The notes below the pieces were generated by a model. That model was not told the DNA's origin and made no database searches. It saw nothing but the letters and a program-made list of their open reading frames with translations. DNA of 61,156 bases from Deferribacteraceae bacterium. GTDB lineage: Bacteria > Chrysiogenota > Deferribacteres > Deferribacterales > JAISNW01. The DNA lies in NCBI GenBank assembly GCA_031256375.1, contig JAIRQX010000025.1, positions 1 to 61,156 on the forward strand, written 5' to 3'. Below are positions 1 through 61,156 of the stretch, one piece after another. Position numbers and translations under genes: made by a program. The first letter of the stretch is position 1. Every line of letters starts with the position of its first letter.

Positions 1-37
1 ATTCTTTTCATTAAAGATTAACCTGCGAGGTACATAG
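1..37 (+). other. Possible tail of an upstream gene (flgA by synteny)
   Basis: One frame is open from base 2 to a TAG at 35-37, reading 11 residues. In many flagellar operons flgA sits directly before flgH, so this could be the end of flgA, but the fragment is too short to recognise. Another frame ends at a TAA at 19-21, so the true frame is undecided. Confidence 0.2.
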
Positions 38-40
38 AGT

Positions 41-772
41 ATGTGGGAAGAAATCATAAAAAAAGCGTTAATTTTGGCAACAGCGGCGTTATTTGCCGGC
101 TGCGGCGCTAAACAGGCGGCGCCTATCTCTGCCGACATCCCTTCCGGTGGTTATAAGAAGGAGATGGAAGAGTATGAAAGGGAACAGTCAATGAAAAAAC
201 CCACCCCGTCTTTGTGGGCTGATGTAGGCAGTCACGGGACAATATTCCTTGATTACAAAGCCCGTCTTATAGGAGATGTTGTTATTGTAAGAATCGTGGA
301 ATCCGCATCAGCAAATAACTCCAATAATACCAGTACAGGCAAAACTTCGGATTACAACGCCTCTATCACAAGTATCCTCGGGTTACCCACAAATCTTGGC
401 ATTGATAACTTTCTGAATACCGGCAGACCTTTTGATCCCACAATAGGGGCATCTACAAGCAATTCATTCTCCGGTCAGGGAAGTAAAGCAAGATCGGACA
501 GCATTTCAGCAACTATTGCCGCAAGAGTAGTTGAGATTCTCCCTTCAGGCAACCTTTTAATAGAAGGGCAAAGGGAGATTATAGTTGATCAGGAAAAACA
601 GACAATCGCCATAAAAGGGATGATACGTCAAAAAGATATAGACGCAAACAATACTGTTCCTTCTACAGCGATAGCAGACGCGCAGATTCGCTACTACGGG
701 GACGGCGTCATATCGGACGCTAACCGCAAGGGCTGGCTTGCCACCTTTATAGACTGGATATGGCCATTTTAG
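41..772 (+). CDS. flgH: Flagellar L-ring lipoprotein FlgH
   Basis: FlgH forms the outer-membrane L-ring bushing around the flagellar rod. The 243-residue product starts with a lipoprotein signal whose lipobox (LFAGC) puts the acylated cysteine near residue 21. The family pattern follows: a segment on suppressing rotor friction (GDVVIVRIVESASANN), a glycine/serine-rich middle and a conserved C-terminal part with VVEILPSGNLLIEG and IADAQIRYYGDG. A GAGG at 27-30 sits ten bases before the ATG. flgI follows nine bases downstream, so this is the usual flgH-flgI-flgJ order. Length is normal for the family. The presence of an L-ring implies an outer membrane. Confidence 0.95.
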   Translation: MWEEIIKKALILATAALFAGCGAKQAAPISADIPSGGYKKEMEEYEREQSMKKPTPSLWADVGSHGTIFLDYKARLIGDVVIVRIVESASANNSNNTSTGKTSDYNASITSILGLPTNLGIDNFLNTGRPFDPTIGASTSNSFSGQGSKARSDSISATIAARVVEILPSGNLLIEGQREIIVDQEKQTIAIKGMIRQKDIDANNTVPSTAIADAQIRYYGDGVISDANRKGWLATFIDWIWPF

Positions 773-781
773 GAGTTTAAT

Positions 782-1870
782 ATGAAAAAGATATTTATAA
801 TCACATTTTTACTGGCTTTAAACATTTCCGCCAACGCAGTTGTAAAGATAAAAGATTTGGCAAATGTTGAAGGAATCAGAGAAAACCAAATATTCGGCTA
901 TGGGCTGGTAGTAGGGCTTAACGGCACCGGAGATAAAGACCAGACAAAATTTACCACCCAGTCTCTCGCAAATATGCTTGAAAGAATGGGAATCACCGTA
1001 AATAAAAACGATGTGAAAGTAAAAAACATTGCAGCGGTTATGGTTACCGCAAAACTGCCTCCGTTCGCCAGAGCAGGACAAACTATAGATGTAACTATTT
1101 CATCCGTTGGCGATGCAAAAAGCCTTGAAGGGGGAACACTCTTACTTACCCCGCTGTCCGCTCCTAACGGTCAGATTTACGCTACCGCACAGGGACCTAT
1201 CTCAGTCGGCGGGTTAAGCGCATCTGCGGGCGGCGCTAACGTGACCAAAAATCACCCTACGGCAGGTCGTATTCCAAACGGAGCCACAGTTGAAAAAGAG
1301 ATTGTGTTTGCTATGGATTCAGGGGCTTTTAATCTTTTTTTCAACAAATACTCTCTGTCAGACGTAATCAGCGCGAAAACCGCTATCAACACATTCATGG
1401 GCGCGGAGATAGCCAGCGTAAGCTCACCGTCAAATATAACGGTTAAAGTGCCGGGAGAGCTTTCCGGCAGTTTTTACGATTTTTTGAACTCTGTTTTATC
1501 CATTGAGATAGAACCGGAAACTTTTGCCAAAGTAATTTTGGATGAACGCACAGGTACAATAGTCATGGGTTCCGAAGTCAGAATCAGCACAGTTGCTGTG
1601 GCTCACGGAAATCTTACCATCACGGTTACCAATAATATTGAGATAAGCCAGCCGGATGCGTTTTCAATGGGACAAACAGCCGTAACACAGCAACCTGCGG
1701 TTGAAATGGCGGAAGATACAGCCAAACTTATGATTGTGCCGGAAGGGGTTACCGTAAGCGACCTAGTAAAAGCTCTTAATGCGATAGGGGTAACTCCGAG
1801 GGATCTGATTTCAATTCTTCAGGCGATAAAAGCCGCCGGCGCACTCCACGCGCAACTTGAGGTGATATAA
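782..1870 (+). CDS. flgI: Flagellar P-ring protein FlgI
   Basis: FlgI is the periplasmic P-ring subunit that, with FlgH, makes the rod bushing in the peptidoglycan layer. The 362-residue protein has a Sec signal peptide (residues 1-19, ending SANA) and then the family signature VKIKDLANVEGIRENQIFGYGLVVGLNGTGD in the mature N-terminus. The C-terminal half carries the conserved DERTGTIVMGSEVRIS and the stretch on choosing ring subunits (VSDLVKALNAIGVTPRDLISILQAIKAAGALHA). An AGGAG at 771-775 is well placed. The stop codon overlaps the start of flgJ by one base, which suggests translational coupling. Confidence 0.97.
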   Translation: MKKIFIITFLLALNISANAVVKIKDLANVEGIRENQIFGYGLVVGLNGTGDKDQTKFTTQSLANMLERMGITVNKNDVKVKNIAAVMVTAKLPPFARAGQTIDVTISSVGDAKSLEGGTLLLTPLSAPNGQIYATAQGPISVGGLSASAGGANVTKNHPTAGRIPNGATVEKEIVFAMDSGAFNLFFNKYSLSDVISAKTAINTFMGAEIASVSSPSNITVKVPGELSGSFYDFLNSVLSIEIEPETFAKVILDERTGTIVMGSEVRISTVAVAHGNLTITVTNNIEISQPDAFSMGQTAVTQQPAVEMAEDTAKLMIVPEGVTVSDLVKALNAIGVTPRDLISILQAIKAAGALHAQLEVI

Positions 1871-2256
1871 TGATTACAACAGCCGGAAGCGCCACGGCGG
1901 GACAGGCGATAGCGCAAAAAAATACCCGCACCGAAGAAGACAAGCTGAGAGAAGCGTGTCAGGGGTTTGAAGCTATATTTACGCACCAGATGCTGAAAAC
2001 CATGCGTACAGCCACTATGGACGGAGGTTTGATTAAGAAAAGCAATGCGGAAAAGATATTTACAGATATGCTTGATCAGGAGATGGCTGAAATTCAATCT
2101 AAAACCAGCCGGAACGGCATTGCAGATATGCTTTTTGAGCAACTGAAAACAACGCTTGTTAAGGAATATCCTGAAAACGGCAAAAATGGCAAAAATACGG
2201 ATCTACGCGGGTGTATGCCCCGCAGAAACGGAAATATTTTAAACAAAATAGGATAA
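1870..2256 (+). CDS. flgJ: FlgJ-like rod-binding protein, no muramidase domain
   Basis: The 128-residue product matches only the rod-binding N-terminal domain of FlgJ: ACQGFEAIFTHQMLKTMR followed by KIFTDMLDQEMAEIQS and GIADMLFEQL. This part caps and helps assemble the proximal rod. The peptidoglycan hydrolase domain found in enterobacterial FlgJ is absent, as in many other phyla where a separate hydrolase does this job. The last 25 or so residues (KNGKNGKNTDLRG and onward) look unconserved. The ATG overlaps the flgI stop (TAATG), so it is probably translated by coupling. Length agrees with the short FlgJ class. Confidence 0.88.
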   Translation: MITTAGSATAGQAIAQKNTRTEEDKLREACQGFEAIFTHQMLKTMRTATMDGGLIKKSNAEKIFTDMLDQEMAEIQSKTSRNGIADMLFEQLKTTLVKEYPENGKNGKNTDLRGCMPRRNGNILNKIG

Positions 2257-2282
2257 TAAAAAAAAAATATTGAAAAAATAAC

Positions 2283-2309
2283 TAAAGTTTTGTAAAAATA
2301 GGACGATAG
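2283..2309 (+). promoter_or_regulatory. Sigma-28 (FliA) promoter for flgM
   Basis: The sequence TAAAGTTT (2283-2290), an 11-base spacer, and GACGATAG (2302-2309) fit the FliA consensus TAAAGTTT-N11-GCCGATAA with a perfect -35, exact spacing and six of eight -10 bases. It lies about 35 bases before flgM, the gene for the sigma-28 antagonist, which is a classic FliA target in other bacteria. Confidence 0.8.
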
Positions 2310-2354
2310 GAATAAAACGAATTTCTTTTTTCCGGGAAATTCGGGGAGTTTGAA

Positions 2355-2666
2355 ATGAGGATCAACGATAAGCAGTTCATCACGACAGACAAGGGTGATA
2401 AAGCTGCCGACACTAAAAAGGCGGAAGGGAAGCGCGGAGGGGAAGCGGGCAAATCGGCTTCTTTAAAAGCAACCGCTGATAGTGTTCAGTTATCATCACG
2501 CACGCGTGATATTGCGGAGATCACATTACAGCTGAAGGAAGCCTCAGAAGTACGGGAAGAACTCGTCAGTGAGCTCAGGTCCAGAATTAAAAGCGGCGAA
2601 TATCATGTTTCAGGATTTGATATCGCATCCAAAATAATGGACAAAGCGCGCAGCAGTATCTTCTAA
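2355..2666 (+). CDS. flgM: Anti-sigma-28 factor FlgM
   Basis: FlgM holds sigma-28 inactive until the hook is complete and is then exported through the flagellar secretion channel. The 103-residue product has the expected disordered, charged N-terminus (many K, E, G and A) and a conserved helical C-terminus that binds sigma: VQLSSRTRDIAEITLQL through VREELVSELRSRIKSGEYHVSGFDIASKIMDKA. The GGGGAG at 2342-2347 is a good ribosome-binding site. It stands behind its own sigma-28 promoter, giving a self-limiting loop. flgN follows within 90 bases, the same flgM-flgN pair as in enterobacteria. Confidence 0.93.
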   Translation: MRINDKQFITTDKGDKAADTKKAEGKRGGEAGKSASLKATADSVQLSSRTRDIAEITLQLKEASEVREELVSELRSRIKSGEYHVSGFDIASKIMDKARSSIF

Positions 2667-2750
2667 TCAGCGGACCCTTTAAGAGGGGCGGCCGGTACTT
2701 TTAATTCCTATTGTCCTGCATAGCTAAAAAAAAGCATGGAGGACATCATT

Positions 2751-3266
2751 ATGGAAAACATCAGACATTTGGTTGAAGTGCTCAAATCACAGGTAAGTCT
2801 GTATTCTGAGCTTTCGGAATTAATGGCGTCTGAAAAACAGGCCATTGTTTCTTGGTTAATCGAAAAAACCGTTGAAATCACAAAAAGGAAAGAAGCCCTG
2901 TTGCGCAAAGAGCGTATTCAAAGCGAAGCGCGCAATGCCCTTTTGTCTAAAATCGCTGCGGAGCAAAATGTAGCGTCGCTAAAAATATTGGATATTATTT
3001 ATGTTGCGCGGGAAAAAGCTCAAACGGCGGAAGGGGATGCAGAGGCTACAAGAATAGCGGACGAGCTTGCCGGTTTATGTGATAAGGTAACCGAACTCGT
3101 CGCTAATATTCATGCGGAAAATATTTCCCTGAAGATTCTATATGCTACAAACAACCGGCTTATAAACGATTTTTTCACACAGTCGGGTCTGACAAATGTG
3201 TCAGCCGCCGGATATGGTCCTAACGGGGGCAACAGAAGGATGTCCTCTATGCAAAGGGTCGGATAG
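2751..3266 (+). CDS. flgN: FlgN-like hook-filament junction chaperone
   Basis: FlgN is the cytoplasmic export chaperone for FlgK and FlgL. The 171-residue product is almost wholly helical and charged, with the family-like start HLVEVLKSQVSLYSELSELM and the turn EKQAIVSWLIEKTVEITKRKEALLRKE. It is placed between flgM and flgK, where FlgN is expected. I chose the ATG at 2751 because a GGAGG at 2738-2742 lies eight bases ahead; an earlier in-frame ATG at 2736 overlaps that ribosome-binding site and is unlikely. Sequence conservation in FlgN is low, so the call leans on context. Confidence 0.8.
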   Translation: MENIRHLVEVLKSQVSLYSELSELMASEKQAIVSWLIEKTVEITKRKEALLRKERIQSEARNALLSKIAAEQNVASLKILDIIYVAREKAQTAEGDAEATRIADELAGLCDKVTELVANIHAENISLKILYATNNRLINDFFTQSGLTNVSAAGYGPNGGNRRMSSMQRVG

Positions 3267-3370
3267 GCGCTGAAAATGAACGGGATAGTATTAAGCCGTG
3301 TTCCGGGCGCGCCGCTGCGCTCCTACAAAGAGCATTATAGAAGTTTCGCCTATAATTGCGGCACGTTGAG

Positions 3371-3386
3371 TGGCATATTTTTTGCG
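3371..3386 (+). promoter_or_regulatory. Sigma-54 (-24/-12) promoter for flgK-flgL-fliW-csrA
   Basis: TGGCATATTTTTTGCG matches the sigma-54 pattern TGGCAY-N6-TTGC, with exactly ten bases between the invariant GG and GC. It lies in non-coding DNA about 320 bases before flgK. In other flagellated bacteria flgK/flgL are often sigma-54 or sigma-28 dependent, so the placement is sensible. I did not locate an enhancer site. Confidence 0.7.
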
Positions 3387-3401
3387 TATGATTTTTGAGG
3401 T

Positions 3402-3447
3402 ATTAAGCCGGATTTATTCCGGCTTAATAAAGCGAAACGCTCGAGTA
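3402..3447 (+). repeat. Modular hairpin repeat, copy 1
   Basis: Begins with the hairpin TTAAGCCGGA / TCCGGCTTAA and continues with the small hairpin AGCG-AAA-CGCT and CTCGAGT. The same order is seen at 3607-3652. A variant of the motif ACGAGAG follows downstream at 3476-3482. The reverse strand of the copies encodes related peptides (RNKSGLIP), showing that they share one ancestor. Confidence 0.8.
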
Positions 3448-3606
3448 CGACCTTTGCATAAGCGAGGGGAGTTTTACGAGAGTAAAATGACAAGCGACTC
3501 CCCATCGGGGAGTCAAATTGCGAAAGCAATTTGGTGGGGTTAAGGCGCAAAGCGCCGCCCAACAAACGATAGAGCGGTAGCGATGAAGTTTGTTGCAGCA
3601 AGCGGA

Positions 3607-3694
3607 ATTAAGCCGGATTTATTCCGGCGCAATGAAGCGTTGCGCTCGAGTGTGAGCGAAGCGAACATTACGAGAGGGAAATAATTACGAGAGG
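3607..3694 (+). repeat. Modular hairpin repeat, copy 2, supplying the flgK ribosome-binding site
   Basis: Repeats the ATTAAGCCGGATTTATTCC hairpin (first 22 bases identical to copy 1), followed by GCGCAA-N7-TTGCGC and CTCGAGTGTGAGCGAA. It ends in GCGAACATTACGAGAGG, and the 11-base ATTACGAGAGG is then repeated 17 bases on (3667-3677 and 3684-3694). The second GAGG is the ribosome-binding site of flgK. The same tail precedes the DUF1385 gene at 32829. Confidence 0.8.
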
Positions 3695-3703
3695 AAAATA
3701 AAT

Positions 3704-5470
3704 ATGAGCAATTTATTATCAATGTTGTACACAGGCGTAACGGGGATTTATGCAAGTCAGGCGCAGCTTGATGTTACAGGTCACAATATAGCCAATATTA
3801 ATAACCCAAACTATTCCCGCCAGAGGGTGAATCTGGCGTCATCATTCTATCAGACGGACTCTTACGGGACTTTCGGCCGCGGCGTAAACGTAGTTGAGGT
3901 AATCCGCGTATATGATGAACTGCTTGCAAAAACCTTACGCAATGAATCATCCTCTCTTGCCTACTGGAAAAGCTCTCAGAATACCCTTGAAAGGATAAGG
4001 CTATATTTTAATGAACTGGAGCGGGGTTCAGGTCTTGGAGAGGCGTTACGCAACTATTTTAACGCATGGCAGGATTTATCCACCGCTTCAGACCACACCG
4101 ATGAATCTTATGTAAAACGCACACAGCTCCTTGCCTCTGCCACTCAGCTTGCCACACAGATACGCGATGACCGCGAAATGTTTACAAGCCTGCAGGATGA
4201 GCTGGATTACAGGCTTAAAGGTTATGTGGAAGAGATTAACACCTATGCAAAAGGGATAGCGGAACTAAACCAGAAGATAATCGGTGTGGAGGCGGGTGGA
4301 AGGTTAAATGCAAATGATTTGCGTGACCACAGAGATGCGCTTGTGAATAAAATTGCCACTCTTGCCGGGATCAACGTTGTAGAACGTCCCAACGGGGAAT
4401 TTGCCGTTTTTGTCGGAGGCGAGCCTATAGTGGACGGAGGAAGATCATTTGAGCTGACAATAGAAAAAAATCCCGCCAACGGCAATCATTACGACATAGT
4501 ATGGAATAATGGAGATTACTTCAGCAAAGGTTCCGTGATTACTAACAACATTTACGGAGGGGTAATTCAGGCAGATATCAAAATGCGAGATGAGATAATA
4601 AACGGGTATATATCTGAACTTGACAGTATGGCGCATACCCTTGTCTATGAAACAAACAAGGTTCATGTTTCCGGGCAGGGGCTTGTACGCTACGACAACC
4701 TTGTATCAACCAACGCGGTAGTAAACCCTGAATACTGGCTAAATCATGAACCCGGGATATTTCCTTATGAAGTTAAAGCCGGAACGTTTCAGATTCATAT
4801 TTATGACGAAAGCGATCCTGATAACAAGGTTTTGATGACCACCTATAACATAGAGATAGACCCTGCCAAAGATACCCTTAACGGTGTAGCGGAAAAAATT
4901 TCCGGCGCTGACGGCAGCTTGGGGGGCGGAATAATTGAAGCCACCACAAACAGAGACGGCACTGTAAAAATTAAGGTAGCCAGCGGATATACATTCTCTT
5001 TTGGCGATGATACATCCGATTTTCTGATAGCGGCGGGCTTTAATAACTTTTTTCAGGGAACAAACGCCTCGGATATTAAAGTTGACAGCCATATTGAAGA
5101 CAACCCTCAATTTATAGCGGCATCCAAAGGCGACGCCCCGGGGGATAACAGAAACGCCCTTTCCATGATAGAGGTAAAATATACAAAAGCAACTGTTGGA
5201 AACAATATAACCATAGAAGAATTTTACGGTTACTTTGTCGGGCAACTCGCGACGGATAAACAGCAGGTAGATATATTTGTCATTACAAAACAGATGACGT
5301 ACACCCAGTTCTCCGACAAAATGGAACAGATAAAAGGCGTTTCCATGGAAGAGGAACAGATCAACCTCATTCAGTTTCAGCGCGTTTTACAGGCAAATTC
5401 CAGATATATTAACGCAATAGATGAGATGTTGCATCTGATTGTGAATAATCTTGGTTTGGTAGGGAGATAA
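3704..5470 (+). CDS. flgK: Flagellar hook-associated protein 1 FlgK
   Basis: FlgK is the first hook-filament junction protein, exported with the help of FlgN. The 588-residue product has the typical N-terminus SMLYTGVTGIYASQAQLDVTGHNIANINNPNYSRQ split into conserved pieces, and a C-terminal helix (EEEQINLIQFQRVLQANSRYINAIDEMLHLIVNN) that forms the core of the junction. The central part (about residues 190-500) is a variable outer domain. The ATG is preceded by GAGG at 3691-3694, which lies inside a repeat. flgL begins five bases after the stop. Expression probably comes from the sigma-54-like promoter at 3371. Confidence 0.96.
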   Translation: MSNLLSMLYTGVTGIYASQAQLDVTGHNIANINNPNYSRQRVNLASSFYQTDSYGTFGRGVNVVEVIRVYDELLAKTLRNESSSLAYWKSSQNTLERIRLYFNELERGSGLGEALRNYFNAWQDLSTASDHTDESYVKRTQLLASATQLATQIRDDREMFTSLQDELDYRLKGYVEEINTYAKGIAELNQKIIGVEAGGRLNANDLRDHRDALVNKIATLAGINVVERPNGEFAVFVGGEPIVDGGRSFELTIEKNPANGNHYDIVWNNGDYFSKGSVITNNIYGGVIQADIKMRDEIINGYISELDSMAHTLVYETNKVHVSGQGLVRYDNLVSTNAVVNPEYWLNHEPGIFPYEVKAGTFQIHIYDESDPDNKVLMTTYNIEIDPAKDTLNGVAEKISGADGSLGGGIIEATTNRDGTVKIKVASGYTFSFGDDTSDFLIAAGFNNFFQGTNASDIKVDSHIEDNPQFIAASKGDAPGDNRNALSMIEVKYTKATVGNNITIEEFYGYFVGQLATDKQQVDIFVITKQMTYTQFSDKMEQIKGVSMEEEQINLIQFQRVLQANSRYINAIDEMLHLIVNNLGLVGR

Positions 5471-5475
5471 AAATT

Positions 5476-8400
5476 ATGAGTATGCGAATAACATTCCAGT
5501 GTCAGTCACTTCGTTATCAGGAGGGGATACGTCAGTCTTTTAACGATCTTTTGACTGCCAGCGATAAGGTTATAAAAGAGAGACTTTTGTTAAACCCCGA
5601 ATCCTCCCCATCAAACTATGTAATGGCGTACTCCATGCAGCGCACATTAGACGATATGGAAAGATTCACTAAAAACGCCCAGTATGCTGACGGCTGGCTA
5701 TCTAACACTGATAACGCAATACAGGGAGTTATTGATTTAATCAGCCAAGTGCGTAATAATCTTGCCCTAAACGGAAATAACGGCTATCACAGCTCTGAAA
5801 GCCTTATGGCGCTTGCGGGAGAAGTTCTGCAAAGATATTATCAGCTTTTTGATTTTGGCAATACAAAGTATCAGGGGCACTACATATTCGGCGGTTTTCA
5901 GACCAATACTGTGCCGTTCGGAAGCAAACCCAACAATATCTCCGGATTGTCACAGATTTACGGAGCCGGCGGCGAAGTTCTGGCAAGAGACGTTTTTAAT
6001 GATCTGCCGGAGCTGAAAACCGGCGACTACACCGTAGAGGTTACCATAAAAGGGGATACAGGCTATATGACCCTTTATGATAAATACGGCAATAAGATGC
6101 TGCTTGACTCTAACGGTTCTGACGAATCAGTAAAAGGGGGGAACAGCGTTTCAGAAACAATATCGTTTAAGCTGGAACCTAACGTGGTTGTAAATACCGG
6201 GCGCGGGATCGCCGTTAAAATGCCGGCGGATATTTCCGCAGGGTTGAAATACTCATTCAAATACGAGTCCGGCACAACTGCAACATACTACGGAGACAAC
6301 GGGCAAATTGCAAATAAGATCGGTTTTAATCAGGATGTCATCACAAATATTACCGGAAATCAGCTTCTGCTTTCGGCAAGTAAGGTAATAAAAGGCAGCC
6401 AGTACAATACTGTAAACGGCGTATCGCTGACGCCGAGTACACTTTTTAGTCAGATTACGGGAGCCAACTCAAGTCTGGGAGATTCTATACGCGTATCAGG
6501 CTCCGATCACAACGGCATCCCTGTAGGAGTTGCCAAAGTACAGGGAACTGCGGGAGTTAACCTGAATATGCTGTATGCGTCCAAAGAGGAGCGTACCTTT
6601 ACCCTAGGTTATGCCGGAAAATATTATCAGATAGAAGTTCCGGCAAAAGGGTATAAAGATATGGACGAGCTGATTTACACCATTAACGGTCAGCTTGCCA
6701 CAGCCGCGTACGTTGGTTCTCAGGATCTGGACAACTATTCAAGCTCCGATGATATGGAAATTAAGCATAATTTTGACATCAACGCGTGGACAACCGTAAA
6801 TTCAGGCGGTCAGCTGGATCTTACATCACAGATTAAAGCAATCTCTGACGGCGACCGGCTGTGCTTTGTAACCACCGATACAGGCAACCATACATCCCTC
6901 TCTGTAACCGGCTTTAAATATAACACGATGGGGTTTGATGACAAGACTGTCGCAGCTTTCGGGAAAGATACCATTTTTGAGATAGGGTATGATTTTGCTG
7001 AAAACGGTTTAAATACAATTTTTACGACACACGCTAATATAAGCGCTACCGGTACGGTGTCGTTTTTCATAAACGGAGAATATGTCCGGATTAATGGATT
7101 TAATCCCGGCAACACCCTTGAGGAAAATGAACTGCTGTTTGACAATGCTCTCCGGCAGGCGGGATTTGGTTTCACTGTAACGGCTAAATTGACGGAAACA
7201 ACCCCCGGCGTTTATGACGTCACTTTTACAATGCAAAATGTCAATTTAGACAGGAATACCCATCTTGCGACTATGTTTCATAACCCGTTGGGAATTTCTG
7301 ATTATCAGTGCGGGCAGGTTCCCTCCAATATAACCTCATGGCAAAAAGAGCATAATGTGGGCGATTTTATGAACTTCATTAAATCTCTTTATGATGATGC
7401 AGTGGATGTTTCTATTGTGGACGGGCGACTTGTGGTAAGCGATATACGCACCGGCGCAAGCCGTTTGACAATGAATATAACTGAAAATAATCAGGGGATA
7501 GGTTTGCCTATAGTTGACCAATTTACCAAAGTAACGGGCAAATATGAAGGTAACAAGGATGATCACTGGGATTTAAGGCTGAACATGACGCATAATGCCG
7601 ATGGTACGCGCACGGCATATATAGAGGTATGGGACAAAAACGGCACAAAAATAATTGATAAAACGGTGAATAACTATTATGGGCAGGAGATAGAGTTGCG
7701 TCATGGCGTAAAACTTGTTCTGGACGATATGAGCGTGCCGTCAGGAGGTTCAGCTACAAAAATTTTCCAGTTGGATCTTAAAGCGGGAGCCGCTCTTAAC
7801 TTTGGAGATATGAATGTAGCTTCAGAGGGGGACAATGCCAATGCTTTCACTTCGCTTATGAATTTATACAATGCGATGCAAAACGGTTTTTACCTTTGGG
7901 GCGCGGGGGAACCCAGCGCATGGCATATTGATTCCGGCTTTAACTCTACCGCAATCCCGTACTTTGATGACAGCTTTTTCAGCGGCAACTTTAACGCTTT
8001 ATGGAAATATCAGGTAGAACCCAATGGGGGCAAGACTGATTTATATCTGCAAAAAGAGTTCACGCAAAGGTTAGGGCAATTACAGTTTATCAACAACACG
8101 GTAACAACTCTGGATTTTACCATACGGCTTTACGACAACGTAACTCAAACAATGACAGCGCATTCAGTTTCGGTTAACCTTACGGGTGTTACAAACAGCG
8201 CCGAGATGACACAGGCTATAATGGACGCCATAAATAACAATCCTGTTTTATATAATGAGAAGATACATGTAACTATTGAGAACGGACAGGTAGTATTTCA
8301 CTCCGGTTCAGGCGCAAAAAATATCTCTGTTGTTCCCGCGGATGAAAAAGATGTTTATATGATGGGGATAGATAATCAGCGGATAAACAGATCGCTCGGG

Positions 8401-9456
8401 ACAGTTTTCACCGCTGCCGCTACATTTACCATACACAGGATGGATGCGATAGCCGGCGTATGGGATATCCCTTTATCCGTTACTGTGCCGGATCCGCTTG
8501 GAAGTTATCCGAATGGAATTTACCCTGATGTGAACGCGGTTTTGTTTGATATTCAGAGTCAGCTTGATCTCCATTTCGGACCTTCTGTTGTTACGGCGGG
8601 GCTTGTCAACGGAGTTCTTAGCTTTTCCGCAGCGGGCGATCCTGTATATTACGATAATGTAGTTAGCCCTAACGGCGCTCTGGGAATTAACAATAACACG
8701 CAAAACTATATATTTGCCGAAAAAGAGGTTTTGTTTGATATGTCAGAGGCGTCCGTAATGCAGCGTATGCTGACATTCAGATACCTTGACGGTATAACGG
8801 AGGTATCGCGAAGTATTGTTGTGGACGCAAAATTTTATGACAATATGGATGACCTTATTGCGGAAGTAAACAGCAAACTTGCCGCCGAGGGGTTAAACTT
8901 TGAAGCTGTGCAGTATGGTACAAAAGGGTTAGCTTTTCAGGAAATCGGCGCGGATATGTTGATCTCTGTTGAGGGAGATCATGAAGGGTTTTTGGGGTTC
9001 CCGAAAACAGGAGATAAGATTACAATAGCTGTCACCGATGAAAAAGGGCGTAGTATTCAAAATGTTATTGTAGATACCGCAAATGTGGAATATAGTGTAT
9101 CTGACGGGTTGCTTTTTGGGTTTGACAAAGGCTCTCTGATTGCGACAGACAGCTTCACCGGAACAATAGGTTCCGGAATAACGTATGAGCTTGGCATTCT
9201 TGATTTAGTTGAAAGCCAGCTTCTGCAATGCCTTACCCTTACGGGGAACCGTCAGGCGAGGGTGGAATCTGTTATAGAGTTTAACGCAACCTTTAAAACC
9301 GTGGGGGAGAACCAGAAAGCGGTTTATATGGGTTCAACGGATATAGATAAAATTGATGCGGCGACACAGCTTTCAATGGCGGAAAACGCATATAAGTATG
9401 CGTTATCTATTACGGCGCAGATTATGTCTATATCTATATTGGATTATTTGAGGTAA
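5476..9456 (+). CDS. flgL: Giant FlgL-type hook-associated protein 3
   Basis: The ends match flagellin/FlgL: the N-terminal helical part (MRITFQCQSLRYQEGIRQSF through RFTKNAQYADGWLSNTDNAIQG) and a C-terminal helix (AATQLSMAENAYKYALSITAQIM). At 1326 residues it is about four times the usual FlgL of roughly 300. About 1000 residues, from position 150 to about 1220, form an insertion in the surface-exposed middle, rich in G, N, T, D and S with beta-like stretches. Such a block would project from the hook-filament junction. Its reading frame is intact. Position after flgK and before fliW-csrA supports FlgL; a flagellin function is less likely. Confidence 0.85.
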   Translation: MSMRITFQCQSLRYQEGIRQSFNDLLTASDKVIKERLLLNPESSPSNYVMAYSMQRTLDDMERFTKNAQYADGWLSNTDNAIQGVIDLISQVRNNLALNGNNGYHSSESLMALAGEVLQRYYQLFDFGNTKYQGHYIFGGFQTNTVPFGSKPNNISGLSQIYGAGGEVLARDVFNDLPELKTGDYTVEVTIKGDTGYMTLYDKYGNKMLLDSNGSDESVKGGNSVSETISFKLEPNVVVNTGRGIAVKMPADISAGLKYSFKYESGTTATYYGDNGQIANKIGFNQDVITNITGNQLLLSASKVIKGSQYNTVNGVSLTPSTLFSQITGANSSLGDSIRVSGSDHNGIPVGVAKVQGTAGVNLNMLYASKEERTFTLGYAGKYYQIEVPAKGYKDMDELIYTINGQLATAAYVGSQDLDNYSSSDDMEIKHNFDINAWTTVNSGGQLDLTSQIKAISDGDRLCFVTTDTGNHTSLSVTGFKYNTMGFDDKTVAAFGKDTIFEIGYDFAENGLNTIFTTHANISATGTVSFFINGEYVRINGFNPGNTLEENELLFDNALRQAGFGFTVTAKLTETTPGVYDVTFTMQNVNLDRNTHLATMFHNPLGISDYQCGQVPSNITSWQKEHNVGDFMNFIKSLYDDAVDVSIVDGRLVVSDIRTGASRLTMNITENNQGIGLPIVDQFTKVTGKYEGNKDDHWDLRLNMTHNADGTRTAYIEVWDKNGTKIIDKTVNNYYGQEIELRHGVKLVLDDMSVPSGGSATKIFQLDLKAGAALNFGDMNVASEGDNANAFTSLMNLYNAMQNGFYLWGAGEPSAWHIDSGFNSTAIPYFDDSFFSGNFNALWKYQVEPNGGKTDLYLQKEFTQRLGQLQFINNTVTTLDFTIRLYDNVTQTMTAHSVSVNLTGVTNSAEMTQAIMDAINNNPVLYNEKIHVTIENGQVVFHSGSGAKNISVVPADEKDVYMMGIDNQRINRSLGTVFTAAATFTIHRMDAIAGVWDIPLSVTVPDPLGSYPNGIYPDVNAVLFDIQSQLDLHFGPSVVTAGLVNGVLSFSAAGDPVYYDNVVSPNGALGINNNTQNYIFAEKEVLFDMSEASVMQRMLTFRYLDGITEVSRSIVVDAKFYDNMDDLIAEVNSKLAAEGLNFEAVQYGTKGLAFQEIGADMLISVEGDHEGFLGFPKTGDKITIAVTDEKGRSIQNVIVDTANVEYSVSDGLLFGFDKGSLIATDSFTGTIGSGITYELGILDLVESQLLQCLTLTGNRQARVESVIEFNATFKTVGENQKAVYMGSTDIDKIDAATQLSMAENAYKYALSITAQIMSISILDYLR

Positions 9457-9462
9457 ATATAA

Positions 9463-9909
9463 ATGACAGACAAAAAAACAGAAATTACATCTCCCAAACT
9501 CGGAAAGATAAGTTACAGGGATGATGACCTTATAACCCTGACATCGCCTCTTCTGGGGTTTGCGGAACTGAGTGATTATCTGATTATTTCAAATACCGAT
9601 TATTTCCCTTTTCTGTGGCTTCAATCGGTGGAAGATCCGTCTGTTTGCTTTATTCTTATTGAGCCGGAACCTTTCTTTAAGGATTATAAGCCTAAAGTCA
9701 ACAAACGTGAGTTGAAAGTGATGGGAGTTAAAGAGCTTTCAGAGCTTAAAATGTTTTGTATAGTCGTAATACCTGACGATCCTAAAAAGGCGACGGCAAA
9801 TCTGCGCGCGCCAATTATCGTTAATTTTGAGCGGAAATTAGCCAAACAGGCGGTATTGGAAGATGAAACTTGGGATATCCGCGCGCCGCTTTTCCCGGGT
9901 AAAGGTTGA
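9463..9909 (+). CDS. fliW: Flagellar assembly factor FliW
   Basis: FliW binds flagellin and CsrA; when flagellin accumulates in the cytoplasm FliW is sequestered and CsrA is released to block translation. The 148-residue product shows the family pattern: LTSPLLGFAELSDYLII, then FPFLWLQSVEDPSVCFILIEP, with a C-terminal half containing KMFCIVVIPDDPKKATANLRAPIIVN. Length is normal. It is only three bases from csrA, the conserved partner pair. The six-base gap after flgL suggests one transcript flgK-flgL-fliW-csrA. Confidence 0.96.
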   Translation: MTDKKTEITSPKLGKISYRDDDLITLTSPLLGFAELSDYLIISNTDYFPFLWLQSVEDPSVCFILIEPEPFFKDYKPKVNKRELKVMGVKELSELKMFCIVVIPDDPKKATANLRAPIIVNFERKLAKQAVLEDETWDIRAPLFPGKG

Positions 9910-9912
9910 CGT

Positions 9913-10155
9913 ATGCTTATATTATCCCGCAAAATAAATGAAAGCATTATGGTGGGAGAAAATATCGAGGTCAAGATAATTGATGTCACAAGCCGTGCCG
10001 TAAAGCTGGGGATAGAGGCGCCGAAAGAGATATCTGTGCATCGCAAAGAGGTTTTTGAGATGATAAAAAACGAAAATCTGCTTGCGGTTCCTATGGCGGA
10101 TAAAAATAAGGTGGTATCGCTTTTTGAGTTTTATAACAAAAATAAAAATGATTAA
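9913..10155 (+). CDS. csrA: Carbon storage regulator CsrA
   Basis: CsrA is a small RNA-binding dimer that represses translation by covering GGA motifs at ribosome-binding sites. The 80-residue product starts with the conserved MLILSRKINESIMVGENIEV and keeps the RNA-contact region VKLGIEAPKEISVHRKEVFE. The C-terminal tail is a little longer than in Escherichia coli (61 residues), as is common where FliW is present. It follows fliW by three bases. The GGA-rich end of the flgK leader (3671-3695) is a plausible local target, which is inference. Confidence 0.97.
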   Translation: MLILSRKINESIMVGENIEVKIIDVTSRAVKLGIEAPKEISVHRKEVFEMIKNENLLAVPMADKNKVVSLFEFYNKNKND

Positions 10156-10172
10156 CTGCAAGGCATTCTATA

Positions 10173-10793
10173 TTGGGAAATGATAACTATGAAATACAGG
10201 ATATTCCGGATTTAACTCCCGAGTATATAAACAAATTACCCGTATTGGCATTCAATGGGCGGATTCATTTGATATCCACAGCGGAGGAGATGTCTAAAGC
10301 TCTGGTTAAACTGAAAAAAGAACTTTGCGTGGGTTTTGACACGGAAAGCCGCCCCTCATTTATTAAAGGTCAAAATTTTCCAATATCTCTGATTCAACTT
10401 GCCACCCCCACAGACGCCTTCATAATAAGATTCCGTTCTGTTACTTTCTGCGACAGTTTGGTAAACTTTTTGGAATCTTCAACTGAAAAGATCGGGTTAG
10501 GGATAAAAGATGACATACGCAAACTAAAATCGGAAAGGATGTTCACTCCAAACACTATGATTGATCTGAGTGAAATTGCAAAAATGAAAGGGCATCAGAA
10601 ATCCAGTCTGCGGATGCTGTCGGCGTACTATCTGCGCAAACGGATAGTAAAATCGGCGCAGAAAACAAACTGGGCGCGTTCAAAGCTGACCGATGCGCAG
10701 CTTCGCTATGCCGCAACTGATGCATGGGCGTGCCTTCTTCTGCGTCCGTTACTTGAAAAAGCCCCGCATATGGCATTTGACGCCAAATTATAG
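10173..10793 (+). CDS. RNase D-like 3'-5' exonuclease domain protein
   Basis: A single-domain DEDDy exonuclease of 206 residues. The three catalytic motifs are visible: FDTE near residues 55-58 (motif I, DxE), LGIKDDIRKL in the middle (motif II), and YAATDAWA near 179-186 (motif III with the Tyr). The C-terminal HRDC domains of true RNase D are missing, so its substrate (tRNA, small RNA or DNA) is unknown. The start is a TTG preceded by AAGG; no in-frame ATG exists before residue 40, and starting there would cut off part of the fold. It lies 17 bases after csrA. Confidence 0.85.
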   Translation: MGNDNYEIQDIPDLTPEYINKLPVLAFNGRIHLISTAEEMSKALVKLKKELCVGFDTESRPSFIKGQNFPISLIQLATPTDAFIIRFRSVTFCDSLVNFLESSTEKIGLGIKDDIRKLKSERMFTPNTMIDLSEIAKMKGHQKSSLRMLSAYYLRKRIVKSAQKTNWARSKLTDAQLRYAATDAWACLLLRPLLEKAPHMAFDAKL

Positions 10794-10817
10794 TATTTTG
10801 AAACGCTTTAAAAATCC

Positions 10818-10846
10818 TTGCTTATGCTGAATAAACATTTTATAAT
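10818..10846 (+). promoter_or_regulatory. Sigma-70-type promoter for the lipoprotein gene
   Basis: TTGCTT (10818-10823), a 17-base spacer and a perfect TATAAT (10841-10846) stand about 30 bases before the start codon at 10876. Confidence 0.7.
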
Positions 10847-10875
10847 GTGAAGATAATATTTGGAGGTTTTTCGTA

Positions 10876-11391
10876 ATGAAAAAATTGTCTGTTATGTTTC
10901 TTTGTACTTTATTAATTTTCTTAGCTGCGTGTTCTCAAAATTCGGGGAAAAAAGGGGCAGGCGCAGGACAGGGTACAGCCTCAACGCAGGATGTACATGG
11001 AACTGACGAAAACGATGCTGAATTGACCGGTTTTGTCTTTGAATCGGATGAGGTAGACCCGTCAATTTTGGCGCTTTATACCGGCATTACCGTAAAGTTA
11101 ACTGACCGCGAATCAAAAGAAAGCCGGGATATATTTATCCCCTTTATGACTCCAACACAATTGGAAGGAACACCGCTTACAGTCACTGTCACACAATTTT
11201 TCCCTGATTTCGTGATGTCTGAAAAAGGTAGCGCCACACGGTCCCTTGAGCCTAAAAATCCGGGCGCAAAGGTGAAAATTACCGGAGCTAACCCTGAGTT
11301 TGAAGGATGGCTGTTCTCAAATTTTCCTGACGCACACCCTTATGACAACCCTGATTTTGACATAGCGATGGTAAACGCTGTAGAAAAATAA
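10876..11391 (+). CDS. Lipoprotein, possibly DUF2155-like
   Basis: The 171-residue product has a lipoprotein signal with lipobox LAAC (cysteine 19), then a low-complexity G/A/K linker and a compact domain. The domain segment VTVTQFFPDFVMSEKGSATRSL and the ending FEGWLFSNFPDAHPY remind me of DUF2155-type periplasmic proteins, which end in a similar GW(L/M)F motif; this is a weak recognition. GGAGG lies directly upstream and a strong promoter is present at 10818-10846. The paaK gene follows 15 bases on. Function is unknown. Confidence 0.7.
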   Translation: MKKLSVMFLCTLLIFLAACSQNSGKKGAGAGQGTASTQDVHGTDENDAELTGFVFESDEVDPSILALYTGITVKLTDRESKESRDIFIPFMTPTQLEGTPLTVTVTQFFPDFVMSEKGSATRSLEPKNPGAKVKITGANPEFEGWLFSNFPDAHPYDNPDFDIAMVNAVEK

Positions 11392-11406
11392 AGGAAAGAC
11401 AGTTTC

Positions 11407-12720
11407 ATGATTTGGAATCCTACATACGAAAAAATGCCGCGCAAAGAGCTGGAAAAACTCCAGCTTGAGCGGCTGAAACACACCGCCGCATTAGTTTACA
11501 ACAAAGTTCCTCACTATAAAAAGGTTTTTGATAAAGCAAATGTCAGGCCGGAAGATATAAAAAGTCTTGACGATCTGAGAAGGTTACCGTTCACGCTCAA
11601 AAGCGATATGCGTGATAACTACCCTTACGGTCTTTTCAGCGCGGAGCTTGACAATATAGTCCGCATACACGCATCGTCCGGCACAACAGGACATCCTACC
11701 GTTGTAGGGTACACGCAGAACGATATTGACATTTGGTCAGAGGTTATGGCGCGTACATTCACCGCGGCAGGGCTGACGAATAAGGATGTTATACAAAATG
11801 CTTTCGGTTACGGGCTATTTACCGGAGGGTTAGGCGCCCATTATGGCGCGGAAAGGATCGGAGCCTCTGTAATTCCTGTATCCGGCGGTAATTCTCACCG
11901 GCAGATAATGCTTCTGAAAGACTTCCGCGCCACCGCGATATGCGGAACGCCGTCGTATGTGGCAAGTCTTATTGAAACGGCGCAAGATGACGGTGTGGAT
12001 CTGCACTCTCTGCCTGTGCGGGTTGGAATATTCGGCGCGGAGCCTTGGAGCGCGGAAATGCGCCGCGAAATTGAGGGGAAATGGGGGATAAAAGCAATAG
12101 ATATTTATGGTCTTTCAGAAATTATCGGTCCCGGGGTGTCTTCCGAATGCGAGGAGGAACAGAACGGGCTGCATATAAACGAAGATCATTTTATAGTTGA
12201 AACTATAAACCCTGAAACAGCGGAAGTTCTTCCCGTAGGCTCTGAAGGGGAGCTTGTATTCACAACCATTTCAAAAGACGGAATGCCTCTGATACGTTAT
12301 AGAACAAGGGATTTAAGCTCAGTTGATCCGACACCCTGCTCATGCGGCCGAACGTTTGTGCGTATGAAAAAAGTACGCGGTCGTAGCGATGATATGCTTA
12401 TTATACGTGGTGTGAATGTTTTCCCGTCTCAGATAGAGAGTATGCTGCTGGAGTATAACGGTGTTCTTCCGTATTACCAGATAGTGGTTGACAAAAACGG
12501 TCCGATGGACACAATTGAAGTACAGGTTGAGATAAGTGAAGATGTTTTTTTCTCTGACCGGATAAGAAGTTTGCAGACCGCCGAATACTCTCTTGAAAAA
12601 TCAATTAAGGAGAGCATCGGAATATCAGCAAAGGTACGGTTTGTGGAACACAGGACCATTATGCGCAGCGAGGGGAAAGCGCAGCGCGTTATAGATAAAA
12701 GGACGGAGAAAAAACAATGA
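11407..12720 (+). CDS. paaK: Phenylacetate-CoA ligase, copy 1
   Basis: AMP-forming aryl-CoA ligase that activates phenylacetate or a related arylacetate using ATP and CoA. The 437-residue length is typical. The adenylate-forming P-loop motif [11 protein letters not shown] is at about residues 90-100, [11 protein letters not shown] and [11 protein letters not shown] follow, and the PaaK C-terminal domain starts at [21 protein letters not shown]. Its ATGA overlap with the next gene (12717-12720) couples it to the ACT protein. In anaerobes such ligases often go with indolepyruvate:ferredoxin oxidoreductase and amino-acid catabolism; those genes are not in this window, so the exact substrate is open. 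Confidence 0.93.
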
Positions 12721-13148
12721 AAATACGTCAAATTTCGGTTTTTATTGAGAATAAGTCGGGCAGGCTGTATGAAGTCATACGCCTTCTAGGCGGCAATAAT
12801 ATAAATGTGCGCGCCATGTCGCTTGCTGACACAACCGATTTCGGGATAGCCCGTTTTATCGTAAACGAACCGGACGAAGCGTACAGGCTGCTGAAAGATA
12901 ACGATTTCACCGCCGGCATGAACGATGTGGTAGCTATATCTGTACCCGATAAACCCGGAGGTCTTGCGGGCATACTTCATGTTTTGCAGCAGAAAAATAT
13001 AAATATTGAGTATATGTACGCGTTTGTTAATCAGAGCGGAGACAACGCAATAATGATATTCCGTTTTGATGACACTGATCTGGCATTATCGGCGCTGAAA
13101 GGGGCTCGTTTTGATATAATAAATGAAAAATCCCTGTTTAATATTTAG
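12717..13148 (+). CDS. Tandem ACT-domain regulatory protein
   Basis: The 143-residue product is two ACT domains end to end: residues 1-70 ([20 protein letters not shown]) and 72-143 ([19 protein letters not shown]). ACT domains bind amino acids. Stand-alone double-ACT proteins placed next to paaK are common in anaerobes and presumably sense an aromatic amino acid for ligase control; that role is inferred from context. Its start overlaps the paaK stop by ATGA, and the second paaK follows 17 bases on. Confidence 0.9.
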
Positions 13149-13165
13149 CAAAGGAAATATTTATT

Positions 13166-14470
13166 ATGTACTGGCAGAAACTGTTTGAAACTTTGCCTCT
13201 GGAAAGTATGAAACAGTTACAGTTTGAAAAGTTATGCGCCGTGTTGAAACACTCTTATGAACATATTGAGTATTATAATAGGTGTTTTAAGGAAATAGGC
13301 ATAGAGCCGTCTGATCTGCATTCCCTTGAAGATTTGGGTCGTTTCCCGTTTACAACAAAGGACAATTTGCGTGATAACTACCCTTACGGTATGCTTGCCG
13401 CGCCGCTGAAAGATATTGTGCGCATACATTCCTCTACAGGCACCACAGGCAAACCCACGGTAGTTTGTTATACCGGCGGGGATCTAAATGTATGGAGCGA
13501 TCTTGTGGCGCGGATTATGTGTATGGGCGGAGCGTCAAACGCTGATATAGTACAGGTTGCGTTCACTTACGGGCTTTTTACCGGAGGTTTCGGTCTCCAC
13601 GCCGGCGCGGAAAAGATCGGCGCAAGCGTTATCCCCGCATCCAGCGGTAATACCGCCCGTCAGCTTATGATTATGAAAGATTTCCGCACTACGTTACTTA
13701 TATGTACCCCGTCCTATGCGTTACATATAGCTGAAAGTATGGATAAAGAAGGGATTACAAAAGATGATATCTGCCTTAAATATGGATTGTTCGGAAGCGA
13801 GCCTTGGGGGGAGAAACAGAGAGAAGATATAGAAAAACGGCTCGGACTCATAGCTACTGACAATTACGGGCTGTCAGAAATGATGGGACCCGGCATATCC
13901 GGCGAATGCCTCTGTAAATCAGGGATGCATCTGAACGAAGACCATTTTTATCCAGAAATTATAGATCCTGATACACTAAAAGTACTACCGGAGGGTTCAC
14001 TCGGGGAACTTGTGCTGACGTCGCTTACACGGGAAGCTATGCCTTTGATACGTTACAGGACAAGGGATATAACAAGATTGTACCGTGAAAAATGTGATTG
14101 TGGCAGAACCCTTATCAAGATGGATAAACCGACAGGTCGTTCCGATGATATGTTTATTGTAAACGGCGTCAACGTTTTCCCGTCACAGATAGAGGATGCT
14201 CTGAAATTTTTTGAAGATACAACCCCTCATTTCTTGGTCTATCTGCGCAAGAAAGGCGCACTTGACGAGGTGGAGATCGCTATAGAAGTATCCGATAATC
14301 TTTTCTTTGACAAGATGAAAAAACAGAAAGAGCTTCTGGACAACATCGCGGCAAAATTTACATCAATGCTACAGTTCAAACCCAAAGTAAAACTGGTGGA
14401 ACCGCGGACATTGCAGCGATTTGAAGGGAAAGCCAGGAGAGTGATTGATGAAAGGGGTAAAAACGCCTAA
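13166..14470 (+). CDS. paaK: Phenylacetate-CoA ligase, copy 2
   Basis: A 434-residue paralogue of the ligase at 11407. It keeps the P-loop SSTGTTGKPTVVCYTGG near residue 90, [25 protein letters not shown] and the C-terminal [21 protein letters not shown]. The two copies differ along their whole length, so this is an old duplication or two separate acquisitions, and different arylacetate preferences are plausible. AAGGA precedes the ATG. The 3' end overlaps cbiF, which implies the ligase and cobalamin genes share a transcript. Confidence 0.92.
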   Translation: MYWQKLFETLPLESMKQLQFEKLCAVLKHSYEHIEYYNRCFKEIGIEPSDLHSLEDLGRFPFTTKDNLRDNYPYGMLAAPLKDIVRIHSSTGTTGKPTVVCYTGGDLNVWSDLVARIMCMGGASNADIVQVAFTYGLFTGGFGLHAGAEKIGASVIPASSGNTARQLMIMKDFRTTLLICTPSYALHIAESMDKEGITKDDICLKYGLFGSEPWGEKQREDIEKRLGLIATDNYGLSEMMGPGISGECLCKSGMHLNEDHFYPEIIDPDTLKVLPEGSLGELVLTSLTREAMPLIRYRTRDITRLYREKCDCGRTLIKMDKPTGRSDDMFIVNGVNVFPSQIEDALKFFEDTTPHFLVYLRKKGALDEVEIAIEVSDNLFFDKMKKQKELLDNIAAKFTSMLQFKPKVKLVEPRTLQRFEGKARRVIDERGKNA

Positions 14471-15203
14471 AGTATATTTTATAGGCGCGGGACCGGGTGA
14501 TCCGGAGCTAATCACTGTTAAAGCCGTTAGAATAATGCGGAAATGCCGGACAGTTATAACCGCCGGCAGCCTTGTATCCCCTGAAATTCTTAAATACTCA
14601 CATAAAGAGGCGCGGATATATAACTCTGCCGCAATGGCATTGCCGGAAATTATAGAAACTATAAACGATGCCTGTAAACGGGGGGATGATACTGCAAGGC
14701 TCCACACGGGCGACCCGTCCCTTTACGGAGCAATTTTTGAACAGATGGCGGAGCTTAATAAACTGTCCGTTCCTTATGAGATTATTCCGGGCGTAACTTC
14801 GCTGTTTGCCGCCGCCGCCGCTTTAAAGTGCGAACTTACTGCGCCGGAACTGTCGCAGACAGTTATTATAACCCGTTATGCAGGGCGCACCCCTGTCCCC
14901 GAAGATTTTACAGCGCTTGCCAAAGCGGGGGGAACGCTTTGTATCTATCTGTCACTTGCCATGCTGAATGAAATTACGGAAGAGGTCATTAAGGCGGGTC
15001 GTTCGCCTGACACCCCTGCCGCTGTAGTTTACCGCGCAAGCTGGCAGGATGAGAAGGTTATTTCCGGCGTCGTGTCAACAATCGCGGAAATGGCGGCAGG
15101 GCTAAAAAATCATGGATTAATAATAATAGGGGATGTTGCGGGAGGCAGTCCGGCAACTTTTTCACGATTGTACGATCCGGCATTTTCCCACGGATACCGT
15201 TAG
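14448..15203 (+). CDS. cbiF: Cobalt-precorrin-4 C11-methyltransferase CbiF (CobM)
   Basis: SAM-dependent methyltransferase of corrin ring synthesis, methylating C11 of (cobalt-)precorrin-4. The tetrapyrrole methylase fold is clear: VYFIGAGPGDPELITVKAVR at the start, RLHTGDPSLYGAIFEQM for the SAM loop and EIIPGVTSLFAAAAALK. Length, about 251 residues, is normal. I use the ATG at 14448 because AGGAG at 14435-14439 lies eight bases ahead; a TTG one codon earlier is possible. It overlaps the end of paaK by 23 bases. The next gene, cbiG, starts directly after the stop codon. Confidence 0.94.
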   Translation: MKGVKTPKVYFIGAGPGDPELITVKAVRIMRKCRTVITAGSLVSPEILKYSHKEARIYNSAAMALPEIIETINDACKRGDDTARLHTGDPSLYGAIFEQMAELNKLSVPYEIIPGVTSLFAAAAALKCELTAPELSQTVIITRYAGRTPVPEDFTALAKAGGTLCIYLSLAMLNEITEEVIKAGRSPDTPAAVVYRASWQDEKVISGVVSTIAEMAAGLKNHGLIIIGDVAGGSPATFSRLYDPAFSHGYR

Positions 15204-15974
15204 ATGTTTGAAGTTGCTGTGTTGGCAGTCTCCCCTGCCGGCGTGCGTCTTGCGCGCATTATTTCAGATGAAACCGGCGCGGATATTCATATCTTTTCCA
15301 AGTATGCCGTCCCCGGGGCAACCTCTTTTACTAAACTTTCAGATCATGTGCAGGAAATCTTTCCAAAGTACAGGGGGCTTATTTTTGTAATGGCGCAAGG
15401 GATTGTCAGCCGTGTTACCGCTCCCTGCCTGAGCTCAAAAAAGACCGATCCCGCGGTGGTTGTTTGTGATGATGCCGGAAGGTATGTTATAAGCGCCGCC
15501 GGAGGGCATGAAGGGGGAGCAAACGAGCTTTGCTGCCTTGTTTCCAGTATAACAGGCGCAACGCCTGTTATAACAACCTCCACACAGGCTAACCGCATAT
15601 ATGTGGCAGGGGTTGGGACCCGCAGAGGAATATCGTCAAATGCGGTAAAAGAGGCGCTGACGGAAGCGTGTAACGAAGCGGGGATATGTGTGGAGAATTT
15701 GCGACTGATAGCCTCGGCATGGCTGAAAAAAGAGGAGCGGGGGCTTATAGACGCTGCACGGGAACTGAACGTACATATACGCTTTATCCCAAAATTCCTT
15801 TTTGAAACATATGCGGGAGTTTATAAGCCTACGGCTGCGGCAAAGTATTTTGATATATCCGCAGTAGCCGGACCATCCGCTATGATTGCGGCGCATAATC
15901 CCGCACCGGCGCTGTCCGCGAAAGTTTTTGGCGGGGTTATGATTGCACTGGCAAAGGACACGCTTTATGGGTAA
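15204..15974 (+). CDS. cbiG: Cobalt-precorrin-5A hydrolase CbiG (compact form)
   Basis: CbiG opens the delta-lactone of cobalt-precorrin-5A, releasing acetaldehyde, in the anaerobic B12 route. The 256-residue product has the N-terminal domain (GLIFVMAQGIVSRVTAPCL; AAGGHEGGANELCCLV) and the C-terminal domain (YVAGVGTRRGISSNAVKEAL) but seems to lack the middle domain that takes typical CbiG to about 330-350 residues. Start follows the cbiF TAG with no gap. Its end overlaps the start of cbiH by eight bases. Presence of cbiG argues for the early-cobalt-insertion pathway. Confidence 0.93.
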   Translation: MFEVAVLAVSPAGVRLARIISDETGADIHIFSKYAVPGATSFTKLSDHVQEIFPKYRGLIFVMAQGIVSRVTAPCLSSKKTDPAVVVCDDAGRYVISAAGGHEGGANELCCLVSSITGATPVITTSTQANRIYVAGVGTRRGISSNAVKEALTEACNEAGICVENLRLIASAWLKKEERGLIDAARELNVHIRFIPKFLFETYAGVYKPTAAAKYFDISAVAGPSAMIAAHNPAPALSAKVFGGVMIALAKDTLYG

Positions 15975-16689
15975 ACTCTTTGTGGCAGGCATAGGGTTTC
16001 CCGGACTGATCTCCCCCCTTGCGGAATCCGCTGTTAAAAACGCGGATTTGGTGGTCGGATATAAACCGTATATAGATGAAATAGAACCAATGCTTACCTC
16101 CGCGCAGGAACGTTTCAGCAATGGTATGCGCGGAGAAACTGAGCGCGCCGCCTATGCTGTAAGCGCAGCCATTCAGGGGCGAACTGTATGTATCGTATGT
16201 TCAGGCGACCCGACACTGTTCGGTATGGCGGCTTTAGTTTACGAAACAGCGGAAGGAAAAGGATTAGATATAGAGGTGCTTCCATCGGTATCTGCCGCTT
16301 TTGCCGCGTCATCGCTTTTAGGCGCTCCAATTACTGAGGATACTGTATTTTTATCTATGTCTGATTATCTGACACCATGGGGACTCATACAGAAAAGGGT
16401 GGACGCGGTAAACGCGGGAGATTTTGTGTGCGCTGTTTATAACCCATGGAGTCAACGGCGAACAACGCAACTGTTATATACATTACGGCGTTTCCGTGAA
16501 GAGAGGGGCGACCTTTTAACAGGAACTGTCAGAAACGCATACCGTAAAGGCAGTCAGATATATATTTCAACCATTGACGCTTTCGATATGCGGACGGTGG
16601 ATATGTCCGCGGTAGTTATAGTTGGCTGTACCAAAACGAAACTGATTGACGGCAAGATGATTACCCCGCGCGGCTATACTCTGAAATAA
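15967..16689 (+). CDS. cbiH: Cobalt-precorrin-3 C17-methyltransferase CbiH (CobJ)
   Basis: SAM-dependent enzyme that methylates C17 and contracts the ring. The 240-residue product shows the family core: KLFVAGIGFPGLISPLAESA, VCIVCSGDPTLFGMAALVYE and VLPSVSAAFAASSLLGAPI. I start at the ATG at 15967, which has AAGGA at 15955-15959; an upstream TTG would add eight unconserved residues. The FVCAVYNPWSQRRTTQL segment is typical for CobJ/CbiH. It overlaps cbiG and is followed one base later by cbiJ. Confidence 0.93.
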   Translation: MGKLFVAGIGFPGLISPLAESAVKNADLVVGYKPYIDEIEPMLTSAQERFSNGMRGETERAAYAVSAAIQGRTVCIVCSGDPTLFGMAALVYETAEGKGLDIEVLPSVSAAFAASSLLGAPITEDTVFLSMSDYLTPWGLIQKRVDAVNAGDFVCAVYNPWSQRRTTQLLYTLRRFREERGDLLTGTVRNAYRKGSQIYISTIDAFDMRTVDMSAVVIVGCTKTKLIDGKMITPRGYTLK

Positions 16690-16690
16690 G

Positions 16691-17398
16691 ATGATCCTTG
16701 TTCTAGGCGGGACGGCTGATACACACGAGTACCTCTGCGGATTAAGCGGCGGTTACATAATATCTGTGGCAACAGAATACGGGTATAAGCATTTCAGAGA
16801 TTTGTACGGTGAAAAGCTTATCCTTACGCGGTTTTCCCGTGAAACGCTTGAATTGTTTATTAAAGATAACGATATTACCGCTGTGGCGGACACCACGCAT
16901 ACTTTTGCCACTGAGATCAGTAATATTGCTATGGAAGTATGCGAACGGCTGAATGTCCCTTATATAAACGCAAAACGCCCCCTCAGGCTGCCTGAAATAA
17001 ATTATAGCGGTCTGATTTATGTTTCATGTTGGGCGGAGGCTGTGAGTGTTCTGAAAGAGAGGAGATTTTCGCCGCTTTTTTTAACAATAGGTTCAAAAAA
17101 TCTTACTATATTTAAAGAGCTGCTTGACGGCGCAGTTGTCAGGGTTTTGGATGATTGTTCTTCTGTGGGGATCTGCCGTGGTCTTGGGGTGACGGATAAC
17201 CGTATAATAGCCGCCAGAGGTCCGTTTACTTTGGAAGACAATCTGAAAGTTATTAATAAATTTAATATTAAGTGCCTTGTAACAAAAGAGAGCGGAGTAA
17301 AAGGGGGATTGCCGGAGAAAGCGGAAGCGGCGGAGCGTACAGGGATAAATATCATTGTTGTCGGCGCGCCTTCGTCTTCATATAAAAGCATACTATAG
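16691..17398 (+). CDS. cbiJ: Cobalt-precorrin-6A reductase CbiJ (CobK)
   Basis: NAD(P)H-dependent reductase of the corrin macrocycle. The 235-residue protein opens with MILVLGGTADTHEYLCGL, the nucleotide-binding start of the family, and has AVADTTHTFATEISNIA, LFLTIGSKNLTIF and a C-terminal CLVTKESGVKGGLPEKAEAA. It closes the cbiF-G-H-J run. The stop codon (TATAG, 17394-17398) forms the first bases of a dispersed repeat that starts exactly here, suggesting the repeat was inserted at or near the end of the gene. Confidence 0.93.
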   Translation: MILVLGGTADTHEYLCGLSGGYIISVATEYGYKHFRDLYGEKLILTRFSRETLELFIKDNDITAVADTTHTFATEISNIAMEVCERLNVPYINAKRPLRLPEINYSGLIYVSCWAEAVSVLKERRFSPLFLTIGSKNLTIFKELLDGAVVRVLDDCSSVGICRGLGVTDNRIIAARGPFTLEDNLKVINKFNIKCLVTKESGVKGGLPEKAEAAERTGINIIVVGAPSSSYKSIL

Positions 17399-17478
17399 CA
17401 GTGAAAAAGCAATCCATTGGGAGTTTTTACAATCATGGATCGCCGCGCTCAATAAAAAACATTCCGCGTAGATTTTTA
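17394..17478 (+). repeat. Dispersed MITE-like repeat, degenerate copy A
   Basis: Shares TATAGCAGT at its left end, then AAGCAATCCA, ATGGATCGCCGCGCT and AATAAAAAACATTCCGC, with the better-kept copies at 27211 and 47850. The first part (CATTGCGAGG block) is deleted and the right terminal repeat is not recognisable. It begins inside the cbiJ stop codon. Confidence 0.75.
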
Positions 17479-17514
17479 TGGCAAAAATGAAAAAATGAAT
17501 ATATTATTACCATT

Positions 17515-18000
17515 ATGAATAAAGCAAAATTAAAAATAATACCGATAATCCTTGTATTTTTTATATTCCTATTTATTATATGGAAGCTTTCCAATTTTTT
17601 TCTCAGAGATATTTTCACAGGTCCATTTACAAAGCAGTCAGGCGGAAATTCTATTGAAAATAATGTGGAAATGAAACAAGTAGAAAATCTGTATTACATA
17701 AGGGTTAAGAATATTACCGGAACAACCGCGGTAGGACGCACCGAAAAACATACATACTATAATATGGATATTATGGTAGAAACAGATTCGTATGCGGCGG
17801 CAAAACTTATGACAACCAACGGCAAAAAAACGCTGAATGCAATAAATGACGCTATAGCGCATTACAGCGGCGAAGATCTTTCAACCCCTGATGGGGTTGA
17901 AAAACTTAAATACCGTATAACGGGGAATCTTGCCGAAGCTTACAGAACTAATAAAATTAGCAATATTTATATGGAAAAATATTTATTTCAGAACAAATAA
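17515..18000 (+). CDS. FliL-like single-pass membrane protein
   Basis: The 161-residue product has one N-terminal membrane segment (residues 8-28) and a periplasmic domain. The C-terminal part resembles the FliL stator-associated protein: NMDIMVETDSYAAAKLM, a run to IAHYSGEDLSTPDGVEKLKYRI and an ending IYMEKYLFQ like the FliL ending. This is a family-level resemblance, not certain. No Shine-Dalgarno is seen before the ATG. It sits apart from the flagellar genes, between a degenerate repeat and the convergent chorismate mutase gene, which it meets with a 13-base overlap. Confidence 0.6.
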   Translation: MNKAKLKIIPIILVFFIFLFIIWKLSNFFLRDIFTGPFTKQSGGNSIENNVEMKQVENLYYIRVKNITGTTAVGRTEKHTYYNMDIMVETDSYAAAKLMTTNGKKTLNAINDAIAHYSGEDLSTPDGVEKLKYRITGNLAEAYRTNKISNIYMEKYLFQNK

Positions 18001-18260
18001 CGTTTTTTCAAGTATTTTCTTGTAGTATTTAGAATAGTCCTGTAAATTAGCTGAATTTCATCGGCGGGAAGAAGCGTTGTTTCCTCTACCGCTCGCTGTA
18101 TTACTTCCGCCTCGCGGTCAGGGTCGTGCAACGGGATTCCATGCTCATTTTTTAACTTCATTATTTCAATGCTGACGGATAAGCGCTCGTCAATAAGTTT
18201 AACAATTTTACTGTCTATTTTGTCAATCTGTCCGCGCAGTATATTTATTTTCCATTTCAT
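17988..18260 (-). CDS. Chorismate mutase (AroQ class)
   Basis: Converts chorismate to prephenate on the way to Phe and Tyr. The 90-residue all-helical domain has the AroQ pattern: LRGQIDKIDSKIVKLIDERLSVS, then EIMKLKNEHGIPLHDPDREAEVI with the conserved Lys and Asp-Arg, and a C-terminal helix IQLIYRTILNTTRKYLKKR. It is a stand-alone domain, not fused to prephenate dehydratase. It starts at an ATGA overlap with mobA. Chorismate is also the precursor of Trp, and trpB2 lies on the opposite strand just beyond, but no shared control is visible. Confidence 0.92.
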   Translation of the reverse strand: MKWKINILRGQIDKIDSKIVKLIDERLSVSIEIMKLKNEHGIPLHDPDREAEVIQRAVEETTLLPADEIQLIYRTILNTTRKYLKKRYLF

Positions 18261-18847
18261 ATTTTTCTTTTTGCTATCATTTCCAAATCTGAAGGGGTAT
18301 TGGCGTTTATAAACCCCGTCATATTTTTATCATGAGGGGTAAAAAAATCTTCCCCCAGTTTTATTACATTCAGCTTGTCAAATGCGTTCATAAGTTTGTA
18401 ATCCCCCTCTTTCAGCATCTTTTCAAAGATTGCCGCTGTCCGTCTGTGATAAATAGCGGCGCACGGATACATTCTTCCGCCTATATCGGGAACCGCAGCG
18501 TCAAAACCTTTAAATGCCTCATACATTGTGTTTACAGAGGCAAACGGGAACAGCGGCATATCGGCGGATATAATAAAAAAAGCATCGTCAGTTGTATGGT
18601 TAAAAAGTGTAACAATACCTACCATCGGACACTGTATATCGTATTTATCCTCAACAAATTCAACATCTTTAACAAAAGAGAACTTACCGCTGTCTTTACT
18701 TACCACAAATATCCGAGCGCCGCATATCCGAGCGCCGTCGACCGCCCAACTTATAAGAGGTTTCCCTTCAAGCAACGCCAGAGTTTTGTCACTTCCATAC
18801 CTTTTTGACATCCCGCCCGCAATAACCGCCGCCGATAATTTGTTCAT
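18257..18847 (-). CDS. mobA: Molybdenum cofactor guanylyltransferase MobA
   Basis: Attaches GMP to molybdopterin to make the MGD cofactor for enzymes such as nitrate reductase or formate dehydrogenase. The 196-residue product has the nucleotidyltransferase start AAVIAGGMSKRYGSDKTLALL, a GKPLISWAVD segment and the metal-binding FFIISADMPLFPF. Length fits MobA. The gene is coupled to chorismate mutase by ATGA. No molybdoenzyme is present in this window. Confidence 0.9.
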   Translation of the reverse strand: MNKLSAAVIAGGMSKRYGSDKTLALLEGKPLISWAVDGARICGARIFVVSKDSGKFSFVKDVEFVEDKYDIQCPMVGIVTLFNHTTDDAFFIISADMPLFPFASVNTMYEAFKGFDAAVPDIGGRMYPCAAIYHRRTAAIFEKMLKEGDYKLMNAFDKLNVIKLGEDFFTPHDKNMTGFINANTPSDLEMIAKRKI

Positions 18848-18933
18848 ATTCAGTATTATATTTTACTTTATGTAAATTGCTACAAAAAACGCAAAATTTT
18901 GAAAATATTGGGGGTGCGCGAAGTAAAAAGTTA

Positions 18934-18962
18934 TTGACAACTCTCTGCGTGTCTTTTAAAAT
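18934..18962 (+). promoter_or_regulatory. Consensus sigma-70 promoter of the trpB2 leader
   Basis: A perfect TTGACA (18934-18939), 17-base spacer and TAAAAT (18957-18962). The predicted start site near 18969 falls directly before the leader-peptide ATG at 18970. Confidence 0.8.
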
Positions 18963-18969
18963 GCGACTT

Positions 18970-19059
18970 ATGAATAGGAATGTGTTTAGATCATCTTATA
19001 ATAACTGTTCATCCGCATCTGTATGGCGCCGCTTTTGGTGGGCGCTTGCCGCCCTATAA
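18970..19059 (+). CDS. trpL: Trp-rich leader peptide upstream of trpB2
   Basis: A 29-codon reading frame begins at 18970, just after a consensus promoter, and ends 83 bases before trpB2. It carries three Trp codons close together near its end (VWRRFWWALAAL; codons 19, 23 and 24), flanked by Arg and Phe. Tryptophan is the rarest residue, so WxxxWW in a leader peptide just ahead of a tryptophan synthase gene is a strong sign of ribosome-mediated attenuation. No Shine-Dalgarno precedes its ATG and the predicted transcript starts at or next to it, so the peptide may be read from a leaderless or near-leaderless start. A longer in-frame start at 18877 is upstream of the promoter and unlikely. Confidence 0.75.
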   Translation: MNRNVFRSSYNNCSSASVWRRFWWALAAL

Positions 19060-19113
19060 TATCGTAACCGGAGCTGTTGCTCCCCTATTAATGAAAATTG
19101 ATAATTTTTTATC
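19025..19113 (+). promoter_or_regulatory. Candidate trp attenuator with alternative stems
   Basis: Two stems that exclude each other overlap the Trp codons: GCGCC (19026-19030) with GGCGC (19041-19045), or GGGCG (19040-19044) with CGCCC (19050-19054). A third stem, GGAGC/GCTCC (19070-19083), follows, then an A/T hairpin AAAATT-GAT-AATTTT with a T run (19094-19110). A strong GC-stem plus U-tract terminator is not obvious, so control could also act on translation of trpB2. Confidence 0.5.
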
Positions 19114-19142
19114 GTAATTGCCAATAAAAAGGAGAATTTTAT

Positions 19143-20495
19143 ATGTCACGCATTTACCTTGACCCAAAAGATATGCCAAAAAGCTGGTATAATATAATGG
19201 CTGATCTGCCGTTTAAAATGGACCCTTATATTAACCCCGCTACAATGAAACCCCTTCAGCCGGACGATATGTCAGCCATATTTCCCCCTGCGCTCATTGA
19301 GCAGGAGATTTCCGTTAAACGAGAGATAGCTATCCCTACTGATGTGCTGGATATGCTGTCTTTATGGAGACCGACTCCGCTTCTGCGCGCCCGCAACCTT
19401 GAGAAAGCGCTCGGCACCCCTGCAAAAATATTTTACAAATATGAAGGCACCGCGCCGGCGGGCAGTCATAAAGCCAACACCGCCGTTGCGCAAGTTTATT
19501 ACAACAAGATAGCGGGGATAAAACAACTGACCACCGAAACCGGAGCTGGGCAGTGGGGCAGCTCAGTTGCCTACGCGGCGAAACATTTCGGGCTTGGATG
19601 CACAATTTACATGGTAAAGGTGAGTTTTACACAAAAACCGTACCGCAGTTCATTTATGCGGATGTTCGGGGCAAACGTCATACCTAGTCCGTCAAACACT
19701 ACCCAAGCCGGACGCGATGTGCTCGCCGTTGACCCTGATACACCCGGAAGCCTAGGTACAGCAATAGGCGAAGCTGTGGAAGCGGCAATTCAAAATAAAG
19801 ATACAAATTATACACTGGGAAGTGTGCTTAACCATGTTCTCCTGCACCAAACCGTTATCGGGCTGGAAGCGCAGAAACAGATGGAATCAGTAGGCGAATA
19901 CCCCGATACAGTCATAGCCTGCGCCGGAGGCGGTTCTAACTTTGGCGGCATAGCGTTCCCTTTTCTGCGGGATAAGATTAACGGGAAAGAGCTGCGAGCC
20001 ATCGCGGTGGAACCGGCAAGCTGCCCCACTCTTACCAAAGGGAAATATACTTATGACTACGGCGATACAGCGAGTCTTACCCCGATAATGAAGATGTACA
20101 CGCTGGGGAAAGATTTTACCCCTCCCGCAATCCACGCGGGCGGGCTCCGTTTCCACGGGATGTCTCCGGCAGTGAGCGCGCTTATGAAAAATGGTCTCAT
20201 TGAGGCAGAGATCGCTCATCAGTCCGATATATTCAAATACGGTATGATGTTTGCGCATACGGAAGGGATTGTGCCCGCTCCGGAATCGTGCCACGCCATA
20301 AGCTCCGTATGCAGAAAAGCTCTGGAGTGTATAGAAAAAGGCAAGACGGAAACAATCCTGTTTAATCTGTCAGGAAATGGCTTTTTTGATTTTCCCGCTT
20401 ACGATGCTTATGTTGACGGCAAACTGACTGATTACGAATATTCAGAAGAAGATGTTGCAAAATCTATGGCAAACCTTCCGAAAGTAAACAAATAG
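19143..20495 (+). CDS. trpB: Tryptophan synthase beta chain, TrpB2 type
   Basis: Makes tryptophan from indole and serine with pyridoxal phosphate. The 450-residue length and the N-terminal extension (YLDPKDMPKSWYNIMADLPF) mark the TrpB2 class, longer than TrpB1 (about 400). The PLP lysine lies in GSHKANTA at about residue 110; TETGAGQWGSS follows near 131-141, and the phosphate-binding CAGGGSNFGG is present. No trpA is adjacent, as is common for TrpB2, which may salvage indole. AGGAG at 19130-19134 precedes the ATG, and the Trp-rich leader ahead indicates feedback by charged tRNA-Trp. queH overlaps its stop codon (TAGTG). Confidence 0.95.
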   Translation: MSRIYLDPKDMPKSWYNIMADLPFKMDPYINPATMKPLQPDDMSAIFPPALIEQEISVKREIAIPTDVLDMLSLWRPTPLLRARNLEKALGTPAKIFYKYEGTAPAGSHKANTAVAQVYYNKIAGIKQLTTETGAGQWGSSVAYAAKHFGLGCTIYMVKVSFTQKPYRSSFMRMFGANVIPSPSNTTQAGRDVLAVDPDTPGSLGTAIGEAVEAAIQNKDTNYTLGSVLNHVLLHQTVIGLEAQKQMESVGEYPDTVIACAGGGSNFGGIAFPFLRDKINGKELRAIAVEPASCPTLTKGKYTYDYGDTASLTPIMKMYTLGKDFTPPAIHAGGLRFHGMSPAVSALMKNGLIEAEIAHQSDIFKYGMMFAHTEGIVPAPESCHAISSVCRKALECIEKGKTETILFNLSGNGFFDFPAYDAYVDGKLTDYEYSEEDVAKSMANLPKVNK

Positions 20496-21049
20496 TGCGG
20501 ATATTGCTGCATCAGTGCTGCGCCCCCTGCTCTGTTTACCCGCTGGACAGACTACTGTCTGAGTACGGAACGGACAGGGTGCGCGGTTATTTTTATAACC
20601 CTAATATCCATCCGTACAGCGAATATAAAAAACGCCTTGATGCGGTTATTGAATATAACAACCGCCTGAAGATAGATTATGTTATTGAAAACAGTTACGG
20701 TCTGCGTGAATTTATCAGGATGGAGGCGGAAACTGATAACAGGTGCAAAGAGTGTTACTGCATAAGGCTTGAAAAAACAGTGAAATATGCTGCCACAGAA
20801 GGTTTTGAAGCGTTCACCACCACACTTTTATACAGCCGCAGACAGAAGCATGATCTTATACGCGCCGCATGCGAAGAAACAGCGCAAAAATATAAACTGC
20901 GTTTCTTATATGAGGATTACCGTACAGGCTGGCAAACGGGGATTGATATCTCCAAAAAACTCAGTATGTACCGGCAGCAGTACTGCGGGTGCATATTCAG
21001 TGAAGAGGAGCGCTATAATCCTATATCTAAGGCAGTTCGTATACGGTAA
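20495..21049 (+). CDS. queH: Epoxyqueuosine reductase QueH
   Basis: Catalyses the last step of queuosine tRNA modification, reducing epoxyqueuosine with an iron-sulfur cluster; it replaces QueG in many bacteria. The 184-residue product has the family start LLHQCCAPCSVYPLD (Cys 8, 9 and 12), RCKECYCIRLEKT and the end motif YCGCIFSEEERY. The start is a GTG overlapping the trpB2 stop, so translation is probably coupled. The tail overlaps the convergent gene at 21027 by 23 bases. Confidence 0.94.
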   Translation: MRILLHQCCAPCSVYPLDRLLSEYGTDRVRGYFYNPNIHPYSEYKKRLDAVIEYNNRLKIDYVIENSYGLREFIRMEAETDNRCKECYCIRLEKTVKYAATEGFEAFTTTLLYSRRQKHDLIRAACEETAQKYKLRFLYEDYRTGWQTGIDISKKLSMYRQQYCGCIFSEEERYNPISKAVRIR

Positions 21050-22664
21050 CACTGCTGGCGCCCGTCTGCAAAACCCATTTATTATTGCTGGTAAGCGCCA
21101 CAAGATATCGTTTACCATCCTCTTCATAAATCCACATATCTACAATTACCGGTTGAAGGGAAGCTGTGCCGCCAACCTTTTTCAATATACCGTATTTATA
21201 GGTGAAAAGCAGTATAGATGATTCCGAAAAAACAGGCGAAGCGGTAAAAATGCGTGAATATAAATCATTTTGCGCTATAACAAATCTTTCTTCATCCGCT
21301 ATTTCAATTCTGGGCGTAATAAATATACGTTTATCCAGATACTCGGCATACGCGTCAGGATTAGATTTCCCCGTTACGCGTTTTTTCTCCCTCATAGGCA
21401 GTACGTGGAAAGTGTCGCCGTAATATCCGGGTACGTTATATTCGTTTTTTTTGAATGAGGATATTGAAAGTTTAGACCCTTTTCCTATATTCAGGAAAAG
21501 CTCCCCTTTGTCAGACATATATACGCTGAACCCGAAAAGGAATTTCCCGAGCGTGCCTTTAATAGCGGTATCTTCTGTGTATATACCGTTGTTATATTTG
21601 TAATAGAATATCTCTCCGTTATAATCGCCGCCGCTTGTGATTTTTTGCGCTGTTATACGCCGCCGCGCACCGGAAATATCGCGCACACTGCGGAACAGCC
21701 AAGGTATCTTATTCTGAATCTGTTTCAGCCCTTTGCCGTCATGTTTGTAAACAAACGATGACGCCTCGGAACTGTTTACAACGTTTGACAGGAATATCTC
21801 ATCCTGACCGTCGCCGTCCAGATCCGCTATTTCAATATTTAAAAGCTGACTCTGCTTTATCTGCACCTCTTCAACAACGGCATATTTTGCGGACGGATCA
21901 AATACAACTACTCTGTCGTCCACAACCCCAACCAGATATAGTTTAGGGTCATCTTTATAAATCATTCCCATTGCGATGGAAACGTATCTTCCTTTGGGCA
22001 AATCTGTTGCAAATAAGGGCTTTATGGCATCAGAGACCTCCCCGTCCTGTTCAACAGCGTTACCAGAAAATATAACCACACCGTTTGCCTGTTGCAGTAT
22101 AAAACTAACTGTTTTTCCGGTGCGTTGCAGCATGAGTTTACAGGAATCGGAATCGCCGCTTTCCCTGTAAGTATTGCTTGCAGCAGTAATGCTTCCGGCG
22201 GTCCTCATATCTTCTTCTGTAGCGTTGTCAAAAGATATTGTCATCTTTACAGGAACATTTATCCCTACTTTATCAGATTTTACAGGAAGTTTTGCCGTTT
22301 TTGCTTTACTGTCCTTGGCGGAAGCGCTACTGCCTGCAAAAGACGCTATGCTGTATTTTTTTTCTACTTTGGTAACGGTAAGACTGCCAATGCTGTCCTG
22401 CTTTTTGCCCAGCGTTTTGCCGGTCACCGGATGAATAATATCTTCCCCTTCGCTGAATACGGTAAGTTTTAAGCCGGGGATCGCCTTCTGTTCGCTACCC
22501 AGATCTATTGTAACGCTATTTCCTTTTATATCCACAACAAAACCGTTCATACCGGTTATATATGTTTCTATATCCTTAAACACCCGCTGAATCACATTAT
22601 CGGCAAATGCAGGGGCTGAAAAAATGAAAAAAGTCGCCAGTATGAGAAAAATATGTTTTTTCAT
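21027..22664 (-). CDS. Secreted FG-GAP/VCBS-like protein, FlgT-like N-terminal domain
   Basis: The 545-residue product has a Sec signal peptide (residues 1-21, APAFA). Residues about 35-110 form a beta-rich stretch (VVDIKGNSVTIDLGSE through LTVTKVEKKYSI) that reminds me of the C-terminal domain of FlgT-type outer-membrane proteins; this is weak. A middle part with ADLDGDGQDEIFL is the calcium-binding loop of FG-GAP/VCBS propellers, and the rest probably continues a seven-bladed-like fold. It is likely periplasmic or outer-surface. It lies eight bases after hslU, on the same strand, and may be read through. Function is unknown. Confidence 0.8.
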   Translation of the reverse strand: MKKHIFLILATFFIFSAPAFADNVIQRVFKDIETYITGMNGFVVDIKGNSVTIDLGSEQKAIPGLKLTVFSEGEDIIHPVTGKTLGKKQDSIGSLTVTKVEKKYSIASFAGSSASAKDSKAKTAKLPVKSDKVGINVPVKMTISFDNATEEDMRTAGSITAASNTYRESGDSDSCKLMLQRTGKTVSFILQQANGVVIFSGNAVEQDGEVSDAIKPLFATDLPKGRYVSIAMGMIYKDDPKLYLVGVVDDRVVVFDPSAKYAVVEEVQIKQSQLLNIEIADLDGDGQDEIFLSNVVNSSEASSFVYKHDGKGLKQIQNKIPWLFRSVRDISGARRRITAQKITSGGDYNGEIFYYKYNNGIYTEDTAIKGTLGKFLFGFSVYMSDKGELFLNIGKGSKLSISSFKKNEYNVPGYYGDTFHVLPMREKKRVTGKSNPDAYAEYLDKRIFITPRIEIADEERFVIAQNDLYSRIFTASPVFSESSILLFTYKYGILKKVGGTASLQPVIVDMWIYEEDGKRYLVALTSNNKWVLQTGASSVTVYELP

Positions 22665-22671
22665 AAAAATC

Positions 22672-24015
22672 CTACAAAATATAACTTCTCAGTTCTTTGT
22701 CATTTACAACTACATCAAGTTTGGAATGAACATAAGCCATATCTACTACAATTTCACCTCCGGCGTTTTCCGGCGCGTCAAACGCGACATCTTCCAGCAC
22801 TTTTTCCATAAGGGTATGCAGCCTGCGCGCGCCGATATTTTCAACAGACTGGTTCATATCAAAAGCCATTTTCGCAACCATATCTATGCCGTCTTCGGTA
22901 TATTTAAGATAAACGCCGTCCTGTTTCATCAGCGCCGAATACTGTTTTACGAGCGAATTTTCCGGTTCCTTCAGAATACGGACAAAGTCGTCTTTTGTAA
23001 GATTGTCAAGCTCTACCCTTATAGGGAACCGCCCCTGCAACTCCGGCAGAAGATCGCTTGGTTTGGATGATGTAAATGCCCCCGCCGCTATGAAAAGTAT
23101 GTGGTCAGTTTTTACCATACCGTATTTTGTGATTACTGTTGAACCTTCCACAATAGGCAGAAGATCCCGCTGCACCCCTTCCCTTGAAACGTCTCCTCCG
23201 TGCAGATGGCTGTCCCGCCGGCATATTTTGTCAATTTCGTCAATAAATATTATACCCGACTCTTCCGCCCTCTTGAGAGCCATTCTGCGGACTTCATCCA
23301 TATCAACAAGTTTCGCTGTCTCCTGTTGTTCCACTACGGCGCGCGCATCTTTTATCTTATTTTTTTTATTCTTCTTCTTGCCCGGGAAAAAGTTTTTCAT
23401 GGCATCCTGAATATTTATCCCCATCTCTTCCAGCCCCATATTGGAAAACACCTCTATATGGGGACCGGAATCTTCCACCTGCAGCTCTATTTCACGATCT
23501 TCAAGTTTTCCCTCCTGTAGCATTTTACGAAACTTTTCCCTCGTGTCGGAATGTTCCGAGGCGGGAACGCCGGTATCGTAACCTACCCTCTGAGCGTTGC
23601 CAGAAGGGAGCAGCAGATCGAGGAGACGCTCCTCCACCTGTATCTTTACCTGCGCGGCGATCTGCTCTTTAATCTCCGAACGTACCAGCGACATTGATAT
23701 CTCCATCAGATCGCGGATCATAGACTCCACATCCCTGCCTACATAACCTACCTCTGTAAATTTACTGGCTTCAACTTTAAGGAAAGGAAGCTTTGCGAGT
23801 TTCGCAAGTCTGCGCGCCACTTCGGTTTTACCAACCCCTGTCGCGCCTATCATTATAATGTTTTTAGGGGTAACTTCCTCTCTCATCCCTTCAGGGATTT
23901 GCAGCCTACGCCATCTGTTGCGTAAAGAAACCGCAACAGCGCGTTTAGCCGCATTCTGACCTACAATGTATTTGTCCAGTTCAGCTACAGTTTCTCTGGG
24001 TGTCATATTATTCAA
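22672..24015 (-). CDS. hslU: HslU (ClpY) ATPase of the HslUV protease
   Basis: AAA+ unfoldase that feeds HslV. The 447-residue protein starts with [33 protein letters not shown] (split family signature), Walker [15 protein letters not shown] at residues 57-70, an intermediate I-domain rich in K/E (about 110-245), Walker [12 protein letters not shown] and the C-terminal tail that docks into HslV (ending RSYIL). Its start overlaps the hslV stop (ATGA), so both are made together. Length is normal. Confidence 0.97.
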
Positions 24016-24548
24016 AACAATACCTCTATATTTATGTTGTGATTTGTGTAGATGCAGATATCAGCCGCTATATGCAGAGCCTTTTCCGCAATCTCCTGCG
24101 CGCTGAGCGTTGTTGTGGCAAGCATTGCTCTTGCGGCGGCAAGGGCCAGAGGACCGCCGGAACCTATGGCGGTGACCCCTTCGTCAGCCTCTATCACATC
24201 TCCGGTACCCGAAAGGGTGAAAATACGTTCTTTATCCGCGGCAATCATAATCGCTTCCAGTCTGCGCAGATAGCGGTCAGTACGCCAGTCTTTGGCAAGC
24301 TCCACTACCGCGCGGAACAGGCTTGAACCATGTTCCTGAAGTTTACGCTCAAAACGTTCCATAAGAGCAAAAGCATCCGCGGCGCTACCCGCAAAACCGA
24401 CAACTATCGTACCGTCACTCAATTTACGCACTTTGCGCGCCGTTTCCTTCATAACGGAACTACCCATAGTTACCTGCCCATCGGCAGCCATGGCGACCTT
24501 CCCGTCTTTACGCACCGCAATAACCGTTGTAGAGCGCGTTTTTTTCAT
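24012..24548 (-). CDS. hslV: HslV (ClpQ) peptidase of the HslUV protease
   Basis: Proteasome-like threonine peptidase. The 178-residue product has [20 protein letters not shown]; the catalytic Thr is the first of the TT pair, at residue 7. Unlike enterobacterial HslV, where only Met is removed, six residues (MKKTRS) precede it and would have to be cleaved, as reported for some other HslV forms. [20 protein letters not shown] and the sodium-site-like [16 protein letters not shown] follow. AAGGAG precedes the ATG. It is divergent from metN and shares the control region with it. Confidence 0.96.
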
Positions 24549-24637
24549 TAAATCTCCTTATGATTAAGGGCAAAATCATTTGCCGTAAATTTTCAACTCT
24601 ATCACCAAAACACACTGTTAGCAATGATTAATTTATC

Positions 24638-24667
24638 TTGACTTTACTCTGTTAATAGCCATACTAT
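24638..24667 (+). promoter_or_regulatory. metNIQ promoter
   Basis: TTGACT (24638-24643), an 18-base spacer and TACTAT (24662-24667), about 48 bases before the start. I see no SAM riboswitch or Met box in the 166-base gap. Confidence 0.6.
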
Positions 24668-24680
24668 CACAGATTGTCAA
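24652..24680 (-). promoter_or_regulatory. hslVU promoter
   Basis: On the - strand TTGACA (24680-24675), a 17-base spacer and TATTAA (24657-24652). It overlaps the metN promoter on the other strand, so the two cannot be fully occupied at the same time. Confidence 0.7.
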
Positions 24681-24714
24681 GCGAACGGAAACATATTAGC
24701 AAGGCGGAATATTT

Positions 24715-25713
24715 TTGATCAACTTAAACAATCTGACAAAGATATATCAAGGAGTATATGCATTGCGAGAGATATCGCTGGATATATCTTCAAATGTTAT
24801 ATACGGTATAATAGGTAAGAGCGGGGCGGGAAAATCAACTTTAGTGCGCCTCATAAGTTTGCTTGAACGCCCTGACGGTGGCGCAATACTGTTTGACGGG
24901 GAGCGTGTTGACAATCTAACAGGTAAAGCTCTGCTTGACCGCAGACGTAGGCTAGGGATGATTTTTCAGAACTTTAATCTGTTTTCATCCCGTAATGTTT
25001 TCGGTAATGTGGCTTATCCTCTTGAGATTGCCGGGGAACCAAAAAATAAGATAAAAGGACGGGTAAAGGAACTTTTGGCGCTTGTTGGTCTTGAAGATAA
25101 AGAAAAAAGTCAGATAAGCAAACTTTCCGGAGGGCAGAAACAGCGTGTTGCGATTGCCAGAGCGCTTGCAAACTATCCTGAAATCCTTTTCTGTGATGAA
25201 GCCACCAGCGCGCTTGATCCTCAGACGACTATATCTATACTGGAACTTATTAAAGATATTCAGAATAAAATGAACCTTACTGTGGTTATGATAACCCATC
25301 ATATGGAGGTTGTGCGTGAGATATGCGATTATGTGTCTATTATAGATGATGGCGTGGTAGTGGAAAGCGGACTTGTAAAAGATATGTTTCTATATCCTCA
25401 TACGGAAACGGCGCGGGAGTTTTTGCGCGCTTTGAAACCGATAGAAGAGAAAGAACTTTTAAGCGGTCAGCCGTCATGCGCTTACCGTTACAGGCTGCAT
25501 TTTGCGGAGGATACGGTAAAAAAACCTGTACTGGCGGAATTGATACGTCAGTTTCAGCTTGATATAAGTATTTTATCCGCCACTATACATACTGTTGCGG
25601 AAATCCCTATCGGTGAAATGATTGTGGATATGAGCGGGGTACAAGGCAATATAGATCAGGCTTTGCAGTGGCTTGCAGAACACAGTGTGGCTGTGGAGAG
25701 TATAGATGCCTGA
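24715..25713 (+). CDS. metN: Methionine ABC transporter ATP-binding protein MetN
   Basis: ATPase of the MetNIQ importer for D/L-methionine. The 332-residue protein has Walker A GKSGAGKST at residues 34-42, signature LSGGQKQRVAIARAL, Walker B ILFCDEATSALD, and a C-terminal NIL domain (about 260-332) which, in the family, binds methionine and inhibits transport when the cell is replete. The start is a TTG with a GGCGGA region shortly upstream; the first residues MINLNNLTKIYQG fit the family, so this start looks right. It overlaps metI by eight bases. Confidence 0.94.
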   Translation: MINLNNLTKIYQGVYALREISLDISSNVIYGIIGKSGAGKSTLVRLISLLERPDGGAILFDGERVDNLTGKALLDRRRRLGMIFQNFNLFSSRNVFGNVAYPLEIAGEPKNKIKGRVKELLALVGLEDKEKSQISKLSGGQKQRVAIARALANYPEILFCDEATSALDPQTTISILELIKDIQNKMNLTVVMITHHMEVVREICDYVSIIDDGVVVESGLVKDMFLYPHTETAREFLRALKPIEEKELLSGQPSCAYRYRLHFAEDTVKKPVLAELIRQFQLDISILSATIHTVAEIPIGEMIVDMSGVQGNIDQALQWLAEHSVAVESIDA

Positions 25714-26359
25714 AATAATACGTTTTCTTGCTGAACCAACTTGGCAGACCATTTATATGGTAACGGGATCTACTTTATTTTCTGTTATACTAGGTTTTCC
25801 TGTCGGGGTTTTACTTTGTGCGACAAGCCCTGACGGGCTTAATCCGAAACCGTCGCTGAATAATGTAATAGGGAGGGTAGTGAACGTATTCCGTTCATTT
25901 CCATTTATTATATTAATGATATTGCTTTTCCCGCTTTCAAGATTGGTAGTGGGAACCAGTATTGGCACTACAGCGACTATTGTTCCGCTTTCCGTGGCAG
26001 CGGCTCCGTTTGTGGCGCGCATTATTGAGTCTGCTCTGAAAGAGGTTGATCCCGGAGCAATTCAAGCGGCGCGGGTTATGGGATCTACTGACGCGCAGAT
26101 TATACGTTACGTAATGATTCCGGAGGCAATGCCCGCGCTTGTGGCAGGAATAACGCTTACAATTATCAATATTATAGGATATTCAGCTATGGCGGGAGCA
26201 ATCGGCGGCGGAGGGCTGGGGGATTTAGCAATAAGATACGGTTACCAGCGGTTCCGTATGGATGTTATGACAGGGGCGGTGCTTGTAATATTGATTATGG
26301 TTGAACTGGTTCAATTTACCGGCACAAAATTAGCCGACAGTATGATAAGGGGCAGGTGA
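25706..26359 (+). CDS. metI: Methionine ABC transporter permease MetI
   Basis: Inner-membrane permease, 217 residues with five predicted membrane segments. The EAA loop that contacts MetN is visible (AARVMGSTDAQIIRYVMIPEAMP), preceded by RSFPFIILMILLFPLSR and followed by GGGGLGDLAIRYGYQRF. It matches MetI in length and layout. The start overlaps metN, and metQ follows after 47 bases that contain a 14-base palindrome. Confidence 0.95.
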   Translation: MPEIIRFLAEPTWQTIYMVTGSTLFSVILGFPVGVLLCATSPDGLNPKPSLNNVIGRVVNVFRSFPFIILMILLFPLSRLVVGTSIGTTATIVPLSVAAAPFVARIIESALKEVDPGAIQAARVMGSTDAQIIRYVMIPEAMPALVAGITLTIINIIGYSAMAGAIGGGGLGDLAIRYGYQRFRMDVMTGAVLVILIMVELVQFTGTKLADSMIRGR

Positions 26360-26379
26360 GTTATTTTTATCAATTAAAC

Positions 26380-26393
26380 AACGCTTAAGCGTT
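26380..26393 (+). repeat. Perfect 14-base palindrome before metQ
   Basis: AACGCTTAAGCGTT sits between metI and metQ and ends right at the ribosome-binding site (GGGGAG, 26394-26399). It could be an operator or an mRNA structure that tunes MetQ level relative to MetNI; the sequence alone does not say. Confidence 0.5.
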
Positions 26394-26406
26394 GGGGAGA
26401 ATAAAT

Positions 26407-27204
26407 ATGAGAAAAATGTTGTTTGTTTTGTTTGTTACGATGTGTTGCTTTATTGCGGTATCTGGATGCAACAAAAAATCTAAAGCGGAAACGCTTCGTG
26501 TGGGCGCTACCCCTGTTCCGCACGCGGAAATACTTAACCTCATTAAAGACGATTTGAAAAAGTCGGGTGTTGACCTTGAGATAATTGAGTTCACCGATTA
26601 TATTACCCCGAATATTGCTCTTGATGACGGGCAGATTGATGCAAATTTCTTTCAGCATCAGCCATATCTGGACACCTTTGTGCGCGACCGCGGCATGAAA
26701 CTGGTTTCACTGGCAGGTATACATATTGAGCCGCTGGGTCTTTATTCAAACAAGATAAAGAGTATAACAGAACTTCAGGAAGGCGCTGTTCTCGCTATAC
26801 CAAACGATCCCACAAATGAGGGGAGAGCGCTTCTTTTGCTTCAGTCAAACGGGCTGATTATGCTGAGCGATGATGCAGGACTTGAGGGAACGCCAAAAAA
26901 TATAGTGGATAACCCGCAGAAAATTCTGTTCAGAGAACTGGATGCGGCGCAACTGCCAAGGGTTCTGAACGATGTTGACGCAGCGGTGATTAACGGCAAT
27001 TTTGCTATGGAAGCAAAATTGAATCCTATGCAGGACGCTATAATATTGGAAGGCGCCGATTCCCCGTATGTAAATATCATTACCGTCCGTACAGGCGCTG
27101 AGAATGACCCCCGCCTTCAGGCTCTGGCAAATGCGCTGAAAACAGAGAAAGTTAAACAGTTTATAGCGGATAAATATAATGGCGGAGTTGTAGCGGTTTT
27201 TTAG
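26407..27204 (+). CDS. metQ: Methionine-binding lipoprotein MetQ
   Basis: Substrate-binding lipoprotein of the MetNIQ importer. From the ATG at 26407 the 265-residue product has a lipobox VSGC (cysteine 21), then LRVGATPVPHAEIL, FTDYITPNIALDDGQIDANFFQHQPYLD (in pieces) and VNIITVRTGAENDP, all typical of the NlpA/MetQ family. GGGGAG seven to eight bases ahead supports this start over a TTG at 26392. A MITE-like repeat begins seven bases after the stop. Confidence 0.95.
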   Translation: MRKMLFVLFVTMCCFIAVSGCNKKSKAETLRVGATPVPHAEILNLIKDDLKKSGVDLEIIEFTDYITPNIALDDGQIDANFFQHQPYLDTFVRDRGMKLVSLAGIHIEPLGLYSNKIKSITELQEGAVLAIPNDPTNEGRALLLLQSNGLIMLSDDAGLEGTPKNIVDNPQKILFRELDAAQLPRVLNDVDAAVINGNFAMEAKLNPMQDAIILEGADSPYVNIITVRTGAENDPRLQALANALKTEKVKQFIADKYNGGVVAVF

Positions 27205-27210
27205 CTGAAT

Positions 27211-27346
27211 TATAGCAGTTCCACCCGTCATTGCGAGGAACATCTTGACGAAGCAATCCATTTGGAGCATTTACCTAAATAGATTACCGCGATTCATAAA
27301 AAACATTCCGCTTGCAAAGATGTTAATGTAAAGTGTAGCTGCTATA
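27211..27346 (+). repeat. MITE-like repeat with terminal inverted repeats, copy B
   Basis: A 136-base element. The left end TATAGCAGTTCCAC (27211-27224) and right end GTGTAGCTGCTATA (27333-27346) are inverted repeats matching at 12 of 14 positions. Inside are TCATTGCGAGGAAC, GACGAAGCAATCCA, GAGCATTTACCTA and ATAAAAAACATTCCGC, shared with copies at 17394 and 47850. It lies seven bases after metQ. No reading frame of note is inside. Confidence 0.85.
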
Positions 27347-27375
27347 ATATAGTGTTTTGATTTTATATTAATAAG

Positions 27376-27403
27376 GGCGGGGTACATGGTTCTGTACCTC
27401 GCC
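27376..27403 (+). promoter_or_regulatory. RNA hairpin upstream of the ccoS region
   Basis: An 11-bp RNA stem (27376-27386 with 27393-27403, one G-U pair) with a six-base loop TGGTTC. No U tract follows, so it is not a simple terminator. It precedes a small membrane-peptide gene and ccoS-ccoI by 50 to 150 bases. The role is unknown. Confidence 0.5.
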
Positions 27404-27452
27404 GGAAAGATTGTTTGATCGTGAATTGATATTATTACTTTAGGAGCTGTAT

Positions 27453-27533
27453 ATGAGAGTTGGTACTGCTGTGATGATTGCTTCCCTTATTTTTATGATC
27501 GGCGTTCCGCTGGTATTTGCGCTGCTTTATTAG
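27453..27533 (+). CDS. 26-residue single-pass membrane peptide
   Basis: A short gene with a proper AGGAG (27442-27446) before its ATG. The product MRVGTAVMIASLIFMIGVP and seven more residues is almost wholly one membrane helix with a single Arg at the N-terminus. It stands just before ccoS-ccoI, genes for assembly of the copper-containing cbb3 oxidase, so it might be a small oxidase or assembly subunit comparable in size to CcoQ/CcoH-type proteins. I do not recognise the family. The clean ribosome-binding site is the main support. Confidence 0.55.
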   Translation: MRVGTAVMIASLIFMIGVPLVFALLY

Positions 27534-27551
27534 CGCCGGATATATTTCCGC

Positions 27552-27728
27552 ATGAGTTCGTTATATATTCTTATATTAATAAGTCTGCTTGCCGGGTTTG
27601 CGGTATTTATGTTTATGATGTGGGGGATAAAAAGATCACAGTTTGATGATCCTGAGGGGGCTAAATACCGTATGCTGGATGATGAGCAGTTAACCGCCCG
27701 ATCCGTTACAAATGCTGAAAAGCGCTGA
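27552..27728 (+). CDS. ccoS: cbb3 oxidase assembly protein CcoS
   Basis: The 58-residue product has one membrane helix (residues 4-25, YILILISLLAGFAVFMFMMW) followed by the CcoS hallmark WGIKRSQFDDPEGAKYRML, near-identical in pattern to the family's SGQFDDLEGPAYRIL. CcoS is needed to insert cofactors into the cbb3 cytochrome oxidase. It overlaps ccoI by 17 bases, the same ccoI-ccoS pairing known from other bacteria, here with ccoS first. The oxidase genes ccoNOP are not in this window. Confidence 0.9.
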   Translation: MSSLYILILISLLAGFAVFMFMMWGIKRSQFDDPEGAKYRMLDDEQLTARSVTNAEKR

Positions 27729-30102
27729 CATCTGTAAACACTGTGGTTTACCTGCGCCGGACGGAACTGCCGGAGATTTTTGCTGCCCGGGCTGTGAAAG
27801 CGCGTGGAATATTATACACCGCTTTGGGCTTGAAGATTATTACGCAAGAAGATCAGGCGTTTATACAACGCGGATCGGCGGTAATGTTTCTGTAATAGAA
27901 GAGCTTTTCAGCGAATGTGTAAAAGACAGTGAAAAAGGCGCTAAAATAGCCTCTTTTTATATTACGTCAATCCGTTGCGCTGCCTGTGTCTGGCTCGTGG
28001 AAAATATAGTCAGCAGATTACAGGGGGTGCGTTATGTACGTGTGAATTATGCCACATACCGTACAGTTGTCACTTTTGATCCAACGGAAACTTCCCTTAA
28101 AAATATTTTAGAGCATATTGCATACGCCGGATATCCTCCGGTACCGGAAAATCTGGCATATACAGACAGTGAAAAGAAAGATATTTTTCTGCGTTTTGCT
28201 GTGGGCGCGTTTTTTTCAATGCAACTTATGCTTTACAGTGTGGCGCTTTACGCCGGATATTTTCAGGATATGCCCCTTTCCATGAAACATGCAATGCAGT
28301 TTATTTCATGGGCAGTGTCAACTCCCGTACTGTTTTATACAGGATTTCCTTTTATCAGAAACAGTATAATGGCATTGTACAGACGTCATTTGTCTATGGA
28401 TGTCCTTGTGACGCTTGGAGCCGGAAGCGCATATCTATATAGCATTGCTGTGATTTTTACAGGCGGGGAAACGTATTTTGACACATCCGCCACTATACTG
28501 ACGCTTATAACACTGGGCAAATATATAGAACTTAGCGTAAAACAACGTGCCAGAAGCGGTTTGCTTTCTCTTTTTTCTCTTACCCCCCCGTTTGCCAGAA
28601 AATCGGATGGAAAGGGCGGTTTTGCGGTAGCTCCGCTTTTTTCAATAAAACCGGGCGACAAACTACAGATATTGCCGGGTGACAGGATACCCGCTGATGG
28701 TGTTGTTCTGTCAGGTTTTGCAGGGGTTGATGAATCTATGCTTAACGGCGAACCTGAGCCAAAATCCAAACAGGCGGGAGATAAAGTCCTCGCCGGCGCT
28801 ATGTGCATGGATGGACAGTTATTAATTGCCGCCGAATCAGTCGGGAAGGGAACAGTTTTGTCACAAATCACAGATGCTATAGAATCAGCGGGGATTTCAA
28901 AGACAAAGGCGATAAATACAGTTGACAAAATATCCTCTTTATTTATCCCTTTTGTTTTAACAGTGGCTATTGTTACTTTTACCTTACATTTTTTTTCGGG
29001 GTATGGGACAGGCATATCTATTACAAGGGCAGTGTCGGTACTGGTAGTCGCTTGTCCATGTGCGATGGGGCTTGCCGTTCCGCTGGCAATAACCGCGGCT
29101 TTCAGTAGAGCAGCCTCACTAGGCGCTGTGGTGAAAAACGGAGATCTGTTTGAAACGCTGACAAAGTGCTCATGTTTTTGTTTTGACAAAACCGGCACCC
29201 TGACAGAGGGCAGACCAACGGTAGAATCGTATAGAACGGCATTAAATCCGGAACTGTTTCTGACTCTCAGCGCAAGAATTGAAAAATATTCCGGTCATCT
29301 TTTAGCGCGCGGGATATCAGAATTTTGGCAAACTGATAACTTATCTGTGGAATCGTTTCAGGAAGTTGCGGGACACGGCGTGTCCGGGTATGTGGGCGGA
29401 GTACATACCGCAGTTGGCAAATATAGCTTTGTTAAAGAATTTATCAGTGAAACTGCCAATAAAACCGAATTGAATTTGACTGAAGAGATGTTTGAAGTTG
29501 CTTCAACCGGAAAAAGCACAGTATCAGTTGTTATAGACGGAGTTTTTGCAGGTTTTTATGTAATGAGCGACCGTCTGCGCGGGGATGCTTTACAAAGCGT
29601 GACCGATCTTAAAAATAAATATAAAGTAATGCTGTTATCCGGTGACAACAGAGCGACAGTGTCGGCTAACGCAAGATTGTTGGGCGGTATAGAGTACGAA
29701 GGGGAGCAAACCCCGTCTGAAAAGATGGAAATGGTGGCAAATCTCCGGCAAAACGGCGAATGTGTGGTAATGGTCGGGGACGGCATTAACGATGCTCCTG
29801 CGCTGAAACAGGCGGACGGCAGCATAGCTGTTGGCAAATCGCTCACGGACATTGCTATAGACAGCGCTGATGCGGTTTTAACCCGCCATGATTTATCTGT
29901 AATCGGGCATCTGATTATGTTGTCAAAACAAACGCGGCGGATTATCAAAGAAAACCTCGTGTGGGCTTTTGCTTACAATGTTGCGGCTATTCCGTTTGCC
30001 GCCGCAGGGATCATACATCCGGTAGCAAGCGCGGTAAGTATGAGCGCCAGTTCCCTTATTGTGATTCTTAACTCCGCGAGGGTCAATAAAAGGAATTTTT
30101 AG
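27712..30102 (+). CDS. ccoI: Copper-transporting P1B-ATPase CcoI (FixI/CopA2 type)
   Basis: Exports Cu(I) for assembly of the cbb3 oxidase. The 796-residue protein begins with a Cys-rich N-terminal domain (CKHCGLPAP and CCPGC, residues 9-28), then a heavy-metal domain with CAAC at 89-92. Eight membrane segments follow, with the CPC metal-binding motif near 447, DKTGTLTEG near 491 (phosphorylated Asp) and GDGINDAPALKQ near 688. The Cys-rich front end and the neighbouring ccoS separate it from CopA1 detoxification pumps. Translation is coupled to ccoS by overlap. Confidence 0.93.
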   Translation: MLKSADICKHCGLPAPDGTAGDFCCPGCESAWNIIHRFGLEDYYARRSGVYTTRIGGNVSVIEELFSECVKDSEKGAKIASFYITSIRCAACVWLVENIVSRLQGVRYVRVNYATYRTVVTFDPTETSLKNILEHIAYAGYPPVPENLAYTDSEKKDIFLRFAVGAFFSMQLMLYSVALYAGYFQDMPLSMKHAMQFISWAVSTPVLFYTGFPFIRNSIMALYRRHLSMDVLVTLGAGSAYLYSIAVIFTGGETYFDTSATILTLITLGKYIELSVKQRARSGLLSLFSLTPPFARKSDGKGGFAVAPLFSIKPGDKLQILPGDRIPADGVVLSGFAGVDESMLNGEPEPKSKQAGDKVLAGAMCMDGQLLIAAESVGKGTVLSQITDAIESAGISKTKAINTVDKISSLFIPFVLTVAIVTFTLHFFSGYGTGISITRAVSVLVVACPCAMGLAVPLAITAAFSRAASLGAVVKNGDLFETLTKCSCFCFDKTGTLTEGRPTVESYRTALNPELFLTLSARIEKYSGHLLARGISEFWQTDNLSVESFQEVAGHGVSGYVGGVHTAVGKYSFVKEFISETANKTELNLTEEMFEVASTGKSTVSVVIDGVFAGFYVMSDRLRGDALQSVTDLKNKYKVMLLSGDNRATVSANARLLGGIEYEGEQTPSEKMEMVANLRQNGECVVMVGDGINDAPALKQADGSIAVGKSLTDIAIDSADAVLTRHDLSVIGHLIMLSKQTRRIIKENLVWAFAYNVAAIPFAAAGIIHPVASAVSMSASSLIVILNSARVNKRNF

Positions 30103-30143
30103 AAAAGGTCAAATCATAATAAGATGTGCTTCGTAAAGGGATA

Positions 30144-30554
30144 TTATTTTAAGCCGGCTTTTGTGAAAAAGTCTGTATAATTGGCATCTGTTTTCATAAT
30201 ATGGTTCTGCACCCATGAGGTTAAATAATTTAATGTAGATACACTTAAAGATATAATACCTTTTTCATATTTATCTTTCGTCTCGCCGACTTTGCTCACA
30301 AAATCCTCATGCATCAACTTGTGACTGGCAAAATCCGGGTAGTTGTATTTTTGCATAGATTCTTCCTCATGGCTGAAATGATATTTTGTGTAATCAACAA
30401 GCTCTATAAGTATATCGTCCAGCGCCTGGTGACCTTGCCCCTGAGACATGGCGTCAGCCAGCTTGTTGATTAAGAGAATAAGTTTTTTATGCTCGCCGTC
30501 AAATACGCTTATTTTTACGCTTAATTTATCAGACCATTCCATCATTGGCATCAC
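30144..30554 (-). CDS. Bacteriohemerythrin
   Basis: Oxygen-binding di-iron protein of 136 residues. The hemerythrin ligand pattern is visible: FDGEHKKLILLINKL (His near 21), YTKYHFSHEEESM (His near 57 and 61, Glu), ASHKLMHEDF (His near 77 and 81) and WVQNHIMKTDANY (His and Asp near the C-terminus). It could store or deliver oxygen, or protect oxygen-sensitive enzymes. It lies next to cbb3 oxidase assembly genes, which fits microaerobic life. The gene is convergent with ccoI. Confidence 0.94.
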   Translation of the reverse strand: MMPMMEWSDKLSVKISVFDGEHKKLILLINKLADAMSQGQGHQALDDILIELVDYTKYHFSHEEESMQKYNYPDFASHKLMHEDFVSKVGETKDKYEKGIISLSVSTLNYLTSWVQNHIMKTDANYTDFFTKAGLK

Positions 30555-30768
30555 TGCACCCCACTAAATTTATATTATTGCGTCATAATATTATTTTTCA
30601 GTTTTGTTGTCTATACTATTTTACAAAGTTTAACAATAAGGTAATATTCAATTGTCAACCGTTACTTTTGTATGCTATATCAGCTAACAGTATCTGTTAA
30701 TGCCGAGCCGCGATTAACCTTTCCGGAAGGTGTATATAGCAGTGACAAAAGAGTAGCAGAGGACATTA
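30555..30768. promoter_or_regulatory. Divergent control region between hemerythrin and dnaJ-like genes
   Basis: A/T-rich, no gene. On the - strand TTGACA (30658-30653) with TGTTAA 17 bases on is a possible hemerythrin promoter. Towards dnaJ, an imperfect inverted repeat pairs TACTTTTGTATGCTATAT (near 30662-30679) with ATATAGCAGTGACAAAAG (near 30733-30751); its TATAGC ends resemble the MITE-like repeat ends. No CIRCE element is seen. Confidence 0.4.
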
Positions 30769-31683
30769 ATGGCAAAAAATTACTATGATATATTGGGTAT
30801 TGACAAAAAAGCAGGCGAAGAGGAGATAAAAAAAGCGTACCGCTCTCTTGCGCGTAAGTATCACCCTGATGTAAACCACGGGGACAAGCAGGCTGAGGCG
30901 AAGTTTAAAGAAGTGTCTGAAGCGTATGCCGTACTATCGGATACGGAGAAGAGATCGCAATATGACAGCCTTGGACACGATGTTTTTACAAACAGCGGAA
31001 AAGGTTATAATTTCAATAATATGAATTATGAGGAGATGCGTAATTTCAACTTTGGCGGCGTAAGTATGGAGGATTTGCTTGGGGATATTTTCGGCGCCCG
31101 TTCCCACAGATCAACCCGCCCGATAAAAGGGGATGATATACAGTACACCCTTGCTATCCCTTTTTCGGATATTATCAGGGGGAACGAATATGAACTGAAT
31201 TTATCAACCGGCTCAGGACAGGAGAAGATAAAGGTAAAAATCCCAGCGGGCGTAAATAACAACTCTAAGATACGTATAGCTGGAAAAGGCAACCCGGGAC
31301 TTAATAACGGTCCGAACGGCGATCTGTATATTTTGCCAAAAATACCTAAACATACCGTTTATGAAAGAGACGGTTCTGATCTTTATGTAAAGATTGATAT
31401 AGATATGTTTGAGGCGGCGCTCGGAACTAAAATTCAGGCGCCTACCCCTTACGGCGCAGTAAATTTAAGCATCCCCCCGACCACACAGGAGGGGCAAAAA
31501 TTCCGTCTCAAAGGGAAAGGCGTGCCTGAGCTCAAAGGAAACGGTGTGGGTGATCTTTATATTATTGCTCATATAAAAATACCGGAGATAAAAAACGAAG
31601 ATGACAAAAAAGCGCTTTTGGAAATAATGGACCGTTGTTCCCGCCCCGACAGGGATTCAATAATAAATAAAGGATTTATTTGA
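30769..31683 (+). CDS. DnaJ/CbpA-type J-domain chaperone without zinc fingers
   Basis: Co-chaperone of DnaK. The 304-residue product has a J domain (1-70) with the HPD motif at 32-34, a short G/F/N-rich linker (about 70-115) and the C-terminal substrate-binding domains (IQYTLAIPFSDIIRGNEY onward, with GDLYILPKIPKH and GDLYIIAHIKIP). The CxxCxGxG zinc repeats of DnaJ are missing, so it is closer to CbpA. No dnaK is near. It is probably an accessory J protein. Confidence 0.9.
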   Translation: MAKNYYDILGIDKKAGEEEIKKAYRSLARKYHPDVNHGDKQAEAKFKEVSEAYAVLSDTEKRSQYDSLGHDVFTNSGKGYNFNNMNYEEMRNFNFGGVSMEDLLGDIFGARSHRSTRPIKGDDIQYTLAIPFSDIIRGNEYELNLSTGSGQEKIKVKIPAGVNNNSKIRIAGKGNPGLNNGPNGDLYILPKIPKHTVYERDGSDLYVKIDIDMFEAALGTKIQAPTPYGAVNLSIPPTTQEGQKFRLKGKGVPELKGNGVGDLYIIAHIKIPEIKNEDDKKALLEIMDRCSRPDRDSIINKGFI

Positions 31684-31707
31684 TTTATTTAAGGTCTGAG
31701 ATTTCCC

Positions 31708-31736
31708 TTGCCAAAAGGGATAAAAATAGTTAGAAT
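31708..31736 (+). promoter_or_regulatory. rpmE promoter
   Basis: TTGCCA (31708-31713), a 17-base spacer and TAGAAT (31731-31736), about 60 bases before the rpmE start. Confidence 0.6.
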
Positions 31737-31798
31737 TATCATTCGTGTTTTCTGCGGGATTTTTACCGGAGTTATTGTTACACTGGGAGATATATAGC

Positions 31799-32053
31799 AT
31801 GAAAGAAGGGATTCATCCGGAATACAAAGATGTCACTTTCAGGTGCGCGTGCGGTGCGGAGATTGTCACAAAATCAACCGCCCAAAAAATGGGGGTAGCA
31901 ATATGCTCAAACTGTCACCCATTTTTTACGGGCAAACAGAAGTTTGTGGATACGGCAGGTCGTGTTGAGAAGTTTATGAAAAAATACGCAGTTGCCGAAA
32001 ATAAAAAAGCTGCCGAGAAAAGCGCAGAGAAAAAAACTGCTAAAAAAAAGTAA
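31799..32053 (+). CDS. rpmE: Ribosomal protein bL31 (zinc type)
   Basis: Large-subunit ribosomal protein. The 84-residue product starts [19 protein letters not shown], has the paired cysteines CAC and CSNCHPF that mark the zinc-binding C+ form, and ends in a Lys/Ala/Glu-rich tail longer than the usual 70 residues. I use the ATG at 31799 because GGGAG at 31785-31789 is well placed and the family starts here; a longer frame from 31745 overlaps the promoter. Confidence 0.95.
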
Positions 32054-32061
32054 TTTGAAAT

Positions 32062-32796
32062 ATGCCTGTTGTTGTTCCTAAAGTGGAACTGTTGGCGTTT
32101 ACCGGCGGTGAAAAAATAGCCGCCCTTGCCGCCAAACTCTGCTATTCTGACGCATCTATCAGCGATTTGACCGATGCGGTTGCCGTATCGGAGCAGGAAA
32201 AGTTTCTTGCCACGCTTAACCGCATGAGGCACCATTCCGTATTTGAACATATTTCGTTTACATTCGGTATAGAAGGGGTGTCAAGAGCGTTCACCCATCA
32301 GCTTGTGCGCCACCGTATAGCCAGCTATTCCCAGCAATCTCAACGTTACGTCGCACACACCGGAGGTTTTGATTATATAGCGCCGTCCTCGGTTGCCGCA
32401 AATACGGAGGCGCTGGAAAAATATAATGAAATTATGAACAGTATCGCGGGCAGCTACGATAAACTCGCTGCGCTGGGCATACCTGCGGAAGATGCGCGAT
32501 ATTTACTTCCTAACGCTTGTGCAACCAAGATTATAGTGACTATGAATGCGCGGGAATTACTGCACTTTTTCCGGCTGCGCTGCTGTGAACGCGCGCAGTG
32601 GGAGATACGCGGGGTTGCCGTTGAAATGCTGAAAAAGGTAGTAAGTCTTGCGCCTTCAGTGTTCGGACTGGCGGGACCTTCATGTGTATCCGGCGCCTGT
32701 TCCGAAGGTAGGATGTCATGTGGTCGCGCTTCTGAAAACCGCAGGAAATTTGAAGAATTACGAACCAGCGCAATGGAGCGAAACGCTCGATTGTGA
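32062..32796 (+). CDS. thyX: FAD-dependent thymidylate synthase ThyX
   Basis: Makes dTMP from dUMP with a flavin and methylene-tetrahydrofolate. The 244-residue product contains the ThyX motif RHRIASYSQQSQRY from residue 83 and conserved HHSVFEHISFTFGIEGVSRA, plus NARELLHFFRLRCCERAQWEIR. The last 10 or so residues (SAMERNARL) are encoded by a dispersed hairpin repeat, so the repeat has replaced or lengthened the natural C-terminus. It sits eight bases after rpmE; the rpmE-thyX-DUF1385-prfA-prmC order is a known layout in several phyla. Confidence 0.93.
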   Translation: MPVVVPKVELLAFTGGEKIAALAAKLCYSDASISDLTDAVAVSEQEKFLATLNRMRHHSVFEHISFTFGIEGVSRAFTHQLVRHRIASYSQQSQRYVAHTGGFDYIAPSSVAANTEALEKYNEIMNSIAGSYDKLAALGIPAEDARYLLPNACATKIIVTMNARELLHFFRLRCCERAQWEIRGVAVEMLKKVVSLAPSVFGLAGPSCVSGACSEGRMSCGRASENRRKFEELRTSAMERNARL

Positions 32797-32828
32797 GCCT
32801 AAAGGCGAACATTACGAGAGGAAAACAA
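32767..32828 (+). repeat. Modular hairpin repeat, copy 3 (thyX end / DUF1385 start)
   Basis: AGCGCAATGGAGCG, hairpin GAGCG-AAA-CGCTC (32776-32788), TGTGAGC and GGCGAACATTACGAGAGGAAAA match the module before flgK. It includes the thyX stop codon (32794-32796) and the ribosome-binding site of the next gene (GAGAGG). Confidence 0.8.
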
Positions 32829-33737
32829 ATGAATAAAGAAAAATTCAACATAGGCGGGCAGGCGGTTATTGAAGGGGTGATGATGCGCGCTCCCGGGCAG
32901 TTTACAGTTGCCGTCCGCACATCTGAAGGTAATATAACCGTGCGCAGAGAGAATATATCAATAGACCGCAACCCGTTCTTTAAAAAACCTTTTTTGCGGG
33001 GGCTGATAGGTATTTACGACTCTCTTATTTTGGGAATCAAAGCGCTTAATTTCAGCGTCCAGCAATCCGGGGTTGAAGGGGAGAAACCTATCACCAAAAA
33101 GGAAACGGCGCTTAGTTTAGTTTTAGGGTTTGGGCTTGGCATATTGCTTTTTGTATTCATTCCACTCTGGCTTACCGATTTGTCAAAACATATTGTTCCC
33201 GCCGTGGAACGCTCCTTCTTACTTTTTAACGCAGTTGACGGCATAATCCGCGTGATATTTTTTGTGATCTATATCATAATAATTTCACGCATGAAAGATA
33301 TTCAGCGTGTATTTGAGTATCATGGCGCAGAACATAAATCAATATTCGCTTATGAGGAAGAGATGGAACTTTCTGTGGAAAATGCCCGTAAAATGAGCCG
33401 TTTTCACCCCCGCTGCGGTACAAGTTTCCTGCTGATAGTTATGATTGTCGCTATAATTATTTTTTCTATGATCCCAAAAGACTCCGCATTTATTATAAAA
33501 CTTGCTTCCAGAATACTCTTTCTGCCTGTAATCGCGGGAGTGTCTTACGAAATATTAAAACTAAGCGGTAAATATTCTGGAAATGTTATTGTAAAAATGC
33601 TGATTACGCCCGGATTATGGCTCCAGCGCCTTACCACAAGGGAACCGGACGATTCTCAGCTTGAAGTGGCGATAATATCAATAAAAGCCGCTCTCTCAGA
33701 GGATAATGCTCAACTGGACGGCATTACTTATGTTTGA
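32829..33737 (+). CDS. DUF1385 (YqhQ-like) membrane protein
   Basis: The 302-residue protein has the DUF1385 signature [24 protein letters not shown] at the N-terminus, [14 protein letters not shown] in the middle and [17 protein letters not shown], with four or more membrane segments. The function of the family is not known. It often precedes prfA, as here, and overlaps it by eight bases. I start at the ATG at 32829 with GAGAGG ahead; the GTG at 32793 lies in the repeat and would add 12 unrelated residues. Confidence 0.9.
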
Positions 33738-34803
33738 TAAGCTGGAAGAGGTTTTTGTACGCTACGAAGAGCTTAATATTAAACTATCAGACCCTAAGGT
33801 AATAGCGGATCAAGCGTCTTTTCAACAATATGCCAAAGAGCATGCGGAAAAAAAACCTGTGGTTGATCTTTACATACAGTGGCGCGATATGAAAAAGCGC
33901 TGCGGGGAAGCCAATCAGATACTGAAAGACGGAAGTGACAAAGAACTTTCGGAGCTTGCACGTGCAGAGATAGAGGAAACAACAGCAGCCGCGGAAAATC
34001 TTGAACAAGAGATGCGGATACTACTGCTTCCGAAAGACCCTTACGATGATAAGAATATATATCTTGAAATCCGCGCCGGAACAGGCGGCGATGAAGCGTC
34101 CCTTTTTGCCGCTAATCTTCTGCGTATGTACACGCGCTATGCGGAGCTACAGCGATGGAAAACAGAGATTGTTGATTTCAGCGAAACGGGAATTGGAGGG
34201 TATAAAGAGGCTATACTTCTTGTTAAAGGCAAAGGAGCCTATAGCCGTTTAAAATATGAGGGGGGCGGACACAGAGTTCAGCGTATCCCTGATACGGAGG
34301 CGTCCGGAAGGATTCATACATCTGCGTGTACCATCGCTGTGCTGCCGGAGGCGGATGAAGTGGATATATTTATAGAACCGAAAGATCTTCGCGTTGACGT
34401 TTACAGATCAGGCGGAGCGGGAGGTCAGCATGTCAATACCACCGATTCCGCTGTCCGCATAACCCACATTCCGTCAAATATAGTTGTTACCTGTCAGGAT
34501 GAACGCAGCCAGATTAAAAACAGGGAAAAAGCTATGAGTCTCTTGCGCGCCAAACTTCTGGAAGAGGAGATACGCCGTGTTGCCGCAGAGCGAGCTGATT
34601 CCAGAAAAACACAGGTCGGTTCCGGTGATCGCAGTGAACGAATACGCACATATAACTTTCCTCAGAACAGACTGACGGACCACCGCATAAATATGACTGT
34701 TTACAGCCTTGACCGTGTAATGGAAGGGGAGATAGACGACATAATAACGGCTATTACAGCGTATGATCAGGCTGAAAAACTAAAAGACGCCGGATTGACT
34801 TAA
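33730..34803 (+). CDS. prfA: Peptide chain release factor 1 (RF1)
   Basis: Releases the peptide at UAA and UAG. The 357-residue product has the GGQ catalytic motif ([10 protein letters not shown], near residue 230) and the stop-codon reading loop [13 protein letters not shown], where PDT takes the place of the common PAT/PVT tripeptide. The ending with [14 protein letters not shown] is typical. The ATG at 33730 overlaps DUF1385 by eight bases. prmC, which methylates the GGQ glutamine, follows six bases later. Confidence 0.96.
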
Positions 34804-34808
34804 TATTC

Positions 34809-35648
34809 ATGTCCTCAGCGCCGCTAAACGCCCGTGTTTTTTTCAACAGTTTGATGGCGCGCGACATACCCCGCAGCGATGTGACAGATATAGTCTCCTT
34901 TATTGGAAATATCCCTTATAGTGAGACGCTTGTGAATCTTGACAGGATAACTGTAAAACCTTCCGATGCGGAAAGGGTAGAAAAAATGCTGTCAGATAAC
35001 GTGCCTACGGCATATATTACAGGACGTAAAGAGTTTTACGGAAGAGAATTTTCAGTAAACAAAGATGTACTAATACCCCGTCCCGAAACAGAATCGCTTG
35101 TGAATACAGTGATATCCGCTGCCGGAAAAAATGCCGGGCTGAAAATTCTTGATCTTTGTACCGGGTCGGGTTGTATTTTGCTGACTTTATTAAAAGAGCT
35201 TCCAGACTCATGCGGAGTTGGCGTGGATATTTCCAGTGAAGCGCTGGATGTTGCGCGGGGAAACGCCAGTAAACTGGGTGTTGCAGACAAAGCGGAGTTT
35301 TTAGAGCGCGATGTTCTGAATGAATTTATGTTACCGGGTTTTGATATTATTACTGTGAACCCGCCATATCTGTCGCTTAGGGAGTATGAGAACGCGCCGC
35401 ATTCATTGCTTTTTGAACCGCGCGTAGCATTAACCGCCGGTGAAGACGGAAACGTCTTTTATAAAAAATTATTGTGTACTGTGGATAAATTAGGTAATAA
35501 TAACGCTCTTGCTTTTTTTGAGGTAGGATATACTCAATCGGCAAAGGTATTAGAAATTGCCGCTTCGCACGGATACAACTGGCGCGCTGTCAAAGATGCG
35601 GCAGGTTATGAACGGGTGGTATGGGGAAAGGTAAATAAAAATGTATAA
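34809..35648 (+). CDS. prmC: Release factor glutamine methyltransferase PrmC
   Basis: SAM-dependent enzyme that methylates the Gln of the GGQ motif in release factors. The 279-residue product has the helical N-terminal domain, AYITGRKEFYGREFSV, LIPRPETESLV, the SAM loop DLCTGSGCILLTLL and the catalytic NPPY at 184-187. It follows its substrate gene prfA and overlaps murA by eight bases. Confidence 0.96.
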   Translation: MSSAPLNARVFFNSLMARDIPRSDVTDIVSFIGNIPYSETLVNLDRITVKPSDAERVEKMLSDNVPTAYITGRKEFYGREFSVNKDVLIPRPETESLVNTVISAAGKNAGLKILDLCTGSGCILLTLLKELPDSCGVGVDISSEALDVARGNASKLGVADKAEFLERDVLNEFMLPGFDIITVNPPYLSLREYENAPHSLLFEPRVALTAGEDGNVFYKKLLCTVDKLGNNNALAFFEVGYTQSAKVLEIAASHGYNWRAVKDAAGYERVVWGKVNKNV

Positions 35649-36954
35649 ACTCATTATAAAAGGCGGCGCTAAACTTAGCGGCGCTGTTTCCGTGGGGGGG
35701 GCGAAAAATGCGTCACTACCTATACTTGCCGCTACTCTGCTGGCGGAAGGTCAGTATATTCTCCGTAACGTGCCTAAACTGCACGACATCGGCACCATGA
35801 GCAAACTTTTGTCACAGCTTGATGTTCAGGCTGAGTGTGATAAAAACAGCCGTTTTTGCGGAACTGACGGGATAGATATCTGTTTGTCATCTGTAAATGG
35901 TGATTTACTGCTGACAAACAATGGAGGGGCCCGCTGTGAAGCGCTTTACGAGGTGGTTAAAACCATGAGGGCAAGTATTCTGGCGCTCGGACCGCTTCTC
36001 GCCAAACGCAGTAAAGCTAGGGTTTCACTTCCCGGAGGGTGCGCTATAGGCGAAAGACCGGTTGATCTCCATATATCCGCTTTGGAAGCTATGGGGGCGG
36101 ATATAAAAGTTTCCCATGGATATATTGATGCGGAATGCAGCCGTCTTAAAGGCGCGGATATAACATTTAAAACCATCACAGTCACAGGAACCGAAAATAT
36201 TATGATGGCTGCGGTTCTTGCGGACGGGGTAACCGTTCTCCAAAACGCGGCTCAGGAACCGGAAATTGTTGACCTTGCCAACTTTCTACGGCGTATGGGA
36301 GCGAAAATAACCGGTGACGGAACCCACTGTATCCAAATTGAAGGCGTTGACAAACTGAGACCGGCTGACTATTCCGTTATGCCTGACAGAATAGAGGCTG
36401 GTACGTTTCTTTGCGCGGTTGCAGGGGCGGGGGGCGGCGCTGTAATAACCGGCGCGCCGGTTGCGGAGATGAAAGCCCTTATTTCAAGCCTCAAATCAGC
36501 GGGCGTCAAAATTACTGACAAGGGCGGAGGGGATCTCTTTGTAGAATCTGACGGAGTTTTAAATGCAACGGATGTAACTACTATGCCGTACCCCGGATTT
36601 CCCACAGATATGCAGGCTCAGTTTATGGCTGTTATGACAAAAGCTGTAGGAACCTCCCTGATAAATGAAACTATATTTGAGAACAGATTTATGCACGTAG
36701 CGGAACTTAAACGTATGGGCGCGGACATAACTGTAAAAGATTCCAGCGCGGTCGTGCGCGGCGTAAAAGAATTGTCCGGAGCCCAAGTTATGGCATCGGA
36801 TTTACGCGCCAGCGCGGGGCTTGTTATAGCCGCCCTTATGGCTTCCAATACCAGTGAAGTGCAGCGTATATACCACCTTGACAGAGGGTACGAAGATTTT
36901 GAAAAAAAATTGGCTTTGCTTGGAGCCGATATAAAGAGAGTCAAGGCGTCATGA
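35641..36954 (+). CDS. murA: UDP-N-acetylglucosamine 1-carboxyvinyltransferase MurA
   Basis: First committed enzyme of peptidoglycan synthesis, adding enolpyruvate to UDP-GlcNAc. The 437-residue protein has GGAKNASLPILAATLL with the conserved Lys-Asn at 22-23, and the reactive Cys at 134 in LPGGCAIGERPVDLH. Since Cys and not Asp is present, it is of the fosfomycin-sensitive type. The C-terminal RGYEDFEKKLALLGADI is typical. It is coupled to prmC before and hisG after (ATGA). Confidence 0.97.
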   Translation: MYKLIIKGGAKLSGAVSVGGAKNASLPILAATLLAEGQYILRNVPKLHDIGTMSKLLSQLDVQAECDKNSRFCGTDGIDICLSSVNGDLLLTNNGGARCEALYEVVKTMRASILALGPLLAKRSKARVSLPGGCAIGERPVDLHISALEAMGADIKVSHGYIDAECSRLKGADITFKTITVTGTENIMMAAVLADGVTVLQNAAQEPEIVDLANFLRRMGAKITGDGTHCIQIEGVDKLRPADYSVMPDRIEAGTFLCAVAGAGGGAVITGAPVAEMKALISSLKSAGVKITDKGGGDLFVESDGVLNATDVTTMPYPGFPTDMQAQFMAVMTKAVGTSLINETIFENRFMHVAELKRMGADITVKDSSAVVRGVKELSGAQVMASDLRASAGLVIAALMASNTSEVQRIYHLDRGYEDFEKKLALLGADIKRVKAS

Positions 36955-37592
36955 GCGATAAAACGGGCATAATTCCCATATCGTTTGTTTTACCAAAAGG
37001 ACGTTTGGCGGAGCAAACAATGGGACGCCTCATAGAGTGCGGCATATCCGGGGCGGGGGTTGTTGATTTTAATTCAAGAAAACTGGTCTTTAAAGACGCT
37101 GAAGCGCGGATTAACTTTCTTCTTGTCCGTAATTCGGATGTCCCTGTTTATGTTGAACACGGCGCGTCCGATTTCGGCGTAGTGGGTAAAGATATTCTGG
37201 AGGAGTCCGGCGCTTGTGTTTATGAGCTTGCAGACCTCGGACTGGGAGTATGCCGTATGAGTGTAGCCGCCCCAGTCGGCATCCATACCCATTACAAACA
37301 CAATATGCGCGTTGCTACGAAATATCCGGACATAACCAAAAAGATATTTGCTCAGAAAGGTATATTTGTTGAAATAATTAAACTTTACGGTTCAATAGAG
37401 ATCGCGCCCATTACAGGGTTGTCCGATTACATTGTGGATTTGGTGGATACAGGGGAAACTTTGCGTAATAACGGTCTTGAGGAATTGGAAGTAATTATGC
37501 GTTCCACGGCGCGCCTTATAGCTAACCGCAACCTTGCCCGCGCTAAATATGAACGAGTCAAAGAGATTCTGTCTGTTTTGGAGCGGCAATGA
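36951..37592 (+). CDS. hisG: ATP phosphoribosyltransferase HisG, short form
   Basis: First enzyme of histidine synthesis. The 213-residue length marks the short form, which lacks the C-terminal regulatory ACT-like domain and needs HisZ as partner; hisZ is not in this window. ISFVLPKGRLAEQTM, DFGVVGKDILEES and the phosphoribosyl-binding DLVDTGETLRNNGLE are clear. It starts at an ATGA overlap with murA and ends at an ATGA overlap with bamA. Confidence 0.95.
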   Translation: MSDKTGIIPISFVLPKGRLAEQTMGRLIECGISGAGVVDFNSRKLVFKDAEARINFLLVRNSDVPVYVEHGASDFGVVGKDILEESGACVYELADLGLGVCRMSVAAPVGIHTHYKHNMRVATKYPDITKKIFAQKGIFVEIIKLYGSIEIAPITGLSDYIVDLVDTGETLRNNGLEELEVIMRSTARLIANRNLARAKYERVKEILSVLERQ

Positions 37593-39865
37593 GGTTTTTG
37601 ACTGTTGCCATATTCCTTTTTTTGTTCACAGCGACAGCTTTTGCGGGAGCAATAGACCGGGTAGAGGTCACCGGGAACAGGAGGGTGCCGGAAGCGCGCA
37701 TACGGCAGTATCTTGTTAAAGCCGGGGATAATTTTGATCCTGAAAAAATTAATATCAGCGTAAAACAGCTTCACAGTACTGGTTTTTTTATGGAGGTTAC
37801 CGTTGATGCGGAAGTCAGAGGAAATGAATTTGTCATAACCTATATTTTGCAGGAAACACCCCTCGTCGCTTCCATTGAGGTAAACGGCAGCAGCCATTTT
37901 AACAGTGAGAAACTGGAAGAGGCTTATGCAATAAAGATAGGCTCCACTTTAAATCTTCTGAAAGTCGGCAATACTATCCGAAACCTTCAGGTTATGTATG
38001 AAAAAGACCGTTTTTACAGCGTTGAAATAACACACAGGGTGGAATACCGTAATGAAACCTCAGTTAATCTTGTTTTTGATATAAAGGAAGGCGAAAAATC
38101 ACGGGTATATAATATATGGTTTTATGGAAATGAGAATGTTTCCGCGGACGAATTGCACACCGTCATGAAAACAAAAGAGAAAGATTTCTGGTCGCTTATG
38201 AATTCAAGCGGTACCATAATCACTGATATTGTGGAGTACGATAGGGAGATGGTACGCGAATTATATCTGTCCAAAGGGTATGCCACAGTAAGTATCGGGG
38301 AGCCGGAAATTGCTTTTCAGTCAAAAAATGAAAGACTGAATTATCTTATACGGATTAACGAAGGTCCCAGATATACTGTTAAAAATATTGAATATGCTGA
38401 CAGCAAGAGCGTATATACCTCTGAAGAGATGAAGGCGCTTACAAAACTGAGAGAAGGGGAGTCTTTTAACGTTTCCTTATACCGCGAAGATATTCGCCGC
38501 CTAACAGACGCCTATTCGGAACGGGGGTATGCCAGAGCCAATGTGGACGCGGATGTGTCCATGGACAGGCAGGAACACACTGTCAGTATAAACTATGTAG
38601 TGGAAGAGGGTCCTATCGTATATATCAACCGTATAATCTTTGAAGGCAATGATGATTCGCGGGATAACATACTCCGCCGCCAGTTTGATATATCGGAAGG
38701 GGAGAAATATAACAGCAAACTGCTAAGGGAAGCGGAATATAATCTATACAACACCGGTTTTTATGAAAATATACAGATATCCGAACAAACCGTAGCTGAT
38801 AACAAAACCGATATAAGGGTGCGCGTTACGGAAAAGAAGAGCGGCAGTCTGAATCTCGGCATAACCTATTCCAGTAATGAAGACCAGCTTGGAGGGCATC
38901 TTGAATTAGCCAAGGCAAATATTTTCGGGTTTGGCAGTACATTAAGCGCCAGAGCGATGGTGACAGCCGTGCGTAATGAGTACAGTATTAGTTTTACGGA
39001 GCCATGGATGCTTGATAACCCATATCTTGTAGGTTTTGATCTGTATTCGCGCACATACGAAGATGATGAAAGAGGATATACCCGTATGGCTAACGGCGCA
39101 TCCATAAGATTGGGACATCAGTTGATTAAACGCCGCCTATATTTGAATTATGCTTTTGCGCATGAAGAGGTAAGTATGAAAGATATCAGGGATAATGCCT
39201 CTAAATATATAATAAATCAGGAAGGACTGCATATAATCAACGCTGTTACATTGTCCGCAACTTTAGCCAGAATGAACAACAGCCTTGATCCCACAGACGG
39301 CTACAAACTGACCGGCAGGGCTGAGTTTGGCGGCACATTTCTTGGCGGCACGGAAGATTACTCCAGAGCGACATTGGAAGGTTCCTATTATATTCCTCTG
39401 TTTTACTCTTTTGTCGGCGTTGCACATGCCGAGGGCGGTCAGATATGGTCGCTCACTAAAGAATCAATGCCGTGGAAACTCACTAAAAAACCGATACCCG
39501 CGGATAAAAGGTTTTACCTCGGAGGTATGTACAGTGTGCGCGGGTTCAGAACCAGCGAGATAAGCCCTACCGATGATGACGGGTACGTATATGGCGGAGA
39601 TAAGTATTATCAGGTCAATCTGGAGATATGGAGACCAATTTTTGAAGGCAACCTTACAGTCCGCGGCGTTATTTTTATGGATATGGGGCAGGCGTATGAT
39701 GAAGAGGAAACAATGTTTTCTTATCCGCCAAGGAAAAGCATCGGCGGCGGCGTGAGGTTTTTTACGCCAATGGGGTTGATTAGGCTTGAATGCGGGTATA
39801 AATTGGATAAAAGAGAGGGCGAATCGCAGTATAATTGGGAATTTACAGTTGGCAGCACTTTTTGA
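37589..39865 (+). CDS. bamA: Outer membrane assembly factor BamA
   Basis: Central barrel of the BAM complex that folds outer-membrane proteins. The 758-residue product has a signal peptide (ending TAFA near residue 19), five POTRA domains (about 20-425, starting IDRVEVTGNRRVPEARIRQYL), and a C-terminal 16-stranded barrel with the lid motif YLGGMYSVRGFRTSEISP in which VRGF is conserved. The last residue is Phe, as in outer-membrane barrels. The start overlaps hisG by ATGA; skp follows 96 bases later. Confidence 0.95.
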   Translation: MRFLTVAIFLFLFTATAFAGAIDRVEVTGNRRVPEARIRQYLVKAGDNFDPEKINISVKQLHSTGFFMEVTVDAEVRGNEFVITYILQETPLVASIEVNGSSHFNSEKLEEAYAIKIGSTLNLLKVGNTIRNLQVMYEKDRFYSVEITHRVEYRNETSVNLVFDIKEGEKSRVYNIWFYGNENVSADELHTVMKTKEKDFWSLMNSSGTIITDIVEYDREMVRELYLSKGYATVSIGEPEIAFQSKNERLNYLIRINEGPRYTVKNIEYADSKSVYTSEEMKALTKLREGESFNVSLYREDIRRLTDAYSERGYARANVDADVSMDRQEHTVSINYVVEEGPIVYINRIIFEGNDDSRDNILRRQFDISEGEKYNSKLLREAEYNLYNTGFYENIQISEQTVADNKTDIRVRVTEKKSGSLNLGITYSSNEDQLGGHLELAKANIFGFGSTLSARAMVTAVRNEYSISFTEPWMLDNPYLVGFDLYSRTYEDDERGYTRMANGASIRLGHQLIKRRLYLNYAFAHEEVSMKDIRDNASKYIINQEGLHIINAVTLSATLARMNNSLDPTDGYKLTGRAEFGGTFLGGTEDYSRATLEGSYYIPLFYSFVGVAHAEGGQIWSLTKESMPWKLTKKPIPADKRFYLGGMYSVRGFRTSEISPTDDDGYVYGGDKYYQVNLEIWRPIFEGNLTVRGVIFMDMGQAYDEEETMFSYPPRKSIGGGVRFFTPMGLIRLECGYKLDKREGESQYNWEFTVGSTF

Positions 39866-39890
39866 CAGAGAGACTTTTTTGACTTAATTA
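39862..39890 (+). promoter_or_regulatory. Possible promoter of skp-lpxD-fabZ-lpxA
   Basis: TTGACA (39862-39867), which includes the bamA stop codon, a 17-base spacer and TAATTA (39885-39890). This could give skp and the lipid A genes a start of their own. Confidence 0.4.
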
Positions 39891-39961
39891 TATATATCCA
39901 TGTAAGGCAGGATATGATAAAACTTACGAAGAAATTAAAGACATAAAACGGAGGTTTTAAA

Positions 39962-40480
39962 ATGAAAAGGGTTTTTGTTGTTTTGACGGTAGTTTTTATG
40001 ACAGTTGTATCTTCATCGGCTATGGCGCAGATGAAGGTAGGTTTGGTGGATATTCAGCGCTGTGTTTACGAATCTGAGGCTGGTAAAAAACTTATTCAGG
40101 AAATGCGCAATATGCAGACATCCAGTGAAAACCAGATTAAAGCAAAACAGGATGAAATAAAAAAGATGCAGGACGATTATCTTGAAAAGGAAAAGTCAAA
40201 AGCGTTAACTGAAAAAGCGAAAACTGACCGCGCACAGGCTATACAGGACAAGATAATAGAATTAAATGAATTTGCGCGCAAATTAAATATGGAGATACAG
40301 AAAAAAGACCGTGATTCCACGGAAAAGATGGAACCTGAGTTGAGAGCGGTTATCGCAACTGTTGCAAAGGGCGATAAACTTGACCTTGTATTATACTTAC
40401 AGGCTGTGGCTTACGCACCAAACGCTGTGGATATAACTCAAAAAGTTATAGATCAGTATAATAAACAAAAACCTAAATAG
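39962..40480 (+). CDS. skp: Periplasmic chaperone Skp (OmpH)
   Basis: Trimeric jellyfish-like chaperone that carries unfolded outer-membrane proteins to BamA. The 172-residue protein has a signal peptide (ending AMAQ near residue 22), MKVGLVDIQRCVYESEAGKK at the mature start and long charged coiled-coil helices (about 45-125). GGAGG sits before the ATG. Position between bamA and lpxD is the classic order. Confidence 0.93.
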   Translation: MKRVFVVLTVVFMTVVSSSAMAQMKVGLVDIQRCVYESEAGKKLIQEMRNMQTSSENQIKAKQDEIKKMQDDYLEKEKSKALTEKAKTDRAQAIQDKIIELNEFARKLNMEIQKKDRDSTEKMEPELRAVIATVAKGDKLDLVLYLQAVAYAPNAVDITQKVIDQYNKQKPK

Positions 40481-40482
40481 TT

Positions 40483-41478
40483 ATGGCAAGTTTATCCGAA
40501 ATAGCGAAACTTCTTGGTGGTGCGCTGTCCGGTGAGGATTTGTTTATAACAGGGATCAGTACTCCGGATGAGCAGTTGCCGGGGACAATATGCGTTCTGG
40601 CAAACGAAAAAGCTACAGACAAACTTTCAGGCGCCGCAGCCGCATACATAGCGCCTTCCGGTTTTAAGGAATACAATGAAAAACCTCTGATAAGGGTGGC
40701 TGATACGCGCCTGTCGTTTGCTAAACTGCTTGAGTTCTTTTTCCCGGAAAAGGTAAAACCGGCATATATATCTCATAAGGCATCAATTTCTGATAGCGCT
40801 GTTTTAGGCGATAATGTAACGGTAGATGATTTTGCTGTTATAGGAGATGGAACTGTTATCGGCGCCGGCTCTCATATATATTCCGGCGCCGTTATAGGCG
40901 GAAATGTTAAAATAGGGGAAAGGTGCCATATATACCCGAATGTAACAGTTTATGATAATGTAAAAATCGGCGGCGGCGCGCGTCTGCACGCGGGGGTTGT
41001 TATAGGGGGGGACGGTTTTGGTTATGTTCCCGGGGCTGTGCATACAAAAATCCCTCACTGCGGTGACGTGGTGATCGGCGATGATGTAGAGATCGGCGCC
41101 AACAGCGCCGTTGACAGGGCAACGGTAAACTCCACAATAATAGGTTCCGGCACGAAGATTGACAATCTTGTGCAGATAGGTCATAACGTACACATCGGAA
41201 AAGGGTGTTTTATAGTAGCGCAGTGCGCAATAGGCGGTTCCGCCGTGATAGGCGATTATGTGATAATAGGCGGTCAGGTTGGGATACGGGATCATGTCAG
41301 AGTGGGGTCGTATTCAAACATTGCCGCTCAGTCAGGGCTTGGTGATGACATTCCGGAAAGATCGGATTACGGCGGTTCGCCAGCCGTACCCCTGAAAGAG
41401 TGGGGCAAACAGATTGCGGGTTTAAAGCGGCTGTCGGATCTGCGCAAACGTTTAACAGCTTTGGAGAAAACTAAATGA
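40483..41478 (+). CDS. lpxD: UDP-3-O-acylglucosamine N-acyltransferase LpxD
   Basis: Third step of lipid A synthesis, adding the N-linked acyl chain. The 331-residue product has an N-terminal uridine-binding domain (1-100) and a left-handed beta-helix of hexapeptide repeats. The catalytic His lies in NLVQIGHNVHIG at about residue 234. The C-terminal helix extends from WGKQIAGLKRLSDLRK. It overlaps fabZ by ATGA. Confidence 0.96.
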   Translation: MASLSEIAKLLGGALSGEDLFITGISTPDEQLPGTICVLANEKATDKLSGAAAAYIAPSGFKEYNEKPLIRVADTRLSFAKLLEFFFPEKVKPAYISHKASISDSAVLGDNVTVDDFAVIGDGTVIGAGSHIYSGAVIGGNVKIGERCHIYPNVTVYDNVKIGGGARLHAGVVIGGDGFGYVPGAVHTKIPHCGDVVIGDDVEIGANSAVDRATVNSTIIGSGTKIDNLVQIGHNVHIGKGCFIVAQCAIGGSAVIGDYVIIGGQVGIRDHVRVGSYSNIAAQSGLGDDIPERSDYGGSPAVPLKEWGKQIAGLKRLSDLRKRLTALEKTK

Positions 41479-41942
41479 GCGAAAACTTTGAAATTCCGCC
41501 CATAAAAGAGGTTCTGCCGCACAGGTACCCGTTTCTGCTTGTGGACAAGGTGCTGGAATGTAATGATCATTATGTAAAGGCGGTAAAAAACGTTTCGTTT
41601 AATGAACATTTTTTCAATGGTCATTTTCCTGAAAACCCTGTTATGCCCGGTGTTTTGCTGATTGAAGCCATAGCTCAGGCGTCATGTTTTATATCGTATG
41701 CTTATCTGAAAAATATTCCGGTAGCAGAAGAAAACAAAAACAATACTAAATTGGATGTGCTTTTTATGGGCATAGACAGCGCAAAATTCCGCAGAGTTGT
41801 GGTCCCGGGGGATCAGCTTATACTTGAAGCGTGGCTTATTAAGAAAAAAAAGACATTCTGGTGGATAGACGGGAAGGCTACCGTAAACGGAGAGCTTGCC
41901 TGTGAAGCCCGCATGAGCGCACTGGTTAAAAACGGAGAGTAA
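41475..41942 (+). CDS. fabZ: 3-hydroxyacyl-ACP dehydratase FabZ
   Basis: Dehydrates 3-hydroxyacyl-ACP in fatty acid synthesis and competes with LpxA/LpxD for the same substrate. The 155-residue protein has the start IKEVLPHRYPFLLVDKV, the catalytic His at 50 in NGHFPENPVMPGVLLIEA and Glu at 64. The lpxD-fabZ-lpxA order balances membrane and lipid A acyl supply. Confidence 0.97.
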   Translation: MSENFEIPPIKEVLPHRYPFLLVDKVLECNDHYVKAVKNVSFNEHFFNGHFPENPVMPGVLLIEAIAQASCFISYAYLKNIPVAEENKNNTKLDVLFMGIDSAKFRRVVVPGDQLILEAWLIKKKKTFWWIDGKATVNGELACEARMSALVKNGE

Positions 41943-41945
41943 TTT

Positions 41946-42731
41946 ATGATACATACTACGGCTGTTGTTGACAGCACAGCGGAACTCGCTCCGGATGTTG
42001 AAGTAGGAGCGCTTGCCTATATAGGACCGCACTGCATCCTTCACGAAAAGGTTAAAATCGGCGCTAAAGCTACAGTGGAATGTTATTCGGAGATAGGCGC
42101 GGGAACTTGTCTGTCGCCAAATGCCCATGTAGGAGGCGCGCCGCAGGATATTTCCTACAAAGACGAGGCTACAAGGCTTAAGATAGGGGAAAACTGTGTA
42201 ATACGGGAATTTTCTACAATACACCGCGCATCTGTAAAAGATGACTGGCTTACGGAGGTAGGGGATAACTGTTACGTAATGGCGTCCGCGCATATAGCCC
42301 ATGACTGTAAAGTGGGGAATAATGTAACGCTGGCGGGATATTCAGCTCTTTCAGGGCATGTAAGGGTGGATGAGCACGTCTTTATATCGGGGCTTGTAGG
42401 TATTCATCAGTTTGTGCGTATAGGCGTCGGAGCGATGGTATCCGCTGTCTCACGCACAGGAAAAGATGTTTTGCCTTACTGTATAGCTCTTGATGACGCG
42501 ATAGTAAGCCTGAATATTGTCGGGATGCGCCGCAGGGGGTTCTCAGCGCAGCTCCGTACTGAGATAAAGAAAGCGGTTCATATTTTTACCAATAAAAGTC
42601 TTCTTTTGACAGAAGTTAAAGAAAAACTGACAGAACTCGAACAGTATCCCGAAATTATTATCATCCGTAATTTCATTGAAAATTCAAAACGCGGAATTAT
42701 CAGGAACGCAAACTGGACATCTGAAGAATAA
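41946..42731 (+). CDS. lpxA: UDP-GlcNAc acyltransferase LpxA
   Basis: First step of lipid A synthesis. The 261-residue product is a hexapeptide-repeat beta-helix with the catalytic His at about residue 119 in MASAHIAHDCKVG and a C-terminal helical part. The family's HVGGAPQDISYKDEATRLKIG is clear. Since a Gfo/Idh oxidoreductase follows, the enzyme may act on an amino-sugar substrate in this organism; this cannot be decided from the sequence alone. Confidence 0.96.
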   Translation: MIHTTAVVDSTAELAPDVEVGALAYIGPHCILHEKVKIGAKATVECYSEIGAGTCLSPNAHVGGAPQDISYKDEATRLKIGENCVIREFSTIHRASVKDDWLTEVGDNCYVMASAHIAHDCKVGNNVTLAGYSALSGHVRVDEHVFISGLVGIHQFVRIGVGAMVSAVSRTGKDVLPYCIALDDAIVSLNIVGMRRRGFSAQLRTEIKKAVHIFTNKSLLLTEVKEKLTELEQYPEIIIIRNFIENSKRGIIRNANWTSEE

Positions 42732-42742
42732 AGGTAAGAATA

Positions 42743-43678
42743 ATGATCAATATGGGATTAATAGGATTAGGTAAGATGGGCGGATATCATCTTAACCTTT
42801 ACGATGAGATCCCCGAGATTAAATTAACGGCTCTCTGCGATGCCGATGAAGGGGCTTTGGGCTTACAAGTTATCAAAAAAAACGTACCCGGTTTTACAAA
42901 TTACCGGAATATCCTCCCTTTAGTTGATGCCGTAACTATAGCGGCGCCGACAAAACTGCACTACGAAATTACCCGCGCCTGTCTTGAGGCGGGAAAACAT
43001 ATTTTTGTGGAAAAACCTATTACAACCGATTACCGCCAGGCGGCGGAACTTTTTGAACTGGCGGAGAAAAAACATCTGACTATTCAAATCGGGTATGTGG
43101 AAAGGTTTAACGGCGTAACCCGTGAACTCAAAAATATAGTCAGTAATCCTACTCTAATTGAGGCAAGGCGTGTGGGACCGTTTAACCCTAATTTCAAAAA
43201 CGACAGTATAATTATGGATATTATGATTCATGATATAGATATAGCCTTAAGCGTATCAGGGAGGCAAGTCGCCGCTATTCAGGCAATGGGCGCTCCCGTA
43301 CACACCAAGCTGGCTGATTACGCTTCAGTGAATATCTATTTCGGCAATTCATCTATGGCGCATATAGTTGCCGGCCGCATAAATCATGTCAAAGAGCGGT
43401 TTATAAATATTACCCAAGATGATACATTAATAATGCTGGATTATTTGAAACAGAACATTGATATTATCCGTAAAGGGCAGCTACAAGATTTTTCAGAAAG
43501 GGATGAGATAAAATACAAAAACAATCCGCTAAAAAATGAGATAGAACATTTTGTATCATGCGTTGAAGGGAAATCAGCGCGTATAGTAAGCATAGAACAT
43601 GATCTGCATACCATGGAAGTGGCTTTGGAAGTGGATTCTTTGCTTAAGTCAAATACCTACGGTTATAAGGAGTTTTAG
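42743..43678 (+). CDS. Gfo/Idh/MocA family NAD-dependent oxidoreductase (GnnA candidate)
   Basis: The 311-residue product has a Rossmann start (INMGLIGLGKMGGYHL), EKPITTDYRQA with the family Lys-Pro, and a C-terminal beta domain (IMDIMIHDIDIALSVSG, with the active-site HDID pattern). Its place between lpxA and lpxI suggests action on UDP-GlcNAc. In some bacteria GnnA oxidises the 3-OH so that GnnB can add an amino group for lipid A with amide-linked chains; no gnnB-type aminotransferase is present here, so this role is only a possibility. Confidence 0.85.
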   Translation: MINMGLIGLGKMGGYHLNLYDEIPEIKLTALCDADEGALGLQVIKKNVPGFTNYRNILPLVDAVTIAAPTKLHYEITRACLEAGKHIFVEKPITTDYRQAAELFELAEKKHLTIQIGYVERFNGVTRELKNIVSNPTLIEARRVGPFNPNFKNDSIIMDIMIHDIDIALSVSGRQVAAIQAMGAPVHTKLADYASVNIYFGNSSMAHIVAGRINHVKERFINITQDDTLIMLDYLKQNIDIIRKGQLQDFSERDEIKYKNNPLKNEIEHFVSCVEGKSARIVSIEHDLHTMEVALEVDSLLKSNTYGYKEF

Positions 43679-43729
43679 ACTGGAGGGCAAATCAGCTTTT
43701 CCTCTCTTCAGCCAAAATAAGGAATTTTT

Positions 43730-44533
43730 ATGAAAACTGTTTTATTTGCAGGGCAGGGGTCACTGCCTGTTGAGGCAGCCAAGAGCCTTAAATCAAAAGG
43801 TGACGATGTTATAGTATATACTTTTACTGAGCAGCTTGGGCAAGATCTCAGCGGCATTTCAGATGAAGTAAAAGTATTCAGCCTTGGGCAGGCAGGTAAA
43901 ATCTTAAAGTCTCTCAGGGAATCGGGCGTCAAACGACTTGTGTTTGCCGGGAAATTTAACAAAACCATTCTGGAGCAGAATTTAAAACTTGATCTAAAGG
44001 CATTGTGGATACTGGCGCGGCTGAAAGACCGTCAGGAAAACACCATGATGTATGCTTTTACGCACGAGATAGAGAAGCTGGGTATAACAATTCTGTCACA
44101 GCTTGACGTGCTTTCTCATCTGATACTAAGAAAAGGGATTTATTCAAAGATGAAGCCCACACGGCGTCAGATGGAGGATGTACGTTTTGCTTATAACAAA
44201 GCGCGCGGAATTGCAGGTCTTGATATCGGGCAGGTTGTAGTAGCCAAAAATAAAACTGTGCTTGCAATGGAATCGCTTGAAGGTACAAACCGCACCATTC
44301 AGAGAGGGGCGGAGTTCTGTCAGGGTGGGTTTACTGTTATAAAGGTAGCAAAACCAGAACAGGATTACCGTTTTGATCTGCCTGTTATAGGTATGGAAAC
44401 TATCACCGCGTTTGCAGCGGAGAAAGGAGCGGTATTCGCCGTTGAGGCGGATTACACTCTGGCGCTTGACATACAGGAATGTATTAATTTTGCCAACGAA
44501 AATAAGTTTGTATTTATGGCTTACACGCCTTAA
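43730..44533 (+). CDS. lpxI: UDP-2,3-diacylglucosamine pyrophosphatase LpxI
   Basis: Hydrolyses UDP-2,3-diacylglucosamine to lipid X; it stands in for LpxH in several phyla. The 267-residue product (formerly DUF1009) has an N-terminal part KTVLFAGQGSLPVEAAKSL and a conserved C-terminal catalytic domain with IGQVVVAKNKTVLAMESLEG, CQGGFTVIKVAKPEQDYRFD and LPVIGMETI. pilD follows after two bases. Confidence 0.94.
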   Translation: MKTVLFAGQGSLPVEAAKSLKSKGDDVIVYTFTEQLGQDLSGISDEVKVFSLGQAGKILKSLRESGVKRLVFAGKFNKTILEQNLKLDLKALWILARLKDRQENTMMYAFTHEIEKLGITILSQLDVLSHLILRKGIYSKMKPTRRQMEDVRFAYNKARGIAGLDIGQVVVAKNKTVLAMESLEGTNRTIQRGAEFCQGGFTVIKVAKPEQDYRFDLPVIGMETITAFAAEKGAVFAVEADYTLALDIQECINFANENKFVFMAYTP

Positions 44534-44535
44534 AG

Positions 44536-45318
44536 ATGGAAAATATGCTGTATATAGTTATAGTTTTAGGGCTGGTTTTCGGAAGTTTTATGAATGTACT
44601 TATATACAGGATACCTCGCGGGATCAGTATTATTCTCCCTTCGTCATTTTGTCCGAAATGCAGAAAACCTATCCGCTGGCGCTCTAATATTCCGGTAGTG
44701 AGTTTTATTGTTCAGCGTGGAAGGTGTATAAGTTGCGGCGAGAGGATTTCATGGGTTTATCCGGCGGCGGAACTTCTTACGGCTTTACTCTTTCTCTTGA
44801 TTTATTTATTTTATGGGTTTAGTTTAGTTACAATTAAATATTGTTTTATGACATTTATGATGCTTGTCGCCGGGTTTACGGATCTGACAACAAAACTTGA
44901 TGCGGCAAATTTTGAGTGCGGGGTTATACCTGAGGCATTTACCACGGGGCTTGTGTTTTGCGGGTTTGTGTGGGCTTTTTTTACCCCGCCGGGTTTTTAT
45001 GAAGCCCTTGCGGGAAGCGCGGGAGGGATGTTTATGCTTTTAATCCCCGCGTACTTTTATAAAGTATTTACCAAAAGAGACGGAATGGGGGATGCGGACG
45101 CTTTGTTTATGGCAGGAGCCGGTGCGTTTCTGGGATTATTGCCTGTGCTGTTTGTTGTAATATTAAGCGCTGTTTTAGGCGTTTTGACTGGGATTGTTGT
45201 AATTGCTGTCACAAAAAACCGCGGGTATATGCTGCCTTTCGGTCCTATGGTTGCCTGTGCGTCTGTATTGTTTCTATTTGCCGGAGATCCTGTTATGAGG
45301 TTACTTGGATATAAATAA
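44536..45318 (+). CDS. pilD: Prepilin peptidase/N-methyltransferase PilD
   Basis: Cleaves the leader of type IV pilins and methylates the new N-terminus. The 260-residue membrane protein has the N-terminal methylase domain with two CxxC pairs (Cys 39/42 and 64/67) and the two aspartates of the peptidase, in GFTDLTTKLD and in GMGDADALFMAGAG, the latter a variant of the usual GxGDxK. No pilin or pilus gene lies in this window. It joins tyrS without a gap. Confidence 0.92.
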   Translation: MENMLYIVIVLGLVFGSFMNVLIYRIPRGISIILPSSFCPKCRKPIRWRSNIPVVSFIVQRGRCISCGERISWVYPAAELLTALLFLLIYLFYGFSLVTIKYCFMTFMMLVAGFTDLTTKLDAANFECGVIPEAFTTGLVFCGFVWAFFTPPGFYEALAGSAGGMFMLLIPAYFYKVFTKRDGMGDADALFMAGAGAFLGLLPVLFVVILSAVLGVLTGIVVIAVTKNRGYMLPFGPMVACASVLFLFAGDPVMRLLGYK

Positions 45319-46518
45319 ATGGACGAACAAATTGAATTTATCAGCCGCGGAATAGAGGAGATCATTTCCGCGGGCGAACTTAACGCAAAACTGAGAGAAA
45401 ACCGTCCGCTTGTTGTGAAGGTTGGATTTGATCCGACTGCGCCTGATCTGCATTTGGGGCATACTGTGGTTTTGCAGAAAATGAGGCATTTTCAGCAACT
45501 CGGACACAGCGTAACTTTTCTGATAGGCGATTTTACCGCTATGATAGGCGATCCGAGCGGTAAATCCGAAACCCGTAAACCGCTTACCCGTGAAGAGGTT
45601 ATGCGGAATGCTGAAACATACAAAGAACAGGTATTTAAGATACTTGATCCTGAAAAAACTAATGTGGGATTTAACAGCCACTGGCTGAGTACGTTAGGTT
45701 CCACAGGTATGCTGAAGCTGGCGGCTCAATTTACAGTAGCGCGTATGCTGGAGCGTGATGATTTTGAAAAACGGTACAGGGAAAACCGACCGATAGGGAT
45801 ACATGAGTTTATGTACCCGCTTATGCAGGGATATGATTCGGTTGCTTTGAAAGCAGATGTGGAGATGGGCGGTACTGACCAAAAGTTTAACCTTCTTGTC
45901 GGCAGAGAGCTTCAGCGTTCTTATGGGCAGAAACCGCAGGTTGTTATTACTGTGCCTATTCTTGAAGGACTGAACGGTCAGCAGAAAATGTCCAAAACAC
46001 TGGGTAACTATATAGGCATAACCGAACCGGCGCCGGATATGTTCGGCAAACTGATGTCGGTTACGGATGACTTGATGTTTCGCTACTATCTGCTTTTAAG
46101 CGATCTTACACTTACCGAAATAGAAAATCTTAAGCGTAGTGTGGCTGACGGAACAGTACACCCTATGGATGCGAAAAAAAATCTTGCCTCTGAGCTTGTT
46201 ACCCGTTATCACGGGGCAGTGGCGGCAAAAGAATCCCGTGAAGGTTTTGAACGTATATTCTCCAGAAAGGAGAATCCGGAAGATATGGTTGAATACGCCT
46301 CATGTGAAAATCAAACTGTTTTAGACATAATATTAGCTCTGAATTTAGCCCCTAGCCGTAATGAAGCGCGCCGAACGGCGGAACAGGGCGGCGTTTATAT
46401 AAACAGTGAAAAAATAACTGATCTGAGTATTATCCCGTCTTCCGCGGAATATGTGATTAGGGTCGGCAAACGAAAGTTTGCAAAAATTAAAGCGCTTCCC
46501 GCCGGGGAATCAAATTGA
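45319..46518 (+). CDS. tyrS: Tyrosyl-tRNA synthetase
   Basis: Charges tRNA-Tyr. The 399-residue class I enzyme has HLGH (the HIGH motif) at 45-48, KMSKT (KMSKS motif) at 223-227 and a C-terminal S4 RNA-binding domain (about 335-399, [26 protein letters not shown]). The type with [12 protein letters not shown] is widespread. It starts directly after the pilD stop. Confidence 0.97.
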
Positions 46519-46546
46519 CTTTTTTGGCAGTATGGAGGAATGATTT

Positions 46547-47809
46547 ATGGCTATAGTAAAACCTTTCAAAGGGATACGTTATAATCTGGAAAAAGTGCTG
46601 TTAAAACAGGTTATTGCGCCGCCGTATGATGTTGTAACGCCGGAAATGCGCGCTAATTATGTAAGCAGATCTCCTTATAATGTGCTTAATATTGATTTAC
46701 CTGAAAATGAAGATAATAAATACCAACACGCCGCCAACCTTTACAGTGAGTGGCGTAAAAACGGAATTATGATCAAGGAGCAGCAACCTGCGCTGTATAT
46801 TTATGAGCAGGTGTACGAATATGCTTCCCGCAGCTATGTACGTACAGGGTTTGTGGGACTTTTGAAACTGGAGCCGTTTGAAAACGGCGTTGTTTTTCCG
46901 CATGAAAAAACATTGTCGGGACCAAAACAGGACAGATTTGATCTGATGACAGCGTGTAAAGCTAATTTTAGTCAGATATTCGGTTTATATCTTGACCCTG
47001 AAGAACGTCTCAGAGCTATTTTTGACGACTGCCGCAACGGGATGCCGGTTGCTTCCGCTACAGATGATGATAAGGTTAAATATTCAATATGGCCTATTTT
47101 TGATCCGAAAGTAATAGAAGAGATTCAGTTTATTATGAGAGACAAAGCAATTTACATAGCGGACGGGCATCACAGATATGAAACATCCCTTATGCACAGG
47201 GATAAGATGCGCGAAGAGTATAAAGACGATGAAAACACTCTTAAACCTTATGATTTTGTAATGATGATGTTTGTTAATTTTTACGATCCTGGGCTGATAA
47301 TTTTACCTACGCACAGGGTTGTTTCTTTTCCGGAAAATTATAACGAAGAGAGGTTTATGGCGGGGCTTAGCAATTTTTTTTCCATAACGAAACTTGAAAG
47401 CCTTAGTGCGGGAAAAGAGTTCCTGTCTAAACATAAAGAACCCGGAACTATAGTTATGATTATGAAAAATGATTTTTACGGTTTGTTTATAAATCAGGAA
47501 ATGCTTGAGTTGCAACATCCTGTTTACCGGAATATAGATACGTTTCTTCTTCAGAAAATTATACTGAATGAACAGCTTGGTATTCCGGAAGAACAAATAT
47601 TGATGAAAAAAGGGATATATTTCTACCAGTTTCCTGAAGATGTTCGGGAGCATATTGCCCGGAATGACGGCATAGGGTTTATATTAAACCCTTCAACAAT
47701 AGACATAATCCGTAAAGTATCGGAAAATGGGCTAATAATGCCGCAGAAATCAACGTTTTTTCACCCTAAACTGGCAACGGGGCTTCTGATTAACGAATTA
47801 TGTAAATAA
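46547..47809 (+). CDS. DUF1015 family protein
   Basis: The 420-residue soluble protein begins IVKPFKGIRYNLEKVLLKQVIAPPYDVV, the DUF1015 hallmark, and has FPHEKTLSGPKQDRFDLMTA and YIADGHHRYETSLMHR. The family is common in anaerobes and its reaction is not established; a link to serine/kinase-like metabolism has been suggested in databases. GGAGG precedes the ATG. A MITE-like repeat follows its stop. Confidence 0.9.
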   Translation: MAIVKPFKGIRYNLEKVLLKQVIAPPYDVVTPEMRANYVSRSPYNVLNIDLPENEDNKYQHAANLYSEWRKNGIMIKEQQPALYIYEQVYEYASRSYVRTGFVGLLKLEPFENGVVFPHEKTLSGPKQDRFDLMTACKANFSQIFGLYLDPEERLRAIFDDCRNGMPVASATDDDKVKYSIWPIFDPKVIEEIQFIMRDKAIYIADGHHRYETSLMHRDKMREEYKDDENTLKPYDFVMMMFVNFYDPGLIILPTHRVVSFPENYNEERFMAGLSNFFSITKLESLSAGKEFLSKHKEPGTIVMIMKNDFYGLFINQEMLELQHPVYRNIDTFLLQKIILNEQLGIPEEQILMKKGIYFYQFPEDVREHIARNDGIGFILNPSTIDIIRKVSENGLIMPQKSTFFHPKLATGLLINELCK

Positions 47810-47849
47810 ACCGTAACTTATAGCGGTTCAATTTTGAAATGCCATATAC

Positions 47850-47985
47850 ATGACAGTTCCACTTGTCATTGCGAGGAACGTTTTGACGAAGCAATCCAGC
47901 TGGAGCATTTACCTACATGGATTGCCGCGCTTTATAAAAAACATTCCGCTCGCAAAGACGGTTAATGTAAAGTGGAACTGCTATA
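47850..47985 (+). repeat. MITE-like repeat with terminal inverted repeats, copy C
   Basis: A 136-base copy. CAGTTCCACTT (47854-47864) at the left and AAGTGGAACTG (47970-47980) at the right are perfect 11-base inverted repeats, and the right end continues CTATA. Inside, GCAATCCA (47891-47898) and TGGATTGC (47918-47925) form a second inverted pair. Internal blocks match copies at 17394 and 27211. It lies between two convergent genes, DUF1015 and ccmD. Confidence 0.85.
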
Positions 47986-47988
47986 GCG

Positions 47989-48096
47989 CTATTTTTGCTC
48001 AATCTTCTTTAATCTTCCGCCTATATTCAGCAAATATCCGCCAATCAGCGCCCAGATTATCATATATGCTGCAAATAAAAAGCTCATTTTATCCAT
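47989..48096 (-). CDS. ccmD: CcmD-like small membrane protein of haem export
   Basis: A 35-residue gene with GGAGG before its ATG. The product has one membrane helix (MSFLFAAYMIIWALIGGYLL) followed by NIGGRLKKIEQ, a close match to the CcmD pattern (FAAY near the start, K/R-rich tail). CcmD helps release holo-CcmE from CcmABC. It overlaps ccmC by eight bases and closes the ccm operon. The stop codon lies three bases from a MITE-like repeat. Confidence 0.88.
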   Translation of the reverse strand: MDKMSFLFAAYMIIWALIGGYLLNIGGRLKKIEQK

Positions 48097-48766
48097 TTTT
48101 ATCCTCCAAATCCTTAAAATAATATTTCCTCTCAAGCGCGGCAAGACGCATACGTTTATTCACAAGGCTGACATAAAGAAGTGTGAATGCGGCTATCGCC
48201 ACAAACATTGCAGTCATCATCTTAGGGTGCATTCCGCCTCCGCCCTGCTGAACAACGTTAGGATGTATCGTCCTCCACCAGCGTATTGAAAAAAAGACAA
48301 CAGGAACATCAAAAAAACCGATTATCCCTAATACTGCGCTGTATTTACCCCGTTTTTCCGAATCATCGGTAAATTTGCGAAGAAACAGATACCCCGAATA
48401 TATAAACCAAAGCATAAGCGAGGTAGTAAGCCGCGGATCCCAAGTCCACCAAGCGCCCCAAGTTGATTTTGCCCATATCATTCCGGTCAAAAGCACCACT
48501 GTACAGAATAAGAGACCTATCTCCGCAGAGGCTGCCGCCAGATCATCGCTGAAATGATTACGTTTTACTAAAAAAATAATGCTGCATACAAATGTTGTAA
48601 AAAGCGCGCCAAACCCTACCCAAGCGGATGCAACATGAAAATAAAATATCTTCTGCACTATTCCTGTGCGCGCCTCCACAGGCGCATAAAAAAAGGCAAA
48701 CCATAACGCTACGGGGATAACTATTATTGTAAGTATATCTATTGCCGCGCAATATCTTTTCATCAT
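48089..48766 (-). CDS. ccmC: Haem exporter subunit CcmC
   Basis: Inner-membrane haem-handling protein that loads haem onto CcmE. The 225-residue product has six membrane segments and the tryptophan-rich WWD motif WGAWWTWDPRLT, with flanking periplasmic His residues in FYFHVASAWVG and RTIHPNVVQQGGG. It lies between ccmB and ccmD. Confidence 0.95.
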   Translation of the reverse strand: MMKRYCAAIDILTIIVIPVALWFAFFYAPVEARTGIVQKIFYFHVASAWVGFGALFTTFVCSIIFLVKRNHFSDDLAAASAEIGLLFCTVVLLTGMIWAKSTWGAWWTWDPRLTTSLMLWFIYSGYLFLRKFTDDSEKRGKYSAVLGIIGFFDVPVVFFSIRWWRTIHPNVVQQGGGGMHPKMMTAMFVAIAAFTLLYVSLVNKRMRLAALERKYYFKDLEDKNG

Positions 48767-48778
48767 TACTTCCTCCGT

Positions 48779-49456
48779 TTACTCCTCCGTCACCGCGTCA
48801 AAAACAACAGCCGCAACAGAGGTGAATATTATATCATATACAAATATTAGACGTAACCACTTCATATATTCCTCCGGCGGGTCTCCGGCGGATAAGGCGC
48901 CTGTTGTCTGAATAGCCGCCAAAATTAACGGCACAAGTACAGGCAGGAGCAAAAGGGGAAGCATTATCTCCCTTGAGCGAGTTCTTGCAGCAATCAGTGA
49001 AAAAAGCGTGCCTAAAAGTACAAAACCGTAAGTTGTTCCCGCTATTACCGCAATCATAAGTACGTGCGAAACAATATTTACTTCATAAAGCGCCGCAAAA
49101 AGCGGCAGCATAACAAGCTGCATAACAAGCATAAATATGAGATTACTTATAACTTTACCAAAAAATATAGCATTACGGCTAATAGGCGACAGAATAAGCG
49201 CCTCAATATTGCCGCCGGTAATCTCCGACTGCATGGATTTACCAAGCCCCAAAAGACCTGAGAATATCAACGCCATCCAATAAACGCCGCCGGCAATCTG
49301 CGCCTGTTCATGTTCCCCGGGATCAAATATGAAACTAAATACAACCACCACGAGAAAAGCAAACACAAACATTGAGTTCATTATCTCTTTTGTTCGGTAT
49401 TCCAGCGATATATCTTTGCGGACTAAGGCAAATACCACCTTTATAAATTTAAGCAT
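48779..49456 (-). CDS. ccmB: Haem exporter membrane subunit CcmB
   Basis: Membrane partner of the CcmA ATPase in the CcmABCD complex that releases holo-CcmE. The 225-residue protein has six hydrophobic segments and the family stretch GVYWMALIFSGLLGLGKSMQSE. It overlaps ccmA by eight bases and is followed by ccmC 12 bases later. Confidence 0.93.
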   Translation of the reverse strand: MLKFIKVVFALVRKDISLEYRTKEIMNSMFVFAFLVVVVFSFIFDPGEHEQAQIAGGVYWMALIFSGLLGLGKSMQSEITGGNIEALILSPISRNAIFFGKVISNLIFMLVMQLVMLPLFAALYEVNIVSHVLMIAVIAGTTYGFVLLGTLFSLIAARTRSREIMLPLLLLPVLVPLILAAIQTTGALSAGDPPEEYMKWLRLIFVYDIIFTSVAAVVFDAVTEE

Positions 49457-50183
49457 GATTTACCTTTTCCAGATAGAAACTTTCAAACCTTTCGGCAGAG
49501 ATCTCATCTTTACCATAAAAAACAATTTTGCCTCCGGAAAGGATAAGCGTTCTGTCCGCAAGTTCATATCCCAGCGCTAAATCGTGTGTGACAAGGATTA
49601 TTGTAGTGTTCCGCTCTATCTGTTCTTTCAGAATAGCGGTAAGTATATAAGCAGCTTGCCGGTCAAGCCCTGTGTACGGTTCGTCAAGAAATATTATCTC
49701 CGGTTCGTGTAAAAGAGCCCTTGCAATGCTAGTGCGCTGTAGCATCCCCCGCGAATAAGTGCGTACAGGGTCGTGCATACGGCGGCTCATCTCAACCCGT
49801 TCCAAAAGATGCTTTGCACGCGCGGAAGGATTAGGTACATTATATAAAGAGGCATAAAATGTGAGGTTTTCCAGTGCGCTCAATCCTTCGTACAAAAAAG
49901 GCTGATGGGAGATAACCCCCAGCTTCCCTCTGTATCCCACGCTTAAATCTTTTACGGGCATATCCTTGTAAAATATTTCGCCTGACGTTGCCTTTGTCTG
50001 TTGTGAAATCAACTTAAGCAGGGTAGATTTTCCCGCGCCGTTAGGACCCAGGACTGTCAAAAACTCTCCTGCCGCTATTTCAAGGGATAGCGGACGGAGA
50101 GCAAATATTTCACCATACTTTTTACATACATCAATTAATCTGAGAACCGGTGTTTTACCGGAATCCGCCGCAGTTTCAATCAT
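49449..50183 (-). CDS. ccmA: Haem exporter ATP-binding protein CcmA
   Basis: ABC ATPase of 244 residues. Walker A GPNGAGKST at 46-54, signature YSRGMLQRTSIARAL (a variant of LSGGQ typical for CcmA), and Walker B IIFLDEPYTGLD are visible. It energises release of haem-loaded CcmE. It overlaps ccmF upstream and ccmB downstream by eight bases each, which indicates strict coupling. Confidence 0.95.
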   Translation of the reverse strand: MIETAADSGKTPVLRLIDVCKKYGEIFALRPLSLEIAAGEFLTVLGPNGAGKSTLLKLISQQTKATSGEIFYKDMPVKDLSVGYRGKLGVISHQPFLYEGLSALENLTFYASLYNVPNPSARAKHLLERVEMSRRMHDPVRTYSRGMLQRTSIARALLHEPEIIFLDEPYTGLDRQAAYILTAILKEQIERNTTIILVTHDLALGYELADRTLILSGGKIVFYGKDEISAERFESFYLEKVNHA

Positions 50184-52167
50184 TTTTCCGTTTAGTTACA
50201 GATTTATTTTTTTTGGAGGTATCAGCCGCGCCGGGAGAGTCATTTGCCTGTTTCAGCGCGGATTTATTTTGTGTGACAGCATAAGCCGCTCCGAGACACA
50301 TAAGTATGCTGCCAACCCATATCCACACTATAAGCGGCTGGAATATAACCGAAAGGCGGACTATATTCTGCCCTTTATCAAATCCCTGTAGGATAGTGTA
50401 CAAATCCCCCCTCATCATTGAACGGTAGGCGACTTCACCAAAAATATTTTGCGATTTATAATACTCACGCAGTTCCGGATATAGCGTAAAAATTAGTTTA
50501 TCTTGCTGATATACGTCAACCGTCACATAATTAGCCTCGTAGTTACGTCCGTCCTCATGCTCCACATCGCCCACAGCAAGCGTATATCTGTCAAAAACAA
50601 AGGAGGATCCGGAAGAAGTCATCTCATCCGATTCGTAGCTGTAAAAAGATGAAAAGACAACGCCAAACGCCATCATTGCGAGCCCGATATGTACAACGGC
50701 TGCTCCGAAAAACCGGCGGTTGTTATAGATTACCGTAACCCCTGATTTCATAATCATTCTGACGCCCTGAAAAAGAAAAGCGAAAAAAACGGTTGATGCG
50801 GCGAAAGAGATCACAAGCGGCGACACCCCTCTGAAACCCAGCCCTATAACAACCGCTACGGCAATAAGCGAAGCTATCAGAACAGGGATATACTGCCGCA
50901 CAAATTGGTCAGGATTCATTTTGTTATACGATATAATAAGCCCGATCCCCGCAAGGAAAAAGATAACGGTAAAAAATGGGATAGATACAAAGTTAAAACT
51001 TGCTATAGAAACAGACATCTTATTGCTCAAAATAATTTCGGAAAGCACAGGCAGCATTGTATAAAATATCAAAGCCAGCGTAAGAGCCAGAAAACAGAGA
51101 AGAGCCAGAAAAAACACCCCCTCTTTGGAGGTAAAATTAAAGTTTGTTTTGTCGGCAAGCTCCCTGCGGTTTTTATAAAATGATACAATAAAGACAGCAG
51201 TTGTCAGTAAGAGGAAAAATATAAAAAAGTTACCGAGGGCGGATTTACCGAATGAATGCACTGAATCTGACATAATGCCGCTACGGGTCAGATATGTGCC
51301 GAATACGGTCAACCCAAAAGTAATAACCGACAGGCAATGCGACCATCCCTTCATTCTGTTTCTGCGTTCATATATAATAGCGGCGTGAATAAAAGCAGTG
51401 GCTGTTATCCATGGAAAGAGCGACGCATTTTCCACCGGATCCCATGCCCAGTAGCCGCCCCAGCCAAGCTCAACATACGCCCACCACGCGCCAAGCACAA
51501 TCCCCGCTGTCAGAAAGATCCAAGTAAAGATAGTCCACGGGCGGGAATTTTTTACCCAGTACGGGGAGGCATCTTTTAAGTTTAAAGCGGCGATTGAGTG
51601 TGCAAACGGGATCATAAACCCAACAAATCCGATATACAGAAGAGGAGGGTGTATCATCATGCCGGGGTTCTGGAGCATCGGGTTCATCCCCTGACCGTCC
51701 ATGCGTGAAAAAGGCATCATTTCAAACGGGTTAGTCACAAATGTGCAGAGTATCAGAAAAAATGTGGTGGTAATCAAGGACACCAGAAGTACATAAGATT
51801 GATATTTATGCCCGTGTTCCCGTATGCGCCAAAGTTCAAAAACTGTAAAAATTGATGCGAGCCAGCTCCAGAAAAGAAGCGAACCTGCCTGTCCCGCCCA
51901 CAAGGCGCTCACTTTATACGGCAGGGAGAGTGATCTTTCAGTATAACTGAAAACATATACGTAGGCAAAATCGCTTGTCACCAAAGCGTTAAGCAAGATA
52001 AACACAGAAATCGTTATCAGCAAAGTCTGAGCTGCAAGCAAACCGCCCGCAATTTTAAATGTTGAAGTGCGCGTTTTTTCATTTATAGTTGCAATATACA
52101 TTACAATAGCCAGAAAACCCAAAAAAATAGCGAAAACCTGAACTACAAAACCTTGTCCCATCTGCAT
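50176..52167 (-). CDS. ccmF: Cytochrome c haem lyase subunit CcmF
   Basis: Large membrane protein that ligates haem to apocytochrome c. The 663-residue product has about 15 hydrophobic segments and the WWD motif in GWGGYWAWDPVENASLFPW, plus the upstream HPPLLYIGFVGF. Family members are usually 600-680 residues. No CcmH/CcmI or CcmG is present in the cluster. It lies between ccmE and ccmA. Confidence 0.95.
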   Translation of the reverse strand: MQMGQGFVVQVFAIFLGFLAIVMYIATINEKTRTSTFKIAGGLLAAQTLLITISVFILLNALVTSDFAYVYVFSYTERSLSLPYKVSALWAGQAGSLLFWSWLASIFTVFELWRIREHGHKYQSYVLLVSLITTTFFLILCTFVTNPFEMMPFSRMDGQGMNPMLQNPGMMIHPPLLYIGFVGFMIPFAHSIAALNLKDASPYWVKNSRPWTIFTWIFLTAGIVLGAWWAYVELGWGGYWAWDPVENASLFPWITATAFIHAAIIYERRNRMKGWSHCLSVITFGLTVFGTYLTRSGIMSDSVHSFGKSALGNFFIFFLLLTTAVFIVSFYKNRRELADKTNFNFTSKEGVFFLALLCFLALTLALIFYTMLPVLSEIILSNKMSVSIASFNFVSIPFFTVIFFLAGIGLIISYNKMNPDQFVRQYIPVLIASLIAVAVVIGLGFRGVSPLVISFAASTVFFAFLFQGVRMIMKSGVTVIYNNRRFFGAAVVHIGLAMMAFGVVFSSFYSYESDEMTSSGSSFVFDRYTLAVGDVEHEDGRNYEANYVTVDVYQQDKLIFTLYPELREYYKSQNIFGEVAYRSMMRGDLYTILQGFDKGQNIVRLSVIFQPLIVWIWVGSILMCLGAAYAVTQNKSALKQANDSPGAADTSKKNKSVTKRKND

Positions 52168-52188
52168 TTAAATTACCTCAAATCGTTT

Positions 52189-52617
52189 TTATTTTTTAGG
52201 AAGTTCATCAGGGTGTTTCTCACCTTCAGCTTCATATTTGGAAGGGCATTTAGCCAAAAGTTTTTTGGCTGTAAAAACATTTTCCGAAGCGCTGTAACTG
52301 CCTTCAATCAGCACAGCCGCCCCTATTTCAAAAGCATCGGGAATTGTACCGTTATAAACCACAGGCAAAGCTGCCCCTGTATCGTCAGTTATCTCAAAAA
52401 CAGCATACTTTTCAAATTTATTTACGGAAAAGTTATCGGATATAACATTGCCGCTTATACGGAGTCCTTTCTTTTCCGCAAGCAAAGGGTTGTTTATGAG
52501 TTCGCCCACTTCCCTGTAATAAATCTTTTCTCCGCTTAAGGCAGATACTATAAAATAAACCAACGTAGCGGCTATTACTGCAAAAGCGACAGCATATTTT
52601 ATGTAGTTTTTCTTCAT
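52189..52617 (-). CDS. ccmE: Haem chaperone CcmE, CXXXY variant
   Basis: Periplasmic, membrane-anchored haem carrier. The 142-residue protein has one N-terminal membrane helix (8-27) and an OB-fold (LRISGNVISDNFSV, EGSYSASENVFTAKKLLAKC). The haem-binding site is CPSKY (Cys 124, Tyr 128) where the classical HXXXY carries His. This cysteine form is known from some sulfate reducers and archaea, in cytochrome c systems that lack CcmH. The first gene of the ccm operon. Confidence 0.93.
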   Translation of the reverse strand: MKKNYIKYAVAFAVIAATLVYFIVSALSGEKIYYREVGELINNPLLAEKKGLRISGNVISDNFSVNKFEKYAVFEITDDTGAALPVVYNGTIPDAFEIGAAVLIEGSYSASENVFTAKKLLAKCPSKYEAEGEKHPDELPKK

Positions 52618-52978
52618 CAGATACGTCCTTAATCTCCTGAATATTTTAGTCCAATGTTACAGTATTAATAGCATATAATTGATTTCAAGGCAAGCGAAGT
52701 TATTAACTGCGTTACACCCGTTGGCTTGATTAGATAGCTATTAATATGCCAAAGCGCTATATATTGTAAAATAAGGAATATTTATCCGCGGTCGCGTGCA
52801 GAACAATGCACAATGTGCAAATTCTGCACAAAAAACCGGTATAAAAGATTATAATTAAAAAGACTTACAACAATATCTCTTAAATAAATTGATGCGCTTT
52901 GTGGAGGGAAAATTAGATTCAAGTTGCTTTTTTTATTGTAAAAAATTATTATGTATGTTATTATCGCAACCAGAAAAT
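52618..52978. promoter_or_regulatory. Control region between ccmE and the 52979 gene
   Basis: An A/T-rich gap of about 360 bases with no convincing gene. Its main feature is a nested palindrome at 52796-52829. A leader-like stretch with GGAGGG at 52903-52908 and a possible longer in-frame start at 52889 are present, but the residues that would be added look unlike protein. Confidence 0.5.
52796..52829. promoter_or_regulatory. Nested palindrome (operator candidate)
   Basis: GTGCAGAA (52796-52803) pairs with TTCTGCAC (52822-52829), and inside it TGCACA (52807-52812) pairs with TGTGCA (52814-52819). The arms, 8 and 6 bases, are perfect. It could bind a dimeric regulator, or form an RNA cruciform-like hairpin; the A6 run on the right favours a double-stranded site. 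Confidence 0.5.
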
Positions 52979-53236
52979 ATGAAGATAAATTTTATGAGGA
53001 ATTTGAACGTAATTTTTGCCGGTCGTTATGTGAAGTTTTGGTATGCTGCATGTTTTGCTATTGTTCTAGCTATGCTGGCAAATTGGAAGATAAATGAAAG
53101 CGTGTCAGGGTTTGAATTAACACTGTATAGTTCTGACGGCAGAGTGACAAGCAAACAGCTCGTTGATAAAAAACAGCTTGATTTGGTTATAGCTGAATCT
53201 CCCGTTACCAAAAGTTTTAAGCCGGTAAAGTGGTAA
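52979..53236 (+). CDS. Hypothetical single-pass membrane protein
   Basis: From the ATG at 52979 the product has 85 residues: a short basic N-terminus, one hydrophobic helix (about 17-34, FWYAACFAIVLAMLA) and a charged outer part with SDGRVTSKQLVDKKQLDLVIAES. I do not recognise it. The ribosome-binding site is weak; a second ATG lies at 52994 with GAGG-like bases shortly after, so the start is uncertain. It is oriented towards recJ, 68 bases before it, and may share its transcript. Confidence 0.5.
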   Translation: MKINFMRNLNVIFAGRYVKFWYAACFAIVLAMLANWKINESVSGFELTLYSSDGRVTSKQLVDKKQLDLVIAESPVTKSFKPVKW

Positions 53237-53304
53237 CAACCATTTAAAAATAAATATTCATATTTTCCCGATCTGCGCGTTTTTTGAAACTCTTAGGGGA
53301 GAAT

Positions 53305-55074
53305 ATGGCTTTAGAATCATTGAAGGAATATCTAAGCACAAAATACAGATGGATATACAGTGAACCTGACAGGATGCTATGCGCTGATCTGGCGCACAGA
53401 CATAACCTGCCCCTCTGTTTAGCTGAAGTTCTTATCAAACGTGGCATATCAAATGACCGTCAGATTTCGGAATTTTTTGAAACTCCGTTAAACAGCCTTA
53501 TCAACCCGTTTACTATGAAAAATATGGAAACCGGGGTTGCGCGTATCTCTAAAGCTCTGAAGAAAGGCGAACTGATTTGTATTTACGGTGATTATGACGT
53601 TGATGGGGTTACAGCCACATCCCTTCTCCATATGTTTCTGAAAGAACTCGGAGCGGATGTTATTCATTATATACCCAACAGGCTGGAAGAGGGGTATGGA
53701 CTGAACATAGATGCGATTGAAGAGCTGGCGCGTAAAAAGGTAAATCTTATAATTACTGTAGATTGCGGCATATCTGCCGCAAATGAAGTGACGGAAGCGA
53801 AAAAACTGGGAATAGATATAATAATTACTGACCATCATCAACCCGGAGATATACTTCCTGATAAGGCGACAGCTATTATAAACCCAATGCAGGAAGGTGA
53901 CAAATATTCATTTAAAAACCTTTCGGGGGTAGGGGTGGCTTTTAAAATGTGTATGGCTGTCCGCCATACGTTGCGTCAGGACCCTGAGTGGAAATTGCCT
54001 CTGCCGAATCTTAAACAGTATCTGGATATAGTTACGTTGGGAACGATAGCGGACGTTATGCCTTTGTGCGGAGAGAACCGCACCTTTGTAAGCCACGGAT
54101 TGTATGCCCTTTCAAGTAAAAATGTGCGTCCTGGTATTGATGAACTTAAAAAAGTTGCGGGTGTTGAAAGGCAGATAGTCTCCACATCCTATGTAGGCTT
54201 TAATCTTGCCCCCCGTATAAATGCCGTCGGAAGGATGGGCGATTCAGACAGAGGGTTCCGGCTTCTGACCACCACGGATCGCCCTGAAGCGCGCCGTCTT
54301 GCTGCCGAGCTGGATCAGGAAAACAAATTCCGTCAAGACATTGAACGCGAAATATTAACAGAGGTATTTAAACGCATAGAAGATGAGCAAATGATTTCAA
54401 AACGTGCAGGACTGGTGCTTTATTCGCGGAACTGGCATCCGGGAGTACTTGGTATTGTTGCATCCAGAGTGGTTGATAAATACCACAGACCTACAATAAT
54501 TATGATGGAAGAGGGAAACGGTCTGCTGAAAGGCTCTGCGCGGAGCATCCCCGGTTTTCATCTTTACAATGGGCTTAAAGAGATGTCAGATATACTTATC
54601 TCTTTTGGGGGGCATAAATATGCCGCGGGGCTTAAAATATCCGCTGACAAAATTAATTTGCTGCAAGATCGCTTTAACTCTGTGTTAAATGAGCGTCTGA
54701 CTGAAAGGGATTATACACCCGAAATAAACATTGACGCTTTTATTGAGCCTAAGGAGTTAAACGATACTTTTATGGCGGCGCTTCAGAAGTTTGAACCTTT
54801 CGGCAACGGCAACAGGGAACCGGTATTTTGTATGCGGGATGTGGAAAAATATCAGGCAGTGACCTTTGTGGGCAGAGACAGCATTCACGCAAAGTGTTAT
54901 TTTATAAAAAACGGTATAGTTTTTGACGCAATCGGCTACGATATGCGCGCCTATGAAAATCTTTTCAACAATGAAGATCATTTTGATATCTTATTTACCC
55001 TTTCGTATAATGTATATGGGAAAAACAGGAGCTTACAGCTTGTTATGAAAGATTTGAGAAAAGCTGTATTATAA
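53305..55074 (+). CDS. recJ: Single-stranded-DNA exonuclease RecJ
   Basis: 5'-3' single-strand exonuclease for recombination and mismatch repair. The 589-residue protein shows DHH-family motifs: YGDYDVDGVTATSLL near 94, VDCGISAANEV and TDHHQP near 174 and the DHHA1 motif GGHKYAAG near 435, followed by an OB-fold-like C-terminus. I start at the ATG at 53305, with AGGGGAG just before; a TTG at 53284 would add seven residues. relA/spoT follows three bases after the stop. Confidence 0.95.
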   Translation: MALESLKEYLSTKYRWIYSEPDRMLCADLAHRHNLPLCLAEVLIKRGISNDRQISEFFETPLNSLINPFTMKNMETGVARISKALKKGELICIYGDYDVDGVTATSLLHMFLKELGADVIHYIPNRLEEGYGLNIDAIEELARKKVNLIITVDCGISAANEVTEAKKLGIDIIITDHHQPGDILPDKATAIINPMQEGDKYSFKNLSGVGVAFKMCMAVRHTLRQDPEWKLPLPNLKQYLDIVTLGTIADVMPLCGENRTFVSHGLYALSSKNVRPGIDELKKVAGVERQIVSTSYVGFNLAPRINAVGRMGDSDRGFRLLTTTDRPEARRLAAELDQENKFRQDIEREILTEVFKRIEDEQMISKRAGLVLYSRNWHPGVLGIVASRVVDKYHRPTIIMMEEGNGLLKGSARSIPGFHLYNGLKEMSDILISFGGHKYAAGLKISADKINLLQDRFNSVLNERLTERDYTPEINIDAFIEPKELNDTFMAALQKFEPFGNGNREPVFCMRDVEKYQAVTFVGRDSIHAKCYFIKNGIVFDAIGYDMRAYENLFNNEDHFDILFTLSYNVYGKNRSLQLVMKDLRKAVL

Positions 55075-55077
55075 TAA

Positions 55078-57219
55078 ATGAAACCCAAAAACAGAACTAT
55101 ACGTTTGATGGACATTCAGGAGGTAGTTTCCCGCAATAAATCAGGCAGGGAAGAGCTGGAACGCCTAAATGTCGCGTATGTCTACGCTGCCAAAAAACAT
55201 TTCGGACAGCTCCGCCAGAGCGGAGAGCCATATATGTCGCACCCTCTTTCTGTAGCGTATATTCTTGCGGAAATGAATATGGATATTGATTCAGTAATTG
55301 CCGGAATGCTGCACGATGTGCTGGAGGATACTGACACCACTGCGGAAGAGATGGAGCAATTATTTGGCAAAAACATAACTTTTCTGGTTGACGGTCTTAC
55401 AAAGATAGGCAAGATAGAGTTCAAATCCAAAGAGGAAAAACAGGCGGAAAGTTTCCGCAAAATGCTTATCTCTATGTCAGAAGACATAAGGGTTATACTT
55501 ATTAAACTTGCTGATAGATTACATAATATGCGCACAATAGATTCGCTCCGTCCTGATAAGCGTAAGCGTATAGCCGAAGAAACCATTGAAATATATTCCC
55601 CTCTGGCGCACCGGCTTGGAATAGCATGGATTAAATGGGAGCTGGAAGATCTGTCTTTTCACGTACTGGAGCCGGCATCTTATAACGATATTCAGGACAA
55701 AGTCAGGCTTAATCGCTCTGAACGTGAAACATACCTTGAAAAAGTAAGCGGAATAGTTAAAGACGCCCTTGGAAAAGAGAAGATCAAGGCTGAGGTAATC
55801 GGCAGACCAAAACATTTCTACAGCATATACTCAAAAATGATGAAAAAACAGGCGGCATTTGATGAAATATACGATCTCTTGGGGTTACGGATACTTGTGA
55901 ACACAGCATCTCAGTGTTATGCAGCGCTGGGAGTAATTCATAACATATTCCGACCAATACCGGCACGTTTTAAAGATTATATTGCTACCCCAAAAGCCAA
56001 TATGTACCAATCTCTTCACACAACCGTTATGGGACCGGACGGTCAGATGGTGGAATTTCAGATACGCACAAAGCAGATGCACCGTATAGCGGAGGAAGGG
56101 ATTGCCGCGCACTGGAAGTATAAAGAGGGGAAGGATTTTGATCCCAAAGAGGATGCCCGGTTTGTGTGGCTACGGCAGCTTCTGGAACAAAATGATAAAA
56201 ATTCTGAGGAGCTAGTTGAAACGCTTAAAGAAGATGTCCTGCCCAAGCAGATATACGTGTTTACTCCGGGCGGAGATGTGGTGGAACTCCCGGAAGGGTC
56301 AACGCCGATAGATTTTGCTTATTCCATCCATTCGGAAGTCGGGAACAGATGTATGGGTGCAAAGGTAAACGGACGTATAGTACATCTTAAATACCGTATC
56401 CAGAACGGGGAAAAGATTGAAATACTCACAAGCGCTTCACAGGAACCGCGGAAAGACTGGCTGGGTTTTGTCAAAACTTCCCGCGCCAAGTCACGCATAC
56501 GAACATACCTGCGTAAAAAAGACAGTGAAAAAGCGGAACAGACAGCCATTGAAAGTCTGGAAAAAGAATTTAAGGAGCATGGCAGCAGTTACCGTGAAAT
56601 TACTGACAATCCTGCCAATTTGAAAAAGATCCTTGACAGGCTGAATTTTCGCAGCATTGAAGAGTTGCATATCAATGTAGGTTTCGGGAGGATTTCCGCC
56701 AGAAAGGTTGCGCATATCATTTTCCCAGGCGAAGATAAAGAGGATGAACAGCATTTCCAAAAAAGCAGGGCGTCTGTAGCGGAACCGTTCCGTATAGACG
56801 GCGTGGACAATATGATGATAAAGATAGCCCGCTGCTGCACTCCCCTGCCGGGTGATGAAGTGACCGGCTATATATCAACCGGCAGAGGAATTATTGTACA
56901 CAAACGCAACTGCCCGAATATAAAAAACATTGCGTTTAACGAAAACCGTCTTATTCCGGTTACATGGGGAGAAAACAGCGATTACCTTACGCTGGTTAAA
57001 CTTTTGGCAATAGTGGAAAACAAACCCGGTATGCTTAATGCAATCACCACTGCCGTAAAAGATATGGGGCTGAATATCGCGGAATATTCCGCCAAGTCCA
57101 TCGGCGGGGGGGAATCTGAGCAGAGATTCAGCGTAGAGATCGGCAACAAAGCCGAGCTTGATACACTTATAAACAAACTGTGGCAGATAAAAGGGTTAAA
57201 ATATATGAAAAAACTGTAA
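55078..57219 (+). CDS. relA: Bifunctional (p)ppGpp synthetase/hydrolase RelA/SpoT
   Basis: Controls the stringent response by making and degrading (p)ppGpp. The 713-residue product has an HD hydrolase domain with HD at 79-80 (MLHDVLEDT), the synthetase domain (about 235-345; GRPKHFYSIYSKM, ATPKANMYQSLHTTVMG), TGS (about 385-445, VYVFTPGGDVVELPEGSTPIDFAY in pieces) and a C-terminal ACT domain (635-713). An intact HD box and intact synthetase residues suggest both activities. It is probably co-transcribed with recJ. Confidence 0.95.
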   Translation: MKPKNRTIRLMDIQEVVSRNKSGREELERLNVAYVYAAKKHFGQLRQSGEPYMSHPLSVAYILAEMNMDIDSVIAGMLHDVLEDTDTTAEEMEQLFGKNITFLVDGLTKIGKIEFKSKEEKQAESFRKMLISMSEDIRVILIKLADRLHNMRTIDSLRPDKRKRIAEETIEIYSPLAHRLGIAWIKWELEDLSFHVLEPASYNDIQDKVRLNRSERETYLEKVSGIVKDALGKEKIKAEVIGRPKHFYSIYSKMMKKQAAFDEIYDLLGLRILVNTASQCYAALGVIHNIFRPIPARFKDYIATPKANMYQSLHTTVMGPDGQMVEFQIRTKQMHRIAEEGIAAHWKYKEGKDFDPKEDARFVWLRQLLEQNDKNSEELVETLKEDVLPKQIYVFTPGGDVVELPEGSTPIDFAYSIHSEVGNRCMGAKVNGRIVHLKYRIQNGEKIEILTSASQEPRKDWLGFVKTSRAKSRIRTYLRKKDSEKAEQTAIESLEKEFKEHGSSYREITDNPANLKKILDRLNFRSIEELHINVGFGRISARKVAHIIFPGEDKEDEQHFQKSRASVAEPFRIDGVDNMMIKIARCCTPLPGDEVTGYISTGRGIIVHKRNCPNIKNIAFNENRLIPVTWGENSDYLTLVKLLAIVENKPGMLNAITTAVKDMGLNIAEYSAKSIGGGESEQRFSVEIGNKAELDTLINKLWQIKGLKYMKKL

Positions 57220-57262
57220 CAGGTAACGTGAGGTTGTATCATACCCCTGTTATCCATTTTTT
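57217..57262 (+). terminator. Intrinsic terminator after relA/spoT
   Basis: TAACAGG (57217-57223) pairs with CCTGTTA (57246-57252), and six T follow shortly at 57257-57262. The left arm begins in the relA stop codon region and the right arm lies in the end of the convergent MATE gene. The loop is long, 22 bases, so efficiency is uncertain. Confidence 0.45.
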
Positions 57263-58618
57263 AGATAGATAACGTCTGCCGGAAAGAAAAGACTGGCATA
57301 CGAAGGTAACGTTCATAGCCCACCATATCGCTGTCGCGCCGAACCCAAAAACTATGCCCAGAATATATGCTGTGGGTATGCGTACAATCCATAGGCTGAA
57401 AAGGGAGTATCTCATCAACGGTCTTGTATCCCCCGCTCCGTTCAGCGCCCCGCTGAACATCAGATTGGTAGCCATAAAAGGCTCTGAAAGCATGACTATG
57501 TGCAAATAGCGTATTATCTCTCTCATCACCACCGGGTCAACATTACCCGCCGCGTCTTTTGAACCCAGAAGAGCCGCTATAGGCTCCGCGAAAATTATTA
57601 CAATAAACGTCAGTAGTATTATAGTTGTCACTCCGGCTGCTGCCGTTACAAGTCCCACAGTGTAGGCATCATCCGGTTTTTTCTCGCCCAACAGACTGCC
57701 CACAAGTACAGCGTTAGCCATATTAAAAGCAAATGCGGGCATAAAGATTATTGACTCTATACGCAACCCGGCCGTCATTGCCGCCATAACCTCAACACTG
57801 TAAGACGGAAGCATTCCCACAATGGTAAAAAGCGTCATTGACGACAGTTGCCAGCTGGCAGACACTATGCCCATAGGCCAGCTTATACCGAATATCTTTT
57901 TTGCCACGGATTTTGAGAATTTTTTCTCCCCCCTCATAAGTCTGAATATCATTACTGACAGCGCAACGAATGCAACTATCCAGCTTACCGATGTAGAAAG
58001 GGGGATGCCTATATGTCCGAGCGGGGTATAAAAAACAAACGTTATATTCAGAAAAATATTAAGCAGTGAAGCTGTGGTCAGCGCTTTCATCGCTGTCTTT
58101 ATCATCTTGCAGGCGCGCAGAATGCTGTTGTAATGCGCCACAGTAAGGTGGAAAAACAATCCGATGCAATATGTATATATAAAAGTTATCGTTTTGGCTT
58201 TTACGCCGGGGTTTATATCAAGCCGCGCTATCACGAGCGGGGCAAATGTAACGGCAAGAATTGTCACAACAAACGATGTAGCGGCTGCAAAAACAACAGC
58301 GGTAAAAATTGCGGAAGGAAGCTCTTTTTGCCTTTCATATCCGGCATATACCCTTGATATCACAGCTATAGTGCCCACAGAAACAGCGTTGGTTACAACC
58401 GCGAATACATAATAAGCCTGGTTTGCCATTCCTATTGCAGCTTGAGTTTCTTTCCCCAGAATGCCTGCTATTATTATATCCGTCATATTCATACAGAAGT
58501 CAAACGCCATAATCACAATAATCGGCCATGTAAGCGACCAGCTTTCTTTCAAAAAATTCCGGTATTTTTGGGTTTTAAAAATAGACTTAACAAAAGATAT
58601 TTTTTGATTTATAATCAT
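57239..58618 (-). CDS. MATE family multidrug exporter
   Basis: Na+ or H+ driven efflux pump, 459 residues with twelve membrane segments in two similar halves. The beginning SWSLTWPIIVIMAFDFCMNMTDIIIAGILG is typical of the NorM-like MatE domain, and GMANQAYYVFAVVTNAVSVGT follows. The substrate cannot be told. The ATG has no Shine-Dalgarno, and its start lies 15 bases from the divergent gene's start, so its promoter must lie inside that gene. Confidence 0.92.
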   Translation of the reverse strand: MIINQKISFVKSIFKTQKYRNFLKESWSLTWPIIVIMAFDFCMNMTDIIIAGILGKETQAAIGMANQAYYVFAVVTNAVSVGTIAVISRVYAGYERQKELPSAIFTAVVFAAATSFVVTILAVTFAPLVIARLDINPGVKAKTITFIYTYCIGLFFHLTVAHYNSILRACKMIKTAMKALTTASLLNIFLNITFVFYTPLGHIGIPLSTSVSWIVAFVALSVMIFRLMRGEKKFSKSVAKKIFGISWPMGIVSASWQLSSMTLFTIVGMLPSYSVEVMAAMTAGLRIESIIFMPAFAFNMANAVLVGSLLGEKKPDDAYTVGLVTAAAGVTTIILLTFIVIIFAEPIAALLGSKDAAGNVDPVVMREIIRYLHIVMLSEPFMATNLMFSGALNGAGDTRPLMRYSLFSLWIVRIPTAYILGIVFGFGATAIWWAMNVTFVCQSFLSGRRYLSKKWITGV

Positions 58619-58633
58619 GTCAAGGAGATCGCT

Positions 58634-59458
58634 GTGGTGTATTACGATTTGGCTGTATTACTTTATATATTGTCATTTCTGTCTCTGCTTATTAACTACT
58701 ATTTTAATAAGCCGATATTTCAAACTTTGCAAATGTTATTTGTGGGTATAGCCATATTTGCTAACGCTACACAGATTTTAATGCAGTGGCTGCGGATGAG
58801 CAGCGCCCCTGTTTACACACTTCAGGCTCTTCTTATACTTGTATCTCTGATGCTTGCGGTTGTGTATCTGCTGATTAATCTGCGGTACAAACGCCCGTAT
58901 GCCGGAGTTACGCTTTTACCAATGATAATTACGGCAGGGCTTGTGTCGCTGTTTTTTACTACTGAGCCTGTTCATTCTCAGGCGCTTGCCAGTTTATGGC
59001 TGTATGTGCATATTCCGCTGAATGTTATCGGTACGGCTTTATTTCTGACCGCTTTTACAGCAGGGCTGATGTACTTTCTCCTTGAGAGAAGGCTCAAAGC
59101 AAAGAGATTCGGACGGATGTTTGACAGATTTCCCCCTCTTGCCGTTATTGATACCATAAACAGCGCTGCATTACATTTGGGGTTCGCTTTTTACACGGCA
59201 GGGTTGCTTACTGCCGCCGCGTGGATGCGTTTCAAATTCCATAAGGCTATGGGAGGGATAAATATCAGCGACGCTTTTGGCGGCAGTCTTCAAAACAAGA
59301 TAGTTTTAGTATGTATGGTGTGGCTGGTGGTTGCCGTTATACTGCTTACTAAGCGCGTCCGTGGGATGAGCGCCCGCCAGACGGCGCTGGCTTCCGTTAC
59401 CGGCTTTGCCTCCGTTATATTGACGTATACAGGCGTTGTTTTATTTATAACGCGATAA
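58634..59458 (+). CDS. HemX/CcsA-like cytochrome c assembly membrane protein
   Basis: An integral membrane protein of 274 residues with eight hydrophobic segments. The part from LWLYVHIPLNVIGTALFLTAFTAGLMYFLLERRLKAKR to the C-terminus fits the cytochrome c assembly domain shared by HemX and CcsA, with conserved His in YVHIPLN and LHLGF. The WWD motif of CcmC/CcmF is missing, so HemX-like is the better call; such genes usually precede hemA, which is not seen here. Start is GTG at 58634 (or 58637), with AAGGAG at 58622-58627. Confidence 0.8.
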   Translation: MVYYDLAVLLYILSFLSLLINYYFNKPIFQTLQMLFVGIAIFANATQILMQWLRMSSAPVYTLQALLILVSLMLAVVYLLINLRYKRPYAGVTLLPMIITAGLVSLFFTTEPVHSQALASLWLYVHIPLNVIGTALFLTAFTAGLMYFLLERRLKAKRFGRMFDRFPPLAVIDTINSAALHLGFAFYTAGLLTAAAWMRFKFHKAMGGINISDAFGGSLQNKIVLVCMVWLVVAVILLTKRVRGMSARQTALASVTGFASVILTYTGVVLFITR

Positions 59459-59476
59459 AATTTTTCCCAATAATTA

Positions 59477-60892
59477 TTATTCACCGCTTACATCATAACG
59501 CACAGGTATTTTTAGCTTATAATTCAGCAGATACTCTTTATATATACTGTGTATAGCGGGGGAAACCTTAAAAATCATTTCATCCTTCCCTCCCTGAGGG
59601 AAACAGAACGCTATTTCTGATATCCCGTAGTCCCTGTCCATGACAGTGTTTACAGTGTAACTGTCGCAATCAGCTTTTTCGGATGCCTGAAGCGCACCCT
59701 GAGAAAGCATATATGCTTTTGCTCCCGCGCGGGTAAATTTTGTGTTTAACAGATAATCCAGCGTATTTTCCGTAGCGAAACGCGCAAGCTGCCTTACAGC
59801 CTCGGAACTTCCCCTGTCGGCTGCGCTGTTTATCAGTTTGTAACCCAAATCTTTGTTTTCAGATAATCCTATCGCGTAATAATGCATAATTCCGAGATAG
59901 TACTCGCCATCAGGGTTGCCAAGTTTTATCCCTCTTTCAAAAGAGGATTTTGCGGCGCCTGTATCCCGTCGCGCGCCTATCCCTAAAAGATAAGCGCGAC
60001 CGTATGCAATAATAGCCGCCTTATGAGCGGCTCCGGCAGCCGCCTCCAGGTAAACCAGCCCTTTTTTACCGTTTATCGGATCGTGACCTCCGGTAAAATA
60101 TGCTCCCAAAAGATACTGTGCATCGGTAATTCCTGCGTCCGCAGCAAGGGTAAGAAATGCAACGCCTTCATTGTATTTATCCTTTTCCATATACATCTTG
60201 CCCATAAGATATTGAGCATACCGGTCTCCGTTGGCTGCGGCATCAGCCACTGAAGCTACCGCCAGCTCCGTCTTATGTTCATCCATATAAACAAGCGCGC
60301 GTTTCTCCCATCCTTTCAGATAGAAAAAAGAGTTCGGTCCTTTCGTAGAGGACGGAGGGTTTTCCTCCCCTGGAAGCGTGGCAATATATTTTTCAGGACT
60401 GTCAGAATTCATAGCAATCATATAGTCCAGAGCGGAAGAGTTGTACTGATTTTTAAAATTTATGTCTGCACCCGCTGCCAGAAGCAGTTTAATTGCCTCC
60501 GCATGTTCGTTGATTGTCGCAACCAAAAGTGGGGTATAGCCGTATTGGTTTACAATGTCAATTTCCGCTTTATTGTCAATAAGATATTTTACAATATCCG
60601 AATAACCGTTTTCAGCGGCAATAAGGAGCGCGTTGTTTCCGTAGGCGTCTTTTGTATGTAGATTACCCCCGGAATCTTTATAACGTTTAACGCTTTCAAA
60701 ATCTCCGCGGCTTGCATACTCAAACAATGCTGTTGACGGGTTGGTACGCAGATTGCCGGGGGAATCTTTAGAACGTTTTGCGCTTTCAGAATCCTTGCGG
60801 TTTGTGAGATCAAACAGGTCCGGTGGTGCGCTGTAACAACATAACGTTGTAGATAAAACCGTTATTAAAATTAACGCCGATAATCTTCTCAT
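59477..60892 (-). CDS. Secreted ankyrin plus Sel1-like repeat protein
   Basis: The 471-residue product has a signal peptide (1-21) and two kinds of repeats. Residues about 54-150 are ankyrin repeats (YGNNALLIAAENGYSDIVKYLI, YGYTPLLVATINEHAEAIKLLL). Residues about 215-370 are Sel1-like repeats (AQYLMGKMYMEK, AQYLLGAYFTGG, GEYYLGIMHYYAIGL). Residues 24-51 and 54-81 are a tandem duplication. Both repeat types bind proteins. The gene has no Shine-Dalgarno and a promoter whose -10 lies six bases before ATG, so it may be leaderless. Confidence 0.85.
   Translation of the reverse strand: MRRLSALILITVLSTTLCCYSAPPDLFDLTNRKDSESAKRSKDSPGNLRTNPSTALFEYASRGDFESVKRYKDSGGNLHTKDAYGNNALLIAAENGYSDIVKYLIDNKAEIDIVNQYGYTPLLVATINEHAEAIKLLLAAGADINFKNQYNSSALDYMIAMNSDSPEKYIATLPGEENPPSSTKGPNSFFYLKGWEKRALVYMDEHKTELAVASVADAAANGDRYAQYLMGKMYMEKDKYNEGVAFLTLAADAGITDAQYLLGAYFTGGHDPINGKKGLVYLEAAAGAAHKAAIIAYGRAYLLGIGARRDTGAAKSSFERGIKLGNPDGEYYLGIMHYYAIGLSENKDLGYKLINSAADRGSSEAVRQLARFATENTLDYLLNTKFTRAGAKAYMLSQGALQASEKADCDSYTVNTVMDRDYGISEIAFCFPQGGKDEMIFKVSPAIHSIYKEYLLNYKLKIPVRYDVSGE
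60650..60823 (-). repeat. Tandem 90-base duplication inside the ankyrin gene
   Basis: Units 60740-60823 and 60650-60733, period 90 bases, encode residues 24-51 and 54-81. They share CxTT-like DNA such as GAATCTTTA and the peptides KDS-GNL and ESxKRxKDS. The first unit has lost the ankyrin register, so it is decaying after duplication. Confidence 0.75.
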
Positions 60893-60898
60893 AGTAAT

Positions 60899-60927
60899 AT
60901 TTTATTGAAAACACAATAACATTGCAA
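60899..60927 (-). promoter_or_regulatory. Promoter of the ankyrin/Sel1 gene (leaderless layout)
   Basis: On the - strand TTGCAA (60927-60922), 17 bases, TAAAAT (60904-60899). The ATG begins six bases after the -10, at 60892, so transcription would start at or beside the start codon. Confidence 0.65.
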
Positions 60928-61000
60928 TACAAAAATGCCACGCCCGTTTCTTATGAGTCTTTTTGTCAAGCGCTAAATGCTTTATTTTCATAAATAATCA

Positions 61001-61144
61001 ACATATTTGTGTTTTTTCTTTGCTCACTTCAGGCAATAATTCACCATCTCGCGTAGCTGCAAGTTTTTTTATTCGTACTCCGTTTCTTATTCGTACATGT
61101 TTCAGTACAAAGTATCTTTCGATACTAAAAACAGGGTTGCCATT
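61001..61144 (-). pseudogene. Short open stretch at the window edge, possibly a gene fragment
   Basis: On the - strand 48 codons are open between a TAA (61147-61145) and a TGA (61000-60998). They read NGNPVFSIERYFVLKHV, RIRNGVRIKKLAATRDG and ELLPEVSKEKTQIC. There is no ATG. It contains the decamer GTACGAATAA twice and a hairpin AGTATC-TTTC-GATACT. It may be the end of a frameshifted gene, but I do not recognise a family. The rest of 60893-61156 holds nothing else I can support. Confidence 0.25.
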
Positions 61145-61156
61145 TTATAAACGTTA

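Follow-up and report, generated by a model that had tools for sequence, protein, structure and literature searches.

The flagellar locus considered here lies within the window (the whole stretch of 61,156 nucleotides that was analysed) of a 1.95 Mb metagenome-assembled genome (MAG), 95.6% complete in 128 contigs, which is the sole member of its genus in our comparison set and whose nearest named relatives are a Deferribacteraceae MAG, a Deferribacterales bacterium and Mucispirillum. Pfam matches give the gene order flgM-flgN-flgK-flgL-fliW-csrA (table 1), which bears out the order flgK-flgL-fliW-csrA read in the first-pass annotation, flgL being supported weakly. The product of the flgL-like gene is several-fold larger than usual, and its only match, a weak one to Flagellin_N, lies at the N terminus. 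The near-consensus −24/−12 site reported ahead of flgK is present as well: it differs from the sigma-54 consensus (TGGCAC-N5-TTGC) at one position and keeps the GG-N10-GC spacing. Taken alone, the motif is not above chance (one match in the window vs. 0.86 expected); it is backed by two sister genera, which carry a sigma-54-type motif at the same position before flgK (GTGGCATATATATTGC and TTGGCACATTTATTGC), and by the presence of the sigma-54 gene (rpoN) in the genome. The flgK transcript would start near 3397. The sequence TTGAGGT at 3394–3400, considered as a surviving native Shine-Dalgarno, overlaps this putative start and was taken as a coincidence.

Table 1. Features of the flgK region and of a further repeat copy in the window (positions in nt; R1 is the covariance model of the repeat)
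Feature	Position	Strand	Evidence and remarks
flgM	2355-2666	+	Pfam; promoter lies downstream
flgN	2736-3266	+	Pfam; promoter lies downstream
Sigma-54-type −24/−12 promoter (TGGCAT-N5-TTGC)	3371-3385	+	Sequence; same place in two sister genera; rpoN in genome
Repeat copy 1, 5'-truncated	about 3399-3488	+	R1 79.1 bits; 3' part is a degenerate tail
Copy 1, 12-bp hairpin	3401-3429
Copy 1, tail hairpin (TTTTAC-GAGA-GTAAAA)	3472-3487
Repeat copy 2, full length	about 3490-3684	+	R1 104 bits; 77-90% identity to the copies at C116, C12, C109, C95 and C128
Copy 2, P1	3496-3514
Copy 2, P2	3514-3533
Copy 2, P3	3544-3556
Copy 2, P4	3560-3595
Copy 2, P5	3612-3628
Copy 2, P6	3636-3646
Copy 2, P7	about 3645-3674
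Copy 2, tail TTACGAGAGGGAAATAA	3668-3684
Third tail copy	3685-3701 (region to 3703)	+	17-nt direct repeat; genome-wide motif
flgK	3704-5470	+	Pfam FlgK_D1 (2e-49)
flgL-like gene (1326 aa)	5476-9456	+	Pfam Flagellin_N (weak)
fliW	9463-9909	+	Pfam FliW
csrA	9913-10155	+	Pfam CsrA
Further family copy	32747-32831	+	R1 63.0 bits; overlaps the thyX 3' end and ends at the start codon of a DUF1385 gene; Pfam Thy1, DUF1385

Between this promoter and flgK, the first-pass annotation had described a chain of at least seven perfect short hairpins with GAAA, GAGA and AAA loops. The chain goes far beyond chance: the minimum free energy (MFE) of 3385–3730 is −127.6 kcal/mol, against a mean of −86.8 for dinucleotide shuffles (z = −7.7; 0 of 100 shuffles as good), and in the MFE fold eight apical loops, GAGA, GAAA and AAA among them, precede the start codon. 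Not every stem is perfect. No known structured RNA matched above its gathering score in the window (Rfam 15). We read the leader, from its sequence, as a dispersed repeat present twice in tandem, followed by a third copy of the 17-nt tail with which the repeat ends. The truncated copy 1 comprises the 12-bp hairpin, P6, the motif CTCGAGT and a degenerate tail, in which GAGAGT replaces GAGAGG and which is folded into a hairpin; 48 nt of it (3399–3446) are 85% identical to 3604–3651 in copy 2. Two successive copies of the tail ATTACGAGAGGRAAATA are present, and ACGAGAGGNAAAW is found two times in the window vs. 0.03 expected. The motifs GAGAGGGA and GAGAGGA, previously noted at the ribosome-binding site, are indeed there and belong to these two copies of the 17-nt repeat. 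The GAGG at 3691–3694, 9 nt ahead of the ATG, is presumably the Shine-Dalgarno of flgK.

By using the leader, its tail and a covariance model as queries, we found the repeat dispersed through the genome. A blastn search of the leader gave eight matches, not counting itself and its own palindrome, and the tail motif had 20 matches at about 16 distinct places, against two for a reversed control pattern. The covariance model (R1), built from ten copies, gave 17 hits at E ≤ 0.1, which places the family at about 15 sites; at the nine loci scoring at least 42 bits, most of the R1 score comes from the hairpin part, and R1 includes the tail, which biases its weak hits (tuf, fliN, and the gene after cheR) in favor of start codons. 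Read in sense, the end of a typical copy runs from a hairpin through TTACGAGAGG and an A-rich stretch to the start codon of a gene. The chromosomal genes found downstream are flgK, flgD, fliN, tuf, nusA, prs, rpe, hrcA (with a CIRCE-like inverted repeat before the copy) and the DUF1385 gene (tuf, nusA, prs, rpe, hrcA and flgD being named from sequence, without family search), together with a gene adjoining one whose end reads like cheR. Two prophage regions also carry copies, located before a baseplate hub gene, a gene for a phage protein of unknown function and a reading frame that precedes a holin, and one diverged copy stands before a phage gene. Identity among copies is 77–90%, a divergence that gives no support to recent movement. 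Several copies (flgD, prs, and C128) start at a common internal boundary, the AGGCGC hairpin, which favors defined modules over random truncation. Element ends are otherwise variable, and only the copy before rpe (C116) has flanking duplicates, in the form of a perfect repeat of about 48 bp that holds the terminal hairpin, the Shine-Dalgarno and the start codon and could be either a target duplication or a tandem duplication.

The placement of the family is not random. At nearly all loci, copies lie in sense and are anchored to a start codon; this position is kept by all tail matches except tails internal to the leaders of flgK, rpe, and prs, and as a rough null, 12% of the intergenic (position, strand) pairs of this window are located, in sense, no more than 30 nt ahead of a start. 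Three R1 hits have no gene start at their end, namely the internal flgK copy, the left duplicate at rpe, and C66, in which a second inverted-repeat insertion seems to split the element from ATACGAGAGG, itself right before a start codon. This second inverted-repeat family (GTGGAACTGC ... CATTGCGAGG) also has pieces in the window, at 27215–27238 and 47867–47981. In most copies of the flgK-leader family, GAGG is found about 7–9 nt ahead of the start codon and, judging from sequence and spacing, the tail probably works as a Shine-Dalgarno. In two tails that do not serve as such, the internal one of flgK copy 1 and that of flgD (where an additional AGGAGG stands between the tail and the start codon), GAGAGT takes the place of GAGAGG, which supports the use of the tail as an initiation site, although the sample is small and other unused tails are intact (flgK copy 2, the first prs tail, and the left one at rpe). 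The first-pass annotation had also proposed that the hairpins may be parasitic repeats that had been tolerated. This comes near to our findings, apart from the non-random, start-anchored distribution of the copies and their built-in Shine-Dalgarno. In one rival reading, the copies are plain tolerated REP-type clutter, contributing nothing, whose anchoring to starts is a survivor effect; REPs are common in bacteria (PMC3733652), and both this genome and a sister genus contain further palindromic repeats, of which one lies in frame within a prmC-like gene. However, described REPs mostly lie near ORF 3' ends and at variable distances from downstream starts, unlike the present family, and the tail is the sole Shine-Dalgarno-like sequence visible at most of its loci, which makes mere clutter improbable.

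The stems of the element covary among its copies. In P2, P3, P5, and the terminal hairpin, both sides change between copies while pairing is kept: we counted eight double-change cells vs. 2.9 in shuffles, and none of 500 shuffles reached as high a value. Overall, 91% of the cells are paired against 30–50% when partners are slid, a control in which the structure is favored since it was derived from these same sequences. As the covariation comes from paralogous copies of one genome, it fits selection on the RNA and a DNA-hairpin constraint alike. The terminal hairpin occurs with nine different stem sequences, each just before TTACGAGAGG, so that its presence seems to outweigh its sequence. A CTCG:CGAG pairing that occludes the Shine-Dalgarno was considered as a defining feature and rejected: it is found in several copies and is missing in the short forms (tuf and the gene after cheR). 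The covariation of the terminal hairpin, its constant distance to start codons, and the strong conservation of CTCGAGT and ACGAGAG would also be expected if the tail and this hairpin bound a protein or small RNA that co-regulates in trans the translation of all genes bearing them, prophages carrying the site too, and three flagellar genes are among the chromosomal targets. On the other hand, the functions of the targets are mixed, no trans factor was identified, and the DNA of the element was found in none of the 49 other genomes of the phylum that were searched. We therefore consider such a regulon unlikely.

Relatives of the organism show what the flgK leader looks like without the element. 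In many genomes of the order, flgN directly adjoins flgK, and the two sister genera (G001 and G002) have the same promoter followed by a flgK leader of a few dozen nucleotides, free of the element. The leader thus seems to have been acquired by this lineage alone rather than to belong to normal flgK control. The comparison did not provide a clean empty site among the relatives examined, the sister genera being only about 55% identical in FlgK. In G001, R1 finds two weak cousins, one upstream of the promoter of a flgB-like gene and the other (C9, L124, match 1501–1586) in frame within the prmC-like gene, in the manner of a Rickettsia palindromic element.

Taken together, we propose, with a probability of roughly 0.7, that a REP-like, start-associated repeat entered a short sigma-54-driven flgK leader twice in tandem, replaced its initiation region and now supplies its Shine-Dalgarno. 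In this scenario, the starting state would be an ordinary short leader, into which a palindromic repeat specific to this genome was inserted or copied. The repeat would bring up to seven RNA hairpins and a Shine-Dalgarno module, made of TTACGAGAGG and an A-rich spacer, directly before the start codon, where the terminal GAGG would replace the native Shine-Dalgarno and start flgK translation, while the stable hairpins upstream would keep the tail free and possibly shield the mRNA. The fixed position and orientation of the copies may arise because only such insertions leave the gene translated, or because the copying mechanism targets initiation regions. Dedicated regulation of flgK would not be necessary. 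More tentatively, the element might be a structured RNA cassette that moves about as a portable translation-initiation region, being inserted or copied onto the Shine-Dalgarno and start sites of bacterial and prophage genes and taking over their translation start; we regard this extension as possible but doubtful.

The presence of fliW and csrA in the same operon had suggested that the leader could be a control hub, in which CsrA encoded by the operon would block translation by binding GGA at the ribosome-binding site of flgK, until relieved by FliW. This arrangement recalls the CsrA-FliW-flagellin switch known for B. subtilis hag and C. jejuni flaA, with fliW and csrA following flgK-flgL here. 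A GGA that overlaps a Shine-Dalgarno can be bound by CsrA, and close to its start codon the leader has a pair of GGA motifs, 16 nt apart, of which the first is mostly unpaired in the fold. However, the MFE fold of the flgK leader contains no GGA in an apical loop and its one ANGGA is located in the single-stranded tail, whereas two of the four flagellin leaders of the same genome, taken as positive controls, do have GGA in hairpin loops: the C119 leader in two loops near the start, one at the Shine-Dalgarno (ACTTACATGGAGGTAAGT), and the C78 leader, which has the ACTTACATGGAGGTAAGT sequence in common with it, in one further, predicted loop (the C6 and C4 leaders have none in their MFE folds). 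The hairpins resembling CsrA sites thus stand in front of flagellin genes, not of flgK, and the predicted folds make the flagellins the likely CsrA targets in this genome, as in B. subtilis and C. jejuni. In the latter species, flgK was not enriched with CsrA (0.7–1.0×) vs. 45–325× for flaA (PMC4894983). The identical tail also precedes tuf, nusA, prs, rpe, hrcA, and phage genes, and such a leader is absent from flgK of the sister genera, which keep the same promoter with a short leader, an outcome of the kind that the first-pass annotation had named as a refutation. We thus no longer regard the hub as the main explanation at flgK, since these data make it very improbable.

Searches for the origin of the element spoke against some candidates and revealed no gene able to move it. 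No RVT domain (reverse transcriptase) was found in the genome, and a retroelement or group II intron was rejected on this ground. A derivation from RAYT or IS200/IS605 was also rejected, as the only Y1_Tnp match in this 95.6% complete MAG adjoins tnpB in an IS605-type element whose end hairpins are unrelated. The element was not found in phage and plasmid records. Viral contigs gave 18 exact 15-mer hits, which we take for chance matches as neither ACGAGAGG nor CTCGAGT lies close to any of them, and no match to a longer pattern; relatives of the prophage proteins were found there at one distant locus only.

We found no literature on this repeat. Its nearest analogue is the SAS/ESAS system of cluster K mycobacteriophages, a short asymmetric repeat with a Shine-Dalgarno core, placed a few bases before the start codons of unrelated genes and nearly always in one orientation, about half of the copies having an inverted repeat just upstream; no function is known for it (PMC3203893). 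The flgK-leader family likewise lies a few nucleotides from start codons, in one orientation and with the Shine-Dalgarno inside. It differs in reaching about 200 nt, in residing mostly on a bacterial chromosome and in its covarying stems, whereas SAS is 13 bp long, was described in phages, and its authors saw little support for RNA pairing of the ESAS inverted repeats (PMC3203893). The 13-bp SAS consensus (GGGATAGGAGCCC) also differs from the tail found here (TTACGAGAGGAAAATAA), so that the family is SAS-like in its working and not a member. REP/BIME and the tagged palindromic repeats (GTAG, CGTC) are 20–40 bp long, lie mostly near ORF 3' ends and in many cases are linked to RAYT (PMC3733652). 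With these, the present family shares dispersed palindromic hairpins that are mostly intergenic, often species-specific and possibly mobile, but it is fixed upstream of starts, has a built-in Shine-Dalgarno and no RAYT was found. Rickettsia palindromic elements (RPEs) and MITEs are comparable as small palindromic inserts without mobility genes of their own, the sister-genus cousin in frame adding to the likeness. RPEs are found in coding sequence in about half of the cases, and MITEs are defined by terminal inverted repeats and target duplications (PMC10969869), two features that are not established for the flgK-leader family; neither Shine-Dalgarno sequences nor start codons are mentioned in the same 2024 review, which deals with prokaryotic MITEs (PMC10969869). 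Bacterial palindromic repeats were already known near gene ends, as promoters and inside proteins. If our interpretation is true, selfish repeats can also take over the translation initiation of core genes (tuf, nusA, prs, and flagellar genes) and be shared with prophages.

Other palindromic sequences were encountered in the genome. On C128 (L148, 848–1011 and 1744–1929), further hairpin-chain leaders, devoid of the TTACGAGAGG tail, stand ahead of more prophage genes. On C114 (L159, 1289–1521), an ORF contains 7.8 tandem repeats of a 30-bp palindromic unit of the GCGAAGCGAACCCTCCGGA type, which encode a recurring peptide of the SEPSGYGVMR type close to the C terminus.

Follow-up and report, generated by a model that had tools for sequence, protein, structure and literature searches.

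In the enteric trpL attenuator, the control of a Trp-biosynthetic gene lies in a short frame whose Trp codons cluster toward the end, with a stem starting at these codons. In the alphaproteobacterium Sinorhizobium meliloti, the trpL RNA, which encodes peTrpL, begins with the ATG of the leader frame, making the product a leaderless leader peptide (PMC7298713). PMC9031893, citing Canestrari 2020, describes leaderless polycysteine short frames in mycobacteria that tune downstream genes by the speed of elongation. In Corynebacterium diphtheriae, attenuators have been placed before both trpB1EDGC and trpB2A (PMC1262725). A 2010 survey found amino acid leader peptides only in Proteobacteria and Actinobacteria, besides its own cases in Firmicutes (PMC2965389), and our search of the non-subscription literature turned up nothing on leader peptides of Deferribacteres.

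Here we describe a Trp-codon leader frame upstream of trpB2 in a 61,156-nucleotide stretch (the window) of the genome of a Deferribacteraceae bacterium (1.95 Mb, 128 contigs, 95.6% complete; hereinafter G000). It shares with enteric trpL the short frame, the terminal cluster of Trp codons, the stem starting at them, and the Trp-biosynthetic target; unlike trpL, it has no terminator or antiterminator that we could find, its target is trpB2-queH, and its leader lacks a Shine-Dalgarno sequence. The predicted leaderless start recalls S. meliloti, where, in contrast, a classical terminator-type attenuator precedes trpE(G). The mycobacterial frames are likewise leaderless short frames with runs of one codon (a predicted likeness on the side of the window) but sense cysteine, are actinobacterial, and have other targets. 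In C. diphtheriae, too, a Trp leader is predicted at the head of an operon (trpB2A) with a gene called trpB2, which need not be of the TIGR01415 class, but this operon includes trpA and possesses a GC-rich terminator. Taking the evidence below together, we consider it quite probable that the Trp-codon leader peptide couples trpB2-queH expression to the level of charged tRNA-Trp and that it descends from a trp operon leader.

The leader frame and its promoter

The leader is preceded on the forward strand by a sigma-70-type promoter (18934 to 18962), whose TTGACA box (18934 to 18939) and TAAAAT box (18957 to 18962), separated by a 17-nucleotide spacer, match the consensus at 11 of 12 positions; an earlier note on this DNA had called it perfect, and it is strong rather than perfect. 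No better placed −10 box is found 0 to 30 nucleotides from the leader ATG, and none of 200 shuffles matched the promoter. The leader frame itself (18970 to 19059), predicted from the sequence, a shuffle test, and homologous leaders in relatives, begins with an ATG 7 nucleotides downstream of the −10 box, without a Shine-Dalgarno sequence, and extends for 29 codons (MNRNVFRSSYNNCSSASVWRRFWWALAAL) to a TAA stop codon at 19057 to 19059, its C-terminal end reading VWRRFWWALAAL. Codons 19, 23, and 24 specify Trp and constitute the putative regulatory WxxxWW cluster (19024 to 19041). Two hairpins follow: hairpin I (GGGCG-CTTGC-CGCCC, 19040 to 19054, −8.6 kcal/mol), whose 5′ end falls inside the last Trp codon, and hairpin II (GGAGC-TGTT-GCTCC, 19070 to 19083, −8.8 kcal/mol). 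Farther downstream are a weak A+T-rich stem (19096 to 19119) and the Shine-Dalgarno sequence of trpB2 (AAGGAG, 19129 to 19134).

Such a frame is rare. Among 5,000 dinucleotide-preserving shuffles, only 0.02% yielded a leader-like frame at the promoter, defined as one that starts no more than 12 nucleotides from the −10 box and whose final 12 codons contain three or more for Trp, two of them adjacent (WW). WxxxWW codons occur at 10 sites in the 1.95-Mb genome, and only the site in the window is placed as a leader, close to the stop of a short frame that follows a promoter; none of the seven other sites with WWW codons in G000 is a leader. The frame is thus more than a product of chance, and the arrangement described earlier, a 29-codon WxxxWW frame directly behind a promoter and upstream of trpB2, is borne out by the sequence and the shuffle test.

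Counterparts at the trp operons of relatives

Across about 30 genomes of the phylum, a Trp leader is absent from all trpB2 orthologues, leaving G000 as the only genome with a leader before this gene. Almost every trp operon of the order does carry a Trp leader, with WWW before trpE in most, and many of these WWW leaders are followed by GC-rich stems with U-tracts; upstream of trpE in L152 to L178, there are often two successive GC-rich terminator-like stems. In family f6, two genomes possess leaders before trpE, SQSWRVLWWRFNA in G039 and SQSWSFHWWRFNA in G045, with the same WxxxWW spacing as in the window; the Trp codons are kept and the flanking residues changed. In these two, the second stem before trpE, a few nucleotides upstream of the Shine-Dalgarno sequence, pairs despite two double changes (GCGT/ACGC versus ACGC/GCGT), a compensation which argues that downstream structure is likely to matter in the G039/G045 branch.

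Within the family of the window itself, G002 has MSITLVSTYNLNSIQSWQFWA before trpD, with TTGACA-17-TACCTT 6 nucleotides upstream of the ATG. This leader is followed by TGGGCG-TAGC-CGCCC, which is hairpin I of the window with a different loop, and contains a GAGC..GCTC counterpart of hairpin II. The best local alignment between the G000 and G002 leaders brings the final Trp codon and hairpin I of the one into register with those of the other; the alignment is weak by itself, with 5% of shuffles reaching its score. The pattern TGGGCG-N4/5-CGCCC is found at just two places in each of the two genomes, one of which in each is at the Trp leader, and this rarity, along with the register, adds weight to their probable kinship beyond the alignment. 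Hence, matching leaders at the trp operons of relatives support the earlier proposal of a Trp-codon leader controlling trpB2. The earlier note had also suggested aligning the leader across related genomes and had held that relatives lacking the Trp codons would speak against it; the trp operon leaders of the lineage keep these codons while their flanks change, whereas the roughly 30 trpB2 orthologues lack the leader. We propose that the leader probably descends from the trp operon leader of the lineage and reached trpB2 while the rest of the operon was lost.

Other arrangements are seen around these genes. In G002, contig 80 contains trpDCFBA with its own Trp leader (L036, 2085 to 6339) and no trpE or trpG in front; a TrpE domain was not found in this genome (87% complete), which may need anthranilate. 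Two further genomes of the window's family, G003 and G004, have T-box leaders upstream of trpE on the reverse strand (L150, 2116 to 2377; L151, 2143 to 2404) with E values of 1e-18 and 1e-16, just under the Rfam gathering score. The presence of T-boxes and leader peptides within one family suggests that the lineage changes its Trp sensor readily. For the window, a T-box (RF00230) or riboswitch was considered and set aside, with no Rfam match there and none in L001 at an E value of ≤5. Six trpB2 loci (L003, L007, L008, L009, L010, and L016) possess the palindrome GTTAA-N7-TTAAC about 35 nucleotides before the gene, between promoter and start, which is possibly an operator for some regulator.

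A predicted leaderless start

The proximity of the leader ATG to the predicted +1, without a Shine-Dalgarno sequence, had been remarked upon earlier and recurs across the order: in all 26 leaders, the ATG lies 5 to 8 nucleotides after the best −10 box, with ties resolved toward 7. When 21 leaders were tested without this tie rule, the 5- to 8-nucleotide spacing outscored every other in 18 and shared the top score in 3, and the mean promoter score at this spacing was 9.9 of 12 versus 6.2 in shuffles. AGGA strings upstream of the leaders are few and all lie inside the −10 region. Given this spacing, we predict that the leader AUG stands at the 5′ end of the transcript across the whole set. Together, these leader frames from across the order, all predicted to be leaderless, offer material on how a 5′-AUG start couples translation to polymerase.

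The trpB2-queH unit and tryptophan metabolism

The gene behind the leader, trpB2 (19143 to 20495, forward strand), encodes a 450-amino-acid TrpB-like pyridoxal phosphate enzyme which exceeds the curated cutoffs of both NF009057 (711 bits) and TIGR01415 (634 bits) and whose closest solved structures are tryptophan synthase beta chains. It is followed on the same strand by queH (20495 to 21049; PF02677, 196 bits), coding for epoxyqueuosine reductase, the start of which overlaps the trpB2 stop codon by one base; hence, the controlled unit would be trpB2-queH. The two genes overlap or lie close together in most genomes of the order, an adjacency that would tie Trp salvage to queuosine.

Family searches in G000 recovered a single TrpB-like gene and no trpE (N-terminal domain), trpC, trpA, or trpB1. 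As the trp genes form one operon in relatives, one gap in the assembly would suffice to conceal the whole set, but at 95.6% completeness the loss of the operon is likely. Since these four genes were not found, trpB2 is probably the only Trp gene of G000 and acts by indole salvage. The earlier description of a lone trpB2 accordingly stands as regards Trp genes but not as regards the transcription unit, which is shared with queH. TrpB2 enzymes have a high affinity for indole and use O-phospho-l-serine as a substrate (PMC11917138). The salvage role proposed earlier is supported, with some reservation, by these absences and by the presence in G000 of a tryptophanase-family gene, a candidate tryptophanase or tyrosine phenol-lyase that falls below the equivalog cutoffs of both. 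Taken with the leader, these findings suggest that leader-peptide Trp sensing has persisted though the pathway shrank to one salvage enzyme, a sign that TrpB2 serves to supply Trp.

Likewise, trpB2 is the only trp gene found in four genomes of a different f6 genus (L031 to L034); its 5′ region has no Trp codons and contains, after the promoter and about 60 to 100 nucleotides before the gene, an inverted repeat (e.g., TTACCTG-N8-CAGGTAA). Several f6 genomes (L134 to L140), mostly lacking trpA or a clear trpC, have a lone trpB1 that closely follows another gene and has no Trp leader; this is likely to be another indole salvage design.

Proposed mechanism and alternatives

The Trp sensor, which comprises the promoter, leader frame, Trp codons, and adjacent hairpin, is well supported by the sequence and by relatives. 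The spacing of the promoter suggests that the transcript would start at or beside the leader AUG and be read leaderless. When Trp is short, a ribosome would stall at W19 or W23/W24 and cover hairpin I; because this hairpin begins in the last Trp codon, a waiting ribosome would prevent its formation. When Trp is ample, the ribosome would reach the stop codon and depart, allowing hairpin I to form. The difference between the stalled and free states would then alter the amount or the translation of the trpB2-queH mRNA, with noncanonical termination, Rho, pausing, and translation as candidate output steps. We read the locus as ribosome-mediated Trp attenuation in a variant form, leaderless and without a terminator, which has moved to trpB2. 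In its full form, this reading posits a 5′-terminal-AUG Trp leader, with neither a terminator nor a stem hiding the Shine-Dalgarno sequence, that acts as a sensor of ribosome position with a new output and was transferred from the trp operon to trpB2 during operon loss. We hold this full form to be less likely than not. Against Trp-dependent control by the leader as such stand the lack of a terminator, of excess structure, and of a modeled Shine-Dalgarno switch, the restriction of the leader before trpB2 to G000, and the weakness of the G000-G002 alignment taken by itself.

These structural results bear on the alternatives as well. The stems noted earlier are present, as hairpins I and II and the weak A+T-rich stem, and the 5′ arm of hairpin I could instead pair with the 3′ arm of hairpin II (−8.4 kcal/mol). 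Compared with shuffled sequence, the entire leader shows no excess folding (z = −0.47). One possibility is translational attenuation, in which the position of the ribosome would determine whether structures in the leader mask the ribosome-binding site of trpB2 or leave it accessible. The absence of a terminator, the compensated stem just upstream of the Shine-Dalgarno sequence in G039 and G045, and the potential of the CTCC of hairpin II to pair with the GGAG of the Shine-Dalgarno sequence are all in keeping with it. In constrained folding, with the modeled ribosome on any of the Trp codons or on the stop codon, however, the unpaired probability of the trpB2 Shine-Dalgarno sequence is almost unchanged (0.68 when free versus 0.73 to 0.76 when stalled), and the same test gives no consistent change in G039 and G045. 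Control at the level of translation, as the earlier note had suggested, is not borne out by this model, and we regard it as rather unlikely.

A classical transcription attenuator, in which stalling decides between antiterminator and intrinsic terminator, as is the case for Escherichia coli trp and most trpE leaders of the order, would accord with the GC-rich stems and U-tracts of the order-wide WWW trpE leaders and with hairpin I, which occupies the position of their 1:2 stem. Yet no intrinsic terminator was found on the forward strand between 19060 and 19142, in agreement with the earlier remark that a strong GC-rich terminator with a U-tract was lacking; the 3′ arm of hairpin I has no visible downstream partner, the window leader has no 3:4 stem of the trpL type, and the leaders of G002, G039, and G045 are also devoid of a clear GC-rich stem next to a U-tract. 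A classical attenuator is hence improbable here. It is slightly harder still to credit that the leader merely survives from the lost trp operon, with its promoter still driving trpB2 but no regulation left: the rest of the operon was indeed not found in G000 and an output structure is missing, but the frame, its three Trp codons, the spacing of its start, and hairpin I have been preserved without damage, and drift would erode them. A chance frame with no regulatory role would fit the lack of a leader at the trpB2 genes of the phylum's other genomes but is highly improbable in the face of a shuffle frequency of about 2e-4 and the matching leaders at the trp operons of close relatives.

Probable tryptophan-dependent control of trpB2 in other phyla

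The present findings add the Deferribacterales to the groups with amino acid leader peptides, and trpB2 loci of other phyla show comparable features. Under a strict criterion (at least three Trp codons, including WW, within 400 nucleotides), 5 of 79 such loci pass, compared with an average of 0.05 in each shuffled set and with 0 to 1 in control stretches. Of these five, L116 is probably spurious, since it falls within an upstream gene. Among the cases added by a looser scan, a Neomarinimicrobiota genome has WWWW and a Calditrichota genome has WSWYWWWR upstream of trpB2. Strong terminators accompany both of these leaders and that of a Bacteroidales trpB2, and no TrpA above the cutoff was found in the Neomarinimicrobiota, Calditrichota, and Bacteroidales genomes, the completeness of which is not given. 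T-boxes precede trpB2 at three further loci (L079, L097, and L104). From these Trp leaders and T-boxes, Trp-dependent control of trpB2 seems to have arisen repeatedly. Trp-rich leader frames upstream of trpB2 in other phyla were observed at L051, L100, L106, L045, L055, and L066.
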